Of a DNA stretch of 64,000 bases, positions 1 to 64,000 are shown one piece after another. The translations under genes and the position numbers were made by a program. This stretch comes from Geomonas sp. RF6 (GTDB taxonomy: Bacteria; Desulfobacterota; Desulfuromonadia; Geobacterales; Geobacteraceae), in the NCBI RefSeq assembly GCF_021044625.1, contig NZ_CP087999.1, positions 1,629,001-1,693,000 on the forward strand. The letters are read 5' to 3'. Positions within the stretch are counted from its first letter, which is position 1; each line of letters opens with the position of its first letter. The notes under the pieces were generated by a model that searched no databases, was not told where the DNA came from, and saw nothing but the letters and a program-made list of their open reading frames with translations.

Positions 1-1974
1 AGCGGCGAGGGCGTGGGAGGAGAAGGCCGGTGCGGCCGACGGCGCGGCACGGGTAAATTCCTCTTCCTGGTCGAGGAGCTCCGGCGGCACGTCGTTCAGG
101 AAACGGGCCGGAGGATTCATCTGCTCCTGCCCGAAGATGTGGCGCCGGCGCACGTTCAGAAGATAGAGGCGCGACTTTGCCCTCGTCATCCCCACGTAGC
201 AAAGCCTCCTCTCCTCCTCCATCTGCGCCGGGTCATCGAGTGCGCGGGAGTGCGGGAAGATCCGCTCCTCCATCCCGATCATGAAGACGACGGGGAACTC
301 CAGCCCCTTTGCGGAGTGGAGCGTCATGAGGGTGGCCGACGATTTCTTCCCCTCCCCTTCCGCCTCCAGGTCGGAAACGAGGGCGACCTGCTCCAGGAAG
401 GGGGCGAGCCCCTTCTCCCCCGGCCCCGCTTCGAACGCCTCCATGGCGGTCAGAAGCTCCCGGAGGTTCTCCATGCGGTCGCGCGCCTCGTCGGTCCCCG
501 CCTCTTCCAGGCGCTTTAAGTAGCCGCTCTCCTGCATGACGGTAAGGGCGAGCTCCGGGAGAGGCATCGTCCCGTTCACCTTGCGGAAGCGGGCCAGAAG
601 ATCGAGGAAGTCGACGACCCTGCTGCGGGCGGCGCCGGTCAGGAGACCCCCCTTCGCAGCTTCGTGCAGCGCGGCGTAAAAGGTGGTGCCCTCGCGCGAG
701 GCGCCCTCCGAGACGCGATCGACGGTGGTCTGGCCGATGCCGCGGGGGGGGGTGTTGATGATGCGCTTCAGGGCGACGTCGTCCGCCGGGTTGTCCAGCA
801 CCCGGAGGTAGGCGAGGATGTCCTTTATCTCGAGGCGGGCATAGAAGCGGAGGCCGCCGACCATGTGGTAGGGGATCCCCCCCGCCACCATGGCATCCTC
901 CACCGCGCGCGACTGGGCATTGGTGCGGTAGAAGACCGCCACGTCGGAGAGATCGCCGCCGCGCCCGAGGTGCCGCTCGATCTCCCGGCAGACAAAGCGC
1001 GCCTCCTCCCACTCGCTGCTGAGCCTGCGGTAGATGATCCGCTCCCCTTCCCGGTTGTCGGTCCAGAGCCGCTTCGGCTTGCGGTCCCGGTTCCTCTGCA
1101 CCACGTGCCAGGCGGCGTCGAGAATGTTCTTGGTGGAGCGGTAGTTCTGCTCCAGCTTCACCACATTGACCCCTGGGAAGTCCCTCTCGAACTCCAGGAT
1201 GTTCCTGATATCGGCGCCGCGCCAGCCGTAGATCGACTGGTCGTCGTCCCCCACCACGCACAGGTTTCTGCGCTCCCCCGCCAGGAGTTTCACAAGAGAG
1301 TACTGCACCGCGTTGGTGTCCTGGTACTCGTCCACCAGGATCCAGCGGTAGCGCTCCCGGTACTTCTGCAGGACGTCCGGATGCTCCTGGAAGAGGCGCA
1401 CCAGGAGAAGGAGCAGGTCGCCGAAATCGAGCGCGTTGCAGCGCTTCAGCCTCTCCTGGTAGACGCGGTACACGCCGGCGACCGCCCTGGCGAACGGATT
1501 GTCGCGGGGTGCCTCATCGACCAGGGTTCCGTTGTTCTTGAACCCGTCGATCGCGGCGGCGAGAGCCTTCGGGGGGTACTTCCGGTCGTCGAGCTTCAGC
1601 TCCAGGCAGCACTCTTTCAGGAGCCGCTCGCAGTCCTTGTCGTCGTAGATGGCGAAGCTCGAATCGTACCCCAGGTGGTGGATCTCCCGGCGCAGTATCC
1701 GCGCGCACAGGGAGTGGAAGGTGGAGATGAGCGGCGGCTCCCCACCCCCGAGGATCTTTTCCACCCTCTCCCGCATCTCACCGGCGGCCTTGTTGGTGAA
1801 GGTCACCGCCAGGATCTGCCAGGGGGGGACCCCCCTCTCCTCGATGAGGTACGCGATGCGGTGCACGATGACGCGGGTCTTGCCGGAGCCGGCTCCGGCG
1901 AGTATGAGGAGGGGGCCCTCGCCGTGCAGGACCGCCTCTTTTTGCGGGGGATTGAGGTGTTGCAGCAGTTTCAT
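1..1974 (-). CDS. uvrD: UvrD/PcrA-type ATP-dependent DNA helicase (3' end outside window)
   Basis: Superfamily 1 helicase that unwinds DNA 3'-5' in nucleotide excision and mismatch repair. The minus frame is open from the ATG at 1974 to base 1 (658 codons visible, no stop), so the C-terminus lies outside the window. Visible motifs: Walker A GAGSGKT (residues 27-33), TFTNKAA, VDEYQDTN (Walker B), VGDDDQSIYGWRGAD, QNYRST, and later TLHSAKGLEFP and YVGMTRAK, in the order expected for UvrD/PcrA. The start is preceded by AAGGACGTC. UvrD, PcrA and Rep cannot be separated by eye. A 42-bp palindrome lies about 55 bp upstream of the start. Confidence 0.93.
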   Translation of the reverse strand, partial: MKLLQHLNPPQKEAVLHGEGPLLILAGAGSGKTRVIVHRIAYLIEERGVPPWQILAVTFTNKAAGEMRERVEKILGGGEPPLISTFHSLCARILRREIHHLGYDSSFAIYDDKDCERLLKECCLELKLDDRKYPPKALAAAIDGFKNNGTLVDEAPRDNPFARAVAGVYRVYQERLKRCNALDFGDLLLLLVRLFQEHPDVLQKYRERYRWILVDEYQDTNAVQYSLVKLLAGERRNLCVVGDDDQSIYGWRGADIRNILEFERDFPGVNVVKLEQNYRSTKNILDAAWHVVQRNRDRKPKRLWTDNREGERIIYRRLSSEWEEARFVCREIERHLGRGGDLSDVAVFYRTNAQSRAVEDAMVAGGIPYHMVGGLRFYARLEIKDILAYLRVLDNPADDVALKRIINTPPRGIGQTTVDRVSEGASREGTTFYAALHEAAKGGLLTGAARSRVVDFLDLLARFRKVNGTMPLPELALTVMQESGYLKRLEEAGTDEARDRMENLRELLTAMEAFEAGPGEKGLAPFLEQVALVSDLEAEGEGKKSSATLMTLHSAKGLEFPVVFMIGMEERIFPHSRALDDPAQMEEERRLCYVGMTRAKSRLYLLNVRRRHIFGQEQMNPPARFLNDVPPELLDQEEEFTRAAPSAAPAFSSHALAA

Positions 1975-2029
1975 GACGTCCTTCGGTGGTGGGGATGTTG
2001 GAGGTGCTGATATGTCCCGTACGAAAAGT

Positions 2030-2071
2030 GATAATTCAAGGCCTGACCCCGGGGTCAGGTCTTGAATTATC
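2030..2071. repeat. 42-bp near-perfect palindrome with CCTGACCCC/GGGGTCAGG core
   Basis: Arms 2030-2050 and 2051-2071 are reverse complements with a single mismatch and no loop. The left arm begins GATAATTCAAG and the centre reads CCTGACCCCGGGGTCAGG. The same GGGGTCAGG core recurs three times at 47033-47139. It lies between the helicase start and the FmdB-like gene and is REP-like in form. It could also form a cruciform or a hairpin in a transcript. Confidence 0.8.
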
Positions 2072-2215
2072 AGGTTCCGCCGTCGGATTCTACCCAAGCG
2101 TCTTTTATAGCACTTGAGGAATTTTTGGTCAAAGACTGTAAAGGTCCGCGCAGGTAGGGGGTGTGAGGAGAGGGGGAACGCCGCCGGGTGGTGCGCCCCC
2201 CCATGCTGCTGGGAA

Positions 2216-2380
2216 CTAGCTCTTCTTGCTCGTCCTGGCGTAGAATGCGCTGTACTGCGGAATGGAGGTCGCCTTCTGGCAGGAAGGGCAGATGATCTCC
2301 GCTTTCTCGTGATCGGACATGCTCATCTGGACCACGAATGTTTGCGAGCAGGTCTCGCACCGATACTCGTATGTTGGCAT
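2216..2380 (-). CDS. FmdB-family putative regulatory zinc ribbon protein (54 aa)
   Basis: Small protein beginning MPTYEYRCETCSQTF, the signature start of the FmdB/CxxC_CxxC zinc-ribbon family. Two CxxC knuckles (C8/C11 and C31/C34) would bind one zinc ion. FmdB was named as a possible regulator of formamidase, but the function is unproven in most bacteria. The ATG at 2380 follows the purine-rich AGAGGAGAGAGAGC, a good ribosome site. A longer in-frame extension upstream lacks similarity to the family and is not used. Ends TSKKS. Lies downstream of the BON protein on the same strand, with a 53-bp gap. Confidence 0.85.
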   Translation of the reverse strand: MPTYEYRCETCSQTFVVQMSMSDHEKAEIICPSCQKATSIPQYSAFYARTSKKS

Positions 2381-2433
2381 GCTCTCTCTCCTCTTTTGGA
2401 AGGAAGGGGTGAAACCGCCGGCCCGGGCGGCCC

Positions 2434-3159
2434 CTACCCCAGAACCTTCAGCCGATTCTCCACGTCTGTTACTCCCAGAAGGTACCAGGCGTCGGCCTCC
2501 GCCAGCTCCTTCTCCAGATCGCTTCGCACCGCACCGTCGAGGACGGCCGTGAAGTCGCGGCAGTGCACCCGGACCTGGGCCTCCTGTACGAAGCGGTCCT
2601 TCTCCAGCACCATGCGCAGGGCGTCTGTCATCTCCCCGTCGGGGTCGTCCAGCGGATGGGTGACCGAAAGGTTGTTCACCACGTCCCGCGTCCCCCTGCG
2701 CCACCACACCAGCACACCGGCGAGCGCCTTGTGGGTGTAGCTCTCGACCGTGCCGCTGAGAGTCACCACCCCCCGGGAGACTTCCACCTCCATTCTCCCG
2801 GTGGCGTTACGGGGGGAGGAGCGGAACTCCTTGTCCGCCCCCTGCACCCGAACATAGAGGTCAAAGTCATTGAAGGCGGACTCGCCACTAAGGGCGGCAT
2901 AGACGAGATCGCCGAGGGCGCCGTCCTCGATCGCCTCCCCCGGCCGGACCAGGAGACGATCCTCCAGGGCGCCCCCGCCGACAAAGGCCGCTGCATATTC
3001 GAGCGCCAGCTTCTTCGCCGCCACGCTCTCCACCTCTCCCGCCAGCACCAGCTTTTTCCCGCGAAAGTCCACCTCGATCGGGTGCCGGTGCAGATCAATG
3101 CGCCGCTCCTGCTCGAGCGCGGAAACGACGTCCTTTATAATGCGATCCCTGCTATCCAT
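2434..3159 (-). CDS. BON-domain protein (three BON repeats)
   Basis: 241 aa, no obvious signal peptide. Three BON-like alpha/beta units can be seen at about residues 4-57, 81-165 and 176-238, each with the pattern hydrophobic strand, V.L.G.V.S, then a helix and a final strand ending in V.N.L (for example VVTLSGTVES at about residue 130 and VLDGAVRSDLEKELAEA near 205). BON domains bind membranes or phospholipid (OsmY, Kbp) or occur in secretins. Without a signal peptide this would be cytoplasmic and more like Kbp. It is followed by the FmdB-like gene and possibly co-transcribed with it. Family assignment is firm, function open. Confidence 0.75.
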   Translation of the reverse strand: MDSRDRIIKDVVSALEQERRIDLHRHPIEVDFRGKKLVLAGEVESVAAKKLALEYAAAFVGGGALEDRLLVRPGEAIEDGALGDLVYAALSGESAFNDFDLYVRVQGADKEFRSSPRNATGRMEVEVSRGVVTLSGTVESYTHKALAGVLVWWRRGTRDVVNNLSVTHPLDDPDGEMTDALRMVLEKDRFVQEAQVRVHCRDFTAVLDGAVRSDLEKELAEADAWYLLGVTDVENRLKVLG

Positions 3160-3687
3160 GGGAAGGATCCTCCTCGGCAGCGAGAGAAGCCGTACCGGTG
3201 CTGCCTCTATTAAGTATAAGCGGGGCGGGTGTTTGGAGCAATTTTGTGTTACGGGGAGGGGAGTTGCGGGGGCGAGCGGGGCGATACCTCCCTCTCTAAA
3301 GGAGCGATTGGTATATGGCAGGGAGCCTGAGGCATGGGCCCCGATTCTGCCCCCCTGCAGGAAGGAAGGCCCGGTAAAGATTCACATTCTTTTATTATTG
3401 ATTTTTTTCATTATGTCTGCTTTCATAGCCGCGCGGCCTTCCCTGTTACTTTTTTTAACATCGTGTACGGAAAAACCGGATCACCGGGCCTCCCCCCGCT
3501 GTCATTTTTTTTAACATCGGCGTACCCCCCTCCGGGAATCCGGTGTTAATTTTTTTACCGCTCCCTCCGGCCACTCCCCAGTGGAAGAGGTGGAGCGCCC
3601 CGAGCGGTCCGACAGGCAGCCGTAAAGTAGCGTGCTTTTCCGGCACCTTCCGGCGACACCCCGCTCTTTGCTGCACCATTCCTTTCC
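3160..3687. other. Intergenic region with repeated TTTTTTAACA tracts (module A 3443-3586)
   Basis: No credible gene. Holds TGTTAC-T7-AACATCG (3445-3463), TGTCA-T8-AACATCG (3500-3519) and TGTTAAT-T6-ACCG (3544-3560), followed by CCACTccccAGTGG (3571-3584). A closely similar arrangement is found at 11124-11222 on the other side of the 3.7-11.1 kb block. The role is unknown; regulator sites, UP-like elements or an element end are all possible. Confidence 0.6.
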
Positions 3688-3703
3688 AGGCAAGCTTCTT
3701 GCT
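3688..3703 (+). promoter_or_regulatory. Possible sigma-54 (-24/-12) promoter before the response regulator
   Basis: AGGCAAGCTTCTTGCT has GG and GC with the strict 10-nt spacing, a perfect TTGCT at -12 and a -24 box differing from TGGCACG at two positions. Transcription would start about 15-20 nt before the start codon at 3730, leaving a very short leader that carries the AGGAGG ribosome site. The downstream gene is itself a sigma-54 activator. By-eye match only. Confidence 0.35.
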
Positions 3704-3729
3704 GGAGCGCTCCCAGGAGGAATACATCG

Positions 3730-5169
3730 ATGACCGACCTGCAGAGACCCGGCCAGTTGCCGGCAGTCCTTTTCGTGGACGACGATGCCGATTTCCTGAA
3801 CGAAATCCGCTTCGTCCTCCTTTCAAACAAGCTTTGCAACGTCGTGACCCTCACAGACAGCAGCAAGGTCCTCTCCGAACTGGAGTCGGCCCCATATTCC
3901 ATCGTCTTCATGGACTGGATCATGCCGGGGCTTTCCGGCGCCGATCTTCTTCCGGTTATTACCCAGCGCTTCCCCAGCCTCCCGGTAATCATCATGACCG
4001 GTGTGAACGACGTCGATACGGCGGTCACCTGCATGAAGCAGGGGGCGCTCGACTACGTGACGAAGCCGCTCGATTCCTCAAGACTTTTGTCGTGCATCAA
4101 CAGCGCCCTCCGGATCACGGAGCTCTCCGCCCAGAACCGCCTCCTTCAGAACTACCTGATGGGAGAGCCTGTCGTCTGTCCCGGCACCTTCAGCGAAATC
4201 CTCTCCAGAAGCGAAAAGATGCAGGCGATCTTCAAGCTCATCGAGACGATCGCCCCCTCCCGCTACCCTGTCATCATCACAGGGGAAACGGGTGTCGGAA
4301 AGGAGCTCATCGCCCGCGCGGTGCACAAGGCCAGCGGCCTCACCGGGAGCTTCGTGCCGCTGAACGTGGCTGGGCTCTCGGCCCACATGTTCGAGGATAC
4401 GTTGTTCGGTCACAACAAGGGGGCTTTCACCGGAGCAAACGAAAGGCGCGACGGGCTCGTGAAGAAGGCGCAGGGGGGGACCCTCTTCCTGGACGAGATC
4501 GGGGACCTTTCGCTGGAGAGCCAGATCAAGCTATTGCGGCTCCTCCAGGAGAACGAGTACTACCGGCTCGGCTCGGACGTCCTTTTGAAGAACGAGGCCC
4601 GCATCATCGTGGCGTCGAACGGCGACTTCAGCAAGATGATGGAGCAGGGGAGCTTCCGGGAGGACCTGTACCACCGCCTCTGCTACCACCGGCTGCACAT
4701 CCCGCCCCTCAGGGAACGGCGGGAGGACATCTTGCCGCTGGTGACCCACTACGTGGAGGCGGCTGCGCGCAACATTGGGAAGCACCCGCCGCGCATCTCC
4801 TCGGAGCTTCGTTTCATCCTCGAGGCGTACGATTACCCCGGGAACGTGCGGGAACTGATCAACAAGGTGAGCAGCGCCGTGGTGGCGAACCAGACCGGGA
4901 TCCTCACCCAGAACGATTTTCCGGAGGTTATCGTAAAGGAGCGCGCCGTGAACGACCTGACCCAGAAGCCGGGGAACGGCCAGTTCAACCTGCACGTGGT
5001 ATTCCCCACCTTCCCCTCCATGGAGGAGGTGGAGATGGTCATGCTCGAGGAGGCGCTGAAGGCTACCGGCGGGAAGAAAAGCGCGGCTGCAGACCTTCTG
5101 GGGGTATGCCGCCAGACGGTGCAGAAAAAACTCGCCGAGATGGAGAGAAGGCATCAGGCTCGGGCGTGA
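3730..5169 (+). CDS. NtrC-family sigma-54-dependent response regulator
   Basis: 479 aa. An N-terminal receiver domain (about 10-125) has the acidic pair D17/D18, phosphoacceptor D62 in the context VFMDWIMPG, and the conserved Lys in YVTKPL. The central AAA+ domain (about 150-385) has Walker A GETGVGKE (185-192), GAFTGA (231-236, the sigma-54 contact loop), GGTLFLDEIGDL and the arginine-finger region FREDLYHRL. The C-terminal Fis-type HTH (about 430-475) contains KSAAADLLGVCRQTVQKKL. It should activate transcription from -24/-12 promoters when phosphorylated. AGGAGG sits 10 nt before ATG. The stop is only 8 bp from the stop of the convergent histidine kinase, its likely partner (inference from position). 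Confidence 0.93.
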   Translation: MTDLQRPGQLPAVLFVDDDADFLNEIRFVLLSNKLCNVVTLTDSSKVLSELESAPYSIVFMDWIMPGLSGADLLPVITQRFPSLPVIIMTGVNDVDTAVTCMKQGALDYVTKPLDSSRLLSCINSALRITELSAQNRLLQNYLMGEPVVCPGTFSEILSRSEKMQAIFKLIETIAPSRYPVIITGETGVGKELIARAVHKASGLTGSFVPLNVAGLSAHMFEDTLFGHNKGAFTGANERRDGLVKKAQGGTLFLDEIGDLSLESQIKLLRLLQENEYYRLGSDVLLKNEARIIVASNGDFSKMMEQGSFREDLYHRLCYHRLHIPPLRERREDILPLVTHYVEAAARNIGKHPPRISSELRFILEAYDYPGNVRELINKVSSAVVANQTGILTQNDFPEVIVKERAVNDLTQKPGNGQFNLHVVFPTFPSMEEVEMVMLEEALKATGGKKSAAADLLGVCRQTVQKKLAEMERRHQARA

Positions 5170-5176
5170 CGCCTGA

Positions 5177-6790
5177 TCAGATGGTGGGTGGTGTGAGCGG
5201 GGGTGACGGCGACGTCACCCCCTGCTGCTTTGCAGGGATGCGCACGAGGACCGTCGTCCCCTTGCCGACTTGCGAGTCGAACTCCAGCGAGCCGTGGTGC
5301 TCCGTAATGATGAAATTCGATATATAGAGTCCGAGCCCGCTCCCCCCCTTCTCGATCCTGGTGGAAAAGAAAGGCTCGATCAGCTGTCCCAGGTGCTCGG
5401 GGTCGATCCCCACGCCGTCGTCCGCCACCGCGACCTTCACCATCCCCTTTTCCTTTTCATACTCCGCCGAGATGGAGACCTGCCCGCGTTTCCCTTCCGG
5501 TATGGCCTGCATCCCGTTCAGGAGGAGGTTTATGACGACCTGCTCGAGCTGGTGCCGGTTTCCCACCACCAGCGGGAGCTCCGGCTGCACGCTGTTGAGC
5601 ATGGCGATGTTGCCGTAGCGCCCGTGGGCCCGGATGATCGCCATGGCGTCCGCGATGACCTGGGAGATGCTGACGTCACTTCGCAGCTCGCTGCGCTCGC
5701 CGGCGTTGAAGTCCCTGAGGTCCTTGATGACCTGCCCGATCCGCTCGCTGGAGCGGCTCACCACCTCGATGGCGGTGAGGAATTCCTCGCGCACCACGCT
5801 GTAGATCCCCCCCCCAAGGACGAAATCCCCTTCCTCCCGGGCCACCCCGTCGAGTATGGGAAGCGCGCTCTTCCACCCCTTGGCGAGCTGCTGCGCCGCG
5901 AGCTTTATCGCGCCGTTCGGCGTGTTGATCTCGTGCGCCATGCTGGAGACGAGGAGCCCGAGAGAGGTCATCCGGTTCGTCTGGATCAGCTTCGCCATCA
6001 TCTTTTTGCGCTCTTCGCTCATCTCCCGCTTCATGGAGTTGATGAGCTCCTGCTGCAGGCCGCGGTTCTCCTCCTCCCGGCGCAGGAGGGCGGCAGCGAG
6101 CTCGTTCACCGCGTCGGCCGCGTCCCCCACTTCGTCGCTGTCCACCGATCCTATCCGGTGCCGGTAGTCACCCGCACGCAGCGCACGCAGCCCCCCGATG
6201 AGGCAGGTGAGGGAGCGGGTGATGCGCTGCACCACGAGGTAGCTGACGGCTGTGGCCGCAACCCAGAATAGGAGCGCGGTGACAAGCGAGGTGAGGACCA
6301 TGGAGCGGATCAGGAGGGTCAGCTCCTTCTTGTCCATCACCACCTCGACCCGCCCGACCGGCTTTTCGTTGCTCCCCGCGCCGAGGAGGTAACGGCCGGA
6401 GTTCCCGGAGAGGCCGGGGGTGACGAGCGCCGAACCGGAGAGGGAGTTCTCCATCATTTGCGCGGGCTCCTCTCCCGCCTCTGCCATAACCTTCCCGTCT
6501 GCGTTCATGATGGTGACGCGCTTCACCCCGGGGTGTCGGGCGTACTCCGAGGCGAGCTGGGCAAGGGTGACCCTGTCTTCACTAAAGAGGGGGAGACGGA
6601 CGGAAGCGGCGAGCATGGTGGCTAAGAGCTGCGATTTTTCTCCGGTGTGCAGCCGGTACGACTGCACCTGCCGCACCATGTAGATCCCGGTGAAGGTCGC
6701 GGAAATCACGGCGGTGAACGCGGCGAAGATGATGAAGAGCCGGGTTCGGAAGTTCCACGGGAACTTCCGGCTGCGAGTCACCGCCCCCAT
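5177..6790 (-). CDS. Membrane sensor histidine kinase
   Basis: 537 aa. First membrane helix at about residues 15-38, a periplasmic sensing region to about 175, a second helix near 180-205, then HAMP (about 205-260) and a coiled coil. The phosphoacceptor H286 lies in SSMAHEINTPNG. The ATPase domain shows the N-box VVINLLLNGMQA, G1 VADDGVGID and G2 GGSGLGLYISN. The start codon overlaps the stop of the upstream binding-protein gene (TGATG), so the two are translationally coupled. It ends 8 bp from the convergent NtrC-type regulator. A perfect 9-bp GC-rich inverted repeat (5199-5207/5214-5222) lies in its last codons and could slow transcription from either side. The periplasmic sensing domain was not assigned to a family. 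Confidence 0.92.
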   Translation of the reverse strand: MGAVTRSRKFPWNFRTRLFIIFAAFTAVISATFTGIYMVRQVQSYRLHTGEKSQLLATMLAASVRLPLFSEDRVTLAQLASEYARHPGVKRVTIMNADGKVMAEAGEEPAQMMENSLSGSALVTPGLSGNSGRYLLGAGSNEKPVGRVEVVMDKKELTLLIRSMVLTSLVTALLFWVAATAVSYLVVQRITRSLTCLIGGLRALRAGDYRHRIGSVDSDEVGDAADAVNELAAALLRREEENRGLQQELINSMKREMSEERKKMMAKLIQTNRMTSLGLLVSSMAHEINTPNGAIKLAAQQLAKGWKSALPILDGVAREEGDFVLGGGIYSVVREEFLTAIEVVSRSSERIGQVIKDLRDFNAGERSELRSDVSISQVIADAMAIIRAHGRYGNIAMLNSVQPELPLVVGNRHQLEQVVINLLLNGMQAIPEGKRGQVSISAEYEKEKGMVKVAVADDGVGIDPEHLGQLIEPFFSTRIEKGGSGLGLYISNFIITEHHGSLEFDSQVGKGTTVLVRIPAKQQGVTSPSPPLTPPTI

Positions 6791-7671
6791 CAGAAGTTGG
6801 CCTGGCGCGAAGGCGCCTCGTAGAAGATGCCAAGGTGCTTCAGCACCCCCTGGTTTACCTTCAGGATGCTCTTTGCCGGCGACAGCAGCGGGTATTCGTG
6901 TACCGGCCTCCCGGCGAGGAGGTCCGCAGCCATCTCCGCAGCCTGGCGCCCCATCTCCTCCCGGTCCGCCTCGATGACCGCCGCCGCGCCGAGCTGCAGG
7001 TGCGAGCGGTCAAAGGAGATCACCGGGATCTTCTCAGCCAGGGAGAAGAGGAAGTAGGCTTCCGCAGATTTGTGGTCCACCGCCGAGGCATCCGGAATCA
7101 TCCAGATCGCATCGACGCTCCCCTTCAGGCTGGCGAGCGCCCCGAGGGCGTCCTTCGGCGAGTTCACCACCCTCGTCACGATCTCGATCCCCGAACGAGC
7201 GGCGGACTGCTGCACCTTCCTCATGTAGATCCCGCTGCGGGCGGGGTTGTACAGCACCCCCACCCGTCGGACGTTCATTCCCTCGAAAAGGGGGAAGTGG
7301 CGCTCAGGCCTTACGAACAGCTCCACCCCCGTGACGTTCGAGGATGAGCCGTAGAGTCTTGAGAAGCTCAGCGACATGAGAGAAATGACCGGCAAATGGC
7401 GCGCACGTTTGGCGGCCGCGAGAGCGCGGTCCCCGACAGCGACGATGACTGAAGGCTTATCCTCCCTGATCACCCGTGCCAGGTCCGCCTCCTGGTAATC
7501 GGAAAGGACGATGGTGCGGTGGGAGAAATCCCTGCCGCGCCGGAAGGCGCTCGCCGCCTCCGTATAGACCGGGTCCCTCGTGCTCAGGAGCAAAAGGACC
7601 TGGTACGCCTCGGCGACGCACGGCAGGATGAGGAAAAGGACAGCTATGCAGAGGAGAAGGAGTCTTCTCAA
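6790..7671 (-). CDS. Periplasmic ABC-type substrate-binding protein (PF04392-like), no permease nearby
   Basis: About 293 aa with a clear Sec signal peptide (LRRLLLLCIAVLFL then CVAEA|Y). Features of the ABC_sub_bind family seen in the body: VIVAVGDRALAAAKR, PVISL, the SNVTGV segment, RVGVLYNP and VDAIWMIPD, the pattern of a Leu/Ile/Val-type periplasmic fold. The start is ambiguous. The TTG at 7671 overlaps the TonB receptor stop (TTGA) and has GAGGTG six nt upstream; a GTG at 7680 is also in frame. No ABC permease or ATPase is encoded near it. Its tight coupling to receptor and kinase suggests that it delivers a ligand signal to the kinase rather than feeding a transporter (inference). Confidence 0.85.
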   Translation of the reverse strand: MRRLLLLCIAVLFLILPCVAEAYQVLLLLSTRDPVYTEAASAFRRGRDFSHRTIVLSDYQEADLARVIREDKPSVIVAVGDRALAAAKRARHLPVISLMSLSFSRLYGSSSNVTGVELFVRPERHFPLFEGMNVRRVGVLYNPARSGIYMRKVQQSAARSGIEIVTRVVNSPKDALGALASLKGSVDAIWMIPDASAVDHKSAEAYFLFSLAEKIPVISFDRSHLQLGAAAVIEADREEMGRQAAEMAADLLAGRPVHEYPLLSPAKSILKVNQGVLKHLGIFYEAPSRQANF

Positions 7672-9524
7672 AACCGCCACCTCACGCCCCCCTCGAGCCA
7701 CCTCCGGGGGTTCTTGAACTGGTCCGTCAGGTATTGGTCTCCATCGAAGACGTTGTGCAGGGTGACGAAAAAGTGGGGCATCAAGTCCCCGCGCCCCCAA
7801 GGCGTTGCCGTCAGCGTCCCGTCCCATACCATCGCGCCGTACCTGCCGTTCAGGTCCGACTGGAGGTCGGCCATACGCCCGGTAACGGCCACGTCGAGGA
7901 TGCGACCGTCATCGTAGCGCGCTCCGAGAAGGAGGAGGTGCCGGGGGCGGTTCGGGATGACGCTGTCATCCGAGGTGCGACGGGCGTCGATGAAGGTGTA
8001 GCCGAGGAAAAAGGAGGTATGGAAGAAGGGAGCGGTACGCACCTCGGTCTCTACCCCCTCCTTTACCTGGTGCTGCGTGGAGAGATCATCAAGCAGCGCG
8101 TCGAGCTCGTTGTGGAAGAGAGTTGCCTTGAGCCACAGGTGGGGAATGGCGCTCGTCTCCACCCCCACCTGGGCCGTCCATACCTTTTCTACAGAGTCGA
8201 GGGCAAGAGAGGGAAGGCTGTACCCTTTGGCGACGTAGCTCCGGACCGTGGTCTGCTCGTTTACCTGCCACGTCGCGCCGAAAGACGGGCTCCACTGGTT
8301 CCCGGCATTCCCCGTTATGTCGTAGCGGATGCCGGGTGAGATGGAGAAAGGACCGAAGGCGAAGCTGTCGTTGAGGTAGAAGCCCCAGCGGTTTTCCCCC
8401 TTGTCCACGCGTTCCCCGTCACGCAGAAAGCTCACCGAGTCCTTGTCCAGATCGACGCCGGCAACAAGGGTGTTGTTGCTGGTATGCAGCAGAAGCTGGA
8501 CGCTGCCGCCGCTGATCTTCTCGTCCCAGTCCAGGGTGCTGCGAAATACGGTGTCGGGGTAAAGAACAGGAAGGGTTGCCTCGCTGGAGATCCGGTTGTC
8601 GTTGCTCGAGTGCCTGGCTGTCAGCTGGAGATCGAGGTATTCGGTCAGGGGCTTGGTGGCGGAGAGAACAAAGGTCAGGCGGCGCCCCCAGCTGTCCTCC
8701 TTCGCAGTGATGTCAGGTTGATCTATGGCGAAATTCCCGCGGTTTACCTCCGTGTAGCCGAAAGAGAAGAGGGCCCTTCCACCGCCGGGAAATTCGTAGC
8801 TGAGCTTTTGGTAGGCATTCCTGAGCCTCTCGTTGGTATTGGGCTGGAAGCCGCCGGTGCCGAAATAGCCGCCGGAGAGGTAATAGCCGAAGTTTCCTGC
8901 AGTGCCGGAGATCTCTCCGCTGTCGTCATTGGTATTGTGCTCACCGTGGGAGGCAGAGATCGTCCCCGAGAGCTTCCGATCCGGCTCCGGTGACTTGGTG
9001 ACTATGTTGATGATGCCTCCCAGGGCAGGCCCCCAGCTGGAGGAGGCAGCACCTTTGGAGACCTCGATCCTTTCGACGATGCGCGCAGGAATGAGGCCGA
9101 GATCGGGGAAGTTCGACATCAGGTTGTTCCACGGTATGCCGTCGAAAAGCACGAGGACGTGGTTGTAGTCGGCCCCTTGGACGGTGATGCTCACGACGCT
9201 CGCCGGTCCGGTCTGGAGATCGACCTGGATCCCGGGAATCAGCTTGAGAATGTCACTTACGGTATGGGCGTTATGAGCCTCTATCTCCTCTGCGCTTATG
9301 ACGGATACGTTCTCGGCAGTCCTCGAGACGGGCCTGCTGAATCTCCCGGTGGCGATCGTGTCAGCATCTGAGCTGCCCAAGACAGAGAGCGTCTCCTCTT
9401 CCAGTTCTTCACCTCTCAGGCCGGGAGGGGAGAGACAGAAAAAGAGGAGGCAAGTCACCAGCAGGACGCTGAGAGTGTGGAGTCGTGGCCTATGTCTTTC
9501 GATATGTCTCAGGGTAAACCTCAC
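7668..9524 (-). CDS. TonB-dependent outer-membrane receptor
   Basis: About 618 aa from the GTG at 9524. Signal peptide LHTLSVLLVTCLLFFCL, a possible TonB box ETLSVLG just after the mature start, plug domain (GRFSRPVSRTAENVSVIS, DILKLIPGIQV, VLVLFDGIPW, RIEVSKGAASSSWG, GGIINIVTK), then about 22 antiparallel strands ending in Phe (VRWRF), typical of the barrel. The frame stays open up to 9800, but that extension crosses the divergent promoter region and the 9630-9737 peptide gene, so the GTG start is preferred although its ribosome site is weak. First gene of an operon with the binding protein and the kinase. The ligand (siderophore, corrinoid, peptide) cannot be read from sequence. Confidence 0.9.
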   Translation of the reverse strand: MRFTLRHIERHRPRLHTLSVLLVTCLLFFCLSPPGLRGEELEEETLSVLGSSDADTIATGRFSRPVSRTAENVSVISAEEIEAHNAHTVSDILKLIPGIQVDLQTGPASVVSITVQGADYNHVLVLFDGIPWNNLMSNFPDLGLIPARIVERIEVSKGAASSSWGPALGGIINIVTKSPEPDRKLSGTISASHGEHNTNDDSGEISGTAGNFGYYLSGGYFGTGGFQPNTNERLRNAYQKLSYEFPGGGRALFSFGYTEVNRGNFAIDQPDITAKEDSWGRRLTFVLSATKPLTEYLDLQLTARHSSNDNRISSEATLPVLYPDTVFRSTLDWDEKISGGSVQLLLHTSNNTLVAGVDLDKDSVSFLRDGERVDKGENRWGFYLNDSFAFGPFSISPGIRYDITGNAGNQWSPSFGATWQVNEQTTVRSYVAKGYSLPSLALDSVEKVWTAQVGVETSAIPHLWLKATLFHNELDALLDDLSTQHQVKEGVETEVRTAPFFHTSFFLGYTFIDARRTSDDSVIPNRPRHLLLLGARYDDGRILDVAVTGRMADLQSDLNGRYGAMVWDGTLTATPWGRGDLMPHFFVTLHNVFDGDQYLTDQFKNPRRWLEGGVRWRF

Positions 9525-9548
9525 GGATATATTTTTTTTAATTTTTAG

Positions 9549-9577
9549 TTGTATTTCATTTGAACTTACTCTATAAC
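9549..9577 (+). promoter_or_regulatory. Sigma-70-like promoter for the small peptide / maturase pair
   Basis: TTGTAT (9549-9554), a 17-nt spacer and TATAAC (9572-9577), inside a conspicuously AT-rich 100-bp divergent region between the TonB receptor start and the peptide start. It would give a leader of about 45 nt ending in AAGGAGGTGAG before the ATG at 9630. By-eye prediction. Confidence 0.4.
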
Positions 9578-9629
9578 CTAAAGCAGATTTAGAGTCCAGC
9601 ACTTTCACACTCAGAAGGAGGTGAGACGC

Positions 9630-9737
9630 ATGTTGACAGAAATCTTGGAAATTCATGATGAAGGAACCTGCCCGGCGGCGGTATCCCCGCAATTTACCTG
9701 CTGCTACCTTGCGTACATGGGCGTCGTACAGCGCTGA
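9630..9737 (+). CDS. Candidate RiPP precursor peptide (geopeptide-like, 35 aa)
   Basis: ATG at 9630 is preceded by a near-perfect ribosome site AAGGAGGTGAG (9616-9626). The product has 35 residues. The N-terminal half is acidic (MLTEILEIHDEGT) and leader-like; the C-terminal half carries Cys14, Cys24 and Cys25 with aromatic residues (QFTCCYLAYMG). The next gene on the same strand is a radical SAM/SPASM enzyme 80 bp downstream. Short Cys-bearing peptides directly before such enzymes are the pattern of ribosomally made, post-translationally modified peptides, and a Geobacter family is known as geopeptide with its maturase. I recognise the arrangement, not the exact peptide sequence. The ORF is too short for ordinary gene calling; coding status is inferred from ribosome site and context. 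Confidence 0.7.
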   Translation: MLTEILEIHDEGTCPAAVSPQFTCCYLAYMGVVQR

Positions 9738-9746
9738 GAACTTCGG

Positions 9747-9772
9747 GCGGGGGGCCACATCTGCCCCCCCGC
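9747..9772 (+). terminator. GC-rich hairpin between peptide and maturase genes
   Basis: GCGGGGGG (9747-9754) and CCCCCCGC (9765-9772) form an 8-bp all-GC stem with a 10-nt loop, 9 nt after the peptide stop. There is no T-run, so it is more likely a partial attenuator or mRNA-stabilising hairpin that would keep peptide output above maturase output, as is common in RiPP operons (inference). Confidence 0.5.
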
Positions 9773-9817
9773 TTGCCTGCCCACCCGCCTTACTTCCCAC
9801 CCCAAGGGGTATCTACA

Positions 9818-11113
9818 ATGAAAGCATTGGCACCCTCGTGCTACCTGAAGTCCTACCCCTCCGCGCAGGGGGACAAAGTCCTTCTCTACTCCACGCTGCA
9901 CGGCTCAAAGCTTACCGTTTCCAAAAGCCTCGCCGAAGCCATCACGAGCGGCACTGTGCCTGAGGCCCATGTCGAGACGCTCCAGCGCCTGGGGATCCTG
10001 GTGCCGGACCGGGAGCGCGAGCGCCAGCAGATGATGGAGCTTTTGCAGGAGCTTGACCGGCGCAACACCCTCTTCTGCGCGGTTGTCACCCTGAACCTCG
10101 ACTGCAACCTCGCCTGCAGCTATTGCTACGAGTCCCCCTTCCGTTGCAGCAGCTACATGACGGAGGAGACTGCAGACCTTGTGGTGCAGGCCCTTCTGAA
10201 TCATCCCCTTGCCGCTTCACGGGATCTGAGGGTCGAGTTCTATGGCGGTGAGGCGCTCCTATCGGTGCCCCTGATGCGCAGGATCTCGACGCAGCTCAAA
10301 TCAGCGGTCGAGGCACGGGGAAAGGCCTACTCCTTCAGCATCGTCACCAACGGCACACTCCTCAACCGGCGCACGGTGGAGGAACTCCTCCCCCTCGGCC
10401 TGAGCAGTGCCAAAGTCACCCTGGACGGTCCCCCCCGGATTCACGACCAGCAGCGTCCCTTCACCTCCGGAAGGGGGAGCTTCGCGGCCATCCTGGCGAA
10501 CCTGAAGGAGATCTGCGCCCTCCTTCCCATTCAGCTCGGGGGGAACTTCAGCCAGGAAAAGTACCGCGAGTTTCCGGAGCTCCTTGACATCCTCGTCCAA
10601 GAGGGGATTTCCCCCGAGTCCATCGCAGCTGTACAGTTCACAGCCATCGCCCCCAAAGCAGACGAGGCGGGACTGCCCGAGTTCACCGCCGGTTGCGCCT
10701 GTTCAAGCGAGCCGTGGCTAATGGAGGCATCCCTCTATCTGCGGGAAGAGACGCTGAAGCGCGGTTTCAGGGTGCAGAAACCGAAGCTCTCGGCATGCAT
10801 GGTGGAATCGGAAAACAACATGGTGATAGGGTATGACGGCGGGATCTACAAATGCCCGGCATTCATGGGATGGCAGGACCTGCGCATCGGGACGTTGACG
10901 GAAGGGGTACAGGAGTATGCGGAGTCTCACGGTGTGGGAGCCTGGAAGCAGGAGGAATGTCTCGACTGCGCGTACCTCCCTATCTGCTTCGGCGGCTGCA
11001 AGTACCTGCAACGGCTCAATACCGGCTCGGTAGCGGGGGTCGATTGCCGCAAGGAGCTCCTCGACGCCACCTTGGAGAAGACGTTGCGGCAGGACCTGGC
11101 TGCAGGGCGGTAG
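9818..11113 (+). CDS. Radical SAM/SPASM peptide maturase (geopeptide-maturase-like)
   Basis: 431 aa. Radical SAM cluster motif C96-X3-C100-X2-C103 (CNLACSYCYE), followed by VEFYGGEALL (GGE motif) and SIVTNGTLL. The C-terminal SPASM region has many cysteines: C327, C346 (GIYKCPAFMG) and the set ECLDCAYLPICFGGCKY with a late VDCRKEL, enough for two auxiliary 4Fe-4S clusters. The N-terminal ~90 residues (LKSYPSAQGDKVLLYSTLHG) resemble the peptide-recognition region of such maturases. Such enzymes install thioether or related crosslinks in a precursor; here the 35-aa peptide just upstream is the obvious substrate. The ATG at 9818 with AAGGGG upstream is chosen over an in-frame ATG at 9773 that lies in the intergenic hairpin. 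Confidence 0.88.
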   Translation: MKALAPSCYLKSYPSAQGDKVLLYSTLHGSKLTVSKSLAEAITSGTVPEAHVETLQRLGILVPDRERERQQMMELLQELDRRNTLFCAVVTLNLDCNLACSYCYESPFRCSSYMTEETADLVVQALLNHPLAASRDLRVEFYGGEALLSVPLMRRISTQLKSAVEARGKAYSFSIVTNGTLLNRRTVEELLPLGLSSAKVTLDGPPRIHDQQRPFTSGRGSFAAILANLKEICALLPIQLGGNFSQEKYREFPELLDILVQEGISPESIAAVQFTAIAPKADEAGLPEFTAGCACSSEPWLMEASLYLREETLKRGFRVQKPKLSACMVESENNMVIGYDGGIYKCPAFMGWQDLRIGTLTEGVQEYAESHGVGAWKQEECLDCAYLPICFGGCKYLQRLNTGSVAGVDCRKELLDATLEKTLRQDLAAGR

Positions 11114-11525
11114 ACAGGTCAGTTTGTCACCTTTTTTAACAGCGGCCTTCGCCGGGGCTGGCTTTTCCGCGGCTCCTGTTAATATTTTTACCGGCCAACC
11201 GGCAGCAATTCCGCAGTGGAATCCGCCACCTGGCACCACGTGTTGCTTTTCTTAACCCTCCGTCCCCGCATTTGGCACCATACGGGCGTCGGCAGCAGGC
11301 GCCCCGCCCCTGCCCGAAGAGTCCTCTTTCCTTTTCTGATCAATCCAGCCACAAATCGTGAGCGGCTGTATACCACCGTCAGCACAGAGCAATCGCCGAC
11401 CAGGTCACCGGGGTTAAGTCTCAGGCGACGCTGAGCCCGGCTCTGCCTCCCCCGTTCTGGCATCATTCTTGTTATCTCCGACCCTGGCTCATCGCGAAGA
11501 CGTCCCGCTGCCCAGGAGAAGAAGA
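11114..11525. other. Intergenic region with module B (11124-11222)
   Basis: No credible gene. TGTCAC-CT6-AACA (11125-11141), TGTTAATATTTTTACCG (11177-11193) and TTCCGCAGTGGAA (11209-11221) repeat the layout seen at 3500-3586. Two TGGCACCA boxes follow at about 11230 and 11276. The remainder is featureless to me up to the ribosome site AGGAGAAGAAGA before 11526. Confidence 0.55.
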
Positions 11526-11813
11526 ATGGTCTTTTTCAAGTACAGGAACCTGATTCACCAGCTGGATCACCAGGCTTTCGACCGGCTTCTTCAGCCGGGG
11601 GATACAACACTCTATTCCGGGATCTATCGCTGCGAGGTATGCGGCTACGAGATCGTCTCCACAAAAGGTGATTCGATGCCGCCGGAACACCATCATAAGC
11701 ACACCCTGGCGCAGGGGCCGATCAGCTGGCGCCTCATCGTGCGCACCATCCAGAAAAACCCGGACGTGGCAAGAGATAGGGAGTCGCGAAACCGCGGGTA
11801 CCTGGAAAGGTAA
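11526..11813 (+). CDS. Small zinc-ribbon-like hypothetical protein (95 aa)
   Basis: Starts MVFFKYRNLIHQLD at an ATG preceded by AGGAGAAGAAGA. Contains GIYRCEVCGYEIVSTKGDSMPPEHHHKH: one CxxC knuckle followed by an H-rich stretch that could complete a metal site. This resembles the one-knuckle 'G.Y.C..CG.E.....G...PPC' zinc-ribbon proteins of Gram-negative bacteria, with the second Cys pair replaced by His (inference). An in-frame upstream start at 11469 lacks a ribosome site. Follows the RiPP maturase by about 410 bp, so probably a separate transcript. Function unknown. Confidence 0.65.
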   Translation: MVFFKYRNLIHQLDHQAFDRLLQPGDTTLYSGIYRCEVCGYEIVSTKGDSMPPEHHHKHTLAQGPISWRLIVRTIQKNPDVARDRESRNRGYLER

Positions 11814-11836
11814 CCAGTCTCTTCATGCCTGAGCAC

Positions 11837-11933
11837 TGTAGGCCGTGATAAGCCGCAGGCGTTCCCGGCATCGGCGCAGCCGATACGCAGGTGCAACGGA
11901 GTGCCGGAACGCTGCGCTTATTCCGTCCTACAT
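11837..11933. repeat. R1 REP-like pair (degenerate BIME)
   Basis: Begins TGTAGGCCGTGATAAGCC and ends GCGCTTATTCCGTCCTACAT: two inverted, diverged copies of the TGTAGGCCGGAATAAGCG core, with CGGCGCAGCCG between them. Confidence 0.7.
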
Positions 11934-11965
11934 CTCGAAGTCGGTACGCGAAAAAAAAGGGTCCA

Positions 11966-12303
11966 TCCGGGAATTCCGGGGGAGCGTGCGTACATCGCCA
12001 CGAAGCACTGCAGAAGGCCCAACGTTCCCCCCTTTGCGAAGGGGGGGCAGGGGGGATTTGATCTTCGAGTCACCTCTGAACCGCAGCCCGTTTAACAGTA
12101 CATCTCGGTCGTCGAACCGCAGTGCTGCACTCTAAAGATCACGACATGGGCACCACCAGTTTTTGCTTGAGACCACAGCAGTTGCGACTTTGCAGGGCCG
12201 TCCTGGCCAAGTCAAATCTCCCCTGTCCCCCCTTCGCAAAGGTGGGGACCTCGTGCGGCCCTTCATTGGAACATACTACGGCTTCCCTGGAATTCTCCGA
12301 TGA
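11966..12303. repeat. R2 MITE-like element, copy 1
   Basis: Outer edges carry CGGGAATTCCGGGGG and GGAATTCTCC. The inner ends are TTCCCCCCTTTGCGAAGG followed by AGGGGGGATTTGATCTTCGA (left) and TCAAATCTCCCCTGTCCCCC followed by TTCGCAAAGG (right), arranged as inverted repeats. The core TTTAACAGTACATCTCGGTC is shared with copies at 42115-42390 and 60796-61120. No ORF inside. Confidence 0.75.
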
Positions 12304-12307
12304 GCCC

Positions 12308-12344
12308 AAAAAAGGGCCGCCCACGGTGGGAACGGCCCTTTTTC
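12308..12344. terminator. Bidirectional intrinsic terminator
   Basis: AAAAAAGGGCCG, a short loop region with its own CCCAC/GTGGG pairing, then CGGCCCTTTTT. It is symmetrical and serves the minus-strand gene that ends at 12373. Confidence 0.8.
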
Positions 12345-12372
12345 TTCTTGCGACTGCAGCGGATGGCGTTGA

Positions 12373-12660
12373 TTACCCGCCATAGGTGAGGTTGTTCAGG
12401 AGATCCTCCGATTCCTTCAGGTTCCGCTCCAACGTTCTCAACTCGTCAGGTGTATAGAGCGAAGCTCCTTTCTGGATCTCCGTCTTCAGCTTGGAGATTT
12501 TCTGCGGCAGGCTGTCGACCTCCCGGTCGCAGTTCTTCACCAGCATCTGGCATTCCTTGAGGCACTTCGGGTCGTGCCCGGGCTTTGCATCATTGGCCGC
12601 CATAGCAGTTCCACTCGCCATCAGAATCGTTGCTGCCAATATCACCATAAGTTTCTTCAT
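12373..12660 (-). CDS. Small exported hypothetical protein (95 aa)
   Basis: Start MKKLMVILAATILMASGTAMAAN is a textbook Sec signal peptide with a cleavage site AMA|A, preceded by AGGAGGAAGCA. The mature part (about 72 aa) has the pattern DPKCLKECQMLVKNCDREVDSLPQKI: three Cys in a helical, charged region, followed by a Glu/Lys/Leu-rich helix (LRTLERNLKESEDLLNNL). Probably a periplasmic alpha-helical protein; the cysteines might form disulfides. A longer in-frame start at 12771 would put the signal peptide internally and is rejected. No family recognised. It is transcribed away from the YdjM-like gene. Confidence 0.75.
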   Translation of the reverse strand: MKKLMVILAATILMASGTAMAANDAKPGHDPKCLKECQMLVKNCDREVDSLPQKISKLKTEIQKGASLYTPDELRTLERNLKESEDLLNNLTYGG

Positions 12661-12779
12661 TGCTTCCTCCTGGAGGTAAAGTGCTATGAGTCTTTGTCTC
12701 CTTAGAGCAGCAGGCGTGCCAACTTGTAAGACGTCTAAATAACTCAGCTTTACCACCACAAGGCATTCCACCGGCTGCA

Positions 12780-12807
12780 GAATATTCCTCCGCTACGAAG
12801 AATATTC
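12780..12807. promoter_or_regulatory. Twin GAATATTC palindromes spaced 20 bp
   Basis: Identical 8-bp palindromes at 12780-12787 and 12800-12807 lie in the divergent region between the exported protein (start 12660) and the YdjM-like frame (start 12858). Start-to-start spacing is exactly 20 bp, about two helical turns, which suits a pair of dimer binding sites. The regulator is unknown. Confidence 0.4.
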
Positions 12808-12857
12808 GGCACGAGGTACCCCGCCGAGGCAAGAAGGCGCGGTGCTATAGTTACGAT

Positions 12858-13382
12858 ATGTCCAGCATCTTCACCCACGCCATCACCGGGGCGGCTCTCG
12901 CCGTCCTGGCGGAAAAGGAGCCCTCCGCCGCCACCATCTCCGTCGCCGCGCTGTGAGCCTTTCTGCCGGACGGCGACGGCATCGGCTACCTTCTCGGCAT
13001 CCCTTACGGCTCACTCTTCGGTCATCGAGGCTTCCTCCATTCCCTCACCTTTGGAGCACTGGTTGCCGGCGCCTCCGCCCTCCTTCTCTTCCGCCAGGAC
13101 CGACCGCTCTATCACTTCCTCCTCTTTTTCGCAGCGGTGGCAAGCCACGGTGTCACCGACGCCATGACGGACGGCGGCCTCGGTGTCGCCTTCTTCTCCC
13201 CTTTCGACACGAAGCGATACTTCTTCCGCTTCCGCCCGATTCTTGTTCCGCCTATCGGGATCGGCCCTTTCTTCACCAGGTACGGCTTTACCGTCCTCAT
13301 GAGCGAGGTGCGCTGGGTCTGGCTGCCGCTGGCAGTGGGGATCGTGGCGGTTCGAACGCTGCGTGAGGTGCTCGGCAGGTAG
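12858..13382 (+). pseudogene. YdjM-like membrane-bound metal-dependent hydrolase with in-frame TGA at codon 33
   Basis: The frame from ATG 12858 to TAG 13380 encodes 174 positions of a YdjM/DUF457-type membrane protein: SSIFTHAITGAALAV at the start, then FLPDGDGIGY, GHRGFLHSLTFG and VASHGVTDAMTDGGLG, which supply the Asp/His metal ligands of the family, and several membrane helices. One codon breaks it: TGA at 12954-12956, immediately before AFLPDGD. From memory, homologues often have Cys at this place (FCA.LPDAD), so TGC or TGT to TGA by one change is likely. Either a recent nonsense mutation, a sequencing error, or recoding as selenocysteine. Everything on both sides is otherwise intact. 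The ribosome site is weak. Confidence 0.75.
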
Positions 13383-13444
13383 CCTCTGTTGCGAAATTCA
13401 GTTGAAGGGGCAGGTCGGGAAGGGAGTTACGTCTTGATGGTTGG

Positions 13445-13481
13445 GGGAGCGGTGCTTTGGTTACCTCACCGCTCCTTTTTT
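13445..13481 (+). terminator. Intrinsic terminator after the YdjM-like frame
   Basis: GGAGCGGTG (13446-13454) pairs with CACCGCTCC (13467-13475), followed by six T. It overlaps the last codons of the convergent small gene 13466-13633. Confidence 0.85.
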
Positions 13482-13633
13482 GTGATCCTGGAGAGGAGCT
13501 CGCGGGCCTGGAACATCGCCATGAAGGGGTTCCCGATGCTAACCTTTTCCTTCTGACTTGTTTCATTTTCACTGCTGGTCGACGAGTCTTCACACCCGGA
13601 AAATTTCCCCGTAGGTTCACCCACTCTTTTCAT
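13466..13633 (-). CDS. Small hypothetical protein (55 aa)
   Basis: ATG at 13633 preceded by CGGGAGGATCT, a strong ribosome site. The 55-residue product is hydrophilic in its N-terminal half (Ser/Glu/Thr-rich: DSSTSSENETSQKEK) and ends with an amphipathic segment NPFMAMFQARELLSRITKKE. No signal peptide, membrane helix or Cys pair. Its 3' end overlaps the terminator of the convergent upstream gene. No family recognised; coding status rests on the ribosome site, the codon pattern and an uninterrupted frame. Confidence 0.55.
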   Translation of the reverse strand: MKRVGEPTGKFSGCEDSSTSSENETSQKEKVSIGNPFMAMFQARELLSRITKKER

Positions 13634-13799
13634 AGATCCTCCCGAGGCAGGCTCACCACCATTATAGCAGCACTGCTACCGAAGAAAGGCGGCCGGGCGC
13701 GACTGGTCCGGCTTCACCCTCCCTTTCGGTCGCGTCACATCCGAAAGGCCCCCCTTCTCTTCCTCATAAAGTTATTTACCATTTAAACGAGGAGGTGCG

Positions 13800-15698
13800 A
13801 TGAATAGCAAGCTGCTGAAGGAAGCTATCTTTGGCAAACGCCTGAGAACCGAGGAGGAGGAGACCGAGCAGCTTTCAACGATGCCGGCGATCCCGGTGGT
13901 GGGGCTCGACGCCCTCGCCTCGGCGGCTTACGGTCCGGAAGCGGCACTGACGGTCCTCATTGTGCTGGGCAACGTCGGATCAAGATACATCACCCCCATC
14001 GTAGGGTGCATAATCGTTCTCCTCACCCTTGTGGCCCTCTCCTACCGGCAGACCATCCCGGCCTACCCGCAGGGGGGCGGGTCGTACACGGTAGCTTCCC
14101 AGAACCTCGGCACCCTCCCCGGTCTTCTCGCCGGGACCGCCCTCTGCATCGACTACATTCTCAATGTTGCCGTCGCGACCTCGGCAGGTGTCGCGGCCCT
14201 TGTTTCCGCCGTCCCGCGTCTTCTGCCGTACACGCTGCCACTGTGCCTCGGGCTGCTCCTTTTCCTCATCGTGGTGAACCTGCGCGGGGTCCGCTCCGCC
14301 GGCATTCTCTTCCTCGTCCCTACCTACCTCTTTATCGGCTGCCTCGCCGTCACGGTCGCCATCGGCCTGTACAACGTCGTGGCGACGCATGGGCACCCCG
14401 TCCCGGTGCGCCCTCCCCCTGTCGTGCCGGTCTCGGTGCACAGCGCAGGTGCCTGGCTTTTGCTGCGCGCCTTCGCCAGCGGGTGCACAGCATTGACCGG
14501 GGTGGAAGCCGTCAGCGACGCGGTCCCCATTTTCCGGGAGCCGCGCACCGTGCGGGCGAAGCGGACCCTCACCGTCATCATGGCGGTACTCGCCTTTCTC
14601 CTGGCGGGGATTGCCATTCTTGCGCACTACTACGGCATAACCGCGACCTCTCCGGGGCAGTCGGGGTACCAGAGCGTCCTTTCCCAGATCATTGGAGCCG
14701 TTGCCGGGCGCGGCGCCTTCTACTACCTGGCGATCTCCTCCATCCTCGCCGTCCTCCTTCTTTCCGCCAATACGAGTTTCGCCGACTTTCCCCGCGTCTG
14801 CCGCCTCCTCGCCCTCGACACTTTTCTCCCCGCCGAGTTCGCGCACCGGGGGCGGCGCCTCGTCTTCTCCGCCGGCATAATCGTCCTCGGCATTTTTTCC
14901 GCACTTCTTCTGGTCGCCTTCGGCGGGGTCACCGACAGGTTGATCCCCCTCTTTGCCGTGGGGGCTTTCACCGCATTCACCCTGTCGCAACTCGGTATGG
15001 TCTTCCACTGGAAGCGCTCCGAGGAGAAAAACGCCAGGCACCGGATGATTCTGAATGGCATAGGCGCCGTGACCACGGGAGTGACTCTCATCGTCATAGC
15101 GGTCGCGAAATTCGCAGAAGGAGCCTGGCTCACCATCATCGTCATGCCCCTCCTGCTCGTCGTCTTTCTGCGCATACGGCGATACCACGAATCGATCGAG
15201 CAGAAGCTGGAAGAGGTCGACGGGCCGCTGGAGCTCGAAGACATCCCCGCGCCGATCATGGTCGTGCCGCTGAAAAGGCTGAACAGGGTAACGAGAAAGG
15301 CGATCCGGGTGGGGCTCTCCTTCGGCCTCAATGTCTTCGCCGTCCAGGTTGTGGCCGAGGAAGCAAACATGGAGGACCTGACAGAGCGGTGGCGAGCCCT
15401 CGTGGAGGAGCCGGCGCGCCAGGCAGGACAGCCGGTCCCGAAGCTCGTCGTGGTGAGTTCCCCCTACCGGGAGTTCTTCGGCCCCCTTTCCCACCAGGTG
15501 AAGGTGCTGTCCGAGCACTACCCCGACCGGCAGGTGGCGGTGATCATTCCGGAGCTGGTGGAGAAGCGGTGGTACAACTTCCTCTTCCGGCACCGTGCGA
15601 CCCTCCTGAGGGAACTCATCCTCCTGCGCGGAGGGCCGCAGATTCTGATCATCACGGTGCCGTGGTACGTCGGGAAGAAGGACAAGTTCGAGGGGTAG
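13800..15698 (+). CDS. kimA: KimA-like potassium importer (APC superfamily permease)
   Basis: 632 aa, about 12 membrane helices in the first 450 residues, then a cytoplasmic domain of about 150 residues. It matches the Bacillus KimA (YdaO) pattern throughout: ALASAAYGPEA, LSYRQTIPAYPQGGGSY, YILNVAVATSAGVAALVSA, SGCTALTGVEAVSDAVP, LLSANTSFADFPR, FAVGAFTAFTLSQ.GM, and in the tail VVPLKRLNRVTRKAIR and EKRWYNFLFRH. KimA is a K+/H+ symporter controlled by c-di-AMP in Firmicutes. Whether this relative moves K+ or an amino acid is inference. ATG preceded by GAGGAGGTGCG. It follows a 400-bp region with no sensible c-di-AMP riboswitch to my eye. Confidence 0.82.
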   Translation: MNSKLLKEAIFGKRLRTEEEETEQLSTMPAIPVVGLDALASAAYGPEAALTVLIVLGNVGSRYITPIVGCIIVLLTLVALSYRQTIPAYPQGGGSYTVASQNLGTLPGLLAGTALCIDYILNVAVATSAGVAALVSAVPRLLPYTLPLCLGLLLFLIVVNLRGVRSAGILFLVPTYLFIGCLAVTVAIGLYNVVATHGHPVPVRPPPVVPVSVHSAGAWLLLRAFASGCTALTGVEAVSDAVPIFREPRTVRAKRTLTVIMAVLAFLLAGIAILAHYYGITATSPGQSGYQSVLSQIIGAVAGRGAFYYLAISSILAVLLLSANTSFADFPRVCRLLALDTFLPAEFAHRGRRLVFSAGIIVLGIFSALLLVAFGGVTDRLIPLFAVGAFTAFTLSQLGMVFHWKRSEEKNARHRMILNGIGAVTTGVTLIVIAVAKFAEGAWLTIIVMPLLLVVFLRIRRYHESIEQKLEEVDGPLELEDIPAPIMVVPLKRLNRVTRKAIRVGLSFGLNVFAVQVVAEEANMEDLTERWRALVEEPARQAGQPVPKLVVVSSPYREFFGPLSHQVKVLSEHYPDRQVAVIIPELVEKRWYNFLFRHRATLLRELILLRGGPQILIITVPWYVGKKDKFEG

Positions 15699-15838
15699 CG
15701 GCAGCGCGTGCCCCTGGAGGTGGCATCGCAGGAGGTGCGATTGCATGGAAGTCGTGCATTGTCGCTTTTTTATGAGATATTTGTGAAGTTACGCCGTCGC
15801 GTAGCAGAATGAAGACAGACGGAGCGAAGGAGGGAAAA

Positions 15839-17059
15839 ATGAAGGGAAAGAGAGCATGCTTTGCAGTCACAGTTGCAGCGATACTTTGTGCATCCCTTGC
15901 CATGGGCCAGTCACAGACGTTCCCCCAGGGAAGTGCGACTCCTTCCGAAAGTTGCGGAAAGTGCCACAGGGCGATCTACCGCGAGTTTGCCTTCGGTTTC
16001 GGTAGCGACATCCTCTTCAAGCCGACCACCATGCCGGGAAAGGAGGGGGATAAACTCTCACTCCCCGCCAACGTCTCCGGCACGGCGACGGCCCACGCGA
16101 TTGCCGGGGTCGACCCGTACCCGGTACATTCGCGCGAGGCTGAGGAGGGGGGGAAATCGTGCAACGTCTGCCACTATCCCGAGTCCTTTGCCATTCCCGA
16201 CATGGAAGCCCCGGAACTCTCCAAGCCGAAGGCGCGCCCGAAGGATAAAGAGGCGGGGGGGCTCACCTGCGCGAGCTGCCACCTGACGCCCGAAGGAAAG
16301 ATCCGGGGGGCGCATGTGGTGAAGGCACCGCACGATACCGTCGCCGATCCCGCAATCCATACCTCCGCCATGTGCGCCTACTGCCACGCCATGGGGAAGA
16401 GAGTGGTGGGGAAGCAGACGCAGACCTTTCTGGAGTGGCGCGAGGACTTCTACAAGCCGACCCTCGGCCTGCAGCAGTGCCAGGACTGCCACATGCCGCG
16501 CACCATGCGGAAGATCGCGGAGGAGTACGACAATCCGGAGCGCGCAGTGGCGCGCCATCTCTGGACCGGAGGGCGGTCGCAGCAGCGGCTGGCGAGTGCG
16601 CTCGGCCTCGTGGTGACGCAGCCCCTGGAGGGGAAGCCGAACCTCGCATTCCACGTCATCAACATCGGGGCGGGACACTCCGTTCCCACCGGCTCCAACA
16701 GGCGGGCGGTATACCTGAAGGTCGAAGTGACGGACAGGAAAGGGAAGCTCGTCGCAGGGAACGACTGGATGTTCGCGCCGTGGTACGGCGCGCGTCCGGA
16801 CGACAAGAAGTTCCTGGAGGAAGACAAGAAGCGTCCTGACGCGGTCGCCGCCATGCAGGCGGATGCGCAGGGGCCTCACGAGAGCACCATCCGTGCCGGC
16901 GAGGAGCGGACACTTCCCTGGACGCCGAAACTGAAGCCGGGAGAGTACACGGTGAAGGCGTGCCTCATCTACGACCTGAACCGGTACAATGCCCGCACCT
17001 TTACCGACGACCAGACGGAGATGAACAGTACGACCCTCACCGTGAGAGTCAGAAGATGA
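15839..17059 (+). CDS. Five-haem c-type cytochrome, exported
   Basis: 406 aa from the ATG at 15839, preceded by AAGGAGGGAAAA. Signal peptide CFAVTVAAILCASLAMG. Five CXXCH sites: CGKCH, CNVCH, CASCH, CAYCH and CQDCH, all in the first ~230 residues, in a layout like the cytochrome c554/hydroxylamine-oxidoreductase-related family. The C-terminal ~170 residues are haem-free and beta-rich (NLAFHVINIGAGHSVPTGSNRRA; GAGH.VPTG is typical of this extended group). Probably a periplasmic electron carrier or reductase. The in-frame ATG at 15809 lacks a ribosome site. A terminator follows at 17193-17223. Confidence 0.88.
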   Translation: MKGKRACFAVTVAAILCASLAMGQSQTFPQGSATPSESCGKCHRAIYREFAFGFGSDILFKPTTMPGKEGDKLSLPANVSGTATAHAIAGVDPYPVHSREAEEGGKSCNVCHYPESFAIPDMEAPELSKPKARPKDKEAGGLTCASCHLTPEGKIRGAHVVKAPHDTVADPAIHTSAMCAYCHAMGKRVVGKQTQTFLEWREDFYKPTLGLQQCQDCHMPRTMRKIAEEYDNPERAVARHLWTGGRSQQRLASALGLVVTQPLEGKPNLAFHVINIGAGHSVPTGSNRRAVYLKVEVTDRKGKLVAGNDWMFAPWYGARPDDKKFLEEDKKRPDAVAAMQADAQGPHESTIRAGEERTLPWTPKLKPGEYTVKACLIYDLNRYNARTFTDDQTEMNSTTLTVRVRR

Positions 17060-17192
17060 CTTACGACCCGGCGGCCCCCCGCCCCTGACGGGAGGGGGTC
17101 AGGGGGTGGGTGAAGCTGCTGTCTGCGAAACGGTGGCACCTCCCCCGCCCTAGCCCTCCCCCGCAAGGAGAGGGACATCTCTGAACGTGCCG

Positions 17193-17223
17193 AAAGGGGC
17201 CTGCGCTGCCAGGCCCCTTTTTT
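17193..17223 (+). terminator. Intrinsic terminator
   Basis: GGGGCCTG, CGCTGC loop, CAGGCCCC and six T, about 130 bp after the cytochrome stop. The 17060-17190 stretch holds only GC-rich, low-complexity sequence. After the terminator an AT-rich stretch (17249-17281) precedes the nitric oxide reductase and probably holds its promoter. Confidence 0.85.
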
Positions 17224-17332
17224 CGTGCTCAGGAAACGGTGCACTCGCCAAGTGATAAAATTAAACATAATTAATATTTTGCCGCGACTGTCCACGGAAC
17301 GATAGCATCACCTAAACGAGCCGGAGGATCCC

Positions 17333-19588
17333 ATGAACACACCGGAAAAGAACATGCTCCTCTCCCCCCGATGGCTGATGACCGCCATCATCACCTTTAT
17401 TTTCGGCTTCTCCGTGCTGGGCTACCTGGCCTACCGGAGCGGCACCGACCAGCCTCCCATCCCCCAGGAGGTCCGTTCCACCGATGGCACTCTCCTCTAC
17501 TCCAAGGCCGACATCCTCGGGGGGCAGCACCTGTTCCAGAAATACGGGCTGATGCAGTACGGCACCCTTTTCGGCCACGGCGCCTATCTCGGGCCGGATT
17601 TCACCGCGCAATACCTGCACATCAGCGGAGAGAAGGCGCTGGGATTCTACACGGGGCAGGGGATCCCTGCCGCAGGAGCGGCGGAAAAGGTGCGCTCCGA
17701 GCTGAAGACCAACACCTACGACTCCGCCACCGGGACAGTCACCTTCTCCGCTGCCCAGGCACGCGCCCACGCGGAAATGATCGACTACTACCGGAAGTGG
17801 TTCGGGCCGGCAGAGACGCAGCAGGGGCTGCGCCGCCCCTTCCTCAGCGACCCGGAGGAGATCCGCAGGCTTACCGCCTACTTTTCCTGGTCTGCCTGGG
17901 TCAGTGCCGCCCAGCGTCCCGGAACGAGCCACTCCTATACCAACAACTGGCCTCCTGACGAATTGGCCGGCAACAAGCCGACCGCCGGCGTGCTCCTGTG
18001 GAGCGTCCTGAGCCTCGTGGCGCTCCTCGTCGGCACCGGCCTCATCCTCTTCATCTTCGGCCGCTACGAAACTCTGGGGTGGCACGCAGCGGACGACTAC
18101 CCGTCGCAAAAGATGGAGGCGCCGGAGAAGGTTCGCCTCACCCCCTCGCAGCGCACAGTGGCATGGTACTTCCTCGTCGTCGCTGGTCTCTTCCTCCTCC
18201 AGGGGCTTCTGGGGGGGGTCAACGCGCACTACCACGTCGAACCGGCAGGGTTCTACGGCTTCTCCCTCGGCGACATCCTGCCGTACAACCTCTCCAGGAT
18301 GTGGCACGTGCAGCTCGCACTCTTTTTCGTGGCATCGAGCTTTCTCGCCATGGGGATCTTCCTCACCCCCATGATCGCGGGGAAAGAGCCGCCGCACCAG
18401 GAGAAGCTTGCACTCCTGCTCCTCGGAGCGCTGGTCGTCGTGGTGCTGGGAAGCCTGGGAGGCGAGGCGGCGAGCCTGAAAGGGCTTCTGCCGACCAGCG
18501 GGCCGTGGTTCTGGGTCGGGTCGCAGGGGTGGGAATACCTCGACCTCGGGCGACTCTGGCAGATCCTTCTGACGGTGGGGATGATACTGTGGCTCGTCAT
18601 ACTCATCCGCGGCATGGCGGAGAGGCTCAAAGGGGAGCACCCGGGGAACATGCCGTGGCTCTTCGTGTACAGCGCCGTCTCCATCCCCCTCTTCTACGCC
18701 GCCGGGATGCTGTACGGCAAGAACACCAACGTGACGCAGATAGAGTTCTGGAGATTCTGGGTCGTGCATCTCTGGGTGGAGGATTTCCTTGAGCTCTTCA
18801 CCACCATCATGGTCGCCTACGTCTTCATGCTCCTCGGCGTGGTACGGGCGCGGGTGGCCACGACCATCATCTACCTCGACATCATCCTCTACTCCATCGG
18901 AGGGGTCATCGGCACCATGCACCACATGTACTTCAACGGCACACCTGAAGTGCACATGGCGCTCGGAGCCTTTTTCTCCGCGATGGAAGTCATCCCGCTC
19001 CTGCTTCTCACCTACGAGGCGTGGAAGTTCATGCGGCTGGGCGCCCCGGCAGGGAGCACGATGCTGAGTACAGCCGGCGAGATGTTCCCGCACAAATGGG
19101 CGGTGATGTTCCTGATCGCGGTCGGCTTCTGGAACTTTCTTGGCGCGGGGGTCTTCGGCTTCCTCATCAACCTGCCGATCGTGAGCTACTACGAAATTGG
19201 CACCCAATGGACCGCGAACCACGGGCACGGCGCCATGATGGGGGTGTACGGCATGCTCTCCCTCGGCTTTTTCATGTTCGTCGCGCGCTACTTCCTCCCG
19301 CTCGATCGCGCCAGCAACAGGGCGATGGGGATCGCCTTCTGGTGCACCAACATCGGGCTTGCCTGTATGCTCTTTGTGAACCTCTTTCCGGTCGGCCTTC
19401 TCCAGCTGAACCAGATACTCTCCACCTCGTACTGGCATGGGCGAGAGCCGGAGTTCTTCATGCAGCCGCTGGTGCGCCTCTTCGAGTGGCTGCGCCTCCC
19501 GGGCGACACCCTCTTCATCGTGGGGATCCTCCCTGTCGTCTACCTGGCGGTGCGGATGTTTGTGAACAGAAACCGTGAAGGGGTCTGA
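17333..19588 (+). CDS. norB: Quinol-dependent nitric oxide reductase (single-subunit qNOR)
   Basis: 751 aa, haem-copper oxidase superfamily. It reduces 2 NO to N2O with electrons from quinol, in the inner membrane. The N-terminal ~220 residues are the qNOR extension (GGQHLFQKYGLMQYGTLFGHGAYLG; SWSAWVSAAQRPGTSHSYTNNWP), lacking the haem-c CXXCH of cNOR NorC. The catalytic part shows HVQLALFF, FWRFWVVHLWVEDFLELF, GTMHHMYFNGTP (His ligands of FeB) and NHGHGAMMGVYGMLSLG (haem ligands), with 13-14 helices. CGGAGGATCCC precedes ATG. No NorR-type activator gene is adjacent. In an Fe(III)-reducing bacterium it would serve mainly for NO detoxification (inference). Confidence 0.93.
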   Translation: MNTPEKNMLLSPRWLMTAIITFIFGFSVLGYLAYRSGTDQPPIPQEVRSTDGTLLYSKADILGGQHLFQKYGLMQYGTLFGHGAYLGPDFTAQYLHISGEKALGFYTGQGIPAAGAAEKVRSELKTNTYDSATGTVTFSAAQARAHAEMIDYYRKWFGPAETQQGLRRPFLSDPEEIRRLTAYFSWSAWVSAAQRPGTSHSYTNNWPPDELAGNKPTAGVLLWSVLSLVALLVGTGLILFIFGRYETLGWHAADDYPSQKMEAPEKVRLTPSQRTVAWYFLVVAGLFLLQGLLGGVNAHYHVEPAGFYGFSLGDILPYNLSRMWHVQLALFFVASSFLAMGIFLTPMIAGKEPPHQEKLALLLLGALVVVVLGSLGGEAASLKGLLPTSGPWFWVGSQGWEYLDLGRLWQILLTVGMILWLVILIRGMAERLKGEHPGNMPWLFVYSAVSIPLFYAAGMLYGKNTNVTQIEFWRFWVVHLWVEDFLELFTTIMVAYVFMLLGVVRARVATTIIYLDIILYSIGGVIGTMHHMYFNGTPEVHMALGAFFSAMEVIPLLLLTYEAWKFMRLGAPAGSTMLSTAGEMFPHKWAVMFLIAVGFWNFLGAGVFGFLINLPIVSYYEIGTQWTANHGHGAMMGVYGMLSLGFFMFVARYFLPLDRASNRAMGIAFWCTNIGLACMLFVNLFPVGLLQLNQILSTSYWHGREPEFFMQPLVRLFEWLRLPGDTLFIVGILPVVYLAVRMFVNRNREGV

Positions 19589-19606
19589 CCCCGGCAACGA
19601 AGCCGA

Positions 19607-19641
19607 AAGGGCCGCCAGCTTTTGTGGCGGCCTTTTTTTTG
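19607..19641 (+). terminator. Intrinsic terminator after qNOR
   Basis: GGCCGCCA (19610-19617), loop GCTTTTG, TGGCGGCC (19625-19632) and eight T. Confidence 0.9.
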
Positions 19642-19647
19642 TGTTCT

Positions 19648-20020
19648 TCTGGGAATTCCGGGGGAGCGTGGGTACATTGCCACGAAGCACTGCACAAGGC
19701 CTAACGTTCCCCCCTTTGCGAAGGGTCTTCCGGGAATTCTGGGGAACGCGCTACAAAGATCCGGGTGCCCCCACGCTGGAGCGTAGGCATCTTGCCTGCG
19801 ATGGCGGCGCAGCCGCCACAGACCGCGCGGCTGGCGCCGCGGTACAGGCTGGGAAGCCTGTGCTCCAGCGCGGCGCCACTAGTGTCCCCTCACGTCAACG
19901 GAAGTGACCGAGCTGAATTCCCGGAATTCCCGGATGAACCTTCGCAAAGGGGGGGACGCGACGCCTCATGCGGCCCTTCATTGGAACATACTACTGCTTC
20001 CCCGGAATTCTCGGGGGAGC
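19648..20020. repeat. R2 element copy 2, split by an R3 insertion
   Basis: Left R2 part 19649-19726 (GGGAATTCCGGGGGAGCGTG to CCCCTTTGCGAAGGG) and right part about 19926-20020 (CCTTCGCAAAGGGGGGGACG to GGAATTCTCGGGGGAGCC). The R2 core is missing and the gap holds a complete R3 unit plus spacer. This gives a relative age: R3 arrived in, or replaced part of, an existing R2 copy. Confidence 0.65.
19773..19872. repeat. R3 element copy 1
   Basis: Bounded by CGCTGGAGCGTAGGC and GCCTGTGCTCCAGCG (inverted), with the inner inverted segments TGGCGGCGCAGCCGCCA and GGCTGGCGCC. About 100 bp, no ORF. Other copies: 21914-22008 and 30698-30791, plus a half copy at 22101-22162. Confidence 0.75.
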
Positions 20021-20092
20021 CTTTTTTGTGTCACGTAATAAGCCGGGTGGAGCCGTCCGGCACATTCCCCACTCTTCTCAGGAAGAAATCAT

Positions 20093-20124
20093 TGTAGGCC
20101 GGAATAAGCGGAGCGTTTCCGGCA
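20093..20124 (+). repeat. R1 REP-like unit
   Basis: TGTAGGCCGGAATAAGCG then GAGCGTTTCCGGCA. Single forward copy before the RND operon. The 20125-20298 stretch after it holds an AT-rich region that may carry the operon promoter; nothing more is seen there. Confidence 0.8.
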
Positions 20125-20298
20125 GAACGTGCCCGAACCACTAAACTTGTTGCAGGTAAATTAAACAAATCTCTTGCACCAGCCGGCACTATTCCTGTAA
20201 ATACGTACCATCCTGTAACTTCTCCCTTCCAGTCCACCGTCTCTGTGACAGAAAACCGACGTGCAATGACAGTGATTTCCCTTCGTCCTTACCAGAGA

Positions 20299-21792
20299 AT
20301 GACTGTTACTTCGACTCGTCACACGGGCGCGCGGGTCGTTGCGGCTTTCGCCCTTGCGGCGATTTGTGGCTGCGCGGTAGGACCCGATTTCCACAGACCC
20401 GCAGCACCGACAGTGGAGAGGTACACCGCGACGCCGCTTCCTGCCGCGACTGCCGCCGCCCCCGTTGCCGATGGGGAGTCGCAGCGTTTTGCGGCGGGCG
20501 GCACCATCCCGGCGCAGTGGTGGACGCTCTTTCGCAGCAAAAAGCTGGAGGAACTGGTAGCACAGGCGCTGAAGGCGAACCCGACGCTGGCCGCGGCCGA
20601 AGGCGCCCTTCGCCAGGCAGCCGAGCTTCGCCGCGCCCAGTTCGGCGCCTTCTTTCCCGCCCTCGACGGAACATTCTCCGCCGAGCGGAGCAAGATCAGC
20701 GGCGCCACCTTCGGCCAGCCCGATGCCCCCTCTTCCCTCTTCACCCTCTACAACGCGTCACTCAATCTCTCCTACAATCTCGACCCCTTCGGCGGAAATC
20801 GCAGGCGCCTGGAAGCCGCACAGTCCCAGGTCGATTACCAGGAGTTTCTGCTGGAGGGTGCGCGGCTGACACTCGCCGGCAACATCGTCACCACCGCGGT
20901 CCAGGAGGGGTCGCTGCGTGGGAGGATACGTGCGCTTTCCGCAATCATAGCCTCCCAGGAGGAACAGCTTAAGCTGGTAGAGCTGCGCCAGCAACTTGGA
21001 GCCGCGGCCCTTAGCGAAGTTTTGGCGCAGCAGGCGGTCCTTGCCGACACGCGGGCGGCTCTCCCGCCGCTGGAGAAGGCGCTGGCGCAGACGCGGCATC
21101 TGCTCGCCGTGCTGGCCGGCCGCCTCCCGCAAGATGCCGGTACCTTTCCAGAGTTCGAGCTGGAGGATTTCGTCCTGCCACAGGCGCTTCCGGTCAGCCT
21201 CCCCTCCGAGGTGGTGCGCCAGCGTCCCGACGTCCGCGCCTCGGAGTCGCTGCTGCACACCGCCTCCGCCGAAGTCGGGGTCGCCCGCGCCGACCGTTTC
21301 CCCGCCCTGACCATCACCGGCTCCCTCGGGTCGCAGAGCTCGAGCGCCGGCAGTATCTTTTCGTCCGGGACGATGGTGTGGAACCTGGGGGCGGGGCTCA
21401 CGCAGCCTCTCTTTCGCGGAGGGGAGTTGAAGGCAAGAGAGGCGGCCGCGCGTGCCGCCTACGACGAGGCGGAGGCGCAGTACCGGAACACGATACTCTC
21501 CGCATTTCGCGAAGTAGCCGATGTCCTGCGGGCTCTGGAGGTCGACGCCCGGGCGCTGAAGGCGCAGGCGGAGGCGGAGGGCGCGGCCGCCGGCTCCCTT
21601 GTCGTGGCGCAGGAGGAGTACCGGTACGGCGCCACGAGCTATCCCACGCTGCTGAACGCCATCCAGCAGCAAAAGCGCGCCGAGCTCACCCTCATCGAAG
21701 CGAGAGCCGCCCGTCTCGCCGACAGCGCCGCCCTTCTGCAGGCGCTCGGAGGCGGCTGGTGGAACCGCGAGAGGGAACGCAGGACGGAGTAG
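20299..21792 (+). CDS. RND efflux outer-membrane lipoprotein (OprM/NodT family)
   Basis: About 497 aa. Lipid-attachment site ICG|C followed by AVGPDF.RPAAP, the hallmark start of OprM/TolC-like efflux lipoproteins. Two repeated helical halves carry LDGTFSAERSK, YNLDPFGGNRR, LPSEVVRQRPDVRASE, LGAGLTQPLFRGGELKAREAAARAAYDEA and VAQEEYRYGATSYPTLL, all typical. It forms the outer-membrane channel for the adaptor and pump encoded next. Start choice is uncertain: ATG 20299 places the signal peptide best; ATG 20266 and GTG 20245 are in frame but give a long N-region. About 500 bp of repeats separate it from the adaptor gene. Confidence 0.85.
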   Translation: MTVTSTRHTGARVVAAFALAAICGCAVGPDFHRPAAPTVERYTATPLPAATAAAPVADGESQRFAAGGTIPAQWWTLFRSKKLEELVAQALKANPTLAAAEGALRQAAELRRAQFGAFFPALDGTFSAERSKISGATFGQPDAPSSLFTLYNASLNLSYNLDPFGGNRRRLEAAQSQVDYQEFLLEGARLTLAGNIVTTAVQEGSLRGRIRALSAIIASQEEQLKLVELRQQLGAAALSEVLAQQAVLADTRAALPPLEKALAQTRHLLAVLAGRLPQDAGTFPEFELEDFVLPQALPVSLPSEVVRQRPDVRASESLLHTASAEVGVARADRFPALTITGSLGSQSSSAGSIFSSGTMVWNLGAGLTQPLFRGGELKAREAAARAAYDEAEAQYRNTILSAFREVADVLRALEVDARALKAQAEAEGAAAGSLVVAQEEYRYGATSYPTLLNAIQQQKRAELTLIEARAARLADSAALLQALGGGWWNRERERRTE

Positions 21793-21812
21793 AAGGAGCA
21801 GGAACGTCGCAA

Positions 21813-21844
21813 TGTAGGCCGGAATAAGCGCAGCGTTTCCGGCA
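21813..21844 (+). repeat. R1 REP-like unit
   Basis: TGTAGGCCGGAATAAGCGCA then GCGTTTCCGGCA, 20 bp after the efflux lipoprotein stop. Confidence 0.8.
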
Positions 21845-21913
21845 ATTGCCGGCATCACCACCACGGCCACCGACAAAGCAGACGCGCCCCATCATCTGGA
21901 ACGCCGATCGAAG

Positions 21914-22008
21914 CGCTGGAGCATAGGCTTCCCAGCCTGTGCCGCGGCGCCAGCCGCGTAATGTGGCGCCCCAGCCGCCATCGCGGGCAAGATCGCTGCG
22001 CTCCAGCA
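21914..22008. repeat. R3 element copy 2
   Basis: CGCTGGAGCATAGGCTTCCC at the left, GCTGCGCTCCAGC at the right; same internal GCCGCGGCGCCAGCCGCG and CCAGCCGCCATCGC segments as the other copies. Confidence 0.75.
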
Positions 22009-22063
22009 CGGGGGCGCTGTGGTACCGAGAGTGCTCTATTTCCATCGTCCGGCAGCGCAAGAA

Positions 22064-22097
22064 TGCCGGGAACGCCTGCGGCTTATCCCGGCCTACA
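22064..22097 (-). repeat. R1 REP-like unit (inverted)
   Basis: TGCCGGGAACGCCTGCGGCT then TATCCCGGCCTACA, the reverse of the R1 core. Confidence 0.8.
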
Positions 22098-22100
22098 CAG

Positions 22101-22162
22101 GCGCCAGTCGCCAATGTGGCGGCCCAGCCGCCATCTCACGCAAGATGCCTGCGCTCCAGCGC
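22101..22162. repeat. R3 half element
   Basis: Only the right half of R3 is present: TGGCGGCCCAGCCGCCATC to CAAGATGCCTGCGCTCCAGC. It abuts the inverted R1 unit. Confidence 0.65.
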
Positions 22163-22198
22163 GAGGGGCCCCGGCAGATAGGAAAGCAGAAGCAGCGA

Positions 22199-22230
22199 TG
22201 TAGGCCGGAATAAGCGCAGCGTTTCCGGCA
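22199..22230 (+). repeat. R1 REP-like unit
   Basis: Forward R1 unit followed by a short GCTGCCGGCATCACCACGAC tail that also follows the unit at 21813, showing that the repeat extends beyond the core. Confidence 0.8.
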
Positions 22231-22288
22231 GCTGCCGGCATCACCACGACCGGCCAATCTGCGGAGACTTTTGAATCCAGGAGCACCC

Positions 22289-23413
22289 ATGAAAAAAAAG
22301 CGCATCCTCTTCACCCTCCTGGGGCTGATACTCGTGATCGCGGTCCTCGCCGGGATCAAGGCGCTCCAGATCGGGACGATGATCGATCAGGGGAAAAAAT
22401 TCGTACCCCCTCCGGAGACTGTCACTACCGCCGTCGTCAAAGGTGAGGAGTGGGAGAGCGCGCTCACGGCGGTGGGATCCCTCACAGCCGTCCAGGGAGT
22501 CACAGTCGCGGCCGAGATGGCCGGCAAGGTGGTGAAGATCGGCTTCCAGCCGGGGCAGTCGATCGAGCGGGGCGCGCTCCTCGTCAGCCAGGACACCTCC
22601 TCGGAGGAGGCGCAGCTCGCGGCGGCAGTCGCCCAGGCGCGGCTGACCCGCACAACCCTGGAGCGCGACAACAAGATGCTCGCGGTAAAGATCATCTCCC
22701 AGGCGGATCACGATACCGCCGTCGCGGGTCACGAACAGGCGGTCGCTCAGGCGGACAACGTGCGGGCCACCATCAACAAGAAGAACATAAAGGCTCCCTT
22801 CAGCGGCCGCCTCGGCATCCGACAGGTAAACCTGGGGCAGATGCTGCGCGAGGGGGACCCGGTGGTGACGCTGCAGTCTCTCGACCCCATCTTTGCCGAC
22901 TTCAGCCTCCCCCAGCAACAGCTCGCCCAGCTGCGCACGGGGCAGACGGTGCAGGTCACCTGCGACGCGGTCCCTGGGGCGCAACTCACCGGGAAGATCA
23001 CCGCCATCAACCCTCTCGTCGACGCAGAATCGCGCAACGTGAAGGTGCAGGCGACCGTATCCAACCGCGGCGAGCGGCTGCGCCCCGGCATGTTCGTCAA
23101 TGTGGCGGTCGGGCTCCCGGTGCGCCAGAAAGTCCTCGTCATCCCCGCCACCGCGGTCCTCTATGCACCATACGGCGACTCCGTCTTCCTCGTGGTCGAC
23201 GATCCGAAGAAGCGCGGAGGCAAGGTGCTGCGTCAGCAGTTCGTGCGCCTCGGGGAGCACCGGGGGGACTTTGTGGCGGTAGCCAGCGGGGTGAAGGAAG
23301 GGGATACGGTCGTCACCACAGGGGTCTTCAAGCTCAACAACGGGCAGTCGGTGCTGGTGGACAACCGGCTCGCACCCCCCTTCAGCGCCAAGCCGAAACC
23401 GGAGAACAACTAA
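22289..23413 (+). CDS. RND efflux periplasmic adaptor (membrane fusion protein)
   Basis: 374 aa. N-terminal membrane anchor/uncleaved signal (KKKRILFTLLGLILVIAVLAGI), then barrel-sandwich, hairpin and beta-barrel domains: VGSLTAVQGVTVAAEMAGKV, GQSIERGALLV, the helical hairpin near residues 110-170, NIKAPFSGRLGIRQVNLGQ, DPIFADFSLPQQQL and LRPGMFVNVAV, all standard AcrA/MexA-type signatures. It links the inner-membrane pump to the outer-membrane channel. The ATG at 22289 follows CAGGAGCACCC. The stop is 3 bp before the pump gene start, so they are co-transcribed and probably coupled. Confidence 0.92.
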   Translation: MKKKRILFTLLGLILVIAVLAGIKALQIGTMIDQGKKFVPPPETVTTAVVKGEEWESALTAVGSLTAVQGVTVAAEMAGKVVKIGFQPGQSIERGALLVSQDTSSEEAQLAAAVAQARLTRTTLERDNKMLAVKIISQADHDTAVAGHEQAVAQADNVRATINKKNIKAPFSGRLGIRQVNLGQMLREGDPVVTLQSLDPIFADFSLPQQQLAQLRTGQTVQVTCDAVPGAQLTGKITAINPLVDAESRNVKVQATVSNRGERLRPGMFVNVAVGLPVRQKVLVIPATAVLYAPYGDSVFLVVDDPKKRGGKVLRQQFVRLGEHRGDFVAVASGVKEGDTVVTTGVFKLNNGQSVLVDNRLAPPFSAKPKPENN

Positions 23414-23416
23414 GGG

Positions 23417-26400
23417 ATGAAGCTCACCGACCTTTTCATCCACAGACCGGTACTTGCCGTGGTGGTGAGCCTGATCATCGTCATCGCCGGGATCCAGGCG
23501 ATACGCACGGTGAAGGTGCGCCAGTATCCGCACAGCGAAAACGCCACCATCACCGTCACTACCGTCTATGTCGGCGCGAGCGCCGACCTCGTGCGCGGCT
23601 TCATCACCGCCCCGCTGGAGCGCGCCATCGCCGCGGCGGACGGGATCGAGTACATGGAGTCGCAGAGCACCCTCGGCCTCTCCACGATCAGCATCCGCCT
23701 GAGGATCAACTTCGACTCCACGAAGGCCCTTGCCGAGATCAGCTCCAAGGTCGACCAGGTACGCCGCGACCTGCCGCTGGAGGCCGAGGTCCCCACCATC
23801 AACGTGGAATCCGCCGACAGCCGCTTCGCCTCAGCCTACCTCTCCTTCAGTTCCGATATCCTGAAGCAGAACGAGATCACCGACTACCTCGTGCGGGTCG
23901 TGCAGCCGCGCCTCTCCGCAGTCCCGGGGGTCCAGCGCGCGGACATCCTCGGCGCCCGCACCTTCGCCATGCGGATCTGGCTGAGGCCGGAGCGCCTTGC
24001 CGCCCTGAACGTCACCCCTACCCAGATCCGCGAAGCGCTGCGCGCCAACAACTTCCTCTCCGCGCTCGGCAGCAGCAAGGGAAGCTACATCCAGGTGAAC
24101 CTCACCGCCGACACCAACCTCAGCACGGTCGATGACTTCAAGAAGCTCGCGCTGCGCCAGAGCGGCGGGAGCATCGTGCGGCTCGGGGATGTGGCGGACA
24201 TCGTGCTCGGCGCGGAAAACTACGACACCGACGTGCGCTTCTCCGGCGAGACCGCCGTCTTCATGGGGATATGGCCGCTGCCCAACGCCAACTCGCTCGA
24301 CGTCATCAAGCTCGTGCGGCGCGAGATGGGGGACATCGAGCGCCAGCTTCCTACCGGGCTGAAGGCGCGCGTCGCCTACGACGCCACGAGCTACATCTCG
24401 GATGCGGTGCACGAGGTGCTGCACACCCTGGGGGACACCCTCCTCATCGTGGTGGTGGTGATATTCCTCTTCCTCGGCTCCTTCCGCTCCGTCCTCATCC
24501 CGATCGTCGCCATCCCGGTCTCCCTCATCGGCGGCGTCTTCCTCCTGCAGGCTTTCGGGTTCACCATCAACCTCCTGACCCTCCTCGCCATCGTCCTCTC
24601 GGTCGGGCTCGTGGTCGACGACGCCATCGTCGTCGTGGAGAACGTGGAGCGCCACATAAGCGAGGGGCTCCCCCCCCTTGAGGCGGCGCTGGTCGGGGCA
24701 CGGGAGCTGGTGGGACCGATCATCGCCATGACGGTCACCCTTGCGGCGGTTTATCTCCCAATCGGGTTGCAGGGGGGGCTCACCGGATCCCTCTTCCGGG
24801 AATTCGCCTTCACCCTCGCAGGGGCGGTGACCATCTCCGGGATCGTGGCGCTCACCCTCTCCCCCGTCATGTCATCGCGCCTCCTGAAGCCCGGCATGGA
24901 GGAGCACGGCTTCGCCGGGAAGATCTCCCGGGACTTCGCCCGCTTCAGGAGGTTCTACGGACGGCTTTTGGACTTCACCCTCGACGCCCGTCCCGCGGTC
25001 TACCTCGTGTGGGGGATCGTCACCATCCTCGCTTTCCCCATGTTCACCATGAGCGCGAAGGAGCTGGCACCCTCCGAGGATGAGGGGGTCATCTTCGGCA
25101 TCGTCGATGGCGCCGCCAATTCCACCATCGACCAAAACAGCCACTTTGCCAGGGCGATCAACGACGTCTTCTTCAGCATCCCCGAGACCAACTTCACCTT
25201 CCAGGTGACGAACCCCAACTCAGGGTTCAGCGGGATGGTGACAAAACCGTGGGAAAAGCGCCAGCGCTCGGTCTTCGAGATACTCCCGGAGGTGCAGCAG
25301 AAGCTGCAGGCCCTTCCCGGCGTGCGCATCTTTCCTGTCACTCCCCCGGCCCTCCCCGGAGGCGGGGACTTCCCGGTGGAATTCATCATCGCATCCACCG
25401 ACGATACCCCCCGCATCCTCGACTTCGCGAAGGACCTGCAGGCGAAGGCGACGAAGAGCGGAATGTTCGCCTTCCCCCCAGTCATCGACGTGAAGATCGA
25501 CCAGCCGCAGTCGCGTTTTGTGATCGACAAGGACAAGGTCGCCTCGCTGGGCTTGAACCTCGCCCAGATCGGCGGCGATTTGAGCAGCATGGTGGGGGGA
25601 GACTACGTGAACCGCTTCGACATCGCGGGGCGCTCCTACAAGGTGATACCGCAGGTCGAGCGGGCCGGCCGGCTGAACCCGGTGCAGATCCAGGACGTGT
25701 ACGTGAACGGTCCGGGTAACGGGCTCATCAAGCTGGACACGGTGGCGACGGTCCAGCAGTCGGTGGTGGCCCGTTCGCTGAACCGCTTCCAGCAGCTCAA
25801 TTCGGTGAAGATCAGCGGTGTCGCAGTGCGTCCGCTTGACGAGGCGCTCGGCTTTCTGGAAAAGGAGGCGGCAAAGATACTGCCGAAGGGGTATGTCATG
25901 GACTACACCGGCGAGTCGCGCCAGCTGCGCACGGAGGGGAACAAGTTCCTCCCCGCCTTCATGCTCGCCATCATCCTGATCTTTCTCGTCCTGGCTGCGC
26001 AGTTCAACAGCTTCCGCGACCCCTTCGTCATACTCGCCGGCTCAGTTCCGCTCGCCATGTTCGGAGCGCTCATCTTCACCTTCCTGAAGATGCCGGACCC
26101 CAATGTCCCCTTCTGGACGCGGGGCTGGACCACGACCATGAACATCTACTCGCAGGTCGGCCTGGTCACCCTGGTGGGGCTCGTCTCCAAAAACGGGATC
26201 CTGATCGTGGAGTTCGCCAACAAGCTCCAGCTGGCGGGGCACAGCAAACGGGAAGCAGTGCACCAGGCGGCGCTGACACGACTGAGGCCGATCCTCATGG
26301 TCGCCGCCGCCACCATCGCCGGACACTTCCCGCTGACCCTGGTTTCCGGCGCCGGCGCAGCCGCCCGAAACTCCATCGGCCTCGTGCTGGTGGGGGGAAT

Positions 26401-26500
26401 GTTCATCGGCACCGGCTTCACCCTCTTCGTCATCCCCTCCATCTACATGCTTATCGCCCGCGACCACACAAAGGACCGCGCTGCGGCAGCGGTGCAGTAG
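23417..26500 (+). CDS. RND (HAE1-type) multidrug efflux permease
   Basis: 1027 aa, 12 membrane helices with two large periplasmic loops. Start MKLTDLFIHRPVLAVVVSL is the typical RND opening. Proton-relay pair D401/D402 lies in GLVVDDAIVVVENVERH; the second half has AQFNSFRDPFVI and GLVSKNGILIVEFANKL with the relay Lys, then REAVHQAALTRLRPILMVAAATIAG. Proton-driven drug or solvent export together with the adaptor and the OprM-type channel. The substrate cannot be predicted. No local repressor gene is visible. Confidence 0.94.
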   Translation: MKLTDLFIHRPVLAVVVSLIIVIAGIQAIRTVKVRQYPHSENATITVTTVYVGASADLVRGFITAPLERAIAAADGIEYMESQSTLGLSTISIRLRINFDSTKALAEISSKVDQVRRDLPLEAEVPTINVESADSRFASAYLSFSSDILKQNEITDYLVRVVQPRLSAVPGVQRADILGARTFAMRIWLRPERLAALNVTPTQIREALRANNFLSALGSSKGSYIQVNLTADTNLSTVDDFKKLALRQSGGSIVRLGDVADIVLGAENYDTDVRFSGETAVFMGIWPLPNANSLDVIKLVRREMGDIERQLPTGLKARVAYDATSYISDAVHEVLHTLGDTLLIVVVVIFLFLGSFRSVLIPIVAIPVSLIGGVFLLQAFGFTINLLTLLAIVLSVGLVVDDAIVVVENVERHISEGLPPLEAALVGARELVGPIIAMTVTLAAVYLPIGLQGGLTGSLFREFAFTLAGAVTISGIVALTLSPVMSSRLLKPGMEEHGFAGKISRDFARFRRFYGRLLDFTLDARPAVYLVWGIVTILAFPMFTMSAKELAPSEDEGVIFGIVDGAANSTIDQNSHFARAINDVFFSIPETNFTFQVTNPNSGFSGMVTKPWEKRQRSVFEILPEVQQKLQALPGVRIFPVTPPALPGGGDFPVEFIIASTDDTPRILDFAKDLQAKATKSGMFAFPPVIDVKIDQPQSRFVIDKDKVASLGLNLAQIGGDLSSMVGGDYVNRFDIAGRSYKVIPQVERAGRLNPVQIQDVYVNGPGNGLIKLDTVATVQQSVVARSLNRFQQLNSVKISGVAVRPLDEALGFLEKEAAKILPKGYVMDYTGESRQLRTEGNKFLPAFMLAIILIFLVLAAQFNSFRDPFVILAGSVPLAMFGALIFTFLKMPDPNVPFWTRGWTTTMNIYSQVGLVTLVGLVSKNGILIVEFANKLQLAGHSKREAVHQAALTRLRPILMVAAATIAGHFPLTLVSGAGAAARNSIGLVLVGGMFIGTGFTLFVIPSIYMLIARDHTKDRAAAAVQ

Positions 26501-26642
26501 GGTATCGTCTTGACAGGCGCCGGCTGATTATTTCAAAGTGGGAGAGGTTCCACGGAAAGGAATCGGGGTTGAAAGTCCGCACGGCTTGTAGTACCACTGG
26601 ACGGGTCAAACACATCAACAGCAGACAGGCAGGTGGAGGAAC
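26501..26642. other. 142-bp leader before the 26643 gene
   Basis: Contains TTGACA (26510-26515) but no convincing -10 at 17 nt, and a small hairpin GTGGgagaggttCCAC. GGTGGAGGAAC precedes the next start. A promoter or structured leader is possible; not resolved. Confidence 0.3.
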
Positions 26643-27200
26643 ATGCTCGAAGCTTTAAAAAATGCGTTCAGCAGCAAGGCGAAGAACGAAGCAGCCATCA
26701 TGAAGACCGCAGCCGCCATCAGGAGCAGCTCCGGAAACGGTGAGATCAATTCCCTCGAGGAGGCGGTGACTATCGTCATCACCAATATAACGATGGAGAC
26801 AAAGCGTGCAGCTTTGAACGACGATGCGGCAGCGTCCGGCACCACGCCAAGCGAGGCGGAGTACCTCATCCCTTCCGTGATGCTCGGGATGACACTCACC
26901 GAGAGGATGTGGCCGATCTTTGACGAGAAGTATAACGGCGGGAAGGTCGCGACCTACGTGGCGCTGCGCCACTGCCTCGACAATCCCCAAAAGAACAGCG
27001 CCATGGTCTTTGAGGAGAGCGCAAAGAAGTACAGCGTGCTTCGCAAGGCACTGGAGGAAAAGGGGGAGGAGTTCAACAAGAACCTCACCGCCCTCATCGT
27101 CTCGTCCTTCAGCAACACGGACAACGCCTCACTCGTCGAGTCGTTCAAACCGATCTACGCCATGATCAGGGAGTACGAGAAAGAGATCCCTGCGGTGTAA
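26643..27200 (+). CDS. Hypothetical protein (185 aa), helical
   Basis: No signal peptide or membrane helix. Predicted mostly alpha-helical, with segments such as LEEAVTIVITNITMETKRAAL, YLIPSVMLGMTLTERMWPIF and LRKALEEKGEEFNKNLTALI. A ribosome site GGTGGAGGA precedes ATG and codon usage is as in neighbours, so it is a real gene. I do not recognise a family. It follows the RND pump after 142 bp with its own possible promoter and precedes a partial R2 repeat, so it may be monocistronic. Confidence 0.7.
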   Translation: MLEALKNAFSSKAKNEAAIMKTAAAIRSSSGNGEINSLEEAVTIVITNITMETKRAALNDDAAASGTTPSEAEYLIPSVMLGMTLTERMWPIFDEKYNGGKVATYVALRHCLDNPQKNSAMVFEESAKKYSVLRKALEEKGEEFNKNLTALIVSSFSNTDNASLVESFKPIYAMIREYEKEIPAV

Positions 27201-27253
27201 AGCCATTTAGGCGGACTCGTCCGGGGAACCGGGGTTGTCGGCGTCGCAGGCCT

Positions 27254-27325
27254 GATAAAATCAAATCCCCCCTGTCCCCCCTTCGCAAAGGGGGGGACGC
27301 GAGGTCTCCTCCACCGCTCCGTGAA
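27254..27325. repeat. R2 element, right end only
   Basis: TCAAATCCCCCCTGTCCCCC, TTCGCAAAGGGGGGG and the GAGGTCTCCTCCACCGCTCC flank seen near the right end of the copy at 42115-42390. No left end or core. Confidence 0.7.
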
Positions 27326-27382
27326 GGGCTGCAGCGAGACGCCGCCTGCAGCCCATGGCTACATTCTCCGACCTTCCGCCCT

Positions 27383-28732
27383 TCAATCGACTCCATCCGC
27401 GCCCCTCAGCACCTCTATCTTTCTCCACGCGCCGGTCCTGAAGCGAAGAGACCAGATGATCGCTGTGGCGAGCACAAAAACCGTCGCCAGCGTCCATTCC
27501 GCCACCAGCCCCGGCGCCGTCCCCACGATGAGCCACAGCAATGCCAGAAAGGTGCAGGAGCAGACCAGGAAGGTGCGGGCGACCCAGTGGGTATCCCCGG
27601 CGGAAGCGAGCACGCACCCGAGCATGACATTTGCCGCGTCGAAGAGGCAGTAAAAGGCGACGAATTTCATGATGACGGAGCCGGTCTCGATGATCCTCGC
27701 GCTCTCCGGGCCGTCCCCCGCGAAGACGGCGATAAGCGGCGCCGACGCCGTGGCGAAGACTACCGCCATGGCGAGCATCCACACCTCGCACACGAGGAGG
27801 GACTGCCAGGCGATGGCGTGCACCGCATCGTCATCCCCCGCCCCGCGCGCGTGCCCCACCAGCACGCCCGCCGCCTGCCCGAGGCCGAGTGCCGGGAAAA
27901 AAGCGGTGCCGTTGATGCGAAAGGCAATGCTCGACGCAGCGAGCTCCACGGTCCCGAGCCTGCCGATGAATACGAGGAAGAGGGTCCAGGCGGTCAGTTC
28001 GCCGCTGATCCGCAGTCCGAGCGGCATGGCGAGCGCGAGGAAGCGCCGCAGCTCCTCCCACTCCAGCCGCCGCGCCTTCGCATCGGAAAATCCACCCGCC
28101 CTGGCGAAGAAAAGGGCGTAGAGGACCGCTCCGACGGCTTGCGCCAGGACGGTCGCAAGCGCAGCACCGGCAATTCCCATGCGGGGCATCCCCCACTCCC
28201 CCAGCACCAGTCCCCAGGCAAGGAGGGCATTGGCCGTTATGGAAACAAAGGTCACCGCGGTGACGACTGCAGGACGGCCAATACCCGAGAGCCATCCGCC
28301 GAGCGCGGAACCGATGACGGGAAAGAAGGCCCCGGCCATACAGATGAGGAAATAGGTGCTCTCGTTTCTTGCCACCTCCGGCTCGTGCCCCGCCAGATGG
28401 AAAAGCTGCGCCACCGGCCAGCAGAGCGCAAGAGCGAGCAGCCCCGCAGCGAGTGAGGTGTAGATGCCGAGCCAGGCCGAGGAGCGGACCCCGTCGGAGT
28501 CGCCGCGCCCGTGATTGTGGGCGACGAAGGTCCCGGCGTACCCGGCGGTACCGAAGAGGAATCCCTGGAAGAGGATAACCGCCATCCCCGAGGGGCCGAT
28601 CGCGGCGACCGCCTCACCAGAGTGGCGCGACAGCACGATGGCGTCGATGATCTGCATGACGGTGATCGCAGAAGAAGAGAGGATCATCGGTGCGGCGAGC
28701 CGCAACAGACGTGGTACGTGATTGAATCTCAT
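27383..28732 (-). CDS. MATE-family efflux transporter
   Basis: 449 aa, 12 membrane helices in two similar halves. N-terminal half: RLAAPMILSSSAITVMQIIDAIVLSRHSG; middle: FFPVIGSALGGWLSGIGRP and MGIAGAALATVLAQ; second half: ALAMPLGLRISGELTAWTLF and ALGLGQAAGVLVGHARGAG, all typical of MATE (DinF/NorM) antiporters that export drugs or cationic compounds using Na+ or H+. The ATG at 28732 follows CCTGGAGCTAC. The in-frame extension to 28870 has no ribosome site and would place a long polar tail before helix 1. Confidence 0.9.
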   Translation of the reverse strand: MRFNHVPRLLRLAAPMILSSSAITVMQIIDAIVLSRHSGEAVAAIGPSGMAVILFQGFLFGTAGYAGTFVAHNHGRGDSDGVRSSAWLGIYTSLAAGLLALALCWPVAQLFHLAGHEPEVARNESTYFLICMAGAFFPVIGSALGGWLSGIGRPAVVTAVTFVSITANALLAWGLVLGEWGMPRMGIAGAALATVLAQAVGAVLYALFFARAGGFSDAKARRLEWEELRRFLALAMPLGLRISGELTAWTLFLVFIGRLGTVELAASSIAFRINGTAFFPALGLGQAAGVLVGHARGAGDDDAVHAIAWQSLLVCEVWMLAMAVVFATASAPLIAVFAGDGPESARIIETGSVIMKFVAFYCLFDAANVMLGCVLASAGDTHWVARTFLVCSCTFLALLWLIVGTAPGLVAEWTLATVFVLATAIIWSLRFRTGAWRKIEVLRGADGVD

Positions 28733-29020
28733 GTAGCTCCAGGATTGTGCCGCTGACAGAAGGGATAAACAAAGGGGAACTGCAGCTGACAGCTTCGGAT
28801 CGGCAAGACCGCCGGTCGCTCTTTGCAGGAGCCGAGACTGAGCCTCACCCCTGCGCGCCCATAATGCCATATTTCACCTGCTGGATCGAGTCATTCGTCA
28901 CTCAGGCGCATCAGGAAGTAAATGTCAGGAGCTTGTCATCCCCGGCAGAGGTGCTGACGACGTGGTAGTATTATTACTGGCATATTAGCCACACCTCAGA
29001 AACCAGAAAGGAAGACAGGC
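28733..29020. other. Divergent intergenic region, nothing recognised
   Basis: 288 bp between the MATE gene start and the small ORF at 29021. AT-rich GTAGTATTATTACTGGCATA near 28964 is a plausible promoter area for the plus strand. No repeat of families R1-R3. Confidence 0.4.
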
Positions 29021-29116
29021 ATGAAAGAGACTCGACCGGTGACTCCTGACCCGGACAGGACAGAGGGGGAGACGGATCCCTCCCCCGAGGATCTCATCTT
29101 CGTTGATCCGACCTGA
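29021..29116 (+). CDS. Possible small acidic peptide gene (31 aa)
   Basis: ATG preceded by GAAAGGAAGACAGGC. The product of 31 residues is acidic and Pro-rich (KETRPVTPDPDRTEGETDP, then SPEDLIFVDPT at the C-terminus). No Cys, no hydrophobic segment. Isolated between the MATE gene and the TIM-barrel gene. Support is limited to the ribosome site and the AT-rich region upstream; it could be a chance ORF. Confidence 0.35.
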   Translation: MKETRPVTPDPDRTEGETDPSPEDLIFVDPT

Positions 29117-29424
29117 AGCGCGCCAGCCGCGCTCGTTACTGTCCCGAACCGGCATCGCTCCATCGCAGGCAGCAGGGACTCCACTCACATCCGAAATTTA
29201 CAACAACACCTCCCGGCGCCTCGTCGATCTATCCTCCGCCGGGAGGGTTTCCCGCACCGAATTCATGGGCACCCCCTCCACCGCTGTCCGCTCTCTCGTC
29301 ATGCCGCACATCAAGCCCGCAATACCGATTGTGCATCCTCTCCTCCCGTAACCGCTGAGAGTGTGCCTATAATTGTTGTGGAAACACACCGGAACTGGTC
29401 TGATCAGGAGTGGGAGGCGACGCC

Positions 29425-30465
29425 ATGTCTCGTCCGCGGCTAAATGCGATTTTCCAGCAGCAGATCCCGGGCGATCACGCCCTGCTGGAACTCGCCCAGC
29501 GCAGGTTCTCCGAGGGGGGCCTCGGCGCCGAGTTCTACCCCGACACACCCGACCACCTCCGATTCCTCCTCCGGTTCCGCCCCCATTCACCGGACGAGTA
29601 CACCGTCCATCTCCCGAGACACATCGACATCTTGAACCCGGCTGGACGTGAAACCGTGTGCGCCTTTGCCGCGGTAGCCGACGCCTCTGCAACCGGTTTT
29701 GTCCTTCACGATCAGGTGGAGGCCGCCACCCGCTTTGCCGAATATACCGCTGCCGTCCGGCAGCTTGACGCTCAGCTGGATAGGCAGGCAGCGCGCCCTC
29801 TGATCTTTATCGAGTATGCCGCATGGCTGGAGCCGGCCACGTTCGTTGCACTGCATGAGGCGCTGCGTGATGTCGCCGGCGTCGGGGCGTGTGTAGATAT
29901 CGGCCACATCGGCCTCTTCCACTGCTACCGGGCTTTCGAGGAGGAGCATCCGGGCCTCCGGGTGGCGAAGTTGAAGGCACACACGCCGGAGCTGCGGATT
30001 CATGTGGATCGGGTCCAGGAGGCGTGCGCGACGGCGCTGCCGGGAGTGCTGCAGGTGGTCGCCTCATTGGGAAGGCTGGGGAAGCCGATGCATTTCCACC
30101 TGCACGACGGTCACCCGAGCTCCACATTCAGTTCCGTCGGGGTGAGCGACCACCTGAGTTTCTTCCAGGAGGTCCCCATCCCGTTCAGCTACCGGGGGAG
30201 CCACACTTTGCAGATGCTATTCGGACCGGTCGGGGTGCATAGAGTCGTCATGGCCGCCCGATCGTTCCTGCCCGATGAGAGGCTGTCGTTCACGCTGGAG
30301 ATACACGCGCCGCAAGGGCGGCAGGAGCTGGGAGAGTACGCGCCCCTCTTTTCGCACTGGGGGGATACGGCCGATGCCGAGCGGATGCAGTACTGGATCG
30401 AGGTGCTGTTGCGAAACCACAGGTTGCTGCAAGGGGCCTGTGAACCAGCGGGTGAACGTGCATAA
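29425..30465 (+). CDS. Sugar-isomerase/AP-endonuclease-like TIM-barrel protein, unassigned
   Basis: 346 aa from the ATG at 29425 (GGGAGG 7 nt upstream). No signal peptide. The pattern suggests a TIM barrel of the xylose-isomerase-like group: strand-ends LIFIEYAAW (Glu), VGACVDIGHIG (Asp, His), KPMHFHLHDGHPSS (His, Asp, His) and LSFTLEIHAPQG (Glu), giving a plausible divalent-metal site. Substrate unknown. A GTG at 29410 is a less likely start. Possible -10 TATAAT at 29369-29374. The 29117-29424 stretch upstream contains no gene I can support. The small membrane protein 30492-30656 follows by 26 bp, probably in the same transcript. Confidence 0.6.
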   Translation: MSRPRLNAIFQQQIPGDHALLELAQRRFSEGGLGAEFYPDTPDHLRFLLRFRPHSPDEYTVHLPRHIDILNPAGRETVCAFAAVADASATGFVLHDQVEAATRFAEYTAAVRQLDAQLDRQAARPLIFIEYAAWLEPATFVALHEALRDVAGVGACVDIGHIGLFHCYRAFEEEHPGLRVAKLKAHTPELRIHVDRVQEACATALPGVLQVVASLGRLGKPMHFHLHDGHPSSTFSSVGVSDHLSFFQEVPIPFSYRGSHTLQMLFGPVGVHRVVMAARSFLPDERLSFTLEIHAPQGRQELGEYAPLFSHWGDTADAERMQYWIEVLLRNHRLLQGACEPAGERA

Positions 30466-30491
30466 ATGGACGCAATATCAGGAGGTGCGGC

Positions 30492-30656
30492 ATGTCTTTT
30501 TGGGTTTATCTCCTCGGGTTCGCCTTCATAATTGGCGGCATCGCCTGGGCTCTTGTGGTGGCGGGAGTCCGCACCGAGTACATCCTGATTACAGCAGTAA
30601 TCCTTGTCGGTATCGCCATCCTGAAGGCGGTGACCCACACCCACAGAAAGTACTGA
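30492..30656 (+). CDS. Small two-helix membrane protein (54 aa)
   Basis: ATG preceded by AGGAGGTG (30480-30487), a near-consensus ribosome site. Two hydrophobic helices (WVYLLGFAFIIGGIAWALVV and YILITAVILVGIAILKAV) joined by a short polar turn AGVRTE, and a basic tail THTHRKY. It resembles widely distributed tiny inner-membrane hypothetical proteins of Proteobacteria. Located 26 bp after the TIM-barrel gene, so likely in its operon. Function unknown. Confidence 0.75.
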   Translation: MSFWVYLLGFAFIIGGIAWALVVAGVRTEYILITAVILVGIAILKAVTHTHRKY

Positions 30657-30697
30657 CTCTCCGGAAGCCGCGGTCTCCACACGTAAGGTGGCACGCA

Positions 30698-30791
30698 CGC
30701 TGGAGCATAGGCTTCCCAGCCTGTGCCGCGGCGCCAGCCGCGTATTTGGCGGCTCCACCGCCATCGCAGGCAGGATACCTGCGCTCCAGCG
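30698..30791. repeat. R3 element copy 3
   Basis: CGCTGGAGCATAGGCTTCCC to GCAGGATACCTGCGCTCCAG, with the internal GCCGCGGCGCCAGCCGCG and TGGCGGCTCCACCGCCATCG. Confidence 0.75.
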
Positions 30792-30846
30792 CGCGGTCAC
30801 TGTGGTACCCAAACATCTTCCGATTCGCATCAGCCGGCCGCAGAAA

Positions 30847-30880
30847 TGCCGGGAACGCCTGCGGCTTATCCCGGCCTACA
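30847..30880 (-). repeat. R1 REP-like unit (inverted)
   Basis: TGCCGGGAACGCCTGCGGCT then TATCCCGGCCTACA, 18 bp before the stop of the convergent kinase gene. Confidence 0.8.
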
Positions 30881-30898
30881 GTACATGTCCACTTCGGG

Positions 30899-33394
30899 CT
30901 ACAACTCGATCCGGAATTCCGCTCCCTCCTCCGTGTTTCGCACGCTCAACCGGCCGCCCATGCTCTTCTCTATGATGCTCTTCGACATGTACAATCCGAT
31001 CCCGGTTCCCTTGTCCGGTGCTTTGGTGGTGAAATACGCGTCGAAAACCTTGCCGATGACGTCCTCCCCTATGCCGCCGGCATTGTCCGAAACGGTTATC
31101 ACAGAACGGCCACCTTCCTTGAAAAGGTTGATCTCTATCTTCGGCGCCTCTACCCCCCTTTCCCTCAGGGCATCGCGGGCGTTGGTGACGAGGTTCATGA
31201 CGACGTGCGAAAATTCGTTCCTGTGCCCTTTCACTACCAGTTCATCATTCTGGCGCACCTTCAGCTCCACATTCATCACCCTGAGGGGAGCATCGAGGAG
31301 CGATACTGTCGCGAGCACCGCCTTGTTCACGCTGAAAGGCTGCGCCTCCTTCTCCTCCTTGAGGAAGTCCTTGAAGTCGGTGATCGTCTGCGACATGTGG
31401 TTGATCAGCTCCATTCCCCGGGCCACTTCACTGTCGAGAAGTTCCTCCGAAAACTCCCCCACCTCGTACGACAACTGCAACTGCTGGATGAGCAAGCTCA
31501 GGATGTTTAGCGGCTGCCGCCACTGGTGCGCGATGTGGCCGAGCATCTGCCCCATCGCCGCCATCCGCGACTGCTGGACCAGCAACTGCTCCTTCTCCCG
31601 CAGGTCCTCCACCGCCGCAAGGCGCTGTTCGGTGACCTTTTGCAGCGCACTATATGCCTGCTCAAGCTCCGCTGTTCGCTCCCGGACCCGCAGCTCAAGT
31701 TCATCCTTCGCCTTCCGAAGGGCCTCTTCAGCCTCCTTCCGGCTGGTCACATCCTCGATTATGGCGATCTCGTAGTCGGGGTGCCCATGGAGATCCCGCA
31801 CAAGTGACAGTGTCAGCCGCGCCCACACCTGATGGCCGTCCTTGTGGAAAAAACGCTTCTCCACGGTGTAGCTCTCCAGCCTCCCCGCGGCCATCTCCTG
31901 AAAAGGGATGAGGTCAAGATCCAGATCCTCGGGGTGCGTGATCTGCGGCCACGGCGTTGCCCGCAACTCATTCTCGGTGTAGCCGAGCATGGTGCAGAAA
32001 GCCTCGTTCACATCGAGCCAGCGGGCGTCGGTGAAACTGACACGACCCATCCCGACTGCCGCCTGGTGAAACACCGCCCGAAACTTCTCCTCCCCCTTTC
32101 GCAGCGCGTCTTCTGCGTCCTTCCGGGCGGTTATATCCTGATTCACCGTCACCGCCCCCGTTATCTCCCCTTTTTCATTCCTGATCGGTACGGCGGAATC
32201 CAGGATGATCTTTCGGGATCCATCAAGGGCCTCGATCTCAATTTCCTCGTTCAGCGATGTCTCCCCTCTCCGTATTGCCCTTGCGCCAGCCCACTCTTCA
32301 GGGGGTATCGGCTCTCCCGAATCGGCCCTCCACCCCTTGTACACCTCGTCTTCGAGCGCTACACGAGGGGTACCTCCCCATATTTCAAGTGCGGCCCTGT
32401 TGGCGTGGAGGATTCTCCGGTCCAGGCCGAGAACCCATACGGCAACCGGCAGTGTCTCCAGTACGGTTCTCAGCAGCTGCTCGCTCTCGCGCAACGTCTC
32501 CCTGGCCCGTTCCTCTTCCGCCGCCTTTTGCCGCGCCTCCATCCCCCTGCCGATCCGGTGGACGAGGAAGGAGAAGATGAGCACCCAGGAGAGGACCATG
32601 ACGGTCATACCGAAATTCGGGCCGTAAAAACGGTGCCACTCCCCCTCCAGCCCGAGCCAGCCGAGCAGGATGGGGAGAACCACTGCCGGGACCAGCAGAC
32701 GGCGCGCTGCCACCCCCGCGGGGGTGCTGGCGGTGAAGAGGGCGAGGAATGCTTCGTTGGAACGGGCAACCATAAGACCGAGGCCCAGGAGGAATACACC
32801 CACGGCGGCCGACAAGGCTATACCGGTCAAACGCGGCACGGCGTACAGCCCCTCGACCCGGTACAGGTGCCCAAGAATGCCGAGGGAGGCGATAAAGCAC
32901 AGCACCATGCCGAGCGACTGGACGAGGGCGGCCTTCGGCTTTTCCCGTAGAAGAAGGAGGATGCCGATGCCGCAAAGGGTGAAGCTCAGTGCTCCCGGCG
33001 GACCCATGCGGTTGGGGTGCAGCACACCGAGGGCGCCGGCCTGCTCTACGGCAATGAGTTGATCTATTCCGAAGTCCACCTCGAAGATGTGCTCCAGCAG
33101 GGTCATCGCCCCGACAAGCATGGAGAGCGAGGCGAGTGCCCCCGCGAGGGAACGCTTCAAAGTTCCGCCTCCGGAGACTGCGAGGGAGAGGGCCACACCG
33201 CAAAAGACGAGGCAGAGCGAGGCGTTTGTCTTGATGACAAAGGAATGGAGACCGCGGGAGACGAGGGTGCCGGAGAGCCAGGAAAAGAGGAAGTAGGCAC
33301 CTATCAAAGCCGCACCCGCACCGGCCCCGATGGCGCCATGCCTCAGGGTCCTCTCCATCCGATCATTCCTGGTGGTAACAGAAGGATGCGCCAT
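30899..33394 (-). CDS. Membrane PAS-PAS sensor histidine kinase
   Basis: 831 aa. The N-terminal ~270 residues hold about eight membrane helices (from GAIGAGAGAALIGAYFLFSW to MTVMVLSWVLIFSFLVHRIG), forming a membrane sensor. Two PAS domains follow (about 305-425 with RILHANRAALEIWGG; about 430-555 with FHQAAVGMGRVSFTD), each with a PAC tail (RKDAEDALRKGEEKF, RKEAEEALRKAKDEL), then a coiled coil. The H-box GQMLGHIAHQWRQPLN is of the subtype common in Geobacter kinases; the ATPase domain has HVVMNLVTNARDAL, VSDNAGGI and GTGIGLYMSKSII. No partner regulator is adjacent, so an orphan kinase. GGGGAG precedes the ATG. Confidence 0.9.
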   Translation of the reverse strand: MAHPSVTTRNDRMERTLRHGAIGAGAGAALIGAYFLFSWLSGTLVSRGLHSFVIKTNASLCLVFCGVALSLAVSGGGTLKRSLAGALASLSMLVGAMTLLEHIFEVDFGIDQLIAVEQAGALGVLHPNRMGPPGALSFTLCGIGILLLLREKPKAALVQSLGMVLCFIASLGILGHLYRVEGLYAVPRLTGIALSAAVGVFLLGLGLMVARSNEAFLALFTASTPAGVAARRLLVPAVVLPILLGWLGLEGEWHRFYGPNFGMTVMVLSWVLIFSFLVHRIGRGMEARQKAAEEERARETLRESEQLLRTVLETLPVAVWVLGLDRRILHANRAALEIWGGTPRVALEDEVYKGWRADSGEPIPPEEWAGARAIRRGETSLNEEIEIEALDGSRKIILDSAVPIRNEKGEITGAVTVNQDITARKDAEDALRKGEEKFRAVFHQAAVGMGRVSFTDARWLDVNEAFCTMLGYTENELRATPWPQITHPEDLDLDLIPFQEMAAGRLESYTVEKRFFHKDGHQVWARLTLSLVRDLHGHPDYEIAIIEDVTSRKEAEEALRKAKDELELRVRERTAELEQAYSALQKVTEQRLAAVEDLREKEQLLVQQSRMAAMGQMLGHIAHQWRQPLNILSLLIQQLQLSYEVGEFSEELLDSEVARGMELINHMSQTITDFKDFLKEEKEAQPFSVNKAVLATVSLLDAPLRVMNVELKVRQNDELVVKGHRNEFSHVVMNLVTNARDALRERGVEAPKIEINLFKEGGRSVITVSDNAGGIGEDVIGKVFDAYFTTKAPDKGTGIGLYMSKSIIEKSMGGRLSVRNTEEGAEFRIEL

Positions 33395-33493
33395 CGAAGC
33401 TCCCCAAGGTGCAGCGGCAAGGAACGACCATCTATTTTTAATTCTAGTACCTTGCCCGGCGGGGAGCCAGAGAGGATGCGGGATGAAAGGTGA

Positions 33494-33970
33494 CTATTCC
33501 TCCGAGATCACCTGGCCGGGAATGACAAAGGAGATACCCTGGCCGCCCCGGGCGCTCAACATGACAGACTCGACGATGGGAGGATTCATCGGCTTCGCGG
33601 CGCGCCACCTCACGATGAAGTTCGACCCGGGGCCTCCCGCGCTCTCCCCTTCCTTCACGTGAATGTACTTTGTAGCGAGCGGCCCGAGCGCCAGAGGGGA
33701 TGCGAGATGGCGGCGCAGCACCTTGCCATCCGTATCGTAGTAATCGATGCTGCTGATGGTGAGTCCCCTCTTCATGTCCGTGTTGCGGATCGTCAGCACC
33801 GTCTCCAGGCTGACCGGCCGCGCCCGCGGACCGATGGGGAGATTGGAGTAGACCGAAACATAGACAGTTTGCCCGCTGGAGAGGCGGACATCATTCGCCG
33901 CCGCGGCAAAAGTGGGACCGCTGATGCTGGCAGCGAGAAGTACTGCAGATAGAAATAGTTGAAGTCTCAT
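33494..33970 (-). CDS. DUF3124-type exported protein
   Basis: 158 aa with signal peptide LQLFLSAVLLAASISGPTFAAA. The mature part is a beta-sandwich-like domain with TVYVSVYSNLPIGPRARPVSL, TLTIRNTD-like ETVLTIRNTDMKRGLTI, SIDYYDTDGKVLRRHL and YIHVKEGESAGGPGSNFIVRW, which I recognise as the DUF3124 pattern. Function unknown. AGGAGGAAGGG precedes the ATG. It lies upstream of the PAS kinase on the same strand with a 99-bp gap, so they might share a transcript. Confidence 0.75.
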   Translation of the reverse strand: MRLQLFLSAVLLAASISGPTFAAAANDVRLSSGQTVYVSVYSNLPIGPRARPVSLETVLTIRNTDMKRGLTISSIDYYDTDGKVLRRHLASPLALGPLATKYIHVKEGESAGGPGSNFIVRWRAAKPMNPPIVESVMLSARGGQGISFVIPGQVISEE

Positions 33971-34007
33971 CCCTTCCTCCTATGTCAGATATCGAATCAC
34001 GCTCGTC

Positions 34008-34145
34008 ACTCTCGTTCCCAAGGTCCACCTTGGGAACGCACATGGGTGCAAAGCTCCGGCTTTGCATCCGCGTCAGCGGAGAAGTGTCCGAACAGTGGCG
34101 AGGCCGGGCCTCGCGAGCAATGCATTCCCAAGCTGGAGTATAGAG
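34008..34145. repeat. Cluster of short perfect hairpins (TTCCCAAG/CTTGGGAA type)
   Basis: Three successive inverted repeats: CGTTCCCAAGGT...ACCTTGGGAACG (34013-34038), TGCAAAGctccggCTTTGCA (34048-34067) and GCGAGGCCGGGCCTCGC (34099-34115), then ATTCCCAAGCTGGAGTAT. Similar arrays of CGTTCCCAAGCTC hairpins occur dispersed in many bacterial genomes. No ORF inside. Confidence 0.65.
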
Positions 34146-34287
34146 TCTGGCGGTGCGCATTGCACACTTTAAAGAAAAATTTGACTCAAGGTAATCGGAA
34201 AGGAGCCGATAACACCAACGGTGAACAGCGGCACTCTTCTTTGCCGGCCTGCTTGAGATTGTTCAAATACCCACAGGAGAATCAGAC

Positions 34288-34956
34288 GTGAAAAAAACAG
34301 TGGTGGTTTTGGCCGTGGCGGCGCTCTGTAGCGCCTTTTTTGTGACATCCGGGACAGCGGCCGAAAAGGGAACCGTCGATCCCAAAAGCGGAAAAGCCTG
34401 TTACGAATGCCACCGGAGCAAGGTTACCGGTGCCTATGTTCACAGTGCCCTGGCCGACAAAGAATGCACCCCCTGCCATGAGGTGTCCGCCGGGAGTCAT
34501 CAGAAGGACCACAAACTCTTCGGTGTGAAGGACAAAAGCGCCGCCCTTTGCTACCAGTGCCATGACAGCAACTCCAAGGCAAAGAGCGTGCATCCGGTGA
34601 TCGAAGCGGAAAGTTGCCTTGTCTGTCACGCGAAGCACAACTCGCCGCAGCAGTACCTGCTGAAAGTCGAGGCCGATTGCTTCAACTGCCATGAAAAGGC
34701 ACTGGTGGAACAAAAGCAGACCACGAAGGGGACCGCCTTCCGCGACGGGCAGGACAATCTCCACTTCGTGCACGCAGGGACGAACAAGATTTCCTGCCTC
34801 GCCTGCCACAACGTGCACGCGAGCGCCCAGCTTCACCTGATCACCCCGAAAGGAAAAAAAGGGGCGGAGACGGTGACGACGACCTACACCACCACCGACA
34901 AGGGCGGGAACTGCACCACCAGCTGCCATGACGCCATGGGGTACGAGAGGAAGTAG
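34288..34956 (+). CDS. Exported multihaem cytochrome c (six CXXCH plus one CX3CH)
   Basis: 222 aa from a GTG start with CAGGAGA upstream. Signal peptide TVVVLAVAALCSAFFVTSGTA. Haem sites CYECH, CTPCH, CYQCH, CLVCH, CFNCH and CLACH, followed near the C-terminus by CTTSCH, which has three residues between the cysteines. Many extra His residues (VHSAL, GSHQKDHK, SVHPVIE, LHFVHAG) could act as distal ligands. This fits the cytochrome c3-like/doubled CXXCH group found in the Geobacter periplasm. Probably a periplasmic electron carrier. The unusual last site would bind a seventh haem if matured. A terminator lies at 35013-35046. Confidence 0.88.
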   Translation: MKKTVVVLAVAALCSAFFVTSGTAAEKGTVDPKSGKACYECHRSKVTGAYVHSALADKECTPCHEVSAGSHQKDHKLFGVKDKSAALCYQCHDSNSKAKSVHPVIEAESCLVCHAKHNSPQQYLLKVEADCFNCHEKALVEQKQTTKGTAFRDGQDNLHFVHAGTNKISCLACHNVHASAQLHLITPKGKKGAETVTTTYTTTDKGGNCTTSCHDAMGYERK

Positions 34957-35012
34957 CACGACGCGTATCACCGGCCACGCCGGCCATACATCTTGATATT
35001 CCTCGGACCGGA

Positions 35013-35046
35013 AGGGGGATGGAGCTTGCTCCATCTCCCTTTTTCT
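35013..35046 (+). terminator. Intrinsic terminator after the cytochrome gene
   Basis: GGGGGATGGAGC, TT turn, GCTCCATCTCCC and TTTTTC. Confidence 0.85.
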
Positions 35047-35159
35047 TTGCCTGGGCCACTCACGGTGCTGCAGAAATTCCTATGAAAATGGTATGGTAAG
35101 GAATAACACATGTAGCGGGCAGTCTGACCGAGGCTGCCACCAGAGGGAGGATCGATACG

Positions 35160-35498
35160 ATGGGAAGAACCTTTTTCCTCATGATTTTATTCGGTATGTT
35201 GGCCGGTTGTGCCGGCACTACTGCCCGGGTCGAGGACGTAAGCGGCGGGCAGGCTCTCCTCAAGCTCGGCAGCGCAGACAGGGCAACGGCTGGGGAGGCA
35301 TACGAGGTCTATCGGAACAAGAGGATAATGTACGGCAACCCTTCTAAAGAGACGATGCCGACCTACCGGCAGGAAACTGTAGGATGCGCGAAGGTCACCG
35401 AAGTGGTAGATGCAAAGCATGCAAAAGCTGTCGTTCACGGAAACGTGGAAGAGCATGACTATGCACGGCCGGGCGCAACGGAGTGCCCGATTTCCTGA
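35160..35498 (+). CDS. Small lipoprotein, hypothetical (112 aa)
   Basis: Signal FFLMILFGMLAGC gives a clear lipobox LAG|C. The mature part (about 96 aa) looks beta-rich: ARVEDVSGGQALLKLGSADRA then EAYEVYRNKR and AKVTEVVDAKHAKAVVHGNV, similar in rhythm to small OB/SH3-like surface lipoproteins; no family named. Ribosome site AGGGAGGATCGATACG. Flanked by terminators at 35013 and 35519, so it is a single-gene transcript. Residue +2 is Ala, so outer-membrane sorting is expected by the usual rule. Confidence 0.75.
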   Translation: MGRTFFLMILFGMLAGCAGTTARVEDVSGGQALLKLGSADRATAGEAYEVYRNKRIMYGNPSKETMPTYRQETVGCAKVTEVVDAKHAKAVVHGNVEEHDYARPGATECPIS

Positions 35499-35518
35499 TG
35501 GTGCGAACATTGACAGCG

Positions 35519-35556
35519 AAAAAGGGAGGATGGTACTGCACCCTGCTCCCTTTTTT
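35519..35556 (+). terminator. Intrinsic terminator
   Basis: GGGAG (35524-35528) with CTCCC (35546-35550), interior GGT/ACC pairing, and six T. Confidence 0.75.
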
Positions 35557-35578
35557 AATGCCCTGCGACGATTGCCTT

Positions 35579-36233
35579 TGTAGGCCGGAATAAGCGGCAG
35601 CGTTTCCGGCAACGCGGCTGCGACTTCGGTGGACTGCCGGGAACGCCTGGCGGCTTATCCCGGCCTACATGTACACCCGAGGCTCGACCCCCACCCCTAC
35701 CCGCTGCGGCGACTGCCCTTGTAGGCCGGAATAAGCGGCAGCGTTTCCGGCAACGCAGCTGCGACTTCGGTGGACTGCCGGGAACGCCTGGCGGCTTATC
35801 CCGGCCTACATGTATACCCGAGGCCCGCCCCCCACCCCTACCCGCTGCGGCGACTGCCTTTGTAGGCCGGAATAAGCGGCAGCGTTTCCGGCAACGCAGC
35901 TGCGACTTCGGTGGACTGCCGGGAACGCCTCACGGCTTATCCCGGCCTACATGTACACCCGAGGCTCGACCCCCATCCCGACCCGCTGCAGCGAGTGCCC
36001 TTGTAGGCCGGAATAAGCGGCAGCGTTTCCGGCAACGCGGCAGCGTCTTCATGGACTGCCGGGAACGCCTCACGGCTTATCCCGGCCTACATGGTACACC
36101 CGAGGCCCGACCCCCACCCCTACCCGCTGCGGCGGCTGCCTTTGTAGGCGGGAATAAGCGGCAGCGTTTCCGGCAACGCGGCAGCGTCTTCGTGGACTGC
36201 CGGGAACGCCTCGCGGCTTATCCCGGCCTACAT
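35579..36233. repeat. Tandem array: five 141-bp units of paired R1 (BIME-like) repeats
   Basis: TGTAGGCCGG-type unit starts at 35579, 35720, 35861, 36002 and 36143: a constant period of 141 bp. Each unit has a forward R1 (GGAATAAGCGGCAGCGTTTC), a spacer with GACTTCGGTGGAC or GTCTTCGTGGAC, an inverted R1 (CGGCTTATCCCGGCCTACAT) and a linker CCCGAGGC...CCCCACCCCTACCCGCTGC. The last unit lacks the linker. Units differ at only a few positions. Located between the lipoprotein terminator and the PEP carboxylase 3' end. Confidence 0.93.
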
Positions 36234-36305
36234 TTCGCCTGAGGCTCGCCCCCCATCACCGTCCGGTCATCTTCTCCAGCTTCTGGAGCCTTGCCAGATG
36301 GGACC

Positions 36306-39101
36306 TCACCCGGTATTGCGCAACCCCCAGGCTATGCCGTTTATGGTGGCGGCGAGAACGAAATCGAGATCTGCAGAGTCCGCCCCCCCTCTCTTGCGCC
36401 GCAGCAACTCTATCTGGACCAGGCTCAGGGGATCGACGTACGGCTTGCGAAGCCTTATGGAACGCGCCAGCGGCTGGTTTTGCTCCAGAAGCTCCTTTTG
36501 CCCCGTGACCGCCAGGATAAGCGCCCGGGTGCGCTGGAATTCCTCCACCACCATCCGGAACACCCGCTCCCGCAACGGCACATCCGAAACAAGCTCCGCA
36601 TACAGGCTCGCCAGGGGGAGGTCCACCTTCGTGAGAGCCAGCTCCACGTTTCTGATGAGGTCGTTGAAGATGGGAACGCTCCCCAGCATTTCCTGCAACA
36701 GGGGGAGAGCACCATTTTCACCCGACATGAATTCCTCGAGAGCAGAGCCGACTCCGAACCACCCGGGAATGACATGCCTGCTCTGCATCCACCCGAACCC
36801 CCACGGTATGGCGCGCAGGTCGTCGAGGCTTCGGGTGCGGCTACGCTTGCTCGGGCGCGAGCCGATCTTCGCCACCTCGAACTCCATGATCGGAGTCGCC
36901 TGTTCCAGGTACGGCATGATGTCGGGATTTTCCGCGATCTGCTCCCGATAGCAGCGGTACGCCGTTGACGACAGCCGCTCCAGGATTTCCTCCTCCCACC
37001 CTGCAGGGACGGCCGCATCTCTTTCCGCGCCGAGGGTGAGAGAAGCGAGAGACGCGGCAACCATGACTTCGAGATTGCGCCCTGCGAGCTTTTCATCTGC
37101 ATATTTCCAGTTCACGACCTCCCCCTGCTCGGTGAGCCGGATGGAGCCGGCAAAACCTTCCGCAGGCTGGGCTGTTATCGCCCTCTGGGTCGGCCCGCCC
37201 CCCCGCCCCACCGTTCCGCCGCGCCCGTGGAAAAGGCGCAGCTCCACCCCGCACTCGGCAGCGACCTTCTGAAGTGCGCGGTGCGCCTTGAAGATTTCCC
37301 AGGTGCTGGTGAGCATCCCGCCGTCCTTGTTGGAGTCGGAATACCCCAGCATGACCTCCTGCCTGCGCTGCCACGAGTCCAGATACCGCGCATATGCCGG
37401 TGTGCTCCAAAGGGTACGGCAGACCTCCGGAGCGTTGCGCAGGTCCATTATCGACTCGAAGAGGGGGACGGGCATCACGCCGGGGTCACGGCGGTCCGCT
37501 GTCGCGGCCACCTCTACGCCGCACAGTTCCATAAGCCACACCAGTGAGGTTATGTCGCTTACCGACTGTGCCCCACTGATAACGTAACTGCGGATTGATT
37601 CCGGCGGATACTCCCGCTTCAGCTCGGCGACCGCGCGCAACGTGCGCAGGAGATCGACAGTTTCGGCTGACGTTGACGCGGACGCGAAATTCCCTGCCGA
37701 CCGCAACTCCTGCCCCGCAGCGAGCTCGGCCACCGCCTTTGCGTGCACGTGCGCGTGCTCGCGGATGTCGAGCGTGTGCAGATGGAAGCCGAAGGTCTCC
37801 ACCTTCCGCAGCAGCCCGTCTACGTAGTCGCAAGCCAGCCGCTCTCCCCCCCACTCAATCAAGCTCTTTCGCACAGTGGCGAGGTCAGCCTTGAAGGAGG
37901 CGGCGTCCGGATAGGCCTCGGGATCATCAGGATCGAACCGGGCGTGGTGCAGGCGATGACGGACTACCGCCACGTACTTGCGATACGACTCGCACTCGGG
38001 GTACCCCTCGATGTCCAGAGCCGCAGCGGGAAAGGACCGTCGATACTCCTCGATCGCCGCATCGATTTCCGGAGAGGACCCTATCGTGCAGCTGGAGGTG
38101 GTGAGGAGCTCGCGAAGCTGGTCGACTTCGGCGAGGTAGTGCGCGAGGATCGTTTCGCGTGCCTTGGCAAGCGCCGCCCGTGTGCTTTCGGTAGTGACAA
38201 AGGGGTTGCCATCGCGGTCGCCCCCTATCCACGATCCGAAACGGAGAACGGTCGGCAGCTCACCCGGGCAAAACTTCATCCCGTACACCTCGGCAAAGGC
38301 ATCGGCGAAGTCCTGGTAGAAGGATGGCAGAGGCCGAATGAGGGAATCCGGGTAGTGGTGGAGTCCCATCTCGATCTCGTCGATCACCGTTGGCTGCGTG
38401 CGACGCACCTCGTCGGTCTGCCACAGAGCGGTGATCTCCGTCGCAATGGCGTCCTGCCCCCGTGCCGCGGCATCCGGTGCAAGAGGGAGCTGTTCAAGCT
38501 TTTCGAGCACCTTCGCGATACGGCGTCTCTTGAAAAGAACCACCTCCCGAGCCACTTCCGTGGGGTGAGCTGTAAATACGGGAACGACCTCCACCTTTCC
38601 GAGGCACTTCAGTGCCTCCTCGCCGCTGATGCCGCTATCACGCATGCGGCGCAGGATGCCGCGCAGCGAGCCCGGCTTGTCGCCCGCCGCCGCCAGCCGT
38701 ATCGCGTGAAGCCTTCTTTTCCGGTGATTCGTTTCGGCGAGATTCGTGAGCTCGAAGTAGGTGCCGAAGGCTTTCACGACCTGGTAGGCGTCCTCGAGGG
38801 GAAGGCTGCCGACAACCTCTATCATGCGGGTCAGGAGTTCCCGCTCTTCGCCCGTTTCGGAAGCCGAGGGGGCATGCTCGTCTTCGAGCATGCGGTGGCG
38901 GATCGCCAACTGCCGCAGTTCCTCCTCCGTCTCGTACACAGCCATTCCCGCCTGCTCGCGGATCACGGTCCCAAGGAGCATGCCGAGGGATCGCACGTCG
39001 CGTTTCAGCGGCTTTTCGTTTATCGACGGGTCGGGGCTCACCAGTTCATCGAGGCGTTCCCGCTGGTCTTCGACCAGCCAATAAAGGTCCCTGTCTGCCA
39101 T
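36306..39101 (-). CDS. ppc: Phosphoenolpyruvate carboxylase
   Basis: 931 aa, full length. It carboxylates PEP with bicarbonate to oxaloacetate, an anaplerotic entry to the TCA cycle. Signatures: VFTAHPTEVAREVV with catalytic H179, FGSWIGGDRDGNPFVT, YSDSNKDGGMLTSTW, LFHGRGGTVGRGGGP (the mobile glycine-rich loop) and the C-terminal NGIAWGLRNTG close to the conserved end of the family. The cytoplasmic tetramer is usually controlled by acetyl-CoA and aspartate. Monocistronic by position: the divergent side has no neighbour within 280 bp, and the 3' side is the repeat array. Confidence 0.97.
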   Translation of the reverse strand: MADRDLYWLVEDQRERLDELVSPDPSINEKPLKRDVRSLGMLLGTVIREQAGMAVYETEEELRQLAIRHRMLEDEHAPSASETGEERELLTRMIEVVGSLPLEDAYQVVKAFGTYFELTNLAETNHRKRRLHAIRLAAAGDKPGSLRGILRRMRDSGISGEEALKCLGKVEVVPVFTAHPTEVAREVVLFKRRRIAKVLEKLEQLPLAPDAAARGQDAIATEITALWQTDEVRRTQPTVIDEIEMGLHHYPDSLIRPLPSFYQDFADAFAEVYGMKFCPGELPTVLRFGSWIGGDRDGNPFVTTESTRAALAKARETILAHYLAEVDQLRELLTTSSCTIGSSPEIDAAIEEYRRSFPAAALDIEGYPECESYRKYVAVVRHRLHHARFDPDDPEAYPDAASFKADLATVRKSLIEWGGERLACDYVDGLLRKVETFGFHLHTLDIREHAHVHAKAVAELAAGQELRSAGNFASASTSAETVDLLRTLRAVAELKREYPPESIRSYVISGAQSVSDITSLVWLMELCGVEVAATADRRDPGVMPVPLFESIMDLRNAPEVCRTLWSTPAYARYLDSWQRRQEVMLGYSDSNKDGGMLTSTWEIFKAHRALQKVAAECGVELRLFHGRGGTVGRGGGPTQRAITAQPAEGFAGSIRLTEQGEVVNWKYADEKLAGRNLEVMVAASLASLTLGAERDAAVPAGWEEEILERLSSTAYRCYREQIAENPDIMPYLEQATPIMEFEVAKIGSRPSKRSRTRSLDDLRAIPWGFGWMQSRHVIPGWFGVGSALEEFMSGENGALPLLQEMLGSVPIFNDLIRNVELALTKVDLPLASLYAELVSDVPLRERVFRMVVEEFQRTRALILAVTGQKELLEQNQPLARSIRLRKPYVDPLSLVQIELLRRKRGGADSADLDFVLAATINGIAWGLRNTG

Positions 39102-39389
39102 AGGTGAATTCCCCGGGTATAGCGCGAGTCAAAAAAGAAGTGTGCAGGAGCCATTGGAAATATTTTACACCTGCGGAGGACGAGAGAAGAGGGACCAGCC
39201 GTGCTGGGGCCAGTCGCAGCCGCCGATCCTTCAGCCTCCAAAGGAGCTCCCGCGTCCCTTCCCTTTCAAGGGGAAGGACAGGATGGGGAAGGGGTAGAGC
39301 CGAAAATGCGACAAGGCCCATACAGAAATCTGCAGGGCCTTGTCCGGGTGCTGCTTGAACTGGATCTGATCTCCCGAGGTGCTACGGGC
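39102..39389. other. Intergenic; hairpin at 39310-39344
   Basis: GACAAGGCCC (39310-39319) pairs with GGGCCTTGTC (39335-39344), a perfect 10-bp stem about 45 bp after the stop of the minus-strand cytochrome; probably its transcript end, although the T-run on that strand is poor. The rest shows no gene. Confidence 0.55.
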
Positions 39390-39797
39390 CTACTTGAAAG
39401 TCTTCAGGATGTACTCTGCGATCGCAGTGGCATCGGCGTCAGGGACAGTCGTAGCATCGAACTTCGGCATCCCGCCGGAGGGGTTGCGCATGAAGGCGAC
39501 TATGTCCTCCGCTTTGGTCATATTGTTCGCCTTCAGGTCCGCGCTATGAAGGGTCTTCTTTGCATTCATGGTGTTGCCGCCATCGGGGTGACAGGAAGCA
39601 CAGCGTTCCTTGAAGAGCGCCTCCCCCGATTTCCCCTGCGCCTGAGTCGCGGTCCCTGCGGGCGCCGCCGGCGCTGTAGTCGTTGCCGGTGCCGGCGTCG
39701 TCTCGGCCGGCTTGTGCTCCTCCTCCTTTTTGCACCCGCCGATGATACACCCCGCGATGGTGAGAGCGGTCAATCCTGCAGCAATTTTCCTGTTCAT
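39390..39797 (-). CDS. Lipoprotein mono-haem cytochrome c
   Basis: 135 aa. The lipobox IGG|C follows a short hydrophobic signal. A Pro/Ala/Thr-rich linker (about residues 28-55) acts as a tether. The cytochrome domain (about 57-135) has CASCH as the haem site, GEALFKERCASCHPDGGNT typical of small class I cytochromes, and MRNPSGGMPKFDATTVPDADATAIAEYI supplying the distal Met ligand. Ends KTFK. Probably a membrane-anchored periplasmic electron carrier. Sits alone between ppc and the TIR-like gene. Confidence 0.9.
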   Translation of the reverse strand: MNRKIAAGLTALTIAGCIIGGCKKEEEHKPAETTPAPATTTAPAAPAGTATQAQGKSGEALFKERCASCHPDGGNTMNAKKTLHSADLKANNMTKAEDIVAFMRNPSGGMPKFDATTVPDADATAIAEYILKTFK

Positions 39798-40040
39798 GCA
39801 TTCCTCCTCTGATCAGTGGATTCGACAGTGGCGCCGTTGCCATTACAGCCGGATAACACGGCGCAGTCACAGCATAACCGCAAGAAGGTTAACTGGGGCC
39901 ACCCCGTTGTCAAGGGAGGCAGGAAAACCGGACCTGCTACTTAACCGATCTTCGCGTTCAGTAAGATCGTGCAGAAACACAAAGTTGGTATATCTTTCGA
40001 GGAAGAGGGCCATCTCCTTTTCCCTTTTTGTGAGGCTGGT
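39798..40040. other. Intergenic, no feature recognised
   Basis: 243 bp between the divergent cytochrome and TIR-like genes. In-frame codons upstream of 40041 reach 39969 but lack a ribosome site. No R1-R3 repeat. Confidence 0.4.
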
Positions 40041-40889
40041 ATGGCAAAACCCTCCCTTTTCATTGGTTCATCTACCGAAGGGCTCGAATTTGCCCGGGCA
40101 GTGCGCTCGCAGCTGGAGGACGTCGCTGAGGTTACGGTGTGGAAGGAAGGTTTCTTCAAGCCCGGGGGCACCTTCATCGACACCCTCGTCAACGCGGTTT
40201 CGAGGTTCGATTTCGCCGTATTGGTATTGACCCCGGACGACCTTGTGGTGAGCCGCGACGTGGAACAACTCACCCCTCGCGACAATGTCATTTTCGAGCT
40301 GGGGCTCTTCATGGGACGACTCGGGCGGCCGCGGACCTTTCTTCTGCACCAGGCCGATATCAAGATTCCCAGCGACGTGGCCGGAGTAACGACTGCGGTG
40401 TACAACTGGCCGCGCGGAGACAACAACTACCTATCCGCCGTCGGAGCAGCCTGCGACAGCATCCGCAACGTCATTCGTGACATGGGCATGTCCGACCTGA
40501 AGACCGCCTACGCTATCAGCAACATCACCTCGCGTCAGGAACAGCAGGAGAAGCAGCTTTCCCAACATGAAGCGGAGATCCGCTCGATCCAGATCGCGCT
40601 GCAAAGCGTGGTCACCGTGTACGAATTTGAAAAGCTGGTGGGACTCGGCAAGGACGAGCCGTTCCTTTGCTACTACTCTGACGATTTGCTGGCGGAGCTG
40701 AAGCGACTGCGTGCGATGGGGCTGGCCCGCCACCATGAGGGGAGCGGCCTGAGCGCAATCAGGCAGCAATACAAGGACAGCCCCGACCAGTTTGACTTGA
40801 GACGCTTCTTCTACATCACGGAACAGGGACGGGAATACCTTCAAATAAGGCGCAGGTTGCTGAAGGACGAAGGGACAGAGAAGTTGTAA
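40041..40889 (+). CDS. TIR-like nucleotide-binding-domain protein (CAP12/PF10137-type), orphan
   Basis: 282 aa from the ATG at 40041 (TGAGG upstream). Residues 1-120 form a TIR-like domain: SLFIGSSTEGLEFARAV, VTVWKEGFFKPGGTFIDTL, FDFAVLVLTPDD, TPRDNVIFELGLFMGRLGR and RTFLLHQ. This is the predicted nucleotide-binding TIR-like group used as NAD-degrading effectors in CBASS/Pycsar antiphage systems; the FELG Glu is the likely catalytic residue. Residues ~145-185 look coiled-coil (SRQEQQEKQLSQHEAEIRSI) and the remainder resembles a winged-helix region (LLAELKRLRAMGL, YITEQGREYL). No cyclase or other effector partner is adjacent. Defence role is inference. Confidence 0.75.
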   Translation: MAKPSLFIGSSTEGLEFARAVRSQLEDVAEVTVWKEGFFKPGGTFIDTLVNAVSRFDFAVLVLTPDDLVVSRDVEQLTPRDNVIFELGLFMGRLGRPRTFLLHQADIKIPSDVAGVTTAVYNWPRGDNNYLSAVGAACDSIRNVIRDMGMSDLKTAYAISNITSRQEQQEKQLSQHEAEIRSIQIALQSVVTVYEFEKLVGLGKDEPFLCYYSDDLLAELKRLRAMGLARHHEGSGLSAIRQQYKDSPDQFDLRRFFYITEQGREYLQIRRRLLKDEGTEKL

Positions 40890-40906
40890 CGTTGGTAATC
40901 AAGTGG

Positions 40907-40949
40907 CAAAAAAGGGCCCGACAGGACATGCTGCCGGGCCCTTCTCTTT
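40907..40949 (+). terminator. Intrinsic terminator between convergent genes
   Basis: AAAAAAGGGCCCG, loop, CGGGCCCTTCTCTTTC. Serves the TIR-like gene; the A-run on the other side may serve the TPR gene. Confidence 0.8.
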
Positions 40950-40968
40950 CATCTAGCTCACCCTCAGA

Positions 40969-41649
40969 TCAAGCGCTCGCTTCGCTGCTCACCCCTTCCG
41001 CTTCCGCCAGCAATGAGGCGCACTCTGCATCCTCGGGGTTTATGCGGCACCCTTCGCGGAAGTAGCTAGCGGCGGTTTCTTTATTCCCCTGCTGCAAAGA
41101 GATGCTACCGAGCACCGCGTTGATCCGCGGGAAGGACGGGATCATCTCCCGCACCGCTTCAAGTTCCTTGACAGCCTCATCGAGCCTCCCCTGCCGCTGC
41201 AGGAGCATCCCTATGGTGTAGCGGATCGCCGGGACCCGCGGAGCCAGCATGGCGGCCTTCCGAAGGGCCTGCTCCGCCTGGTCGAGATCTTGGTTCAGCT
41301 CCAGCAGCGCGGAGCCGAGACCGAGGTGCGCCTCGAACATGTGAGACGCCAGCCCGATCGCCTGCCTGTAATGCGAGACAGCCTTGTCCGCCATCCCTGC
41401 AGTCAGGTAGACGTTTCCGAGGTTCACCTGAACTTTCGGCGACATGGGGTTTATCAGGCATGCCTTGGAGAGGTAAAAGATCGCCTTGTCACCTTCCCCA
41501 CATTCGGCATACAGGGTTCCCAGCAGGTAGTTGCCGTCGAGATGCTTCGGGTCGGCAGCGAGTATCTTTTTGTACAGCTTTGCAGCTTCCCTGTAGTCCC
41601 GCTTGTTGTGTTTCTCCAACGCCTTTCTTAGCAGCTTATCCAGTGCCAT
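40969..41649 (-). CDS. Tetratricopeptide-repeat protein (226 aa)
   Basis: No signal peptide. About six TPR units: YREAAKLYKKILAADPKHLDG, LGTLYAECGEGDKAIFYLSKA, LGNVYLTAGMADKAVSHYRQA, LGSALLELNQDLDQAEQALRKA, IGMLLQRQGRLDEAVKELEA and LGSISLQQGNKETAASYFREG, each with the G/A/P spacing of the family. Protein-protein scaffold with unknown partner. It is followed on the same strand by nothing close; the membrane protein 41712-41939 lies upstream by 62 bp and could be co-transcribed. Confidence 0.88.
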   Translation of the reverse strand: MALDKLLRKALEKHNKRDYREAAKLYKKILAADPKHLDGNYLLGTLYAECGEGDKAIFYLSKACLINPMSPKVQVNLGNVYLTAGMADKAVSHYRQAIGLASHMFEAHLGLGSALLELNQDLDQAEQALRKAAMLAPRVPAIRYTIGMLLQRQGRLDEAVKELEAVREMIPSFPRINAVLGSISLQQGNKETAASYFREGCRINPEDAECASLLAEAEGVSSEASA

Positions 41650-41711
41650 CTACAACGTCCCCCTCTTTTGCGAATGACTCAGCGGCGCGCGGCTCCGCCC
41701 GCCGTACATTT

Positions 41712-41939
41712 TCAATCCTGAACGGCCGCCTCTTCCCGGAGTGCGGATCGGGCTCCCGCACGGTTCCGCCTGAAAGGGAACCGCATGTGAGTGAAGAGCC
41801 ATCCCGTGAATGCGCCGGCAGCGCCCCAGACCAGCAACCATACCGGGCCCTTCACAACCAGGTTCAGCTTCAGGCACAAGGCTATGGTTATCAGCAAGGA
41901 AACGACAAAACCGACCAAAAACCCGACCACCGCACGCAT
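41712..41939 (-). CDS. Small two-helix membrane protein (75 aa)
   Basis: ATG at 41939 with GGAGTG upstream. Helices VVGFLVGFVVSLLITIALCL and VWLLVWGAAGAFTGWLFTHM, joined by KLNLVVKGP, and a basic C-terminal tail FRRNRAGARS. The frame continues upstream to 42101 but that stretch reads as low-quality sequence. No family recognised. Precedes the TPR protein on the same strand. Confidence 0.65.
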   Translation of the reverse strand: MRAVVGFLVGFVVSLLITIALCLKLNLVVKGPVWLLVWGAAGAFTGWLFTHMRFPFRRNRAGARSALREEAAVQD

Positions 41940-42114
41940 AGGCACTCCACGACAGAAATGGCGAAAGCCACTCATTAGCACCTTTGCCTGCCTTTCACAA
42001 GCGCTAAGATGGGCGGCAACTGGCGATGCGAAGGGAAATGCCATTTTCGCTTTAGAAGAAGTCGTGCTCGAAGGAGAGGTATGTGAAGACGCCGTAATCA
42101 CCCTTTGACGGCCC

Positions 42115-42390
42115 GAGGGGGGATTTGATCTTCAAGTCTCCTCCAGAACCGCACCCCATTTAACAGTACATCTCGGTCGTCGAACCGCAGTGCTGCGGCA
42201 CTCTAAAGATCAACGACAAGGCACCACCGCTTTTTGCAAAGTGGAATCAAAGAAAGTGCTTGAGACCACAGCAGTTGCGCACTTTGCAGGACGGTCCCGG
42301 CCAAGTCAAATCCCCCCTGTCCCCCCTTCGCAAAGGGGGAACGCTGGGCCTCCTCCAGCGCTTCATGGATCCTCCTTCCCGGGATTTCCT
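42115..42390. repeat. R2 MITE-like element, copy 4
   Basis: Left end AGGGGGGATTTGATCTTCAA without its outer TTTGCGAAGG half; the core TTTAACAGTACATCTCGGTC, CGCAGTGCTGCGGCACTCTA; right end TCAAATCCCCCCTGTCCCCC and TTCGCAAAGGGGGAACG. About 90% like the copy at 60796-61120 by eye. No gene in 42102-42428. Confidence 0.75.
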
Positions 42391-42428
42391 GGTGAACTCA
42401 TTAACAGCGTAACGGTTCCCGCACGTCG

Positions 42429-43589
42429 TTACTGATCCGTCTTCGCGGGATGCGAGAGATCTGGCAGTTCGTGGTCCAGTCCGGTGACAGCAGCGAGCAT
42501 GCGGCCGCGCAGGATGGGAGTCTTCACCGCGACCGGCAAGGCGATCTGTCTCGCCACCCGCGAAAATGGAGACTGGGCCGCGATCATGCGGGTGAGCAAC
42601 TCCACCCTGCGCACCACCTGCCTGTCCACCGGCCGCCGGAGAGCATCATACTCGGCCATCCGGTTTGTCCTCACCAGTTCCGAGAACACCCAGGCGTCCT
42701 CCACGCCGAGGTTCATCCCCCGGGCGCCGATGGGAGAGTGGAGATGCGCCGCGTCTCCTGCAAAGTAGACGTCGTCGAAAGCCATCATGTCCACGATCCG
42801 GTGCGAGACGTGGAACTCCGATTCCCAGATCGGAACTCCTGCCTGCTCTGCCTGCACCAGCTGCGACAGCGGCTCAGGTCGGTTGGACATGACCCGCCAG
42901 AGCGGCTCTCCCGGCATGTCTCTCAGCGCGTCATCGACCATGCGCAGCATGAAGAGGAACCTCCCGTGGTCAAAGAGGAAGACGTGGGCGTGATCGGCGG
43001 CAAGCCCTGTTCGCAACTGCACGTCGGCAAGGTACCACTCCTCGCCGAGAGTGGACCCTCCGAAATCGAGCTTCAGCTTCTCACGAGCTGTACTGTGCGC
43101 ACCATCTGCCGCGAGGATCCAGGGGCACTCAATCGCTTTCAGCATGCCGCCGCCGCTTGGCTCCAGTACCACCGCGACCCCGTCCTCGTCGGGACGGCAA
43201 TCGATCATCTTCAAACCTCGCTCCACCGCTACCCCCGCCCGATCCAGAGCCCGGGCCAGCAGGCGCTCCGTGCTCGCCTGCGAGAGGGCGAGCATGAAAG
43301 GATAGTGCGGATGAATTCCCGCCAGTGAGAGCTCGGCAAACTTCCTGTGATGCCTGTGAAAGAGGACCCCGCGAATCGGCAATCCCAGTTCCAGCATCTG
43401 CCGTGAGATCCCGGTATGCTCCAGGATTTCGAGAGTGCGCGGATTGACTGCCATTCCGCGGGAGTGCGGAGCAGGCGCATGCCGCATCTCCACCACTCGC
43501 GGAACGATCCCCTGCCTCGCCAGAAAGAGCGCCGCCGCGAGCCCGACCGGCCCCGCCCCCACTATCAACGGTTGGTCGTGATTGCTCAT
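42429..43589 (-). CDS. FAD-dependent monooxygenase (PheA/TfdB-UbiH type)
   Basis: 386 aa. FAD-binding Rossmann motif VGAGPVGLAAALFLARQG (residues 10-27), the middle DG motif ILAADGAHSTAREKL and the second FAD motif VYFAGDAAHLHSPIGARGMNLGVEDAW, the three sequence marks of group A flavoprotein hydroxylases. It oxidises an aromatic or quinone-like substrate using NAD(P)H and O2, which is unexpected in a classical strict anaerobe but found in oxygen-tolerant Geobacter relatives. Substrate unknown. Monocistronic by position, next to an R2 element. Confidence 0.85.
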   Translation of the reverse strand: MSNHDQPLIVGAGPVGLAAALFLARQGIVPRVVEMRHAPAPHSRGMAVNPRTLEILEHTGISRQMLELGLPIRGVLFHRHHRKFAELSLAGIHPHYPFMLALSQASTERLLARALDRAGVAVERGLKMIDCRPDEDGVAVVLEPSGGGMLKAIECPWILAADGAHSTAREKLKLDFGGSTLGEEWYLADVQLRTGLAADHAHVFLFDHGRFLFMLRMVDDALRDMPGEPLWRVMSNRPEPLSQLVQAEQAGVPIWESEFHVSHRIVDMMAFDDVYFAGDAAHLHSPIGARGMNLGVEDAWVFSELVRTNRMAEYDALRRPVDRQVVRRVELLTRMIAAQSPFSRVARQIALPVAVKTPILRGRMLAAVTGLDHELPDLSHPAKTDQ

Positions 43590-43835
43590 ATCAACCTCCG
43601 AACCTCTGTAACTATCGACTCCATAGGTAAATTGTAAGCGGCTTTCGTGGCCTTGCCGGAAGAGTGAGCCACTTTTGCGGCCACTGGTATCGGTGTCCCT
43701 GCCGCGAAAGCGCCCGGAGGAAAGTTATCGAGCACGGGAAAATCCGGAGCAGTCTGCGATCACTGTTTATTAATGCCAGCATATGTGCTATGAACTTTGG
43801 ACCCGCCAAGGAGGGCACGGTATGGAGACAACTAA
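43590..43835. other. Divergent intergenic region, nothing recognised
   Basis: 246 bp between the flavin monooxygenase and the small coiled-coil gene; AT-rich near 43764-43800 (TGTTTATTAATGCCAGCATA), a likely promoter area. No repeat of families R1-R3. Confidence 0.4.
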
Positions 43836-44036
43836 ATGATTGAGAATGAAGTGGAGTATCTTGAAAAAAAGAACGTGCTGGAAAAGCTCCGTTTGACCTT
43901 GCGGGAGTTGAAGGATAATCCGCCGTCGGATCTGGACAACAGGTTTCATGAGCTGTACGTGCAATCGACGGAGCGCGAGATAGCAGATGTGGAGGGTGAG
44001 CTCGCAGAGTACGAAGCTCGGCAAAAGGAGAAGTGA
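43836..44036 (+). CDS. Small coiled-coil hypothetical protein (66 aa)
   Basis: Highly charged, helical throughout: IENEVEYLEKKNVLEKLRLT, LRELKDNPPSDLDNRFHELY and REIADVEGELAEYEARQKE. No signal peptide. Start ATG preceded by TATGGAGACAACTAA, a moderate ribosome site. The following PAS gene begins 38 bp later with its own good ribosome site, so the two are probably co-transcribed. Function unknown; it may serve as a partner or anti-factor of the PAS protein (speculation). Confidence 0.65.
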   Translation: MIENEVEYLEKKNVLEKLRLTLRELKDNPPSDLDNRFHELYVQSTEREIADVEGELAEYEARQKEK

Positions 44037-44074
44037 TCCCGGCATCAACAACGCTACGGCACAGGAGCGGAGCC

Positions 44075-44722
44075 ATGACGGAAAGATTCATTGATCAGGT
44101 CAAGTACCTGAGGGAGGTCCTTGATGCCATTCCCTCGCTGATCTTCATTGTGGACCCGGATCTCAGGGTCATCGACTTCAACAGCACAGCCAAAACGTAT
44201 CTCGACGAAGGAGAGGACGCCGTGTTGAAGCGCCTCTGCGGCGAGGTACTTCATTGCCTCCACCAGATTGACGCCGACGTCGAGTGTGGCAGTACCGAGT
44301 TTTGCAGAGATTGCATCCTCCGGCAGGCAGTAGGAGCTGTCACGGCGACGAATTCGACGTTCCGGGACAGGCACAAATTGCTGCACCGCAAAAACGGCAA
44401 AGAGGAGTTTGCCGAGTTTTATGTCACGGCATCGCCGTTGGCGGTCGAGGGGGAGCCCCTTGTCCTGATGGTACTGCAAGATGTGACTGAGTTGCTGGCC
44501 CTGCGATATCTTGTGACGCTCTGCTCCGTTTGCAAAAAGGTTCGCAATGAAGAAGGGGAATGGGAAGCGATACATCAGTACCTGAGGAAGAAAGACAATA
44601 CCGTCTGCTCGCATGGCCTCTGCCCGTCCTGCTACCAGGAACAGTGCCAGGAGCTGGATAAGATCAACGAAATGGTTGCAGCACCTTTGCCAGATCGGAG
44701 GAAGTCCACGCCCCACGCCTAA
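44075..44722 (+). CDS. PAS-domain protein with two cysteine clusters (215 aa)
   Basis: ATG at 44075 with AGGAGCGGAG upstream; a GTG at 44033 is less likely. A PAS domain (about 10-130) starts VLDAIPSLIFIVDPDLRVIDFN and carries an inserted cysteine set: C..VLHCLHQID, ECGSTEFCRDCILR. The C-terminal segment LCSVCKKVRNEEGEWEAIHQYL and SHGLCPSCYQEQ is a motif often found after PAS domains in Geobacter-type sensory proteins. There is no kinase, GGDEF or HTH output. The Cys sets could bind metal, an Fe-S cluster or sense redox. A role as a diffusible sensor protein is inference. Confidence 0.75.
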   Translation: MTERFIDQVKYLREVLDAIPSLIFIVDPDLRVIDFNSTAKTYLDEGEDAVLKRLCGEVLHCLHQIDADVECGSTEFCRDCILRQAVGAVTATNSTFRDRHKLLHRKNGKEEFAEFYVTASPLAVEGEPLVLMVLQDVTELLALRYLVTLCSVCKKVRNEEGEWEAIHQYLRKKDNTVCSHGLCPSCYQEQCQELDKINEMVAAPLPDRRKSTPHA

Positions 44723-44846
44723 ACGTCTTCTCGTGGTTCCCCGCTGTAAATAAATGAAATAGCCAGCTGCCCCGAGGGGAGCTGGCTATCCTGTCAGAGG
44801 GGCTCCGCAGTTGACTTCTCCGCTCCGGAGGACCCTTTCTTACCTG

Positions 44847-45377
44847 CTAATACCCACTGCCGCCGCCAGTTCCGCCTCCCATGCTGCCGCCAGAACTGCC
44901 GCCGCTTGTGCCGCCGGTGCTGCCACCGGTGCCGCTGCCGCTACTGGAGCCGCCGGTGTCGCCTGTGCTGCCGCCGGTGCCGCTGCCACTGCTGGAGCCG
45001 CCCATGTCGCCTGTGCTCCCGCCGGTGCCGCTGCCACTGCTGGAGCCGCCCATGTCACCTGTGCTGCCGCCTGTGCCGCTGCCACTGCTGGAGCCGTCCA
45101 TGTCGCCTGTGCTGCCGCCGGCGCCGCTGCCGCTGCTGGTCCCACTCGGGCTGGCACCCGCACCGCCACTGCTGGTACCGCTGGTGTCACTTATTGTGCC
45201 GCCAGCACCACTGCCGGTAGCACCACTCCCTCTGCTCGGACTGGACATCTCAGTGCTTCCGCCAGTTGCACTGCCACCGCTACCGCTCTTGTTCGCACAG
45301 CCTATTGTGCCAAAGGTAAGGGCCGAAACCGCAACGATCGCCAAAGTCCGGAACAACATTCTCTTCACACTTGCCAT
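44847..45377 (-). CDS. Gly/Ser-rich repeat lipoprotein (176 aa)
   Basis: ATG at 45377 preceded by GGGAGGAG. Signal MLFRTLAIVAVSALTFGTIGC gives a lipobox-like TIG|C. The mature part is almost only Gly, Ser, Thr and Asp, with four near-identical 16-residue repeats of the form STGDMGGSSSGSGTGG, encoded by 48-bp DNA repeats (about 44930-45140), then GGSSGGSMGGGTGGGSGY. Likely an unstructured envelope protein. The synonymous DNA repeat is near-exact, so copy number may vary between strains by slippage. An open frame on the opposite strand is a shadow of the repeat. Confidence 0.7.
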   Translation of the reverse strand: MASVKRMLFRTLAIVAVSALTFGTIGCANKSGSGGSATGGSTEMSSPSRGSGATGSGAGGTISDTSGTSSGGAGASPSGTSSGSGAGGSTGDMDGSSSGSGTGGSTGDMGGSSSGSGTGGSTGDMGGSSSGSGTGGSTGDTGGSSSGSGTGGSTGGTSGGSSGGSMGGGTGGGSGY

Positions 45378-45413
45378 AGCTAACTCCTCCCGTGTTGTTT
45401 GCTTCACCACATT

Positions 45414-45445
45414 ATTATATCGTGCTAATGTTAAAAAAATTAACA
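45414..45445 (-). promoter_or_regulatory. Promoter region with TATAAT and 17-bp TGTTAA/TTAACA palindrome-like tract
   Basis: On the minus strand TATAAT (45419-45414) lies about 37 nt before the Gly/Ser lipoprotein start. Ten base pairs further upstream is TGTTAATTTTTTTAACA (45445-45429), an AT inverted repeat almost identical to the tracts at 3544-3558 and 11177-11191. No good -35 box, suggesting that an activator may act there. Confidence 0.45.
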
Positions 45446-45516
45446 CGTCAGCTCAAAGAGCGCGGAAATACGGGTGAAAGGGGACGCTGCGTGTGCTTGC
45501 AGCGGGGCGATGATGG

Positions 45517-45561
45517 CAAAAAAAAACGGGAGCAAGGCAGTCATTGCCAGCTCCCGCTTTT
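45517..45561 (-). terminator. Bidirectional intrinsic terminator
   Basis: CGGGAGC (45527-45533) and GCTCCCG (45550-45556) with an inner GGCA/TGCC pair, A-run on the left and CTTTTT on the right. Ends the minus-strand Cys-pair gene 24 bp after its stop. Confidence 0.8.
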
Positions 45562-45584
45562 TCGCGGCGCTACCTTCTTACGTC

Positions 45585-45737
45585 CTAAATGCAGCAGGTG
45601 CTTTCAGAGGCACAGCATGCGGAACTGGTGTTAGCGCAGCAGGGGCTGCCGGTTTTGGAGGCGAGGGCCATTGTTGCTGCTCCGATGGTTGTGGCGGCGA
45701 CAAGAGTGGCGACAAGAATGCGCAGGTGCTTTTTCAT
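45585..45737 (-). CDS. Tiny exported protein with three Cys-Cys pairs (50 aa)
   Basis: ATG at 45737 preceded by GGAGGATCACC. Signal peptide KHLRILVATLVAATTIGAATMALA|S. The mature peptide has only about 24 residues and holds three vicinal pairs: SPCCANTSSACCASESTCCI. Spacing between the pairs is 6 and 5 residues. It has its own terminator. No family recognised; metal binding in the envelope, a disulfide-rich peptide, or a modified peptide are options. The upstream in-frame ATG at 45782 lacks a ribosome site. Confidence 0.7.
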   Translation of the reverse strand: MKKHLRILVATLVAATTIGAATMALASKTGSPCCANTSSACCASESTCCI

Positions 45738-46011
45738 GGTGATCCTCCAGAATGGATTCAGTGGTATTGAGTCATCTGCCATCCATAATCCACATCCTGT
45801 GCCAAGACTTCCCTTTCCAGCTAAGCCGCCGGAAACGCTAGCATAAGCAAGAGAGATCCAGTTAAAGGCATCGGGGAATATTCTTTACTGCAGGAGGATT
45901 TTCTACACCTGGCGCCAGGAAGACGGGAACGCCGTACACCTTTAGGATGGCAACCCGTCTTGCGTAGACCTCTCCCTCGCCATGATGCCCTGACGCTTCC
46001 GGAAGAAAAAA

Positions 46012-46049
46012 AGAAAAGGGAGTCTGGCAGCCACGCCATCTCCCTTTTT
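46012..46049 (-). terminator. Intrinsic terminator after the HEPN/MNT pair
   Basis: On the minus strand GGGAG, an inner TGGC/GCCA pairing and CTCCC, followed by TTTTCTTTTTTT. It lies 41 bp after the nucleotidyltransferase stop. The rest of 45738-46089 holds no gene I can support. Confidence 0.75.
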
Positions 46050-46089
46050 GCTCTCTCGATCTCCGGCCACCCCACATGGAAGGTCCAGA

Positions 46090-46410
46090 TCAGCGATCTT
46101 TCCCCTCCTGACGCAGATAGAAAACTACACCAACACGAGTGATATGTTCTTGCAGCTCGGCGTTTCCAAGCCGGTGAAAGATTGAAAGATCAATCTCATA
46201 AGGCAACAGCAGGTCATCGAGTTCTTCGGCAATGGCGCCTAGTTCTGGAGAAGCCAAAGAATCGCCGTAGAGGGTGAGGTCGATGTCGGAGCCGGGCTTG
46301 AAATTGCCTTTGGCGCGTGAACCGTACAGCACTCCTTTTTCCACCGCTGGGTGCCGCGCCAGGACGGCGTTAATCGACGCGATAGTCGCCTCTTTCAAGC
46401 CAAAGCGCAT
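46090..46410 (-). CDS. MNT-type nucleotidyltransferase antitoxin (106 aa)
   Basis: Minimal nucleotidyltransferase. VLYGSRAKGNFKPGSDIDLTLYG has the GSX10DXD active-site motif, and a third carboxylate is likely in IDLSIF. In HEPN/MNT modules the MntA protein AMPylates the HEPN toxin and blocks its RNase activity. The start ATG at 46410 overlaps the stop of the partner gene (TGATG), giving translational coupling. Product ends QEGKDR. The order toxin then antitoxin is usual for this module. Confidence 0.88.
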   Translation of the reverse strand: MRFGLKEATIASINAVLARHPAVEKGVLYGSRAKGNFKPGSDIDLTLYGDSLASPELGAIAEELDDLLLPYEIDLSIFHRLGNAELQEHITRVGVVFYLRQEGKDR

Positions 46411-46832
46411 CACTCTGTCTCGGCTTCCAGCACGGAAAACTTCCTGAACATCTGGTCAAAGGCCGGAAAGAAGCGGGTAAGAATACTGTTTGCTATTTCC
46501 TCAGCAGTCTCGGGGTTGTAGGTGTGTGAAGAGAGATTGCGTGCCTTGATCATGTCCATCCATGCTTCTCCGTCATCAATCAGTGCGTTCTTGAATGCCA
46601 GCCTGGTCGCATCTTTGGAGCCGATGATCCCGGCAACTCCCTTTTCCTCCAGATAATCCTTCAACACATTCCACGCCAACTCGTGAGTTAATTCAAAGCC
46701 CTGCACCAATCCCTGCTGCTCCAGTTCGGTCAAATCGCGCTGGCTCGCAAGATCCACTGCCCGCCGCAAGGTTTCAAAGGCTCTGACATAGTTGTGGAAG
46801 CGCTGTTTCCAGCGAACGTCCTCATGCGTCAT
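46410..46832 (-). CDS. HEPN-type toxin / HI0074-family nucleotidyltransferase partner (140 aa)
   Basis: All-helical HEPN fold: KQRFHNYVRAFETLRRAV, LVQGFELTHELAWNVLKDYL, GIIGSKDATRLAFKNALI and MIKARNLSSHTYNPETAEEI, in which ARNLSSH supplies the RX4H RNase signature. HI0074-like proteins were first called substrate-binding subunits of the nucleotidyltransferase and are now regarded as HEPN toxins. ATG at 46832 follows GAGGACCATCAA. Forms a two-gene operon with the MNT gene. Confidence 0.85.
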   Translation of the reverse strand: MTHEDVRWKQRFHNYVRAFETLRRAVDLASQRDLTELEQQGLVQGFELTHELAWNVLKDYLEEKGVAGIIGSKDATRLAFKNALIDDGEAWMDMIKARNLSSHTYNPETAEEIANSILTRFFPAFDQMFRKFSVLEAETE

Positions 46833-47032
46833 TTGATGGTCCTCAAGAGCGTCGGCAGTGCCATATGGCAGCCGCCCTGGCATTGAAAGGTGCGAAACAA
46901 AGTCCGGTTCACGTGGCTATTTGACGCGAAAGCATATCACGCAGAGTTAGCAGTTATCCATTGAAAAAGGACTCTAGATGAAACAGGTGCGGGTAGTCAT
47001 GAACGGCACAAACGCGGGGGCAGCACAAACGC

Positions 47033-47139
47033 GGGGTCAGGCTTTGCATTTTGGGATTCGGCCCCGTTTCCAAAGCGGGGTCAGGCTTTGCATATGCGTA
47101 TTTCCCTCTTTCAAATCCCCAAATGCAAAGCCTGACCCC
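47033..47139. repeat. Three GGGGTCAGGCTTTGCAT repeats (two direct, one inverted)
   Basis: 17-bp copies at 47033-47049 and 47077-47093 (plus) and 47123-47139 (minus). The core GGGGTCAGG is shared with the palindrome at 2030-2071. They sit between the HEPN/MNT operon and the IS30-like element. The two facing copies (47077 and 47123) can form a long hairpin, a REP-like layout. Confidence 0.8.
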
Positions 47140-47171
47140 AGCGTAGGGACACGTTACGGTGGATTCTATTC

Positions 47172-48262
47172 TTAATTGCACCAGTTGATGTAAAAGCAGG
47201 ACATGACAGGCAAATCTGGTAGTGTGTGAAGCGCGACCAACACATACCCCAGGAGGAGCCCGCCATGTCCCACACGCATCTTACAGAAAATGAGCGATAT
47301 GTCATCAGCCATTTGAAGGTGGCGAAATTCAGCCTTCGCGAAATCGGCCGTAGGCTTGGACGCCATCACACAAGCATCATGCGCGAGATTGCGCGCAACG
47401 GCCCGACATACCCCGATGGAGTTTACTGGTACACCTTCACGCATGGCACTGCGCTTAAACGTCGTCACCAGCCCAGGTCTTTCCGGCGGCAGGACAACGC
47501 CGATCTGGTCGCTTACGTTGAAGAGAAATTGATGCTGGATTGGCCACCTGAAGCCATTGCCGCCAGGCTCAAAATGGATTTCCCAATGGACCGGGCGATG
47601 CGCATCAGTCATGAAACCATCTACCGCTGGATTTACCTAGACGCCAGAGAAGGTGGCGAGCTTCACAAGCATCTTCGCCGTCGGAGGCGGAATCGCCGTA
47701 GGCAAACGCGCTACTGCGCAGGACGGCGGTTCATTCCGGGTCGAGTCTCAATTAAGGAGAGGCCGGCAGTAGTTGGTACCAGAGAACGATTTGGGGACTG
47801 GGAAGGCGACACGCTGCACGGTGCGAAAGGCGCAGGAAACCTTGCCACGTACGTTGAGCGCAAGAGCCGCTTTTTACTTGCCGCAAGACTCGCAGACAGA
47901 AGGGCCGCAACCATGACGGATCATAGCGCGAGGTGCTTCAGCCCTCTGCCCGAGATCCTCTGCCAGACAGTAACCGTTGATAACGGTAGTGAGTTTGCGG
48001 AATTCAAAGATCTGGAAACTAAGACAGGGCTTACCGTGTATTTCGCGGATCCTTATGCGTCTTGGCAGCGTGGCACCAATGAGAACACAAACGGCATCTT
48101 GCGGCACTACTTTCCGAAGGGGTTCGACTTCAGGACCCTATCAGAGGAAGAAATTCAGCAGGTCGTGAAACAGGTCAACGATCGACCACGAAAGTGCCTC
48201 GGCTACCGGACTCCTGCGGAAGTTCTGCGTGCATCATTCGGTGGTGCATTTACAACTTGAAT
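47172..48262 (+). mobile_element. IS30-family insertion sequence (ends approximate)
   Basis: One transposase gene with possible terminal repeats: AGTTGATGTAAAAGCA near 47184 and, at the other end, the reverse complement of TGCATTTACAACTTGAA near 48246-48262. The match is imperfect, so the ends are estimates. On its right the element abuts the decayed gene 48262-48537 directly. No target-site duplication could be confirmed because the left flank is not homologous to that gene. Confidence 0.7.
47265..48260 (+). CDS. IS30-family DDE transposase (331 aa)
   Basis: ATG at 47265 preceded by AGGAGGAGCCCGCC. N-terminal HTH: LTENERYVISHLKVAKFSLREIGRRLGRHHTSIMREI, as in IS30. Catalytic residues: D in FGDWEGDTLHG, D in VTVDNGSEF, E in QRGTNENTNGILRHYFPKG, then NDRPRKCLGYRTPAEVL, the standard IS30 ending. 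Full length and undamaged, so the element may be active. An in-frame upstream start at 47226 has no good ribosome site. Confidence 0.95.
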   Translation: MSHTHLTENERYVISHLKVAKFSLREIGRRLGRHHTSIMREIARNGPTYPDGVYWYTFTHGTALKRRHQPRSFRRQDNADLVAYVEEKLMLDWPPEAIAARLKMDFPMDRAMRISHETIYRWIYLDAREGGELHKHLRRRRRNRRRQTRYCAGRRFIPGRVSIKERPAVVGTRERFGDWEGDTLHGAKGAGNLATYVERKSRFLLAARLADRRAATMTDHSARCFSPLPEILCQTVTVDNGSEFAEFKDLETKTGLTVYFADPYASWQRGTNENTNGILRHYFPKGFDFRTLSEEEIQQVVKQVNDRPRKCLGYRTPAEVLRASFGGAFTT

Positions 48263-48537
48263 TCACCTACGCTACTTTGAGTGAAGGGGGCTTTCTCTAC
48301 TACAAAAGATGGATGACAGAGGACTCCAACGCACTGTCTGGGTCTGAGCGAGCGGGACAGAAAACCGTGGAAAGGAGCTTGAAGGAGAAAACGTACCAGA
48401 AAGAGATGCAAAAGAATGGAGATCTGGTCTACCACATTCCCGTCACAACATACTCCGTGTTCTACTTCGCTATCAAGAGCCCCGGAGTCTACATTGAGGA
48501 TGCAATCGTGAAGCTGCGGTACGTCATGACGCTGTAG
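48262..48537 (+). pseudogene. 5'-truncated, internally deleted paralogue of the gene at 51892-52398
   Basis: Reads SEGGFLYYKRWMTEDSNAL, then ERSLKEKTYQKEMQKNGDL and YIEDAIVKLRYVMTL, nearly identical to the C-terminal two thirds of the intact 168-aa protein. It lacks the signal peptide and first ~45 residues, which end at the IS30 right edge, and an internal 35-residue segment (positions around 71-105 of the intact protein) replaced by two residues. The frame is kept. A terminator like that of the intact gene follows at 48604. Insertion followed by deletion of the 5' part is the simplest story. Confidence 0.85.
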
Positions 48538-48603
48538 GAGTCACAGCCGGATCGTGCACCTTTTAACTGCCACTTGGGCATGGACCAGCATTTCACAGGC
48601 TGC

Positions 48604-48642
48604 AAAAAAGGGAGCATGGCGAAGTACGCCAGCTCCCTTTTC
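48604..48642 (+). terminator. Intrinsic terminator of the decayed gene
   Basis: GGGAGC (48610-48615), inner TGGCG/CGCCA pair, GCTCCC (48632-48637), TTTTCTGTTGTTG. Nearly the same as the terminator at 52421-52457, so the duplication included it. Confidence 0.8.
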
Positions 48643-48724
48643 TGTTGTTGTCGGCGCCATCATAAGCGCCGTAGGGGGATGGTTCATCTGGAAGGCGTTT
48701 TAGCACCATCCTAACCCACCATGC

Positions 48725-51358
48725 TCAGCGCCGATCGGCATTTCCATCGCGACTTCTCCTCACCATCTTTTCCAACTCCACGGCGAAGAAGACAACGGAG
48801 GAGACAGCCACCACCACTGCCAATTCCTCCCAGTCCATCGGAAGCGTTTTAAAGATCGGATTCAGCGGTGGCAGGTAAACTATGGCGAGTTGCAGTATCA
48901 ACGAGATGAGAACGGCTCCCAGTAGCGCCTTGTTGCTAAACACCCCCATGGTGAAGAGCGACTGACGCTCCGAACGAATGGCGAGGACGTGGAAAAGCTG
49001 AGTGAAGCAGAGTACGGTGAAGGTCATGGTCTGCCAGTGGACGTCCCCTCGCCGCAACGACCACGCCTGTATGCCGAGAACCAGCACACCGATCAGTAGC
49101 CCCACCAGAATGACGTGGAGGCCGAGCCCATGAGCGAAGATACTCTCCTGGGGCGGGCGCGGCGGGCGAGCCATGACGTCTCCCTCCGCAGATTCCAGAG
49201 AAAGAGCGAGAGCCGGCAGGGCGTCGGTCATCAGGTTGACCCACAGAATCTGTACCGGAACAAGGGGCATCGGCAGCCCGATGAAAGGAGCTGCCGCGAC
49301 CACCACGATTTCCCCTGAGTTGGTGGTCAAAAGGTACTTGATGAACTTCCGTATATTGTCGTAGATCCGTCTCCCCTCCCCCACAGCCTTGACGATGGTG
49401 GCGAAGTTGTCGTCCAGCAGGATCAGGTCTGCGGATTCCTTCGCCACGTCGGTGCCGGTTCCCCCCATGGCGACGCCGATGTCGGCGCGCTTCAGGGCGG
49501 GCGCGTCATTCACACCGTCACCGGTCATGGCGACGCATCCCCCCTGCTCCTGGAGCGCCTTCACAATCTTCAGCTTTTGCTCCGGTGCGCACCGTGCGTA
49601 TACCCGCACCGTTTCCACCGCCTCCCGAAAACGTTTCATGGGGAGCGCAGCCAGAGTATCGCCGCTCATTAACGTGGAAAGATCGCTGCCGTTCATGATT
49701 CCCAGCCGCCGGCCGATGGTACACGCCGTCTGCGGGTGGTCGCCGGTAATCATCACCGGCAAGATTCCCGCCATCCGGCACAGCGCCACCGCGTCGTGCA
49801 CCTCCTCGCGCGGAGGGTCCATCATCCCCACGAGTCCCAGCAACGTCAGCTCCCCTTCCAGTTCTACATCGACAAGGTGCGCCGGGACTGCATCCAGACG
49901 TCGCATCGCCAGGGCGAGCACCCGCAGGCCACCCTCCGTCATCGCCGTGACCGCCTCCCCGGCAGCGTCCCGATCCGGTGAGGCGAGCCCTGCCGCGGTC
50001 AGCACGGCGGTGCAGCGTGGCAGTACTGCTTCGGGCGCGCCCTTGGTAAAGGAGACGAATGCGTTGGCCCAGGGATGCACGGTGGTCATCAGCTTGCGCT
50101 GCGCGTCGAAGGGAAGCTCCGCGCACTTCGGGTGCTCTCCCATAACCCTCTCCACCGGCACCCCGTGGTCGCGTGCCGCGGCCACCAGCGCAACTTCGGT
50201 GGGATCCCCGCTCATCTCTCCAGCGCTCCCGATTCTCACCTCATGGCATAGCGCCATAGCCGCCCAGAGAGACTCACCCTTCTCCCCCTCCTGCCATCTT
50301 CCAGACTCATCTGGCGGCATACGCTTCCCCAAGGTGTAGATCTCCTGCACCGTCATCCGGTTCACCGTCAGGGTACCGGTCTTGTCCGTGCAGATGTGCG
50401 TGACGGAGCCGAGGGTCTCCACCGCCGAAAGGTGTCTCACCAGCGCATTCTCTCCCGCCAGCCTGCGCGCACCCAGCGCTAGGGAGACGCTCACCACTGC
50501 CGGAAGGGCCTCGGGAATCGCCGCCACGGCGAGAGAGATCGCGGTAAGGAGCATGACAATGAGGTCCTCCCCCTTGAGGAGACCTGCACAGAAGAAGACA
50601 AGGCATACCGCCAGGATCGCCAGGCACACCCGGTGGCCGAAAAGTTCTAGTCGCCGCTGTAGCGGGGTCTGCAACGCCTCCTCCCCCTCCAGCATCTTTG
50701 CGATCTTTCCGAGCTCGGTCTGCATGCCGGTCGCTACCACCATCCCTCTGCCTTTGCCGTTGGTGACTACCGTTCCCTTGAAGCAAAGGTTCTTCCGGTC
50801 CCCCAGTGGCAGGTTACCTTCCGAGCGCGCGATAGCATCTTTCAATATCGGGACCGATTCGCCAGTCAGCGCTGCCTCCACCACCGTGAGCCGTGTTGCC
50901 TCCAAGAGCCGCAGGTCGGCAGCCACCATGTCTCCGGCCTCCAAAAGCACCACGTCCCCGAGGACGAGCTCCGCTGCGGCTATTATGGAGGGGCTACCGT
51001 CGCGCACCGCAGTCGCTTGGGGCGCCGCCATCTGCTTCAGCGCTTCCATGGCACGTTCCGCCCGGTATTCCTGCAGGAAGCCGATGACCGCGTTCACCAC
51101 CACAATTGCGAGGATGACAACCGAATCCACTGTTTCACGGATCGCACCGGCAACCACCGCGGCAACGATCAGGACCACGATCAAGAAGTCCTTGAACTGG
51201 TTGAGAAAAAGTAAGAGTGGGGTCTTCCGTTTCGAGGCAGTGAGAAGGTTCGGTCCGTGGAGGGCGAGGCGCTTGGCGGCCTCGGCGGAAGAAAGTCCCG
51301 TCGGGGTGGATTCGAGGCTGTTAAAGACTTGATCGAGTTGGAGTTGATACCATTCCAT
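48725..51358 (-). CDS. P-type cation-transporting ATPase (P2A, Ca2+-ATPase-like)
   Basis: 877 aa from the ATG at 51358. N-terminal cation-ATPase domain (LSSAEAAKRLALHGPN), ten membrane helices, actuator TGES in AALTGESVPI, ion-site helix AVAAIPEALPAVVSVSLALGA (PEALP, with E typical of Ca2+-type pumps), phosphorylation motif ICTDKTGTLT, nucleotide-binding KGAPE, then MVTGDxP-like MITGDHPQTA and VAMTGDGVNDAPALKRADIGVAMG. C-terminal helices have LLTTNSGEIVVVAAAPF and ILWVNLMTDALPALAL. Probable export of Ca2+ or Mn2+; specificity is inference. An upstream in-frame start at 51400 is less likely. Lies between the decayed and intact copies of a duplicated gene. Confidence 0.92.
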   Translation of the reverse strand: MEWYQLQLDQVFNSLESTPTGLSSAEAAKRLALHGPNLLTASKRKTPLLLFLNQFKDFLIVVLIVAAVVAGAIRETVDSVVILAIVVVNAVIGFLQEYRAERAMEALKQMAAPQATAVRDGSPSIIAAAELVLGDVVLLEAGDMVAADLRLLEATRLTVVEAALTGESVPILKDAIARSEGNLPLGDRKNLCFKGTVVTNGKGRGMVVATGMQTELGKIAKMLEGEEALQTPLQRRLELFGHRVCLAILAVCLVFFCAGLLKGEDLIVMLLTAISLAVAAIPEALPAVVSVSLALGARRLAGENALVRHLSAVETLGSVTHICTDKTGTLTVNRMTVQEIYTLGKRMPPDESGRWQEGEKGESLWAAMALCHEVRIGSAGEMSGDPTEVALVAAARDHGVPVERVMGEHPKCAELPFDAQRKLMTTVHPWANAFVSFTKGAPEAVLPRCTAVLTAAGLASPDRDAAGEAVTAMTEGGLRVLALAMRRLDAVPAHLVDVELEGELTLLGLVGMMDPPREEVHDAVALCRMAGILPVMITGDHPQTACTIGRRLGIMNGSDLSTLMSGDTLAALPMKRFREAVETVRVYARCAPEQKLKIVKALQEQGGCVAMTGDGVNDAPALKRADIGVAMGGTGTDVAKESADLILLDDNFATIVKAVGEGRRIYDNIRKFIKYLLTTNSGEIVVVAAAPFIGLPMPLVPVQILWVNLMTDALPALALSLESAEGDVMARPPRPPQESIFAHGLGLHVILVGLLIGVLVLGIQAWSLRRGDVHWQTMTFTVLCFTQLFHVLAIRSERQSLFTMGVFSNKALLGAVLISLILQLAIVYLPPLNPIFKTLPMDWEELAVVVAVSSVVFFAVELEKMVRRSRDGNADRR

Positions 51359-51520
51359 GGATAGTCCCTGATGAATTGAACCCGAACCGCTCCAACACAA
51401 TCGTGCAGGTTCGGCGAAATGAGGGCGTTATTCAGAGGGGTTGGTCCCACCAGCAGGGACGACTAAAGATAGTATAAGGGAATAGGGAGATGCTGCAGCG
51501 TCAGGGGCGGGTATAGACCA

Positions 51521-51757
51521 GAGGGAATCCGGCAGTGCAGACCACCTCTGGCGTTGGGGGTGTGGGGGTGCCCTCCGAGCACTGGGTTCAACGTGTGGAA
51601 ACGGTAGTAGCGCCCCTCCTCACGTACCATTCCCAATCCTCGGCTTTCAGCAGGTAAACCTGGACAAGTCGGTTGGCTTCTCTATGGGCGACTGCTCGGC
51701 AGAACGGAAAAGGCCCTTAGCCGGTTCAGATCCGGATAAGGGCCTGTTTTTGATGTC
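51521..51757 (+). ncRNA. Candidate structured RNA ending in an intrinsic terminator (6S-like layout)
   Basis: No ORF with a ribosome site, but a possible -10 TATAGA (51512-51517) and a strong plus-strand terminator (51707-51752) bracket about 185 nt. CCGGCAGT (51529-51536) can pair with ACTGCTCGG (51691-51699) as a closing stem. Inside, TTGGG/CCCAA and GGGGTGC/GCGCCCC make a long irregular hairpin from about 51554 to 51636, and CAGGTaaACCTG (51651-51662) a small hairpin on the 3' side. Closing stem, open centre and terminal hairpin resemble the 6S RNA plan; this is a by-eye fold only. Confidence 0.4.
51707..51752 (+). terminator. Intrinsic terminator without an upstream gene on its strand
   Basis: AGGCCCTTA (51711-51719), an inner CCGG/CCGG pair, TAAGGGCCT (51737-51745), then GTTTTTG. 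The nearest plus-strand gene upstream ends 3 kb away. Confidence 0.85.
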
Positions 51758-51891
51758 GCGCCATCGTCAATTCCTATCTCTCTAAGGAAGAAATTTGAGG
51801 TAGCTGTTTTCAGCCACAAAGATGTTCATAAATTTTTTCATCCACCAGAGGATCCTGCCTATCATATGGAAATCGAGCTCGGAGGTCCGAC

Positions 51892-52398
51892 ATGAAACTG
51901 GCTGCAGGTATAGCTATCCTCCTATCTTTCGTTTCCACCTGCTATTGTGCTGACACCCATGATGCTTGCAGTTTCTCCTTTCAGACAGCTGATATGCGTA
52001 CCTGCTTGGAAGATGGGAAGTCGAATGCGGGTTACGCTATTTTGAGTAAAGGACGCTTCCTCTACTACAAAAGATGGTTGACAGAGGACTCCAACGCACT
52101 CGAATGCGTCCTGGTTGATACAAATAAGGTTCCGGATAAGCACAAGGACTGGTTCAATGGCGATTGCGTATTTGAAAGGATGCTTTACTTGTCGAAGCTG
52201 GCTCTGAGCGAGCGGGACATAAAAGCCGTTGAAAGGAGCTTGAAGGAGAAAACGTACCAGAAAGAGACGCAAAAGAATGGCGATCTGGTCTTCCACATTC
52301 CCGGCACAACATACTCCGAGTTCTACTTTGCCATCAGGCGCCCCGGAGACTACATTGAGGATGCTATCGTGAAGCTGCGGTACGTCATGACGCTGTAG
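51892..52398 (+). CDS. Exported hypothetical protein (168 aa), intact paralogue
   Basis: ATG preceded by CGGAGGTCCGAC. Signal peptide KLAAGIAILLSFVSTCYC|A. The mature protein has Cys residues in DACSFSF, RTCLEDG, ECVLVDT and GDCVFERM, suggesting two disulfides, then a mixed alpha/beta region (SLKEKTYQKETQKNGDLVFH, TYSEFYFAIRRPGDYIEDAI). No family recognised. A damaged copy lies at 48262-48537, so a tandem or dispersed duplication once existed. Its terminator is at 52421-52457. Confidence 0.75.
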   Translation: MKLAAGIAILLSFVSTCYCADTHDACSFSFQTADMRTCLEDGKSNAGYAILSKGRFLYYKRWLTEDSNALECVLVDTNKVPDKHKDWFNGDCVFERMLYLSKLALSERDIKAVERSLKEKTYQKETQKNGDLVFHIPGTTYSEFYFAIRRPGDYIEDAIVKLRYVMTL

Positions 52399-52420
52399 GA
52401 GTCGACCCCCTATGCGAAAA

Positions 52421-52457
52421 AAGGAGCGTGGCAGAATATGCCAGCTCCCTTTTCTGT
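52421..52457 (+). terminator. Intrinsic terminator
   Basis: GGAGC, inner TGGCA/TGCCA pair, GCTCC, then CTTTTCTGTTG. Confidence 0.8.
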
Positions 52458-52501
52458 TGTGTTTGTTTGTTGTCGTCGTCGTGGTTACAGTCTGCCTTCC
52501 C

Positions 52502-54331
52502 CTACTCCACCGTCACGCTCTTTGCCAGATTCCTCGGCTGGTCAACGTCCGTCCCCTTCAGGACAGCAACGTGGTACGCGAGGAGCTGCATCGGGATCGA
52601 CAGGATCAGCGGGCTCATGTCTTCGCCGTCGGCGGGGACCTCGAGGGCGACTTCCACCTTGTTCTTCACCGCTTCGTTCCCGGCGCTGCAGACGGCTATG
52701 ACGCGCCCGCCGCGGGCGATGACTTCTTCCATGTTGGAGAAGGTCTTCTCGAACGACTCCCCATTCGGCAGCAGAACCACTACCGGCATGTGCTCGTCGA
52801 TGAGGGCGATCGGGCCGTGCTTCATTTCCCCCGCCGGATACCCTTCGGCGTGGATGTAGGAGATCTCCTTCAGCTTCAGCGCGCCTTCCAGGGCGATCGG
52901 GTAGTTGATGCCGCGGCCGAGGTACAGGAAGTCGCGGGACGCGAGGTAGTTCCGCGCCATTTTCTCCACCTGGGCGTTCAGCTTCAGCGTCTCCTCCATG
53001 AGCTGCGGCACGCGCACGAGAGAGCCAATCATTTTCTGCCCCTGCTCCAGGCTCATCGTGTTGCGGGCGCGGCCGAGCCTGATGGTGAATAGATAGAGCG
53101 CGACGAGCTGGGTCACGAACGCTTTCGTGGAGGCGACACCGATCTCGGGGCCGGCGTGGGTGTAGATGATGCCGTCCGATTCGCGGGGGATGGAGGAGTC
53201 GACGACGTTGCAGATCGCCACGCTCTTCGCGCCGCGCCGCTTCGCCTCGCGCATGGCGGCGAGGGTGTCCGCGGTCTCGCCGGACTGGGAGATGAGAACC
53301 ACCAGGGTCTTGTCGTCCACCACCGGGTTGCGGTAGCGGAATTCGGAGGCGATGTCCACCTCCACCGGGATGCGGCAGTGCTCCTCGATGAGGAATTTCC
53401 CCACCAGCGCCGCGTGCCACGAGGTGCCGCAGGCGATGATGGTCATGCGCTGGATGCCGGCGAGCTGCGCCTCGTCAAGCGCCAGGTCCTCGAGGTAGAC
53501 GTCCCCCTCGGTCTCCTTCAGCCTCCCTGCGATGGTGTCGCGCACGGCGCGCGGCTGCTCGAAGATCTCCTTCAGCATGAAGTGCTTGTAGCCACCCTTC
53601 TCCGCCATGAGCGGCGACCAGTCGATGTGGCGCGGCTTCTTCTCCAGCGGCTCCCCCTTGATGGTGCTGAAGACCGCTTCGCCGTCGCGGAACACTACCA
53701 TCTCGCTGTCTTCCATGAAGATCATGGAGCGGGTGTGCGAGAGGATGGCGGGAATGTCGGAGGCGACGAAGAATTCACCGTTGCCAAGCCCCACGACCAT
53801 CGGGGACCCGAGCTTCGCGGCGACCATGAGGCCCGGCTCCTTTTCGCAGAGGATGCACAAGGCATAGGCACCGCGGACCCTGGCGAGGCCGTTGCGCACC
53901 GCCTGCACGAAGTCGTCGCACCCTTTCATCTCCTCGTCGATGAGGTGGGAGATGACCTCGGTGTCGGTCTCGCTCTTGAAGACGTGCCCGGCGCCCTTCA
54001 GCTCCTCGCGCAGCTCGAGGTAGTTCTCGATGATGCCGTTGTGCACCACCACGACGCTCCCGGCCTGGTGCGGGTGGGCGTTGATCTCCGACGGACGGCC
54101 ATGGGTGGCCCAGCGGGTGTGCCCGATGCCTACGGAGCCAACGAGCGGGCTCTCCTTCAGGAGTTTCTCCAGGTTCACCAGTTTTCCCTGGCTCCTTCTG
54201 GTGGAGGCCGCACCGGAGCAGATGGTACAAATCCCGGCGGAGTCGTATCCGCGATATTCCAGCTTTCTCAGACCCTCGATGATGATCGGGGTGGCGTCCT
54301 GCTCACCTATATATCCAACGATTCCGCACAT
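52502..54331 (-). CDS. glmS: Glutamine-fructose-6-phosphate aminotransferase (isomerising)
   Basis: 609 aa, full length. It makes glucosamine-6-phosphate from fructose-6-phosphate and glutamine, the first step to UDP-GlcNAc for peptidoglycan and LPS. The N-terminal nucleophile C2 (MCGIVGYIG) is exposed after Met removal; glutaminase motifs [11 protein letters not shown] and HNGIIENY follow. Two SIS domains have [31 protein letters not shown] and [15 protein letters not shown], and the end [13 protein letters not shown] carries the catalytic Lys. No glmS ribozyme is visible upstream; a short repeat element separates it from glmU, which precedes it on the same strand. Confidence 0.98.
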
Positions 54332-54360
54332 AGCTTTTTCCCCTTCAGTAAAGGCTTCTA

Positions 54361-54529
54361 TCCGCAGATTACGCAGATTCCGCAGATTCAGCCGCGACGC
54401 ACGACTCCTTGCACATCACCAGGCCGATCCTTCTGCCTTTCCTTTTTATGTCTGTTCACCGTCACCACGAAGCGACGTGATTCCGCAACTCCTAAGTCCT
54501 AATCTGCGCTAATCTGCGTAATCTGCGGA
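54361..54529. repeat. Short element bounded by inverted CCGCAGATTACGCAGATT repeats
   Basis: Left end 54361-54388 (CCGCAGATTACGCAGATTCC then GCAGATT) and right end 54501-54529 (AATCTGCGCTAATCTGCGTA then ATCTGCGGA) are inverted copies, enclosing about 110 bp without an ORF. MITE- or REP-like. It fills the glmU-glmS gap. Confidence 0.75.
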
Positions 54530-54540
54530 GAAAACCGCTT

Positions 54541-55923
54541 TTACCCCTGCTGCTTCTTCCTGAGCACCCACCCTTCCTTGTTCGTCTGCGGAGTGCGGGA
54601 GATCGCCAGCGAATCCGCCGGGACATCCTGGGTGACGGTCGTTCCCGCCGCGATGAGGGAGCCGCGGCCGACCGTCACCGGCGCCACGAGCTGCACGTCG
54701 CTCCCGACGAAGACGCCGTCCTCGATGACCGTCTTGTGCTTGCGCACGCCGTCGTAGTTGCAGGTGATGGTGCCGCACCCGATGTTGCACTCCTTGCCGA
54801 CGACGGCGTCACCCAGATAGGTAAGGTGGGAGGCCTTGGACCCTTCCCCCATCACCACTTTCTTCGTCTCCACAAAGTTACCGACCTTGACGTGTGCGTG
54901 CAACTCGCTGCCGGGCCTCAGGTGCGCCATCGGGCCGATGCTGGCAAATTCGTACACCACCGACTCTTCCAGCACGCTCCCCGCCTTCACGGTAACGTCG
55001 TCCGCGAGGCGGCAGGAGTGGATCTGCGAAACCTGCCCGATGCGGCAGCGCTCGCCGATGACCGTGTTTCCGGTGATAGTTGCCCCCGGCTCCACGACGG
55101 TGTCCTTCCCGATCTTCACGTCGCGGTCGATGTAGGTGGTCCTCGGGTCGATCAGCGTCACGCCGGAGAGCATGAGCTCCCTGTTTATGCGGCGGCGCAG
55201 GATCTTTGCGGCGTCCGCGAGCTGCGCGCGGTCGTTCACCCCCATCATCTCGGAAGGGGACACGACCTGGAAGCTCTGGCAGCTCCTCCCCTCGCGGGCC
55301 GCGCGGCTCACGATGTCGGTGAGGTAATATTCCCCCTGCGCATTGTCGTTTTTCAACTCCGCCACGGCGGCTTTGAGGAATCCGGCATCGACGCAGTAGA
55401 CGCCGGCATTTACCTCCGTTATCTCACGCTCTTCGGCGGAGGCGTCCTTTTGCTCAACAATCTTCTGAACGGTCCCGTCGCTCCCCTTCACGATCCTTCC
55501 GTACCCGAAGGGATTTGCCACTTTTGCGGTCATGACGGTGAGGGTGGCGCCGCTCTCCTTGTGCCGCTGCAGCATCTCGCTCAAGGTCGCCGCGGTAAGG
55601 AGCGGAGTGTCGCCGCACAGGATAAGGACCGTCTCGCAGGAAGAAGGGAGCTGCGGCAGGGCGCACTTCACGGCGTGCCCCGTCCCGAGCTGCTCCGCCT
55701 GGGTGGCAAAGAGGATCCCCGGGCGCTCGCCCAGGTGCGCTCGAACCTTCTCCTCCTGGTGCCCCGCCACGACGACGCACTCGGCCACCCCCGCCTCGAA
55801 AGCGGCCGCCAGCGGCCACTCGATCATCGGGACACCCGCCAGGGGGTGCATAACCTTCACCAGCGCCGATTTCATGCGCGTCCCCATCCCCGCCGCGAGA
55901 ACGATCGCCCCTGTCTCAGCCAT
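54541..55923 (-). CDS. glmU: Bifunctional UDP-GlcNAc pyrophosphorylase / GlcN-1-P acetyltransferase
   Basis: 460 aa. N-terminal uridylyltransferase domain with VLAAGMGTRMKSALVKVMHPLAG (the GXGTRM...K site), QLGTGHAVKCAL and CGDTPLL; C-terminal left-handed beta-helix acetyltransferase with hexapeptide repeats (KDTVVEPGATITGNTVIGER), LRPGSELHAHVKVGNFVETK, GDAVVGKECNIGCGTITCNYDGVRKH and VGSDVQLVAPVTVGRGSLIAAGTTVTQDVP, all GlmU signatures. It makes UDP-GlcNAc from GlcN-1-P, two steps after GlmS, and is the upstream gene of the glmU-glmS pair. Confidence 0.97.
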   Translation of the reverse strand: MAETGAIVLAAGMGTRMKSALVKVMHPLAGVPMIEWPLAAAFEAGVAECVVVAGHQEEKVRAHLGERPGILFATQAEQLGTGHAVKCALPQLPSSCETVLILCGDTPLLTAATLSEMLQRHKESGATLTVMTAKVANPFGYGRIVKGSDGTVQKIVEQKDASAEEREITEVNAGVYCVDAGFLKAAVAELKNDNAQGEYYLTDIVSRAAREGRSCQSFQVVSPSEMMGVNDRAQLADAAKILRRRINRELMLSGVTLIDPRTTYIDRDVKIGKDTVVEPGATITGNTVIGERCRIGQVSQIHSCRLADDVTVKAGSVLEESVVYEFASIGPMAHLRPGSELHAHVKVGNFVETKKVVMGEGSKASHLTYLGDAVVGKECNIGCGTITCNYDGVRKHKTVIEDGVFVGSDVQLVAPVTVGRGSLIAAGTTVTQDVPADSLAISRTPQTNKEGWVLRKKQQG

Positions 55924-56139
55924 GTATCAGCTCCTTGTGCCGCCGCAGAATTCTTCCACCCGTTAAAGGACCGTAACCACCGGTCATTACAGCAAAGATG
56001 CTGCCGGGTCGCAAAACTGTATATATCTAACAGTAATGCCGCTTAAGGTCAAGGCTTTGCCGGAAAAACGGTGTCATAGAGCACTCTTTCTCATTTACAG
56101 GAGGAAAAGTTACCGATATATTCATCGACTGGAGGGACC

Positions 56140-56721
56140 ATGGGGTTGCCTGAGGACATAACCCGGCTGGAGCAGCTACTCCACGAGCTGGTGGTGAAGT
56201 ACGAGCAGTACTTCGTGGGGATCGAAAAGAGGGAGCCCCTCATTCTCCTCGCGGAGGTCGAGCAGCTCGCCCGGCGCTACCAGAATATCTCCATCACCAA
56301 CACGATGCTGAGGTACAAGTACAACTCCCTCATCGCGACCTTCAGCGTGCACCGACAGAAGTGGAACCGGATCACCCGCCTCATCGACGAGGGGCGCTAC
56401 GAGCGCGACCGCTTCAAGATGGCGCTGCACTCCCGCGAAGGCGGAGCCGGCACACCCACACCATCCTCCACCCCACCCTCCTCGGCACAACCGAAGGGGG
56501 GCGTCGCCGAAGGTCAGCTGGAAAAGCTTTACCAAGACTACATCGAGGCGCGCAGACTCTGCAATCTCCCCACCGAATCCGTCTCCCGAGACAAGGTCCT
56601 CGAGGCCGTGACGAGACAGGTCCCCGGCATCATCAAGAAATACGGCTGTTCCGAAGTCGAAATGCGTGTGGTCGTCGAAGATGGCAAGCCACGCATAAAG
56701 GTACGCGGAAAGAATCCATGA
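56140..56721 (+). CDS. MXAN_5187-C-terminal-domain-like hypothetical protein (193 aa)
   Basis: No signal peptide. N-terminal helical half (LEQLLHELVVKYEQYFVGIE, EVEQLARRYQNISITNTMLRY, HRQKWNRITRLIDEG), a low-complexity Ser/Pro/Thr linker (about 103-122), and a C-terminal alpha/beta half (LYQDYIEARRLCNLPTESVS, DKVLEAVTRQVPGIIKKYG, VEMRVVVEDGKPRIKVRGK). The C-terminal half reminds me of the domain first named from Myxococcus MXAN_5187; confidence in the name is modest. The stop overlaps the next gene's start (ATGA), so it is translationally coupled to the B12-binding radical SAM protein. Confidence 0.65.
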   Translation: MGLPEDITRLEQLLHELVVKYEQYFVGIEKREPLILLAEVEQLARRYQNISITNTMLRYKYNSLIATFSVHRQKWNRITRLIDEGRYERDRFKMALHSREGGAGTPTPSSTPPSSAQPKGGVAEGQLEKLYQDYIEARRLCNLPTESVSRDKVLEAVTRQVPGIIKKYGCSEVEMRVVVEDGKPRIKVRGKNP

Positions 56722-58583
56722 AAATAGCCCTCGTGGCGATCCACGCATACCCCTCCCCGCAGGCGGTGCCGCTGGCGTGCGCCTTTTTGAAAGGATACCT
56801 CCTCGCGGACGCGCTCCTTGGCGACCGAATCCAGGTGGAGATCGTCGAATGTTTCGCCGGAGACGAGCCGGAGACGTGCGCGGGAAAGATCCTGGCGGTC
56901 GAGCCGGATCTGGTGGCCTTTTCCCTCTACGTGTGGGGGGCGGAGCTGGGTGTCGCCATTGCGAAAATCCTCCATCAGAGCCGCCCGGAGCTCATCCTGT
57001 GCGCCGGTGGCGCGGAGGCGAGTGCGAACCCCGCACCCCTTTTCCGGAACGCTCCTTTCGATTTCCTCGTCCAGGGAGAGGGGGAAGCTCCGCTTGCCGC
57101 GGCACTCTGCCGACTTCTGGGTGATGATGGGGTGCACGATCTCCCGGGTATCCTCCTTCCCGGTGCGGCGAGCGCGGCCCCGGCCCCGCCGGTGCCGCTC
57201 GAGAAGATCCCCTCTCCGTATCTGTGCGGCCTCCTCGATCCCCCGCCCGGTGGTGCGGTCCTCTGGCAACTCTCTCGCGGCTGCGACTTCTGCTGCGCCT
57301 TCTGTTTCGACGGCAAAACCGCCGTCGCCGTACGTCGCTTCCCCATGGAGCGGATCGAGGCGGAGCTGCGCCTCCTGGTGGAGCGCCAGGTGACGCAGGT
57401 TTTCGTGCTGGACTCCACCTTCAACAAGGTCCCGCAGCGGGCGAAGGAGGTCCTGCGCCTGATCCGCAAGATTGCGCCGATGGTGCACTTTCACTTCGAG
57501 GTGCGCAGCGAGTTCATCGATGCCGAGATGGCGGAGCTCTTCGCCTCCATCACCTGCTCCCTGCAGATCGGCTTGCAAAGCGCCGACGCCGGCGTCCTCG
57601 CTGCGGCCGGGAGGAAGTTCAACAGGTACGCCTTCGAGGAGAAGATCTACCTCCTGAACGAGGCGGGCGCGATCTTCGGCTTCGACCTGATTTACGGGCT
57701 CCCGGGGGACAACCTGAAGCTCTTTCGCGACTCGCTCGACTTCGCCCTCTCCCTCTACCCGAACCACCTGGACATCTTCCCGCTGGCGGTCCTCCCCGGG
57801 ACGCGCCTCTTCAGCGACGCGCAGAAGGCGGGGCTGCAGCACCTCCCCTCCCCCCCCTACACCATCACCGCCACCGCCGGCTTCTCCCGTAAGGAACTGG
57901 ATGAGGCGCGGCGCCTGGCGCGGGGGTGCGACATCTTCTACAGCCGAGGGAAAGCGGTCGCCTGGTTCAACTCCGTCTGCGCCGGGCTCAAACTCGCCCC
58001 GAGCGCCTTCCTGGATGCGTTCGCACAATGGATCGAGGGACAGGCTCTCGCACGCGAGGAAGAGGACCTTTCCGACCGGGAAGTATGGCGCCTGCAGCAC
58101 GACTTTCTCCAGGAGGTCTTCAGGGCGCGCAAGAAGGAGCGGCTCCTTCCGGTGGCACTCGATCTCGCCTACTATCACCACCTCTACGCCGAGGCCCTTC
58201 TTGCCGCCCCCCCGGCAATCCCGTCGAAGCGTGCGCTGAAGGGTGTTGACCTCCTTGCTACCCCCCTGGCCGTCCCCCCGTCGGCCGCGCTTGCCCGCTT
58301 CAACTACCCGATACTCGAGCTGCTCGAAGCCGGAGAGGTGGAGCTCGCCCCTTTCAGTGCGGAAGTTCCAAAGTCCGGATCTTATGCCATAATCTACCCC
58401 TTCCGGGGGGAGGTCCGCACCGAGGACCTTCCCCGTCCGTACTTCCAGCTCCTGGAGAAACTGGACGGCAGGAGCCTTCCGAAAGATCTCCTGAAGAGTC
58501 TCAGGATCCCGAAGGAGGAGGCTCTCGATTTCCTTGCAACGGCGCTCTCCGAAGGGATGGTTGTTCTACCCGCCCGACTGTGA
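56718..58583 (+). CDS. B12-binding-domain radical SAM protein (621 aa)
   Basis: N-terminal cobalamin-binding-like Rossmann domain (about 1-130): MKIALVAIHAYPSPQAVPLA, LVAFSLYVWG, LCAGGAEASANP and DFLVQGEGEAPL. The radical SAM domain (about 180-400) has LSRGCDFCCAFCFDGK (CX3CX2C), FVLDSTFNKVP, LQIGLQSADAGVL and FDLIYGLPGDN. The C-terminal ~200 residues, including a DUF4080-like helical part, do not match a named enzyme for me. This group is common in Geobacter, and most members lack a known substrate. Overlaps the upstream gene by 4 bp (ATGA). Confidence 0.85.
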   Translation: MKIALVAIHAYPSPQAVPLACAFLKGYLLADALLGDRIQVEIVECFAGDEPETCAGKILAVEPDLVAFSLYVWGAELGVAIAKILHQSRPELILCAGGAEASANPAPLFRNAPFDFLVQGEGEAPLAAALCRLLGDDGVHDLPGILLPGAASAAPAPPVPLEKIPSPYLCGLLDPPPGGAVLWQLSRGCDFCCAFCFDGKTAVAVRRFPMERIEAELRLLVERQVTQVFVLDSTFNKVPQRAKEVLRLIRKIAPMVHFHFEVRSEFIDAEMAELFASITCSLQIGLQSADAGVLAAAGRKFNRYAFEEKIYLLNEAGAIFGFDLIYGLPGDNLKLFRDSLDFALSLYPNHLDIFPLAVLPGTRLFSDAQKAGLQHLPSPPYTITATAGFSRKELDEARRLARGCDIFYSRGKAVAWFNSVCAGLKLAPSAFLDAFAQWIEGQALAREEEDLSDREVWRLQHDFLQEVFRARKKERLLPVALDLAYYHHLYAEALLAAPPAIPSKRALKGVDLLATPLAVPPSAALARFNYPILELLEAGEVELAPFSAEVPKSGSYAIIYPFRGEVRTEDLPRPYFQLLEKLDGRSLPKDLLKSLRIPKEEALDFLATALSEGMVVLPARL

Positions 58584-58727
58584 AGAAGGGAGCTCCCGCT
58601 ATACCCGCCAGGCACGAAACGATTTCCCGCAAAAGTGTATGGAAAAAATATACAGGGATCTGAAATCTCCCAACCTCGCGATTCTGCGCAACAATTTGAT
58701 CTAATTAGAATTTTTTCTATTGATTAT

Positions 58728-58768
58728 GCCGGAGCCTTCCTATAAAGTAGCGCGGTTCTTGCTCCGGC
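58728..58768. promoter_or_regulatory. cbcL promoter region with GCCGGAGC/GCTCCGGC inverted repeat around TATAAA
   Basis: Perfect 8-bp inverted repeat: GCCGGAGC (58728-58735) and GCTCCGGC (58761-58768), enclosing TATAAA (58741-58746). TTGATT (58720-58725) is a possible -35 with a 15-nt spacer. Upstream, 58675-58725 is AT-rich. It could be an operator pair or a leader hairpin. Confidence 0.45.
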
Positions 58769-58819
58769 CCGATTACGGTGCAACGTAACGACGTTTTAAA
58801 ATCCACAGGAGAATTGACC

Positions 58820-60673
58820 ATGTCTCTCAGACTCACCCGCCTCCTCCCGTCGCTGCTGCTCCTCTTCGGACTGGCACTGCCGGCGTACGCCGCGCAAGGG
58901 CTCGCCATCGACCCGACAACCTGTCTCGGCTGTCACGGCAACAAGATTTCTGCTGCGGCCCATGCAGCCTCCGTGCACGGCAAGAACGGCTGTACCAGCT
59001 GCCACATCGAGATTACCGACCTGACCAAGCACATGAAGGGCGAGGTGAAGGTGGGTAAGGTCGACTGTGCGCGCTGCCACAGGAAAGAGACCGCCGAGCA
59101 CGCCGGCTCCGTCCACCTGGCAAACGGCGTCACCTGCGCCAACTGTCACACCGACATCCACACCCACGTTGCCTGGAAGGGCGACAAGCGCCGGGTGCTG
59201 GCGAGCTGCGTGAACTGTCACAAGGCAGAGAGCAGCTTCACCCAGTCGGTGCACGGCAAAGGTGTCCTCGCCGGCAACCAGGACTCCGCGGCTTGCAACG
59301 ACTGCCACAGCCTCCACGACATCAAGGCGCTGGGCGATCCGAAGTCCAAGTCCAACCGCGAGTTCCACACGAAGGTGTGCCTCAAGTGCCACGCCAACGA
59401 GGAACTGGTGAAGCGCAACCACATCAACGAGGTTGCGGTCGAGAGCTACCTCTCCAGCTACCACGGCAAGAACTACCGCCTCGGCTACCCCGAGCGCGTT
59501 GCTGGGTGCGCCGACTGCCACAGCGCCCACGACGTCCTGCCGCCGAGCGACCCGAAGTCGACGGTCAACTCCGAGAACCTGGTCAAGACCTGCGGCCAGT
59601 GCCACAAGGGGAGCACCGCCCTCTTCACCAAGTTCTACGCGCACGGCGAGCACAACGATCGCGAGCATTACCCGATCCTGTACTACACCTTCCTCGCCAT
59701 GACCGGGCTTCTCGTCTCCACCTTCGCGGTCTTCTGGCTGCACACGCTGCTGTGGATGATCCGCGGCTTTGTGGAGAACAGGGAGAAGGCAGCTGAGCTC
59801 GAAAACGGCCACGTGCCGCACGCCGTTCCGGACGGGCACAAGCAGTACCGCCGCTTCGAGACGCGCCACATCTTCATGCACATCCTCGTTATCGTGAGCT
59901 TCCTCGGTCTCTCCCTCACGGGGCTCCCGCTGAAGTTCAGCGACCAGGCGTGGGCGAAGATCCTCATGGGCTTCTACGGCGGCTCCGCGAACGCAGGTCT
60001 GATCCACCGCCTCTGCGCCGGGATCACCTTCGTGTACTTCGCGATGGCGATTGCGCTTTCCATCCACTTCCTCTTCATCCGCAAGGACCTCAAGGGGAAC
60101 TTCCTGCAGAGGCTCTTCGGGCCTGACTCCCTGATGCCGAACCTCAGGGACATCAACGACGTCGTCGGCATGGTCCGCTGGTTCCTCTTCAAAGGTCCGA
60201 AACCGACCTTCGAGCGCTGGACCTACTGGGAGAAGTTCGACTTCATCGCGGTCTTCTGGGGTATGTTCGCCATCGGCGGCTCCGGCCTCATGCTCTGGTT
60301 CCCGGAATTCTTCGGGCACTTCCTCCCGGGGTGGGCCTTCAACGTAGCAACGATCGTCCACTCCGACGAGGCGCTCCTGGCGACCGGCTTCATCTTCAGC
60401 GTCCACTTCTTCAACACCCATGGACGTCCGGAGAAGTTCCCGATGGACTTCGTCATCTTCAACGGGCAGATGTCCAAGCATGAGTTCATCGAAGAGCGTG
60501 GCGACCAGTGGGCGCGCTACGAGAAGGAAGGGATCACCGAGCAGTTCAAGGCTCAGAAGACGAGCGGCGTGGTGTACGACTTCCTGGTGAAAGGGTTCGG
60601 CTTCACCGCCCTCCTCATCGGCCTCACGCTGCTGGGACTCATGGTTCTGGCGTTCCTGAGACCGGGCGTCTAA
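58820..60673 (+). CDS. cbcL: CbcL-type fused nonahaem c / membrane b cytochrome
   Basis: 617 aa from the ATG at 58820 (ACAGGAGAATTGACC upstream). Signal peptide RLLPSLLLLFGLALPAYAA. The periplasmic part (to about residue 290) has nine haem sites: CLGCH, CTSCH, CARCH, CANCH, CVNCH, CNDCH, CLKCH, CADCH and CGQCH. The C-terminal part has 5-6 membrane helices with paired His (RRFETRHIFMHILVIVSF, AGLIHRLCAGITFV, SVHFFNTHGRPEKFP) for two b haems. In Geobacter sulfurreducens the CbcL protein of this architecture is an inner-membrane quinol oxidase needed for reduction of low-potential Fe(III) oxides and electrodes. Single-gene transcript with a terminator at 60696. Confidence 0.93.
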   Translation: MSLRLTRLLPSLLLLFGLALPAYAAQGLAIDPTTCLGCHGNKISAAAHAASVHGKNGCTSCHIEITDLTKHMKGEVKVGKVDCARCHRKETAEHAGSVHLANGVTCANCHTDIHTHVAWKGDKRRVLASCVNCHKAESSFTQSVHGKGVLAGNQDSAACNDCHSLHDIKALGDPKSKSNREFHTKVCLKCHANEELVKRNHINEVAVESYLSSYHGKNYRLGYPERVAGCADCHSAHDVLPPSDPKSTVNSENLVKTCGQCHKGSTALFTKFYAHGEHNDREHYPILYYTFLAMTGLLVSTFAVFWLHTLLWMIRGFVENREKAAELENGHVPHAVPDGHKQYRRFETRHIFMHILVIVSFLGLSLTGLPLKFSDQAWAKILMGFYGGSANAGLIHRLCAGITFVYFAMAIALSIHFLFIRKDLKGNFLQRLFGPDSLMPNLRDINDVVGMVRWFLFKGPKPTFERWTYWEKFDFIAVFWGMFAIGGSGLMLWFPEFFGHFLPGWAFNVATIVHSDEALLATGFIFSVHFFNTHGRPEKFPMDFVIFNGQMSKHEFIEERGDQWARYEKEGITEQFKAQKTSGVVYDFLVKGFGFTALLIGLTLLGLMVLAFLRPGV

Positions 60674-60695
60674 CGACGCTGCAGGAGCAGTAAGA

Positions 60696-60738
60696 AAAAA
60701 AGGGCACCTCCCTCGCGGGGGGTGCCCTTTTTATTTTT
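60696..60738 (+). terminator. Intrinsic terminator after cbcL
   Basis: AGGGCACC (60701-60708), loop, GGTGCCCT (60721-60728) and TTTTATTTTT. Confidence 0.9.
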
Positions 60739-60795
60739 ATCGGGAACTATGAGACAGCTCAGCTCCGCCCCGCTGCACTCGCGTCCCCTCATTGC

Positions 60796-61120
60796 GAAGG
60801 TTCATCCGGAAATTGCGGGGCTGGGTACATTGCCACGAAGCACTGCCGAAGGCCTAACGTTCCCCCCTTTGCGAAGGGGGGGCAGGGGGGATTTGATCTT
60901 CGAGTCTCCTCCAGAACCGCAGCCCGTTTAACAGTACATCTCGGTCGTCGAACCGCAGTGCTGCGGCAGTCCAAAGATCAACGACATAGGCCCACCACTT
61001 TTTTGCGAAGTCGAAGCAAAGAAATTGCTTGGGACCACAGCAGTTGCGCACTTTGCAGGACGGTCCTGGCCGAGTCAAATCCCCCCTGTCCCCCTTTCGC
61101 AAAGGGGGGAACGTGATGGC
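60796..61120. repeat. R2 MITE-like element, most complete copy
   Basis: Outer ATCCGGAAATTGCGGGG flank, then TTCCCCCCTTTGCGAAGG and AGGGGGGATTTGATCTTCGA at the left and TCAAATCCCCCCTGTCCCCC with TTTCGCAAAGGGGGG at the right. Core: TTTAACAGTACATCTCGGTC, CGCAGTGCTGCGGCAGTCCA, GGGACCACAGCAGTTGCGCA. About 220 bp between the inner ends, no ORF. Confidence 0.8.
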
Positions 61121-61159
61121 CTCGCCTTCCCTTTTGACCTTCTGCGTCGCCCAGCGCTC

Positions 61160-63412
61160 CTACATCATCTCCACCGGATCCACATCCACCGTCACCCGCA
61201 CAGTCGATGGATGGGTAAAATCGTGCCGCAGCGCGAGAAGCATCTTGTGCAGATCGGGGCGCTCCTTCCCCTTCAGGAGGATCTGCCAGCGGAAGCGGCC
61301 CCGCACCTTCCCGAGCGGCGCCGAGATCGGCCCGAGGAGTTCGACCCGCGCCTTCAGCTCGCGCTTCACCCTCAGCAGAAGGCGCGCGGCCTCGGATGCC
61401 GAATCTTCGGCGTGCCTGGCGGTGACGCTGGAAAAGGTCAGCGCAGCGAGGTGGGTGAAGGGAGGATAGCCGACCTCGCGGCGAAACTCTACCTCCTGCT
61501 CATAAAACCCGCGGAAATCATGCTCTACGGCGCAGGTGAGGGCGTAGTGCTCCGGTGCCAGGGTCTGCACCAGAACCTTCCCCGGCCTGTCCCCGCGCCC
61601 CGCCCTCCCCATTACCTGGCTTACCAGCTGGAAGGTCCGCTCGGCAGAGCGGAAATCAGGCATGTTCAAGGTGGAGTCCGCAGAGACGACGCCGACGAGG
61701 GTCACGCCGGGGAAGTCGTGCCCCTTGGCGATCATCTGCGTGCCGATGAGGATGTCGGTGCTGCCGTCCTCGAGGCTCTTCAGGACGCGTGCATGCCCCC
61801 CTTTTCCCCGAGTGGTGTCGCGGTCCATCCGTGCCACGCGCGCCTCCGGGAAAAGCTCCTGCACTTCCTCCTCCACCCGTTCGGTGCCGCGTCCGAGAAG
61901 GACGATCTCGCCGCCGTCGCAGGCGCCGCAAACGGTCGGGGCGGGGATGGCGTAGTCACAGTAATGGCAGACGTGCTTGCCGCGGCCGCGGTGATAGGTC
62001 AGGGTCACCGCACAGTTGGGGCAGCGCAGGACCTGGCCGCATTCCTGGCATACGAGATAGGTCGCGAAGCCTCGCCTGTTCAGAAAGAGAAGGGTCTGCC
62101 CCCCCGCCGCCAGGTTCTCTTCCATGGCGGTCTTCAGCGGCGCGAGGAGCGTCTCCCCCTTCTGCCCGCGTGCGTCAAGAAGGGTCGTCTCGGGCATCGG
62201 GAGCTCCCGCACCCGGCTGGGCAGCTGGAGGTAGCGAAGCCTCCCCTCCATCGCTGCGTGGTACGTGGTGATGAGAGGGGTGGCGGAACCGAGGACGACG
62301 GCAGCGTTGGCGAGCTTCCCGCGCACCAGCGCGAGGTCACGGCTGTTGTAGCGCACACCTTCCGACTGCTTGTAGGAGGTCTCGTGCTCCTCGTCGACCA
62401 CGATCATCCCGAGCCGCTCCAGCGGCGCGAAGAGCGCGGAACGGGCACCTATCACGATCTGCGCCTCGCCGCGCCTGATGCGCCGCCACTCGTCGTAGCG
62501 CTCCCCGTCGGAAAGGCCGCTGTGCAAAACGGCGATGCCGCACTCAAAGCGCCTCTTGAAGCGCCCGACGAGTTGCGGCGTGAGCGCTATCTCCGGCACG
62601 AGAACGAGCGCGGTGCGTCCCGCCTCGAGGCAGACGGCAATGCTCTGCAGGTACACCTCTGTCTTGCCGCTCCCGGTCACCCCGTGAAGGAGGAAAGGGG
62701 TGAACGCCTCGGAGCGGAGCGCGGAGCAAATCGCGTCGTGGGCTGCAGTCTGGTCAGGATTGAGGGGGAGCGGCGTGTCCTTCTGGTACACCTCTGCATG
62801 AAAGGGGTCTCGGTAAACTTCCCGCTCCTCGCACTCGGCAAGCTGCAGTTCCACGAGTCGGTGCAGTTGAGGGGTGCACGATCCGAAGCGCTCCCGCAGG
62901 AGCGAGGCTGAAGCCTCCCCCTGCTCCTCCAGAAAAGAGAGGATCTCCACCCCTTTCCCTTTCAGCTTCGGCGGGGCGAGAAGTGGAAGGGCGCGGTAAA
63001 ACTTCTCCATCCGCACGCTCCTGCCGCCATGGAGAACCTCGGTGCGGACAAGGGAGCCATCCTCTGCCGTCTCGCACATGAAGCGGCTCTCCAGGTTGAT
63101 ACCGGCAGGGAGGGCACCCTTGATGACCTCGCCGAGCGGGTGCAAGTAGTAGCTCGCTATCCAGCGGTAGAAGGTCAATTCGGAGGGGGTGAAAAGGGGG
63201 GCGTCGTCCAGGACCTCCAGCACTTCCTTCAGCTCGGCGCTCCCCGCCTCGGCGGGAGCAAGGAGGTAGCCGGTAATCTTCCTCTTGCCAAAGGGGACGA
63301 GCACACGCTTCCCCGGGGTCGCCAGCGGTACGAGGTGGGCCGGCACACGATAATGAAAGTGGCCGTGCAAAGGGAGTGGGATGGCTACTTCAACGACTTG
63401 CGATGTGGGCAT
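61160..63412 (-). CDS. priA: Primosomal helicase PriA (replication restart)
   Basis: 750 aa from the ATG at 63412. The N-terminal 3'-DNA-binding domain starts VVEVAIPLPLHGHFHYRVP, then YRWIASYYLHPLGEVIKGALP. Helicase motifs: LHGVTGSGKTEVYL (Walker A), LVPEIALTPQL, GARSALFAPL, VVDEEHETSYKQ and GSATPLI. The zinc-binding insert has CQECGQVLRCPNC, HVCHYC and CGAC, the eight cysteines expected for PriA. C-terminal helicase half: RMDRDTT, ILIGTQMIAKGHDFPGVTLVGV and GRAGRGDRPGKVLVQT. It reloads the replisome at stalled forks. An upstream in-frame start at 63502 lacks family similarity. Confidence 0.96.
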   Translation of the reverse strand: MPTSQVVEVAIPLPLHGHFHYRVPAHLVPLATPGKRVLVPFGKRKITGYLLAPAEAGSAELKEVLEVLDDAPLFTPSELTFYRWIASYYLHPLGEVIKGALPAGINLESRFMCETAEDGSLVRTEVLHGGRSVRMEKFYRALPLLAPPKLKGKGVEILSFLEEQGEASASLLRERFGSCTPQLHRLVELQLAECEEREVYRDPFHAEVYQKDTPLPLNPDQTAAHDAICSALRSEAFTPFLLHGVTGSGKTEVYLQSIAVCLEAGRTALVLVPEIALTPQLVGRFKRRFECGIAVLHSGLSDGERYDEWRRIRRGEAQIVIGARSALFAPLERLGMIVVDEEHETSYKQSEGVRYNSRDLALVRGKLANAAVVLGSATPLITTYHAAMEGRLRYLQLPSRVRELPMPETTLLDARGQKGETLLAPLKTAMEENLAAGGQTLLFLNRRGFATYLVCQECGQVLRCPNCAVTLTYHRGRGKHVCHYCDYAIPAPTVCGACDGGEIVLLGRGTERVEEEVQELFPEARVARMDRDTTRGKGGHARVLKSLEDGSTDILIGTQMIAKGHDFPGVTLVGVVSADSTLNMPDFRSAERTFQLVSQVMGRAGRGDRPGKVLVQTLAPEHYALTCAVEHDFRGFYEQEVEFRREVGYPPFTHLAALTFSSVTARHAEDSASEAARLLLRVKRELKARVELLGPISAPLGKVRGRFRWQILLKGKERPDLHKMLLALRHDFTHPSTVRVTVDVDPVEMM

Positions 63413-63579
63413 AAAAACCTTGCTGCCGGAAGAACGGAAAAGTAAGGAAGAGGAAAACGATAAATACGGATGGCGCGTAGAGAGCAGCGCATTGTACAGC
63501 AAGATAGCCGCCGCGTCTCCTCCCTTTGAAGGATAGGACAGGGCGGGGATGGGGTTCAGCCGCCTGCAGCGGCCAAAAA

Positions 63580-63611
63580 TGCCGGAAACGCTGCGCTTAT
63601 TCCGGCCTACA
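63580..63611 (-). repeat. R1 REP-like unit (inverted)
   Basis: TGCCGGAAACGCTGCGCTTA then TTCCGGCCTACA between the flavodiiron gene end and priA. Confidence 0.8.
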
Positions 63612-63628
63612 TTTCACATCGAAAGGCT

Positions 63629-63678
63629 ACTTCGGCATGCCGAAGTGGCCGGCTCAGCAGAAAGTTCGGCATGCCGAA
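63629..63678. repeat. Two TTCGGCATGCCGAA palindromes
   Basis: ACTTCGGCATGCCGAAGT (63629-63646, 18-bp perfect palindrome) and TTCGGCATGCCGAA (63665-63678). A third palindrome-like stretch, GGCCACGCCGTGGCC (63686-63700), touches the stop of the flavodiiron gene. Possibly transcript ends for the minus-strand gene or repeat debris. Confidence 0.6.
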
Positions 63679-63701
63679 GTCGGTGTCGGCCACGCCGTGG
63701 C

Positions 63702-64000
63702 CTACGCCTTCACTTCCTTCTTCATGATCTCCTGCGCCACGGTGCGTCCCAGCGACTCGCACTCGGCAATCCCGTCTTCCTTCGGCTTGAAGGGGAAGCG
63801 CAGGTACGGCACCGGGATCTTGAAGCCCATCGCCTTCAGACGCTCTTCGGCCATCTTGCACGCCTCGCCGCTCCAGCCGTAGGAGCCAAAGACTCCCGCG
63901 ATCTCCGCCTTCAGGCTCACGGCTGAAAGATCCGCCAGGACCTCCCACATCGGCTTCGGAATGTCCCGGTTGATGGTGGGGACCCCGAAAAGGAGGGCGT
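63702..64000 (-). CDS. Flavodiiron protein (A-type flavoprotein, FprA family), C-terminal part
   Basis: Only the last ~99 residues are in the window; the start lies beyond 64000. The visible part ALLFGVPTINRDIPKPMWEVL and GVFGSYGWSGEACKMAEERL is the C-terminal half of the flavodoxin domain of flavodiiron proteins (GSYGWSGEA contacts FMN). It ends with EIMKKEVKA. These soluble enzymes reduce O2 to water, or NO to N2O, in anaerobes, using rubredoxin. The diiron site is outside the window. With the quinol nitric oxide reductase it would be a second NO/O2 defence in this region (inference). Confidence 0.88.
   Translation of the reverse strand, partial: ALLFGVPTINRDIPKPMWEVLADLSAVSLKAEIAGVFGSYGWSGEACKMAEERLKAMGFKIPVPYLRFPFKPKEDGIAECESLGRTVAQEIMKKEVKA

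Follow-up and report, generated by a model that had tools for sequence, protein, structure and literature searches.

Based on our comparison of related loci across genomes, we propose that a geopeptide-type RiPP is matured by a radical SAM enzyme, exported, re-imported through a TonB-dependent receptor and sensed in the periplasm of its producer. To this autocrine, self-recognition circuit we assign a probability of roughly 0.6. The central observation is that, where the peptide's variable end differs, the receptor encoded beside it differs correspondingly, which suggests, at the level of sequence, that many soil and sediment bacteria make, retake and sense a modified peptide message of their own.

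The geopeptide locus of Geomonas sp. RF6

The locus lies in a stretch of 64,000 nucleotides of the Geomonas sp. RF6 genome, referred to here as the window. On the forward strand, a 35-aa precursor peptide (9630..9737; MLTEILEIHDEGTCPAAVSPQFTCCYLAYMGVVQR) precedes a radical SAM/SPASM maturase (9818..11113; ATG at 9818, 431 aa). An intergenic control region (9525..9629, assigned to neither strand) separates the peptide from divergent genes on the reverse strand. These encode a TonB-dependent outer-membrane receptor (7668..9524; 618 aa, GTG start), a lone periplasmic binding protein (SBP; 6790..7680, starting at GTG 7680 or TTG 7671) and a sensor histidine kinase (5177..6790) with a periplasmic sensor region and HAMP, HisKA and HATPase domains. 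An NtrC-family response regulator on the forward strand (3730..5169), consisting of receiver, sigma-54 AAA+ and Fis HTH domains, converges on the kinase. An initial annotation, made from the letters of the window, had placed all these genes at or very near the same positions; it was also right about the convergence, but the two stops are separated by 7 bases rather than by its 8 bp. Because the receptor stop overlaps the SBP start, and the SBP stop and the kinase ATG overlap by one base, receptor, SBP and kinase are probably a single translationally coupled operon. Rfam and tRNA scans gave no match. The conserved downstream neighbours (families f6, f7, f9, f43 and f97) are ordinary-looking genes, judged by eye, in local synteny.

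By its sequence, the maturase is a genuine member of TIGR04280, the 'geopeptide' family of radical SAM/SPASM enzymes. It scores 619.7 bits against a curated cut-off of 400, aligning with model positions 4-426 of 428, which bears out the initial assignment to the radical SAM/SPASM class; SPASM TIGR04085 (52 bits, cut-off 27) and PF04055 are matched as well. The radical SAM CxxxCxxC motif (C95, C99, C102) and the C-terminal SPASM cysteines are invariant in 38 maturase sequences. The enzyme stays under the equivalog cut-offs of ranthipeptide and sactipeptide enzymes such as PapB (132 of 340 bits), and the equivalogs of other characterised enzymes all fell far below their own cut-offs among the best 25 of 69 matches. 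TIGR04280 is a hypothetical equivalog of NCBIfam that names the enzyme, not its peptide product or a receptor/sensor set, and among the matches listed we found no open-licence paper on either. Of 141 Geobacterales genomes, 101 contain a maturase above the TIGR04280 cut-off, again among the matches listed. Cultured carriers are Geomonas, Citrifermentans bremense, Geotalea and Geobacter argillaceus.

The window peptide comprises a leader motif ending in EG, a spacer, a vicinal CC and a 10-aa tail, YLAYMGVVQR; it matched nothing in NCBIfam or Pfam. A short peptide of this type (xLEVLDEG...CC plus tail) lies 5' of 110 of 125 maturases, as compared with 5/125 for the opposite strand of the same 1 kb, 7/125 for the 1 kb downstream and a background of 35 in 2,280 windows. 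Several of the 15 maturases without a match have a peptide by another search, and others are at contig ends. G12, C24 and C25 are the only invariant residues in 32 aligned peptides, and the tail measures 7-10 aa in 89 of the 96 that were parsed. An adjacent short precursor with a conserved leader and a Cys core, as expected of a radical SAM/SPASM RiPP maturase, is present.

Conservation of the gene set

Linkage was assessed for 76 maturase genes with a flank of at least 7.5 kb on each side, counting partners within 9 kb. A TonB receptor accompanies all 76, an SBP 75, a kinase 72 and a response regulator 52. At stricter cut-offs the figures are 74, 75, 61 and 42. The regulator is missing within this distance at 24 loci and the kinase at 4. 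Eight over-cut-off maturase places in the order and eleven outside it were left out of the counts. Outside the order, 22 geopeptide-type maturases were examined. Eighteen belong to further families within the phylum, and the remaining four come from MAGs that bear the labels Pseudomonadota (two), Nitrospirae and Nitrospinota; the TonB receptor is present at 22/22, the SBP at 19/22 and a kinase match at 16/22. Two remote relatives without the full set (L263 and L264, ~300 bits) were excluded from the 22. On the linkage at 76 loci and at the 22 maturases from outside the order, chance adjacency was rejected.

The initial annotation had proposed searching for the same neighbourhood in other genomes, and the outcome was strongly positive, with all four partners at once beside 51/76 maturases. 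Peptide/maturase pairs consistently lacking the TonB and kinase genes, which it would have taken as a sign of chance, do not occur among the 125 maturases. The reverse arrangement does exist, yet as a minority: 5 of 24 close SBPs from 15 finished genomes reside in TonB/SBP/kinase loci devoid of maturase and peptide, one of them in Geomonas sp. RF6, and the trio can therefore work without local synthesis. The description of the circuit as self-contained is not supported, as no exporter or protease family recurs near the maturases in 121 neighbourhoods, where no family beyond the five core ones appears in more than 20. Nor does any inner-membrane importer, ABC permease or ATPase family recur beside the SBP in these neighbourhoods, an absence that fits periplasmic sensing. 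The sigma-54 regulator is real at the window locus but is not a universal partner; at many loci, a hybrid kinase that includes a receiver stands in its place.

The peptide tail covaries with the TonB receptor

What does the variable end of the peptide follow? A plain Mantel-type test gave partial r values of 0.24 for tail and TonB receptor, 0.17 for tail and SBP and 0.23 for tail and maturase (all 0/500). As such a test does not remove relatedness, it was replaced by independent sister pairs, with permutations and a partial r controlling for maturase and SBP identity. The 125 maturases were filtered to 102 loci with a single maturase above 400 bits, a receptor above 350 bits and a peptide; 97 of these also have an SBP, and 42 pairs formed the final set. 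L043 (misparsed) and L139 (no CC) were excluded from the pairs, and the peptide starts of L047 and three others were corrected (uncorrected tail-TonB value 0.466, 9/10,000).

Tail identity tracks TonB receptor identity with a partial r of 0.576 over the 42 pairs (0/10,000 permutations). The association persists without L046 (0.526, 2/10,000), in a rank version (0.587, 0/5,000) and in the 28 pairs with at least 70% maturase identity (0.584, 2/10,000; without L046, 0.487, 34/10,000). The tail tracks neither the SBP nor the maturase across the 42 sister pairs, nor the kinase sensor across 28 pairs, and at 70% or higher maturase identity its correlation with the SBP is 0.19 (1,624/10,000). Neither leader (-0.13) nor spacer (0.10) tracks the receptor; the leader tracks the maturase (0.45, 3/5,000). 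Within the receptor, the tail is associated with the plug (0.31, 92/5,000) and with the barrel (0.48, 4/5,000). A natural switch illustrates the pattern: between L046 and L048, L057 or L074, maturase and SBP retain 83-88% and 83-91% identity, whereas the receptors share 56-57% and the tails 0-11%.

In Gram-positive peptide pheromones with pherotypes, the processing signal is constant, and specificity lies in a hypervariable region that matches a cognate receptor. The same signature is seen here, the variable peptide region covarying with the receptor and the processing signal not doing so; here, however, the covarying receptor is an outer-membrane TonB protein and not the kinase. The covariation shows that receptor and tail are associated; it does not by itself show import, nor does it tell signalling from nutrient uptake. 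It was not foreseen in the initial annotation, whose suggestion of peptide re-uptake by way of the receptor it independently supports; that SBP and kinase then sense the peptide is what we infer from the structure of the operon and from known sensor logic.

Binding protein, kinase and regulator

Pfam detects only plug and barrel (PF07715, PF00593) in the receptor and no N-terminal signalling domain. FecIRA-type cell-surface signalling, which relies on such a domain together with FecR and an ECF sigma factor, is not matched, the partners here being a kinase and an NtrC-type regulator. The SBP belongs to PF04392 (ABC_sub_bind; 79.4 bits, gathering score 25.9). Its predicted structure has a TrpX/CD0873-like fold, the closest solved fold being 6hnj (TM 0.76/0.74), with 3lkv at E 4.5e-18, and 3lkv, 6hni and 3lft are its profile matches. 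In this group of aromatic amino-acid binding proteins, passages of PMC6816091 report that CD0873 binds tyrosine, VC_1101 phenylalanine and SP1069 tryptophan. The window SBP differs in scoring below the TrpX equivalog cut-off (49.3 of 390 bits) and in having no recurrent permease or ATPase nearby.

The model of the kinase sensor region (pLDDT 78, moderate confidence) resembles extracellular PAS/Cache-type domains (WalK, LapD-type, CitA). A sensor region of the window type occurs at 62/76 loci, even with a different kinase core and a fused receiver. At L106, SBP and kinase share one open frame; this was discarded as proof of coupling, as ~44 C-terminal SBP positions are missing and a frameshift is possible. 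The regulator carries GAFTGA, which we take to be the sigma-54 contact motif.

In the LuxPQ-LuxO system for autoinducer-2, a periplasmic type I binding protein and a sensor kinase act on a sigma-54-type regulator. As modelled, the geopeptide locus shares a type I-fold SBP and a kinase with a periplasmic sensor domain. The LuxPQ ligand is a furanone, whereas here it would be a genetically encoded modified peptide with a dedicated TonB receptor. Moreover, a LuxU-like phosphotransferase was not identified at the geopeptide locus, and against the LuxO model the regulator scores 278 bits, far short of the cut-off of 800.

A sigma-54-like promoter, by consensus match only, precedes the regulator on the forward strand (3687..3703; CAGGCAAGCTTCTTGCT), and over 44 loci such sites are mildly enriched there (0.57 vs 0.36 in shuffles). 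Before the peptide (0.41 vs 0.27) and the receptor (0.59 vs 0.48) there is hardly any enrichment in the same 44 loci, and feedback on the peptide is therefore unsupported; region 9525..9629 holds no site at the set threshold, and none is clearly enriched there over 44 loci. Three TGTTA-N7-TAACA palindromes with 0, 1 and 2 mismatches (3444..3560, forward strand) upstream of the regulator form a candidate operator, as do three more with 1, 2 and 2 mismatches (11125..11257, forward strand) that begin 12 bp past the maturase stop. The trio after the maturase recurs in L046, L048, L057 and L074, and two palindromes precede the regulator in L041. A regulon defined by this palindrome was rejected: with up to 2 mismatches the window contains 8 vs 4.4 expected, a count reached by 9/100 shuffles and not significant, and genome-wide the one-mismatch form occurs 18 times vs 19 for a reversed control, per strand. 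The strict pattern (8 genome sites) was drawn from those very sites, and the remaining genome sites show no cluster and no common gene type. Only the clustering is notable.

Alternative explanations

A different reading would make the product a RiPP metallophore or cofactor carrier. The modified CC peptide would bind a metal or carry a redox group, its cognate TonB receptor would re-import it, the SBP would receive it, and the two-component system would adjust either uptake or synthesis to the load, much as in methanobactin systems. Two adjacent thiols could plausibly serve as ligands for a soft metal, and covariation of receptor and ligand is likewise expected of strain-specific metallophores. 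According to passages of PMC7558416 and PMC3621798, methanobactin operons encode a short RiPP precursor together with a TonB receptor dedicated to the product and a lone periplasmic binding protein (MbnA, MbnT and MbnE); at geopeptide loci, the genes for peptide, receptor and SBP parallel this trio. The machinery differs, however: methanobactin has MbnB/MbnC, families absent from the nine window proteins scanned (NCBIfam, Pfam), where the geopeptide locus has a radical SAM/SPASM maturase; MbnE is OppA-like and the geopeptide SBP is of PF04392; and MbnI/MbnR are FecIR-type, in place of a kinase with sigma-54 regulator or a hybrid kinase. Only the G and CC are invariant, and the receptor-covarying tail lacks a constant metal-ligand pattern. 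A survey of ~9 kb, which infrequent or short genes would escape, brought up no recurrent family of metal transporters or metalloregulators. The dedicated partner is a kinase and not an importer. We regard a metallophore as unlikely, though a serious contender, and the product may still bind a metal.

It is improbable that the peptide is an antagonistic, bacteriocin-like agent, with the TonB receptor as its entry into competitors and the kinase sensing the toxins of relatives. Antibiotics do figure among the radical SAM RiPPs (PMC8326336), and arms races can yield hypervariable tails along with receptor variation. Against this, the gene for the matching receptor lies next to that of the peptide in the producer itself, and the 121 neighbourhoods show no recurrent gene for immunity or export. 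Mere synteny, by which shared ancestry would hold unrelated neighbours together, is barely credible: the flanks are indeed syntenic within genus g7, but across genera and families they differ and the set stays, its members remain when order and orientation vary, and the tail tracks the receptor only.

A model for peptide self-recognition

In the autocrine circuit that we favour, the maturase would bind the 35-aa precursor via its EG leader and modify the stretch around the invariant CC, most likely by introducing cross-links of the thioether type. The leader would then be removed and a short CC-tail product would exit by way of housekeeping proteins. The cognate TonB receptor, as the covariation supports, would recognise the strain-specific tail and carry the product into the periplasm, where the product or its constant part may bind the lone PF04392 protein. 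Operon coupling, co-occurrence and fold are consistent with the loaded SBP acting, much as LuxP does on LuxQ, on the kinase's periplasmic domain. The kinase would presumably drive the sigma-54 regulator or, elsewhere, its own fused receiver. A more specific version, to which we give slightly less than even odds, is kin recognition across the outer membrane of Gram-negative cells. The peptide would be a cassette-specific RiPP 'pherotype' and the TonB receptor would admit only the matching tail; a generic SBP and kinase would read the constant part, and the receiver-only loci, such as the one in Geomonas sp. RF6, would be eavesdroppers.

What are the implications of such a circuit? We know of no peptide signal in Geobacter-type metal-reducing bacteria, for which the model, if true, would provide a genetically encoded, strain-specific one. 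To our knowledge, it would also be the first case of a RiPP whose recognition begins at a TonB receptor and continues with a binding protein and a kinase. The function of the widespread TIGR04280 peptides becomes directly testable, with the natural tail/receptor switches (L046 versus L048, L057 and L074) as ready tests of specificity. The approach also offers a general route by which orphan RiPPs may be paired with their receptors from genome sequence.

Results

Every gene that the initial annotation had placed at 3730-11113 proved to be real and correctly located: a 35-aa peptide (9630-9737, forward strand) and its maturase (9818-11113, forward), a TonB receptor (7668-9524, reverse), a lone PF04392 periplasmic binding protein (SBP; 6790-7680, reverse), a kinase (5177-6790, reverse) and a regulator (3730-5169, forward). 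Against TIGR04280, ‘geopeptide radical SAM maturase’ (cut-off 400), the maturase reaches 619.7 bits, and the runner-up model gives 156 bits with a cut-off of 525; the peptide has no NCBIfam or Pfam match of its own. The ends of the receptor, SBP and kinase genes overlap or nearly abut in the window sequence, and the three probably form one coupled operon. Kinase and regulator are convergent, with 7 bases between their stops.

A sigma-54-like site was matched 5' of the regulator gene, and TGTTA-N7-TAACA palindromes cluster in the window 5' of the regulator and 3' of the maturase. Four loci of another family show the palindrome again 3' of the maturase, and locus L041 has it 5' of the regulator; with weak statistics, these putative regulatory elements are leads. 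Past the second cluster of palindromes and two loosely matching sigma-54-like sites lies a gene (11526-11813, forward) for a 95-aa protein with weak, below cut-off matches to rubredoxin/desulfoferrodoxin-like zinc ribbons. Elsewhere in the window, a perfect TGTTA-N7-TAACA palindrome (45429-45445) overlaps the called start of a Gly/Ser-rich repeat protein (44847-45446, reverse). A small protein at 45585-45738 (reverse) has a signal-like N-terminus and three C-terminal CC pairs (...GSPCCANTSSACCASESTCCI), with no radical SAM gene of the geopeptide family adjoining it, and genes for an amino-acid permease-like protein (AA_permease_2) and, after it, a multihaem cytochrome c-like protein lie at 13800-17059 (forward).

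In a profile search, 101 of the 141 genomes from the order Geobacterales scored above the TIGR04280 cut-off; 12 of 14 control genomes gave matches, all under the cut-off. The 120 neighbourhoods retrieved hold, together with the window, 125 maturases. Linkage was counted for the 76 flanked by 7.5 kb or more on each side, neighbours being sought within 9 kb at thresholds of 60 (TonB receptor), 40 (SBP), 60 (kinase) and 60 bits (regulator). A receptor was present at 76/76, an SBP at 75/76, a kinase at 72/76 and a receiver-type regulator at 52/76; the expectation of the same neighbourhood in other genomes was borne out, with all four partners at 51/76. Since generic kinases could inflate the kinase figure, a strict recount was made (receptor 350 bits within 3 kb, SBP 90 bits within 6 kb, kinase 200 bits within 8 kb, regulator 400 bits), which gave 74/76, 75/76, 61/76 and 42/76, respectively, and 39/76 for all four. 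The sensor region of the window kinase was matched at 62/76 loci. In L106, the sole locus lacking a separate SBP, a shortened SBP and the kinase share a single open reading frame. Where the sigma-54 regulator is missing, many loci carry a hybrid kinase with a C-terminal receiver, and the N-terminal sensor region of these hybrids resembles the window kinase more closely than their kinase core does. Beyond the maturase and its four partners, no family exceeds 20 of 121 neighbourhoods (greedy ORF calls), and thus an exporter, protease or inner-membrane importer dedicated to the cassette is not apparent at that level.

Variant arrangements were also observed. Four neighbourhoods contain two maturases (L040 in genome G051, L034 in G122, L068 in G124 and L143 in G023); the paired peptides differ in L040, L068 and L143, and one receptor set serves both maturases in L040. 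An extra TonB and SBP pair adjoins the cassette in L127, L145, L090, L113 and L122, which looks like a capacity to receive additional tails. A divergent subtype (L083, L103, L109, L110, L114, L116, L130, L134 and L137) has a pair of hybrid-type kinases, or a kinase together with a hybrid; its SBPs are distant, its receptor lies 3' of the maturase, and its tails include VASLIPLM.

Among 395 genomes sampled from the phylum Desulfobacterota, a close maturase is present in 35, of which 27 lie outside the order. From 20 places retrieved there and four named MAG loci, whose assignments to Nitrospirae, Nitrospinota and Pseudomonadota may be mistaken, 22 maturases were of geopeptide type (above 450 bits), with a receptor at 22/22, an SBP at 19/22 and a kinase match at 16/22; several of the loci with a missing partner lie at contig ends. 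Gene order differs, often running receptor, peptide, maturase codirectionally, and most of these loci again show a CC peptide whose leader carries the same motif.

At 110/125 maturases a short ORF comprising a leader, a spacer, CC and a tail lies 5' of the gene, against 5/125 on the other strand, 7/125 downstream and a background of 35/2,280 windows. Only the leader G and CC are invariant in 32 aligned peptides, one CxC variant being fitted with a gap. The tail spans 7-10 residues in 89/96 parsed peptides and is hypervariable: at 70-80% maturase identity, identity is 66% in the leader and 30% over the first seven residues of the tail.

Does the tail vary with any partner? In 42 independent sister pairs (no locus used twice, maturases at least 60% identical), tail identity followed receptor identity, given maturase and SBP identity (partial r 0.576, 0/10,000 permutations; 0.526 and 2/10,000 without L046). 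Rank statistics, BLOSUM scoring and addition of the kinase sensor (28 pairs) left the result unchanged. Across the sister pairs the tail did not correlate with SBP (-0.08) or maturase (-0.20), nor leader (-0.13) or spacer (0.10) with the receptor; in the divergent arrangement, leader and spacer sit between tail and receptor gene, yet lack this correlation. The leader tracks the maturase (0.45, 3/5,000). Compared with L048, L057 and L074, locus L046 retains 83-88% identity in maturase and 83-91% in SBP, falling to 56-57% in receptor and 0-11% in tail; L121 against L095 and L112 gives 81-82%, 66-69%, 41% and 12%. In L046 the N-terminus of the receptor remains similar (82-85% versus L048), as does the leader plus CC of the peptide (18/24 residues versus L048), while barrel and tail differ.

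Discussion

Such joint change of receptor and tail is what one would expect if the receptor recognised the tail directly. Alternatively, receptor and tail might both evolve rapidly and have in common some divergence not captured by the model. Against this alternative, the spacer varies about as much as the tail (mean identity 0.47 versus 0.39) yet is uncorrelated with the receptor. The SBP does not covary with the tail, which suggests that it may read an invariant portion of the product or else a degradation fragment. Its predicted model (pLDDT 94.7) has a type I fold nearest, by structure and profile comparison, to the TrpX/CD0873 group, solved members of which bind tyrosine, phenylalanine or tryptophan (PMC6816091). 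Single-domain relatives of this family occur near chemoreceptor genes (PMC10805632), a precedent for such proteins near signalling genes. The kinase sensor region (model pLDDT 78) resembles, with modest scores, PAS/Cache-type extracellular domains such as those of WalK and CitA.

Are the receptor, SBP and kinase genes always linked to the peptide? The initial annotation had raised chance adjacency. In 15 finished genomes, 19 of 24 SBPs above 300 bits adjoin a maturase (one of the 19 truncated) and five do not; the trio thus usually, though not always, goes with the peptide. All five are accompanied by receptor and kinase, with no detectable maturase and no convincing peptide at these loci: L157 (G000:C1:4718500-4738000, locus coordinates 4679-10133), the second set of the window's own genome, and L158-L161, in genomes of genus g7. 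These are candidate receiver-only loci. More distant SBPs (about 114 bits or less) are also present, one of which, L162, has a receptor and kinases.

We favour, at a probability of roughly 60%, an autocrine signalling circuit, because most loci have a dedicated kinase, no importer or metal gene recurs, CC is constant beside a free tail, and candidate receiver-only loci exist. The main rival, a methanobactin-like metallophore or cofactor cycle, seems less likely; the vicinal thiols of the CC pair speak for it, as do receptor and SBP, which parallel the methanobactin receptor MbnT and its periplasmic partner MbnE. The maturase family is already named in NCBIfam, and hence the enzyme is not new. 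Among the papers listed from the open-licence literature, none dealt with a geopeptide receptor/sensor system; the available text of a RiPP survey of anaerobes (PMC4289311) names Geobacter twice, both times under lasso peptides, and TonB is absent from it. The logic of the cassette echoes methanobactin uptake, LuxPQ sensing, in which an AI-2 binding protein is paired with a kinase, and pherotypes, and the receptor/sensor set and the tail–receptor covariation appear to be new.
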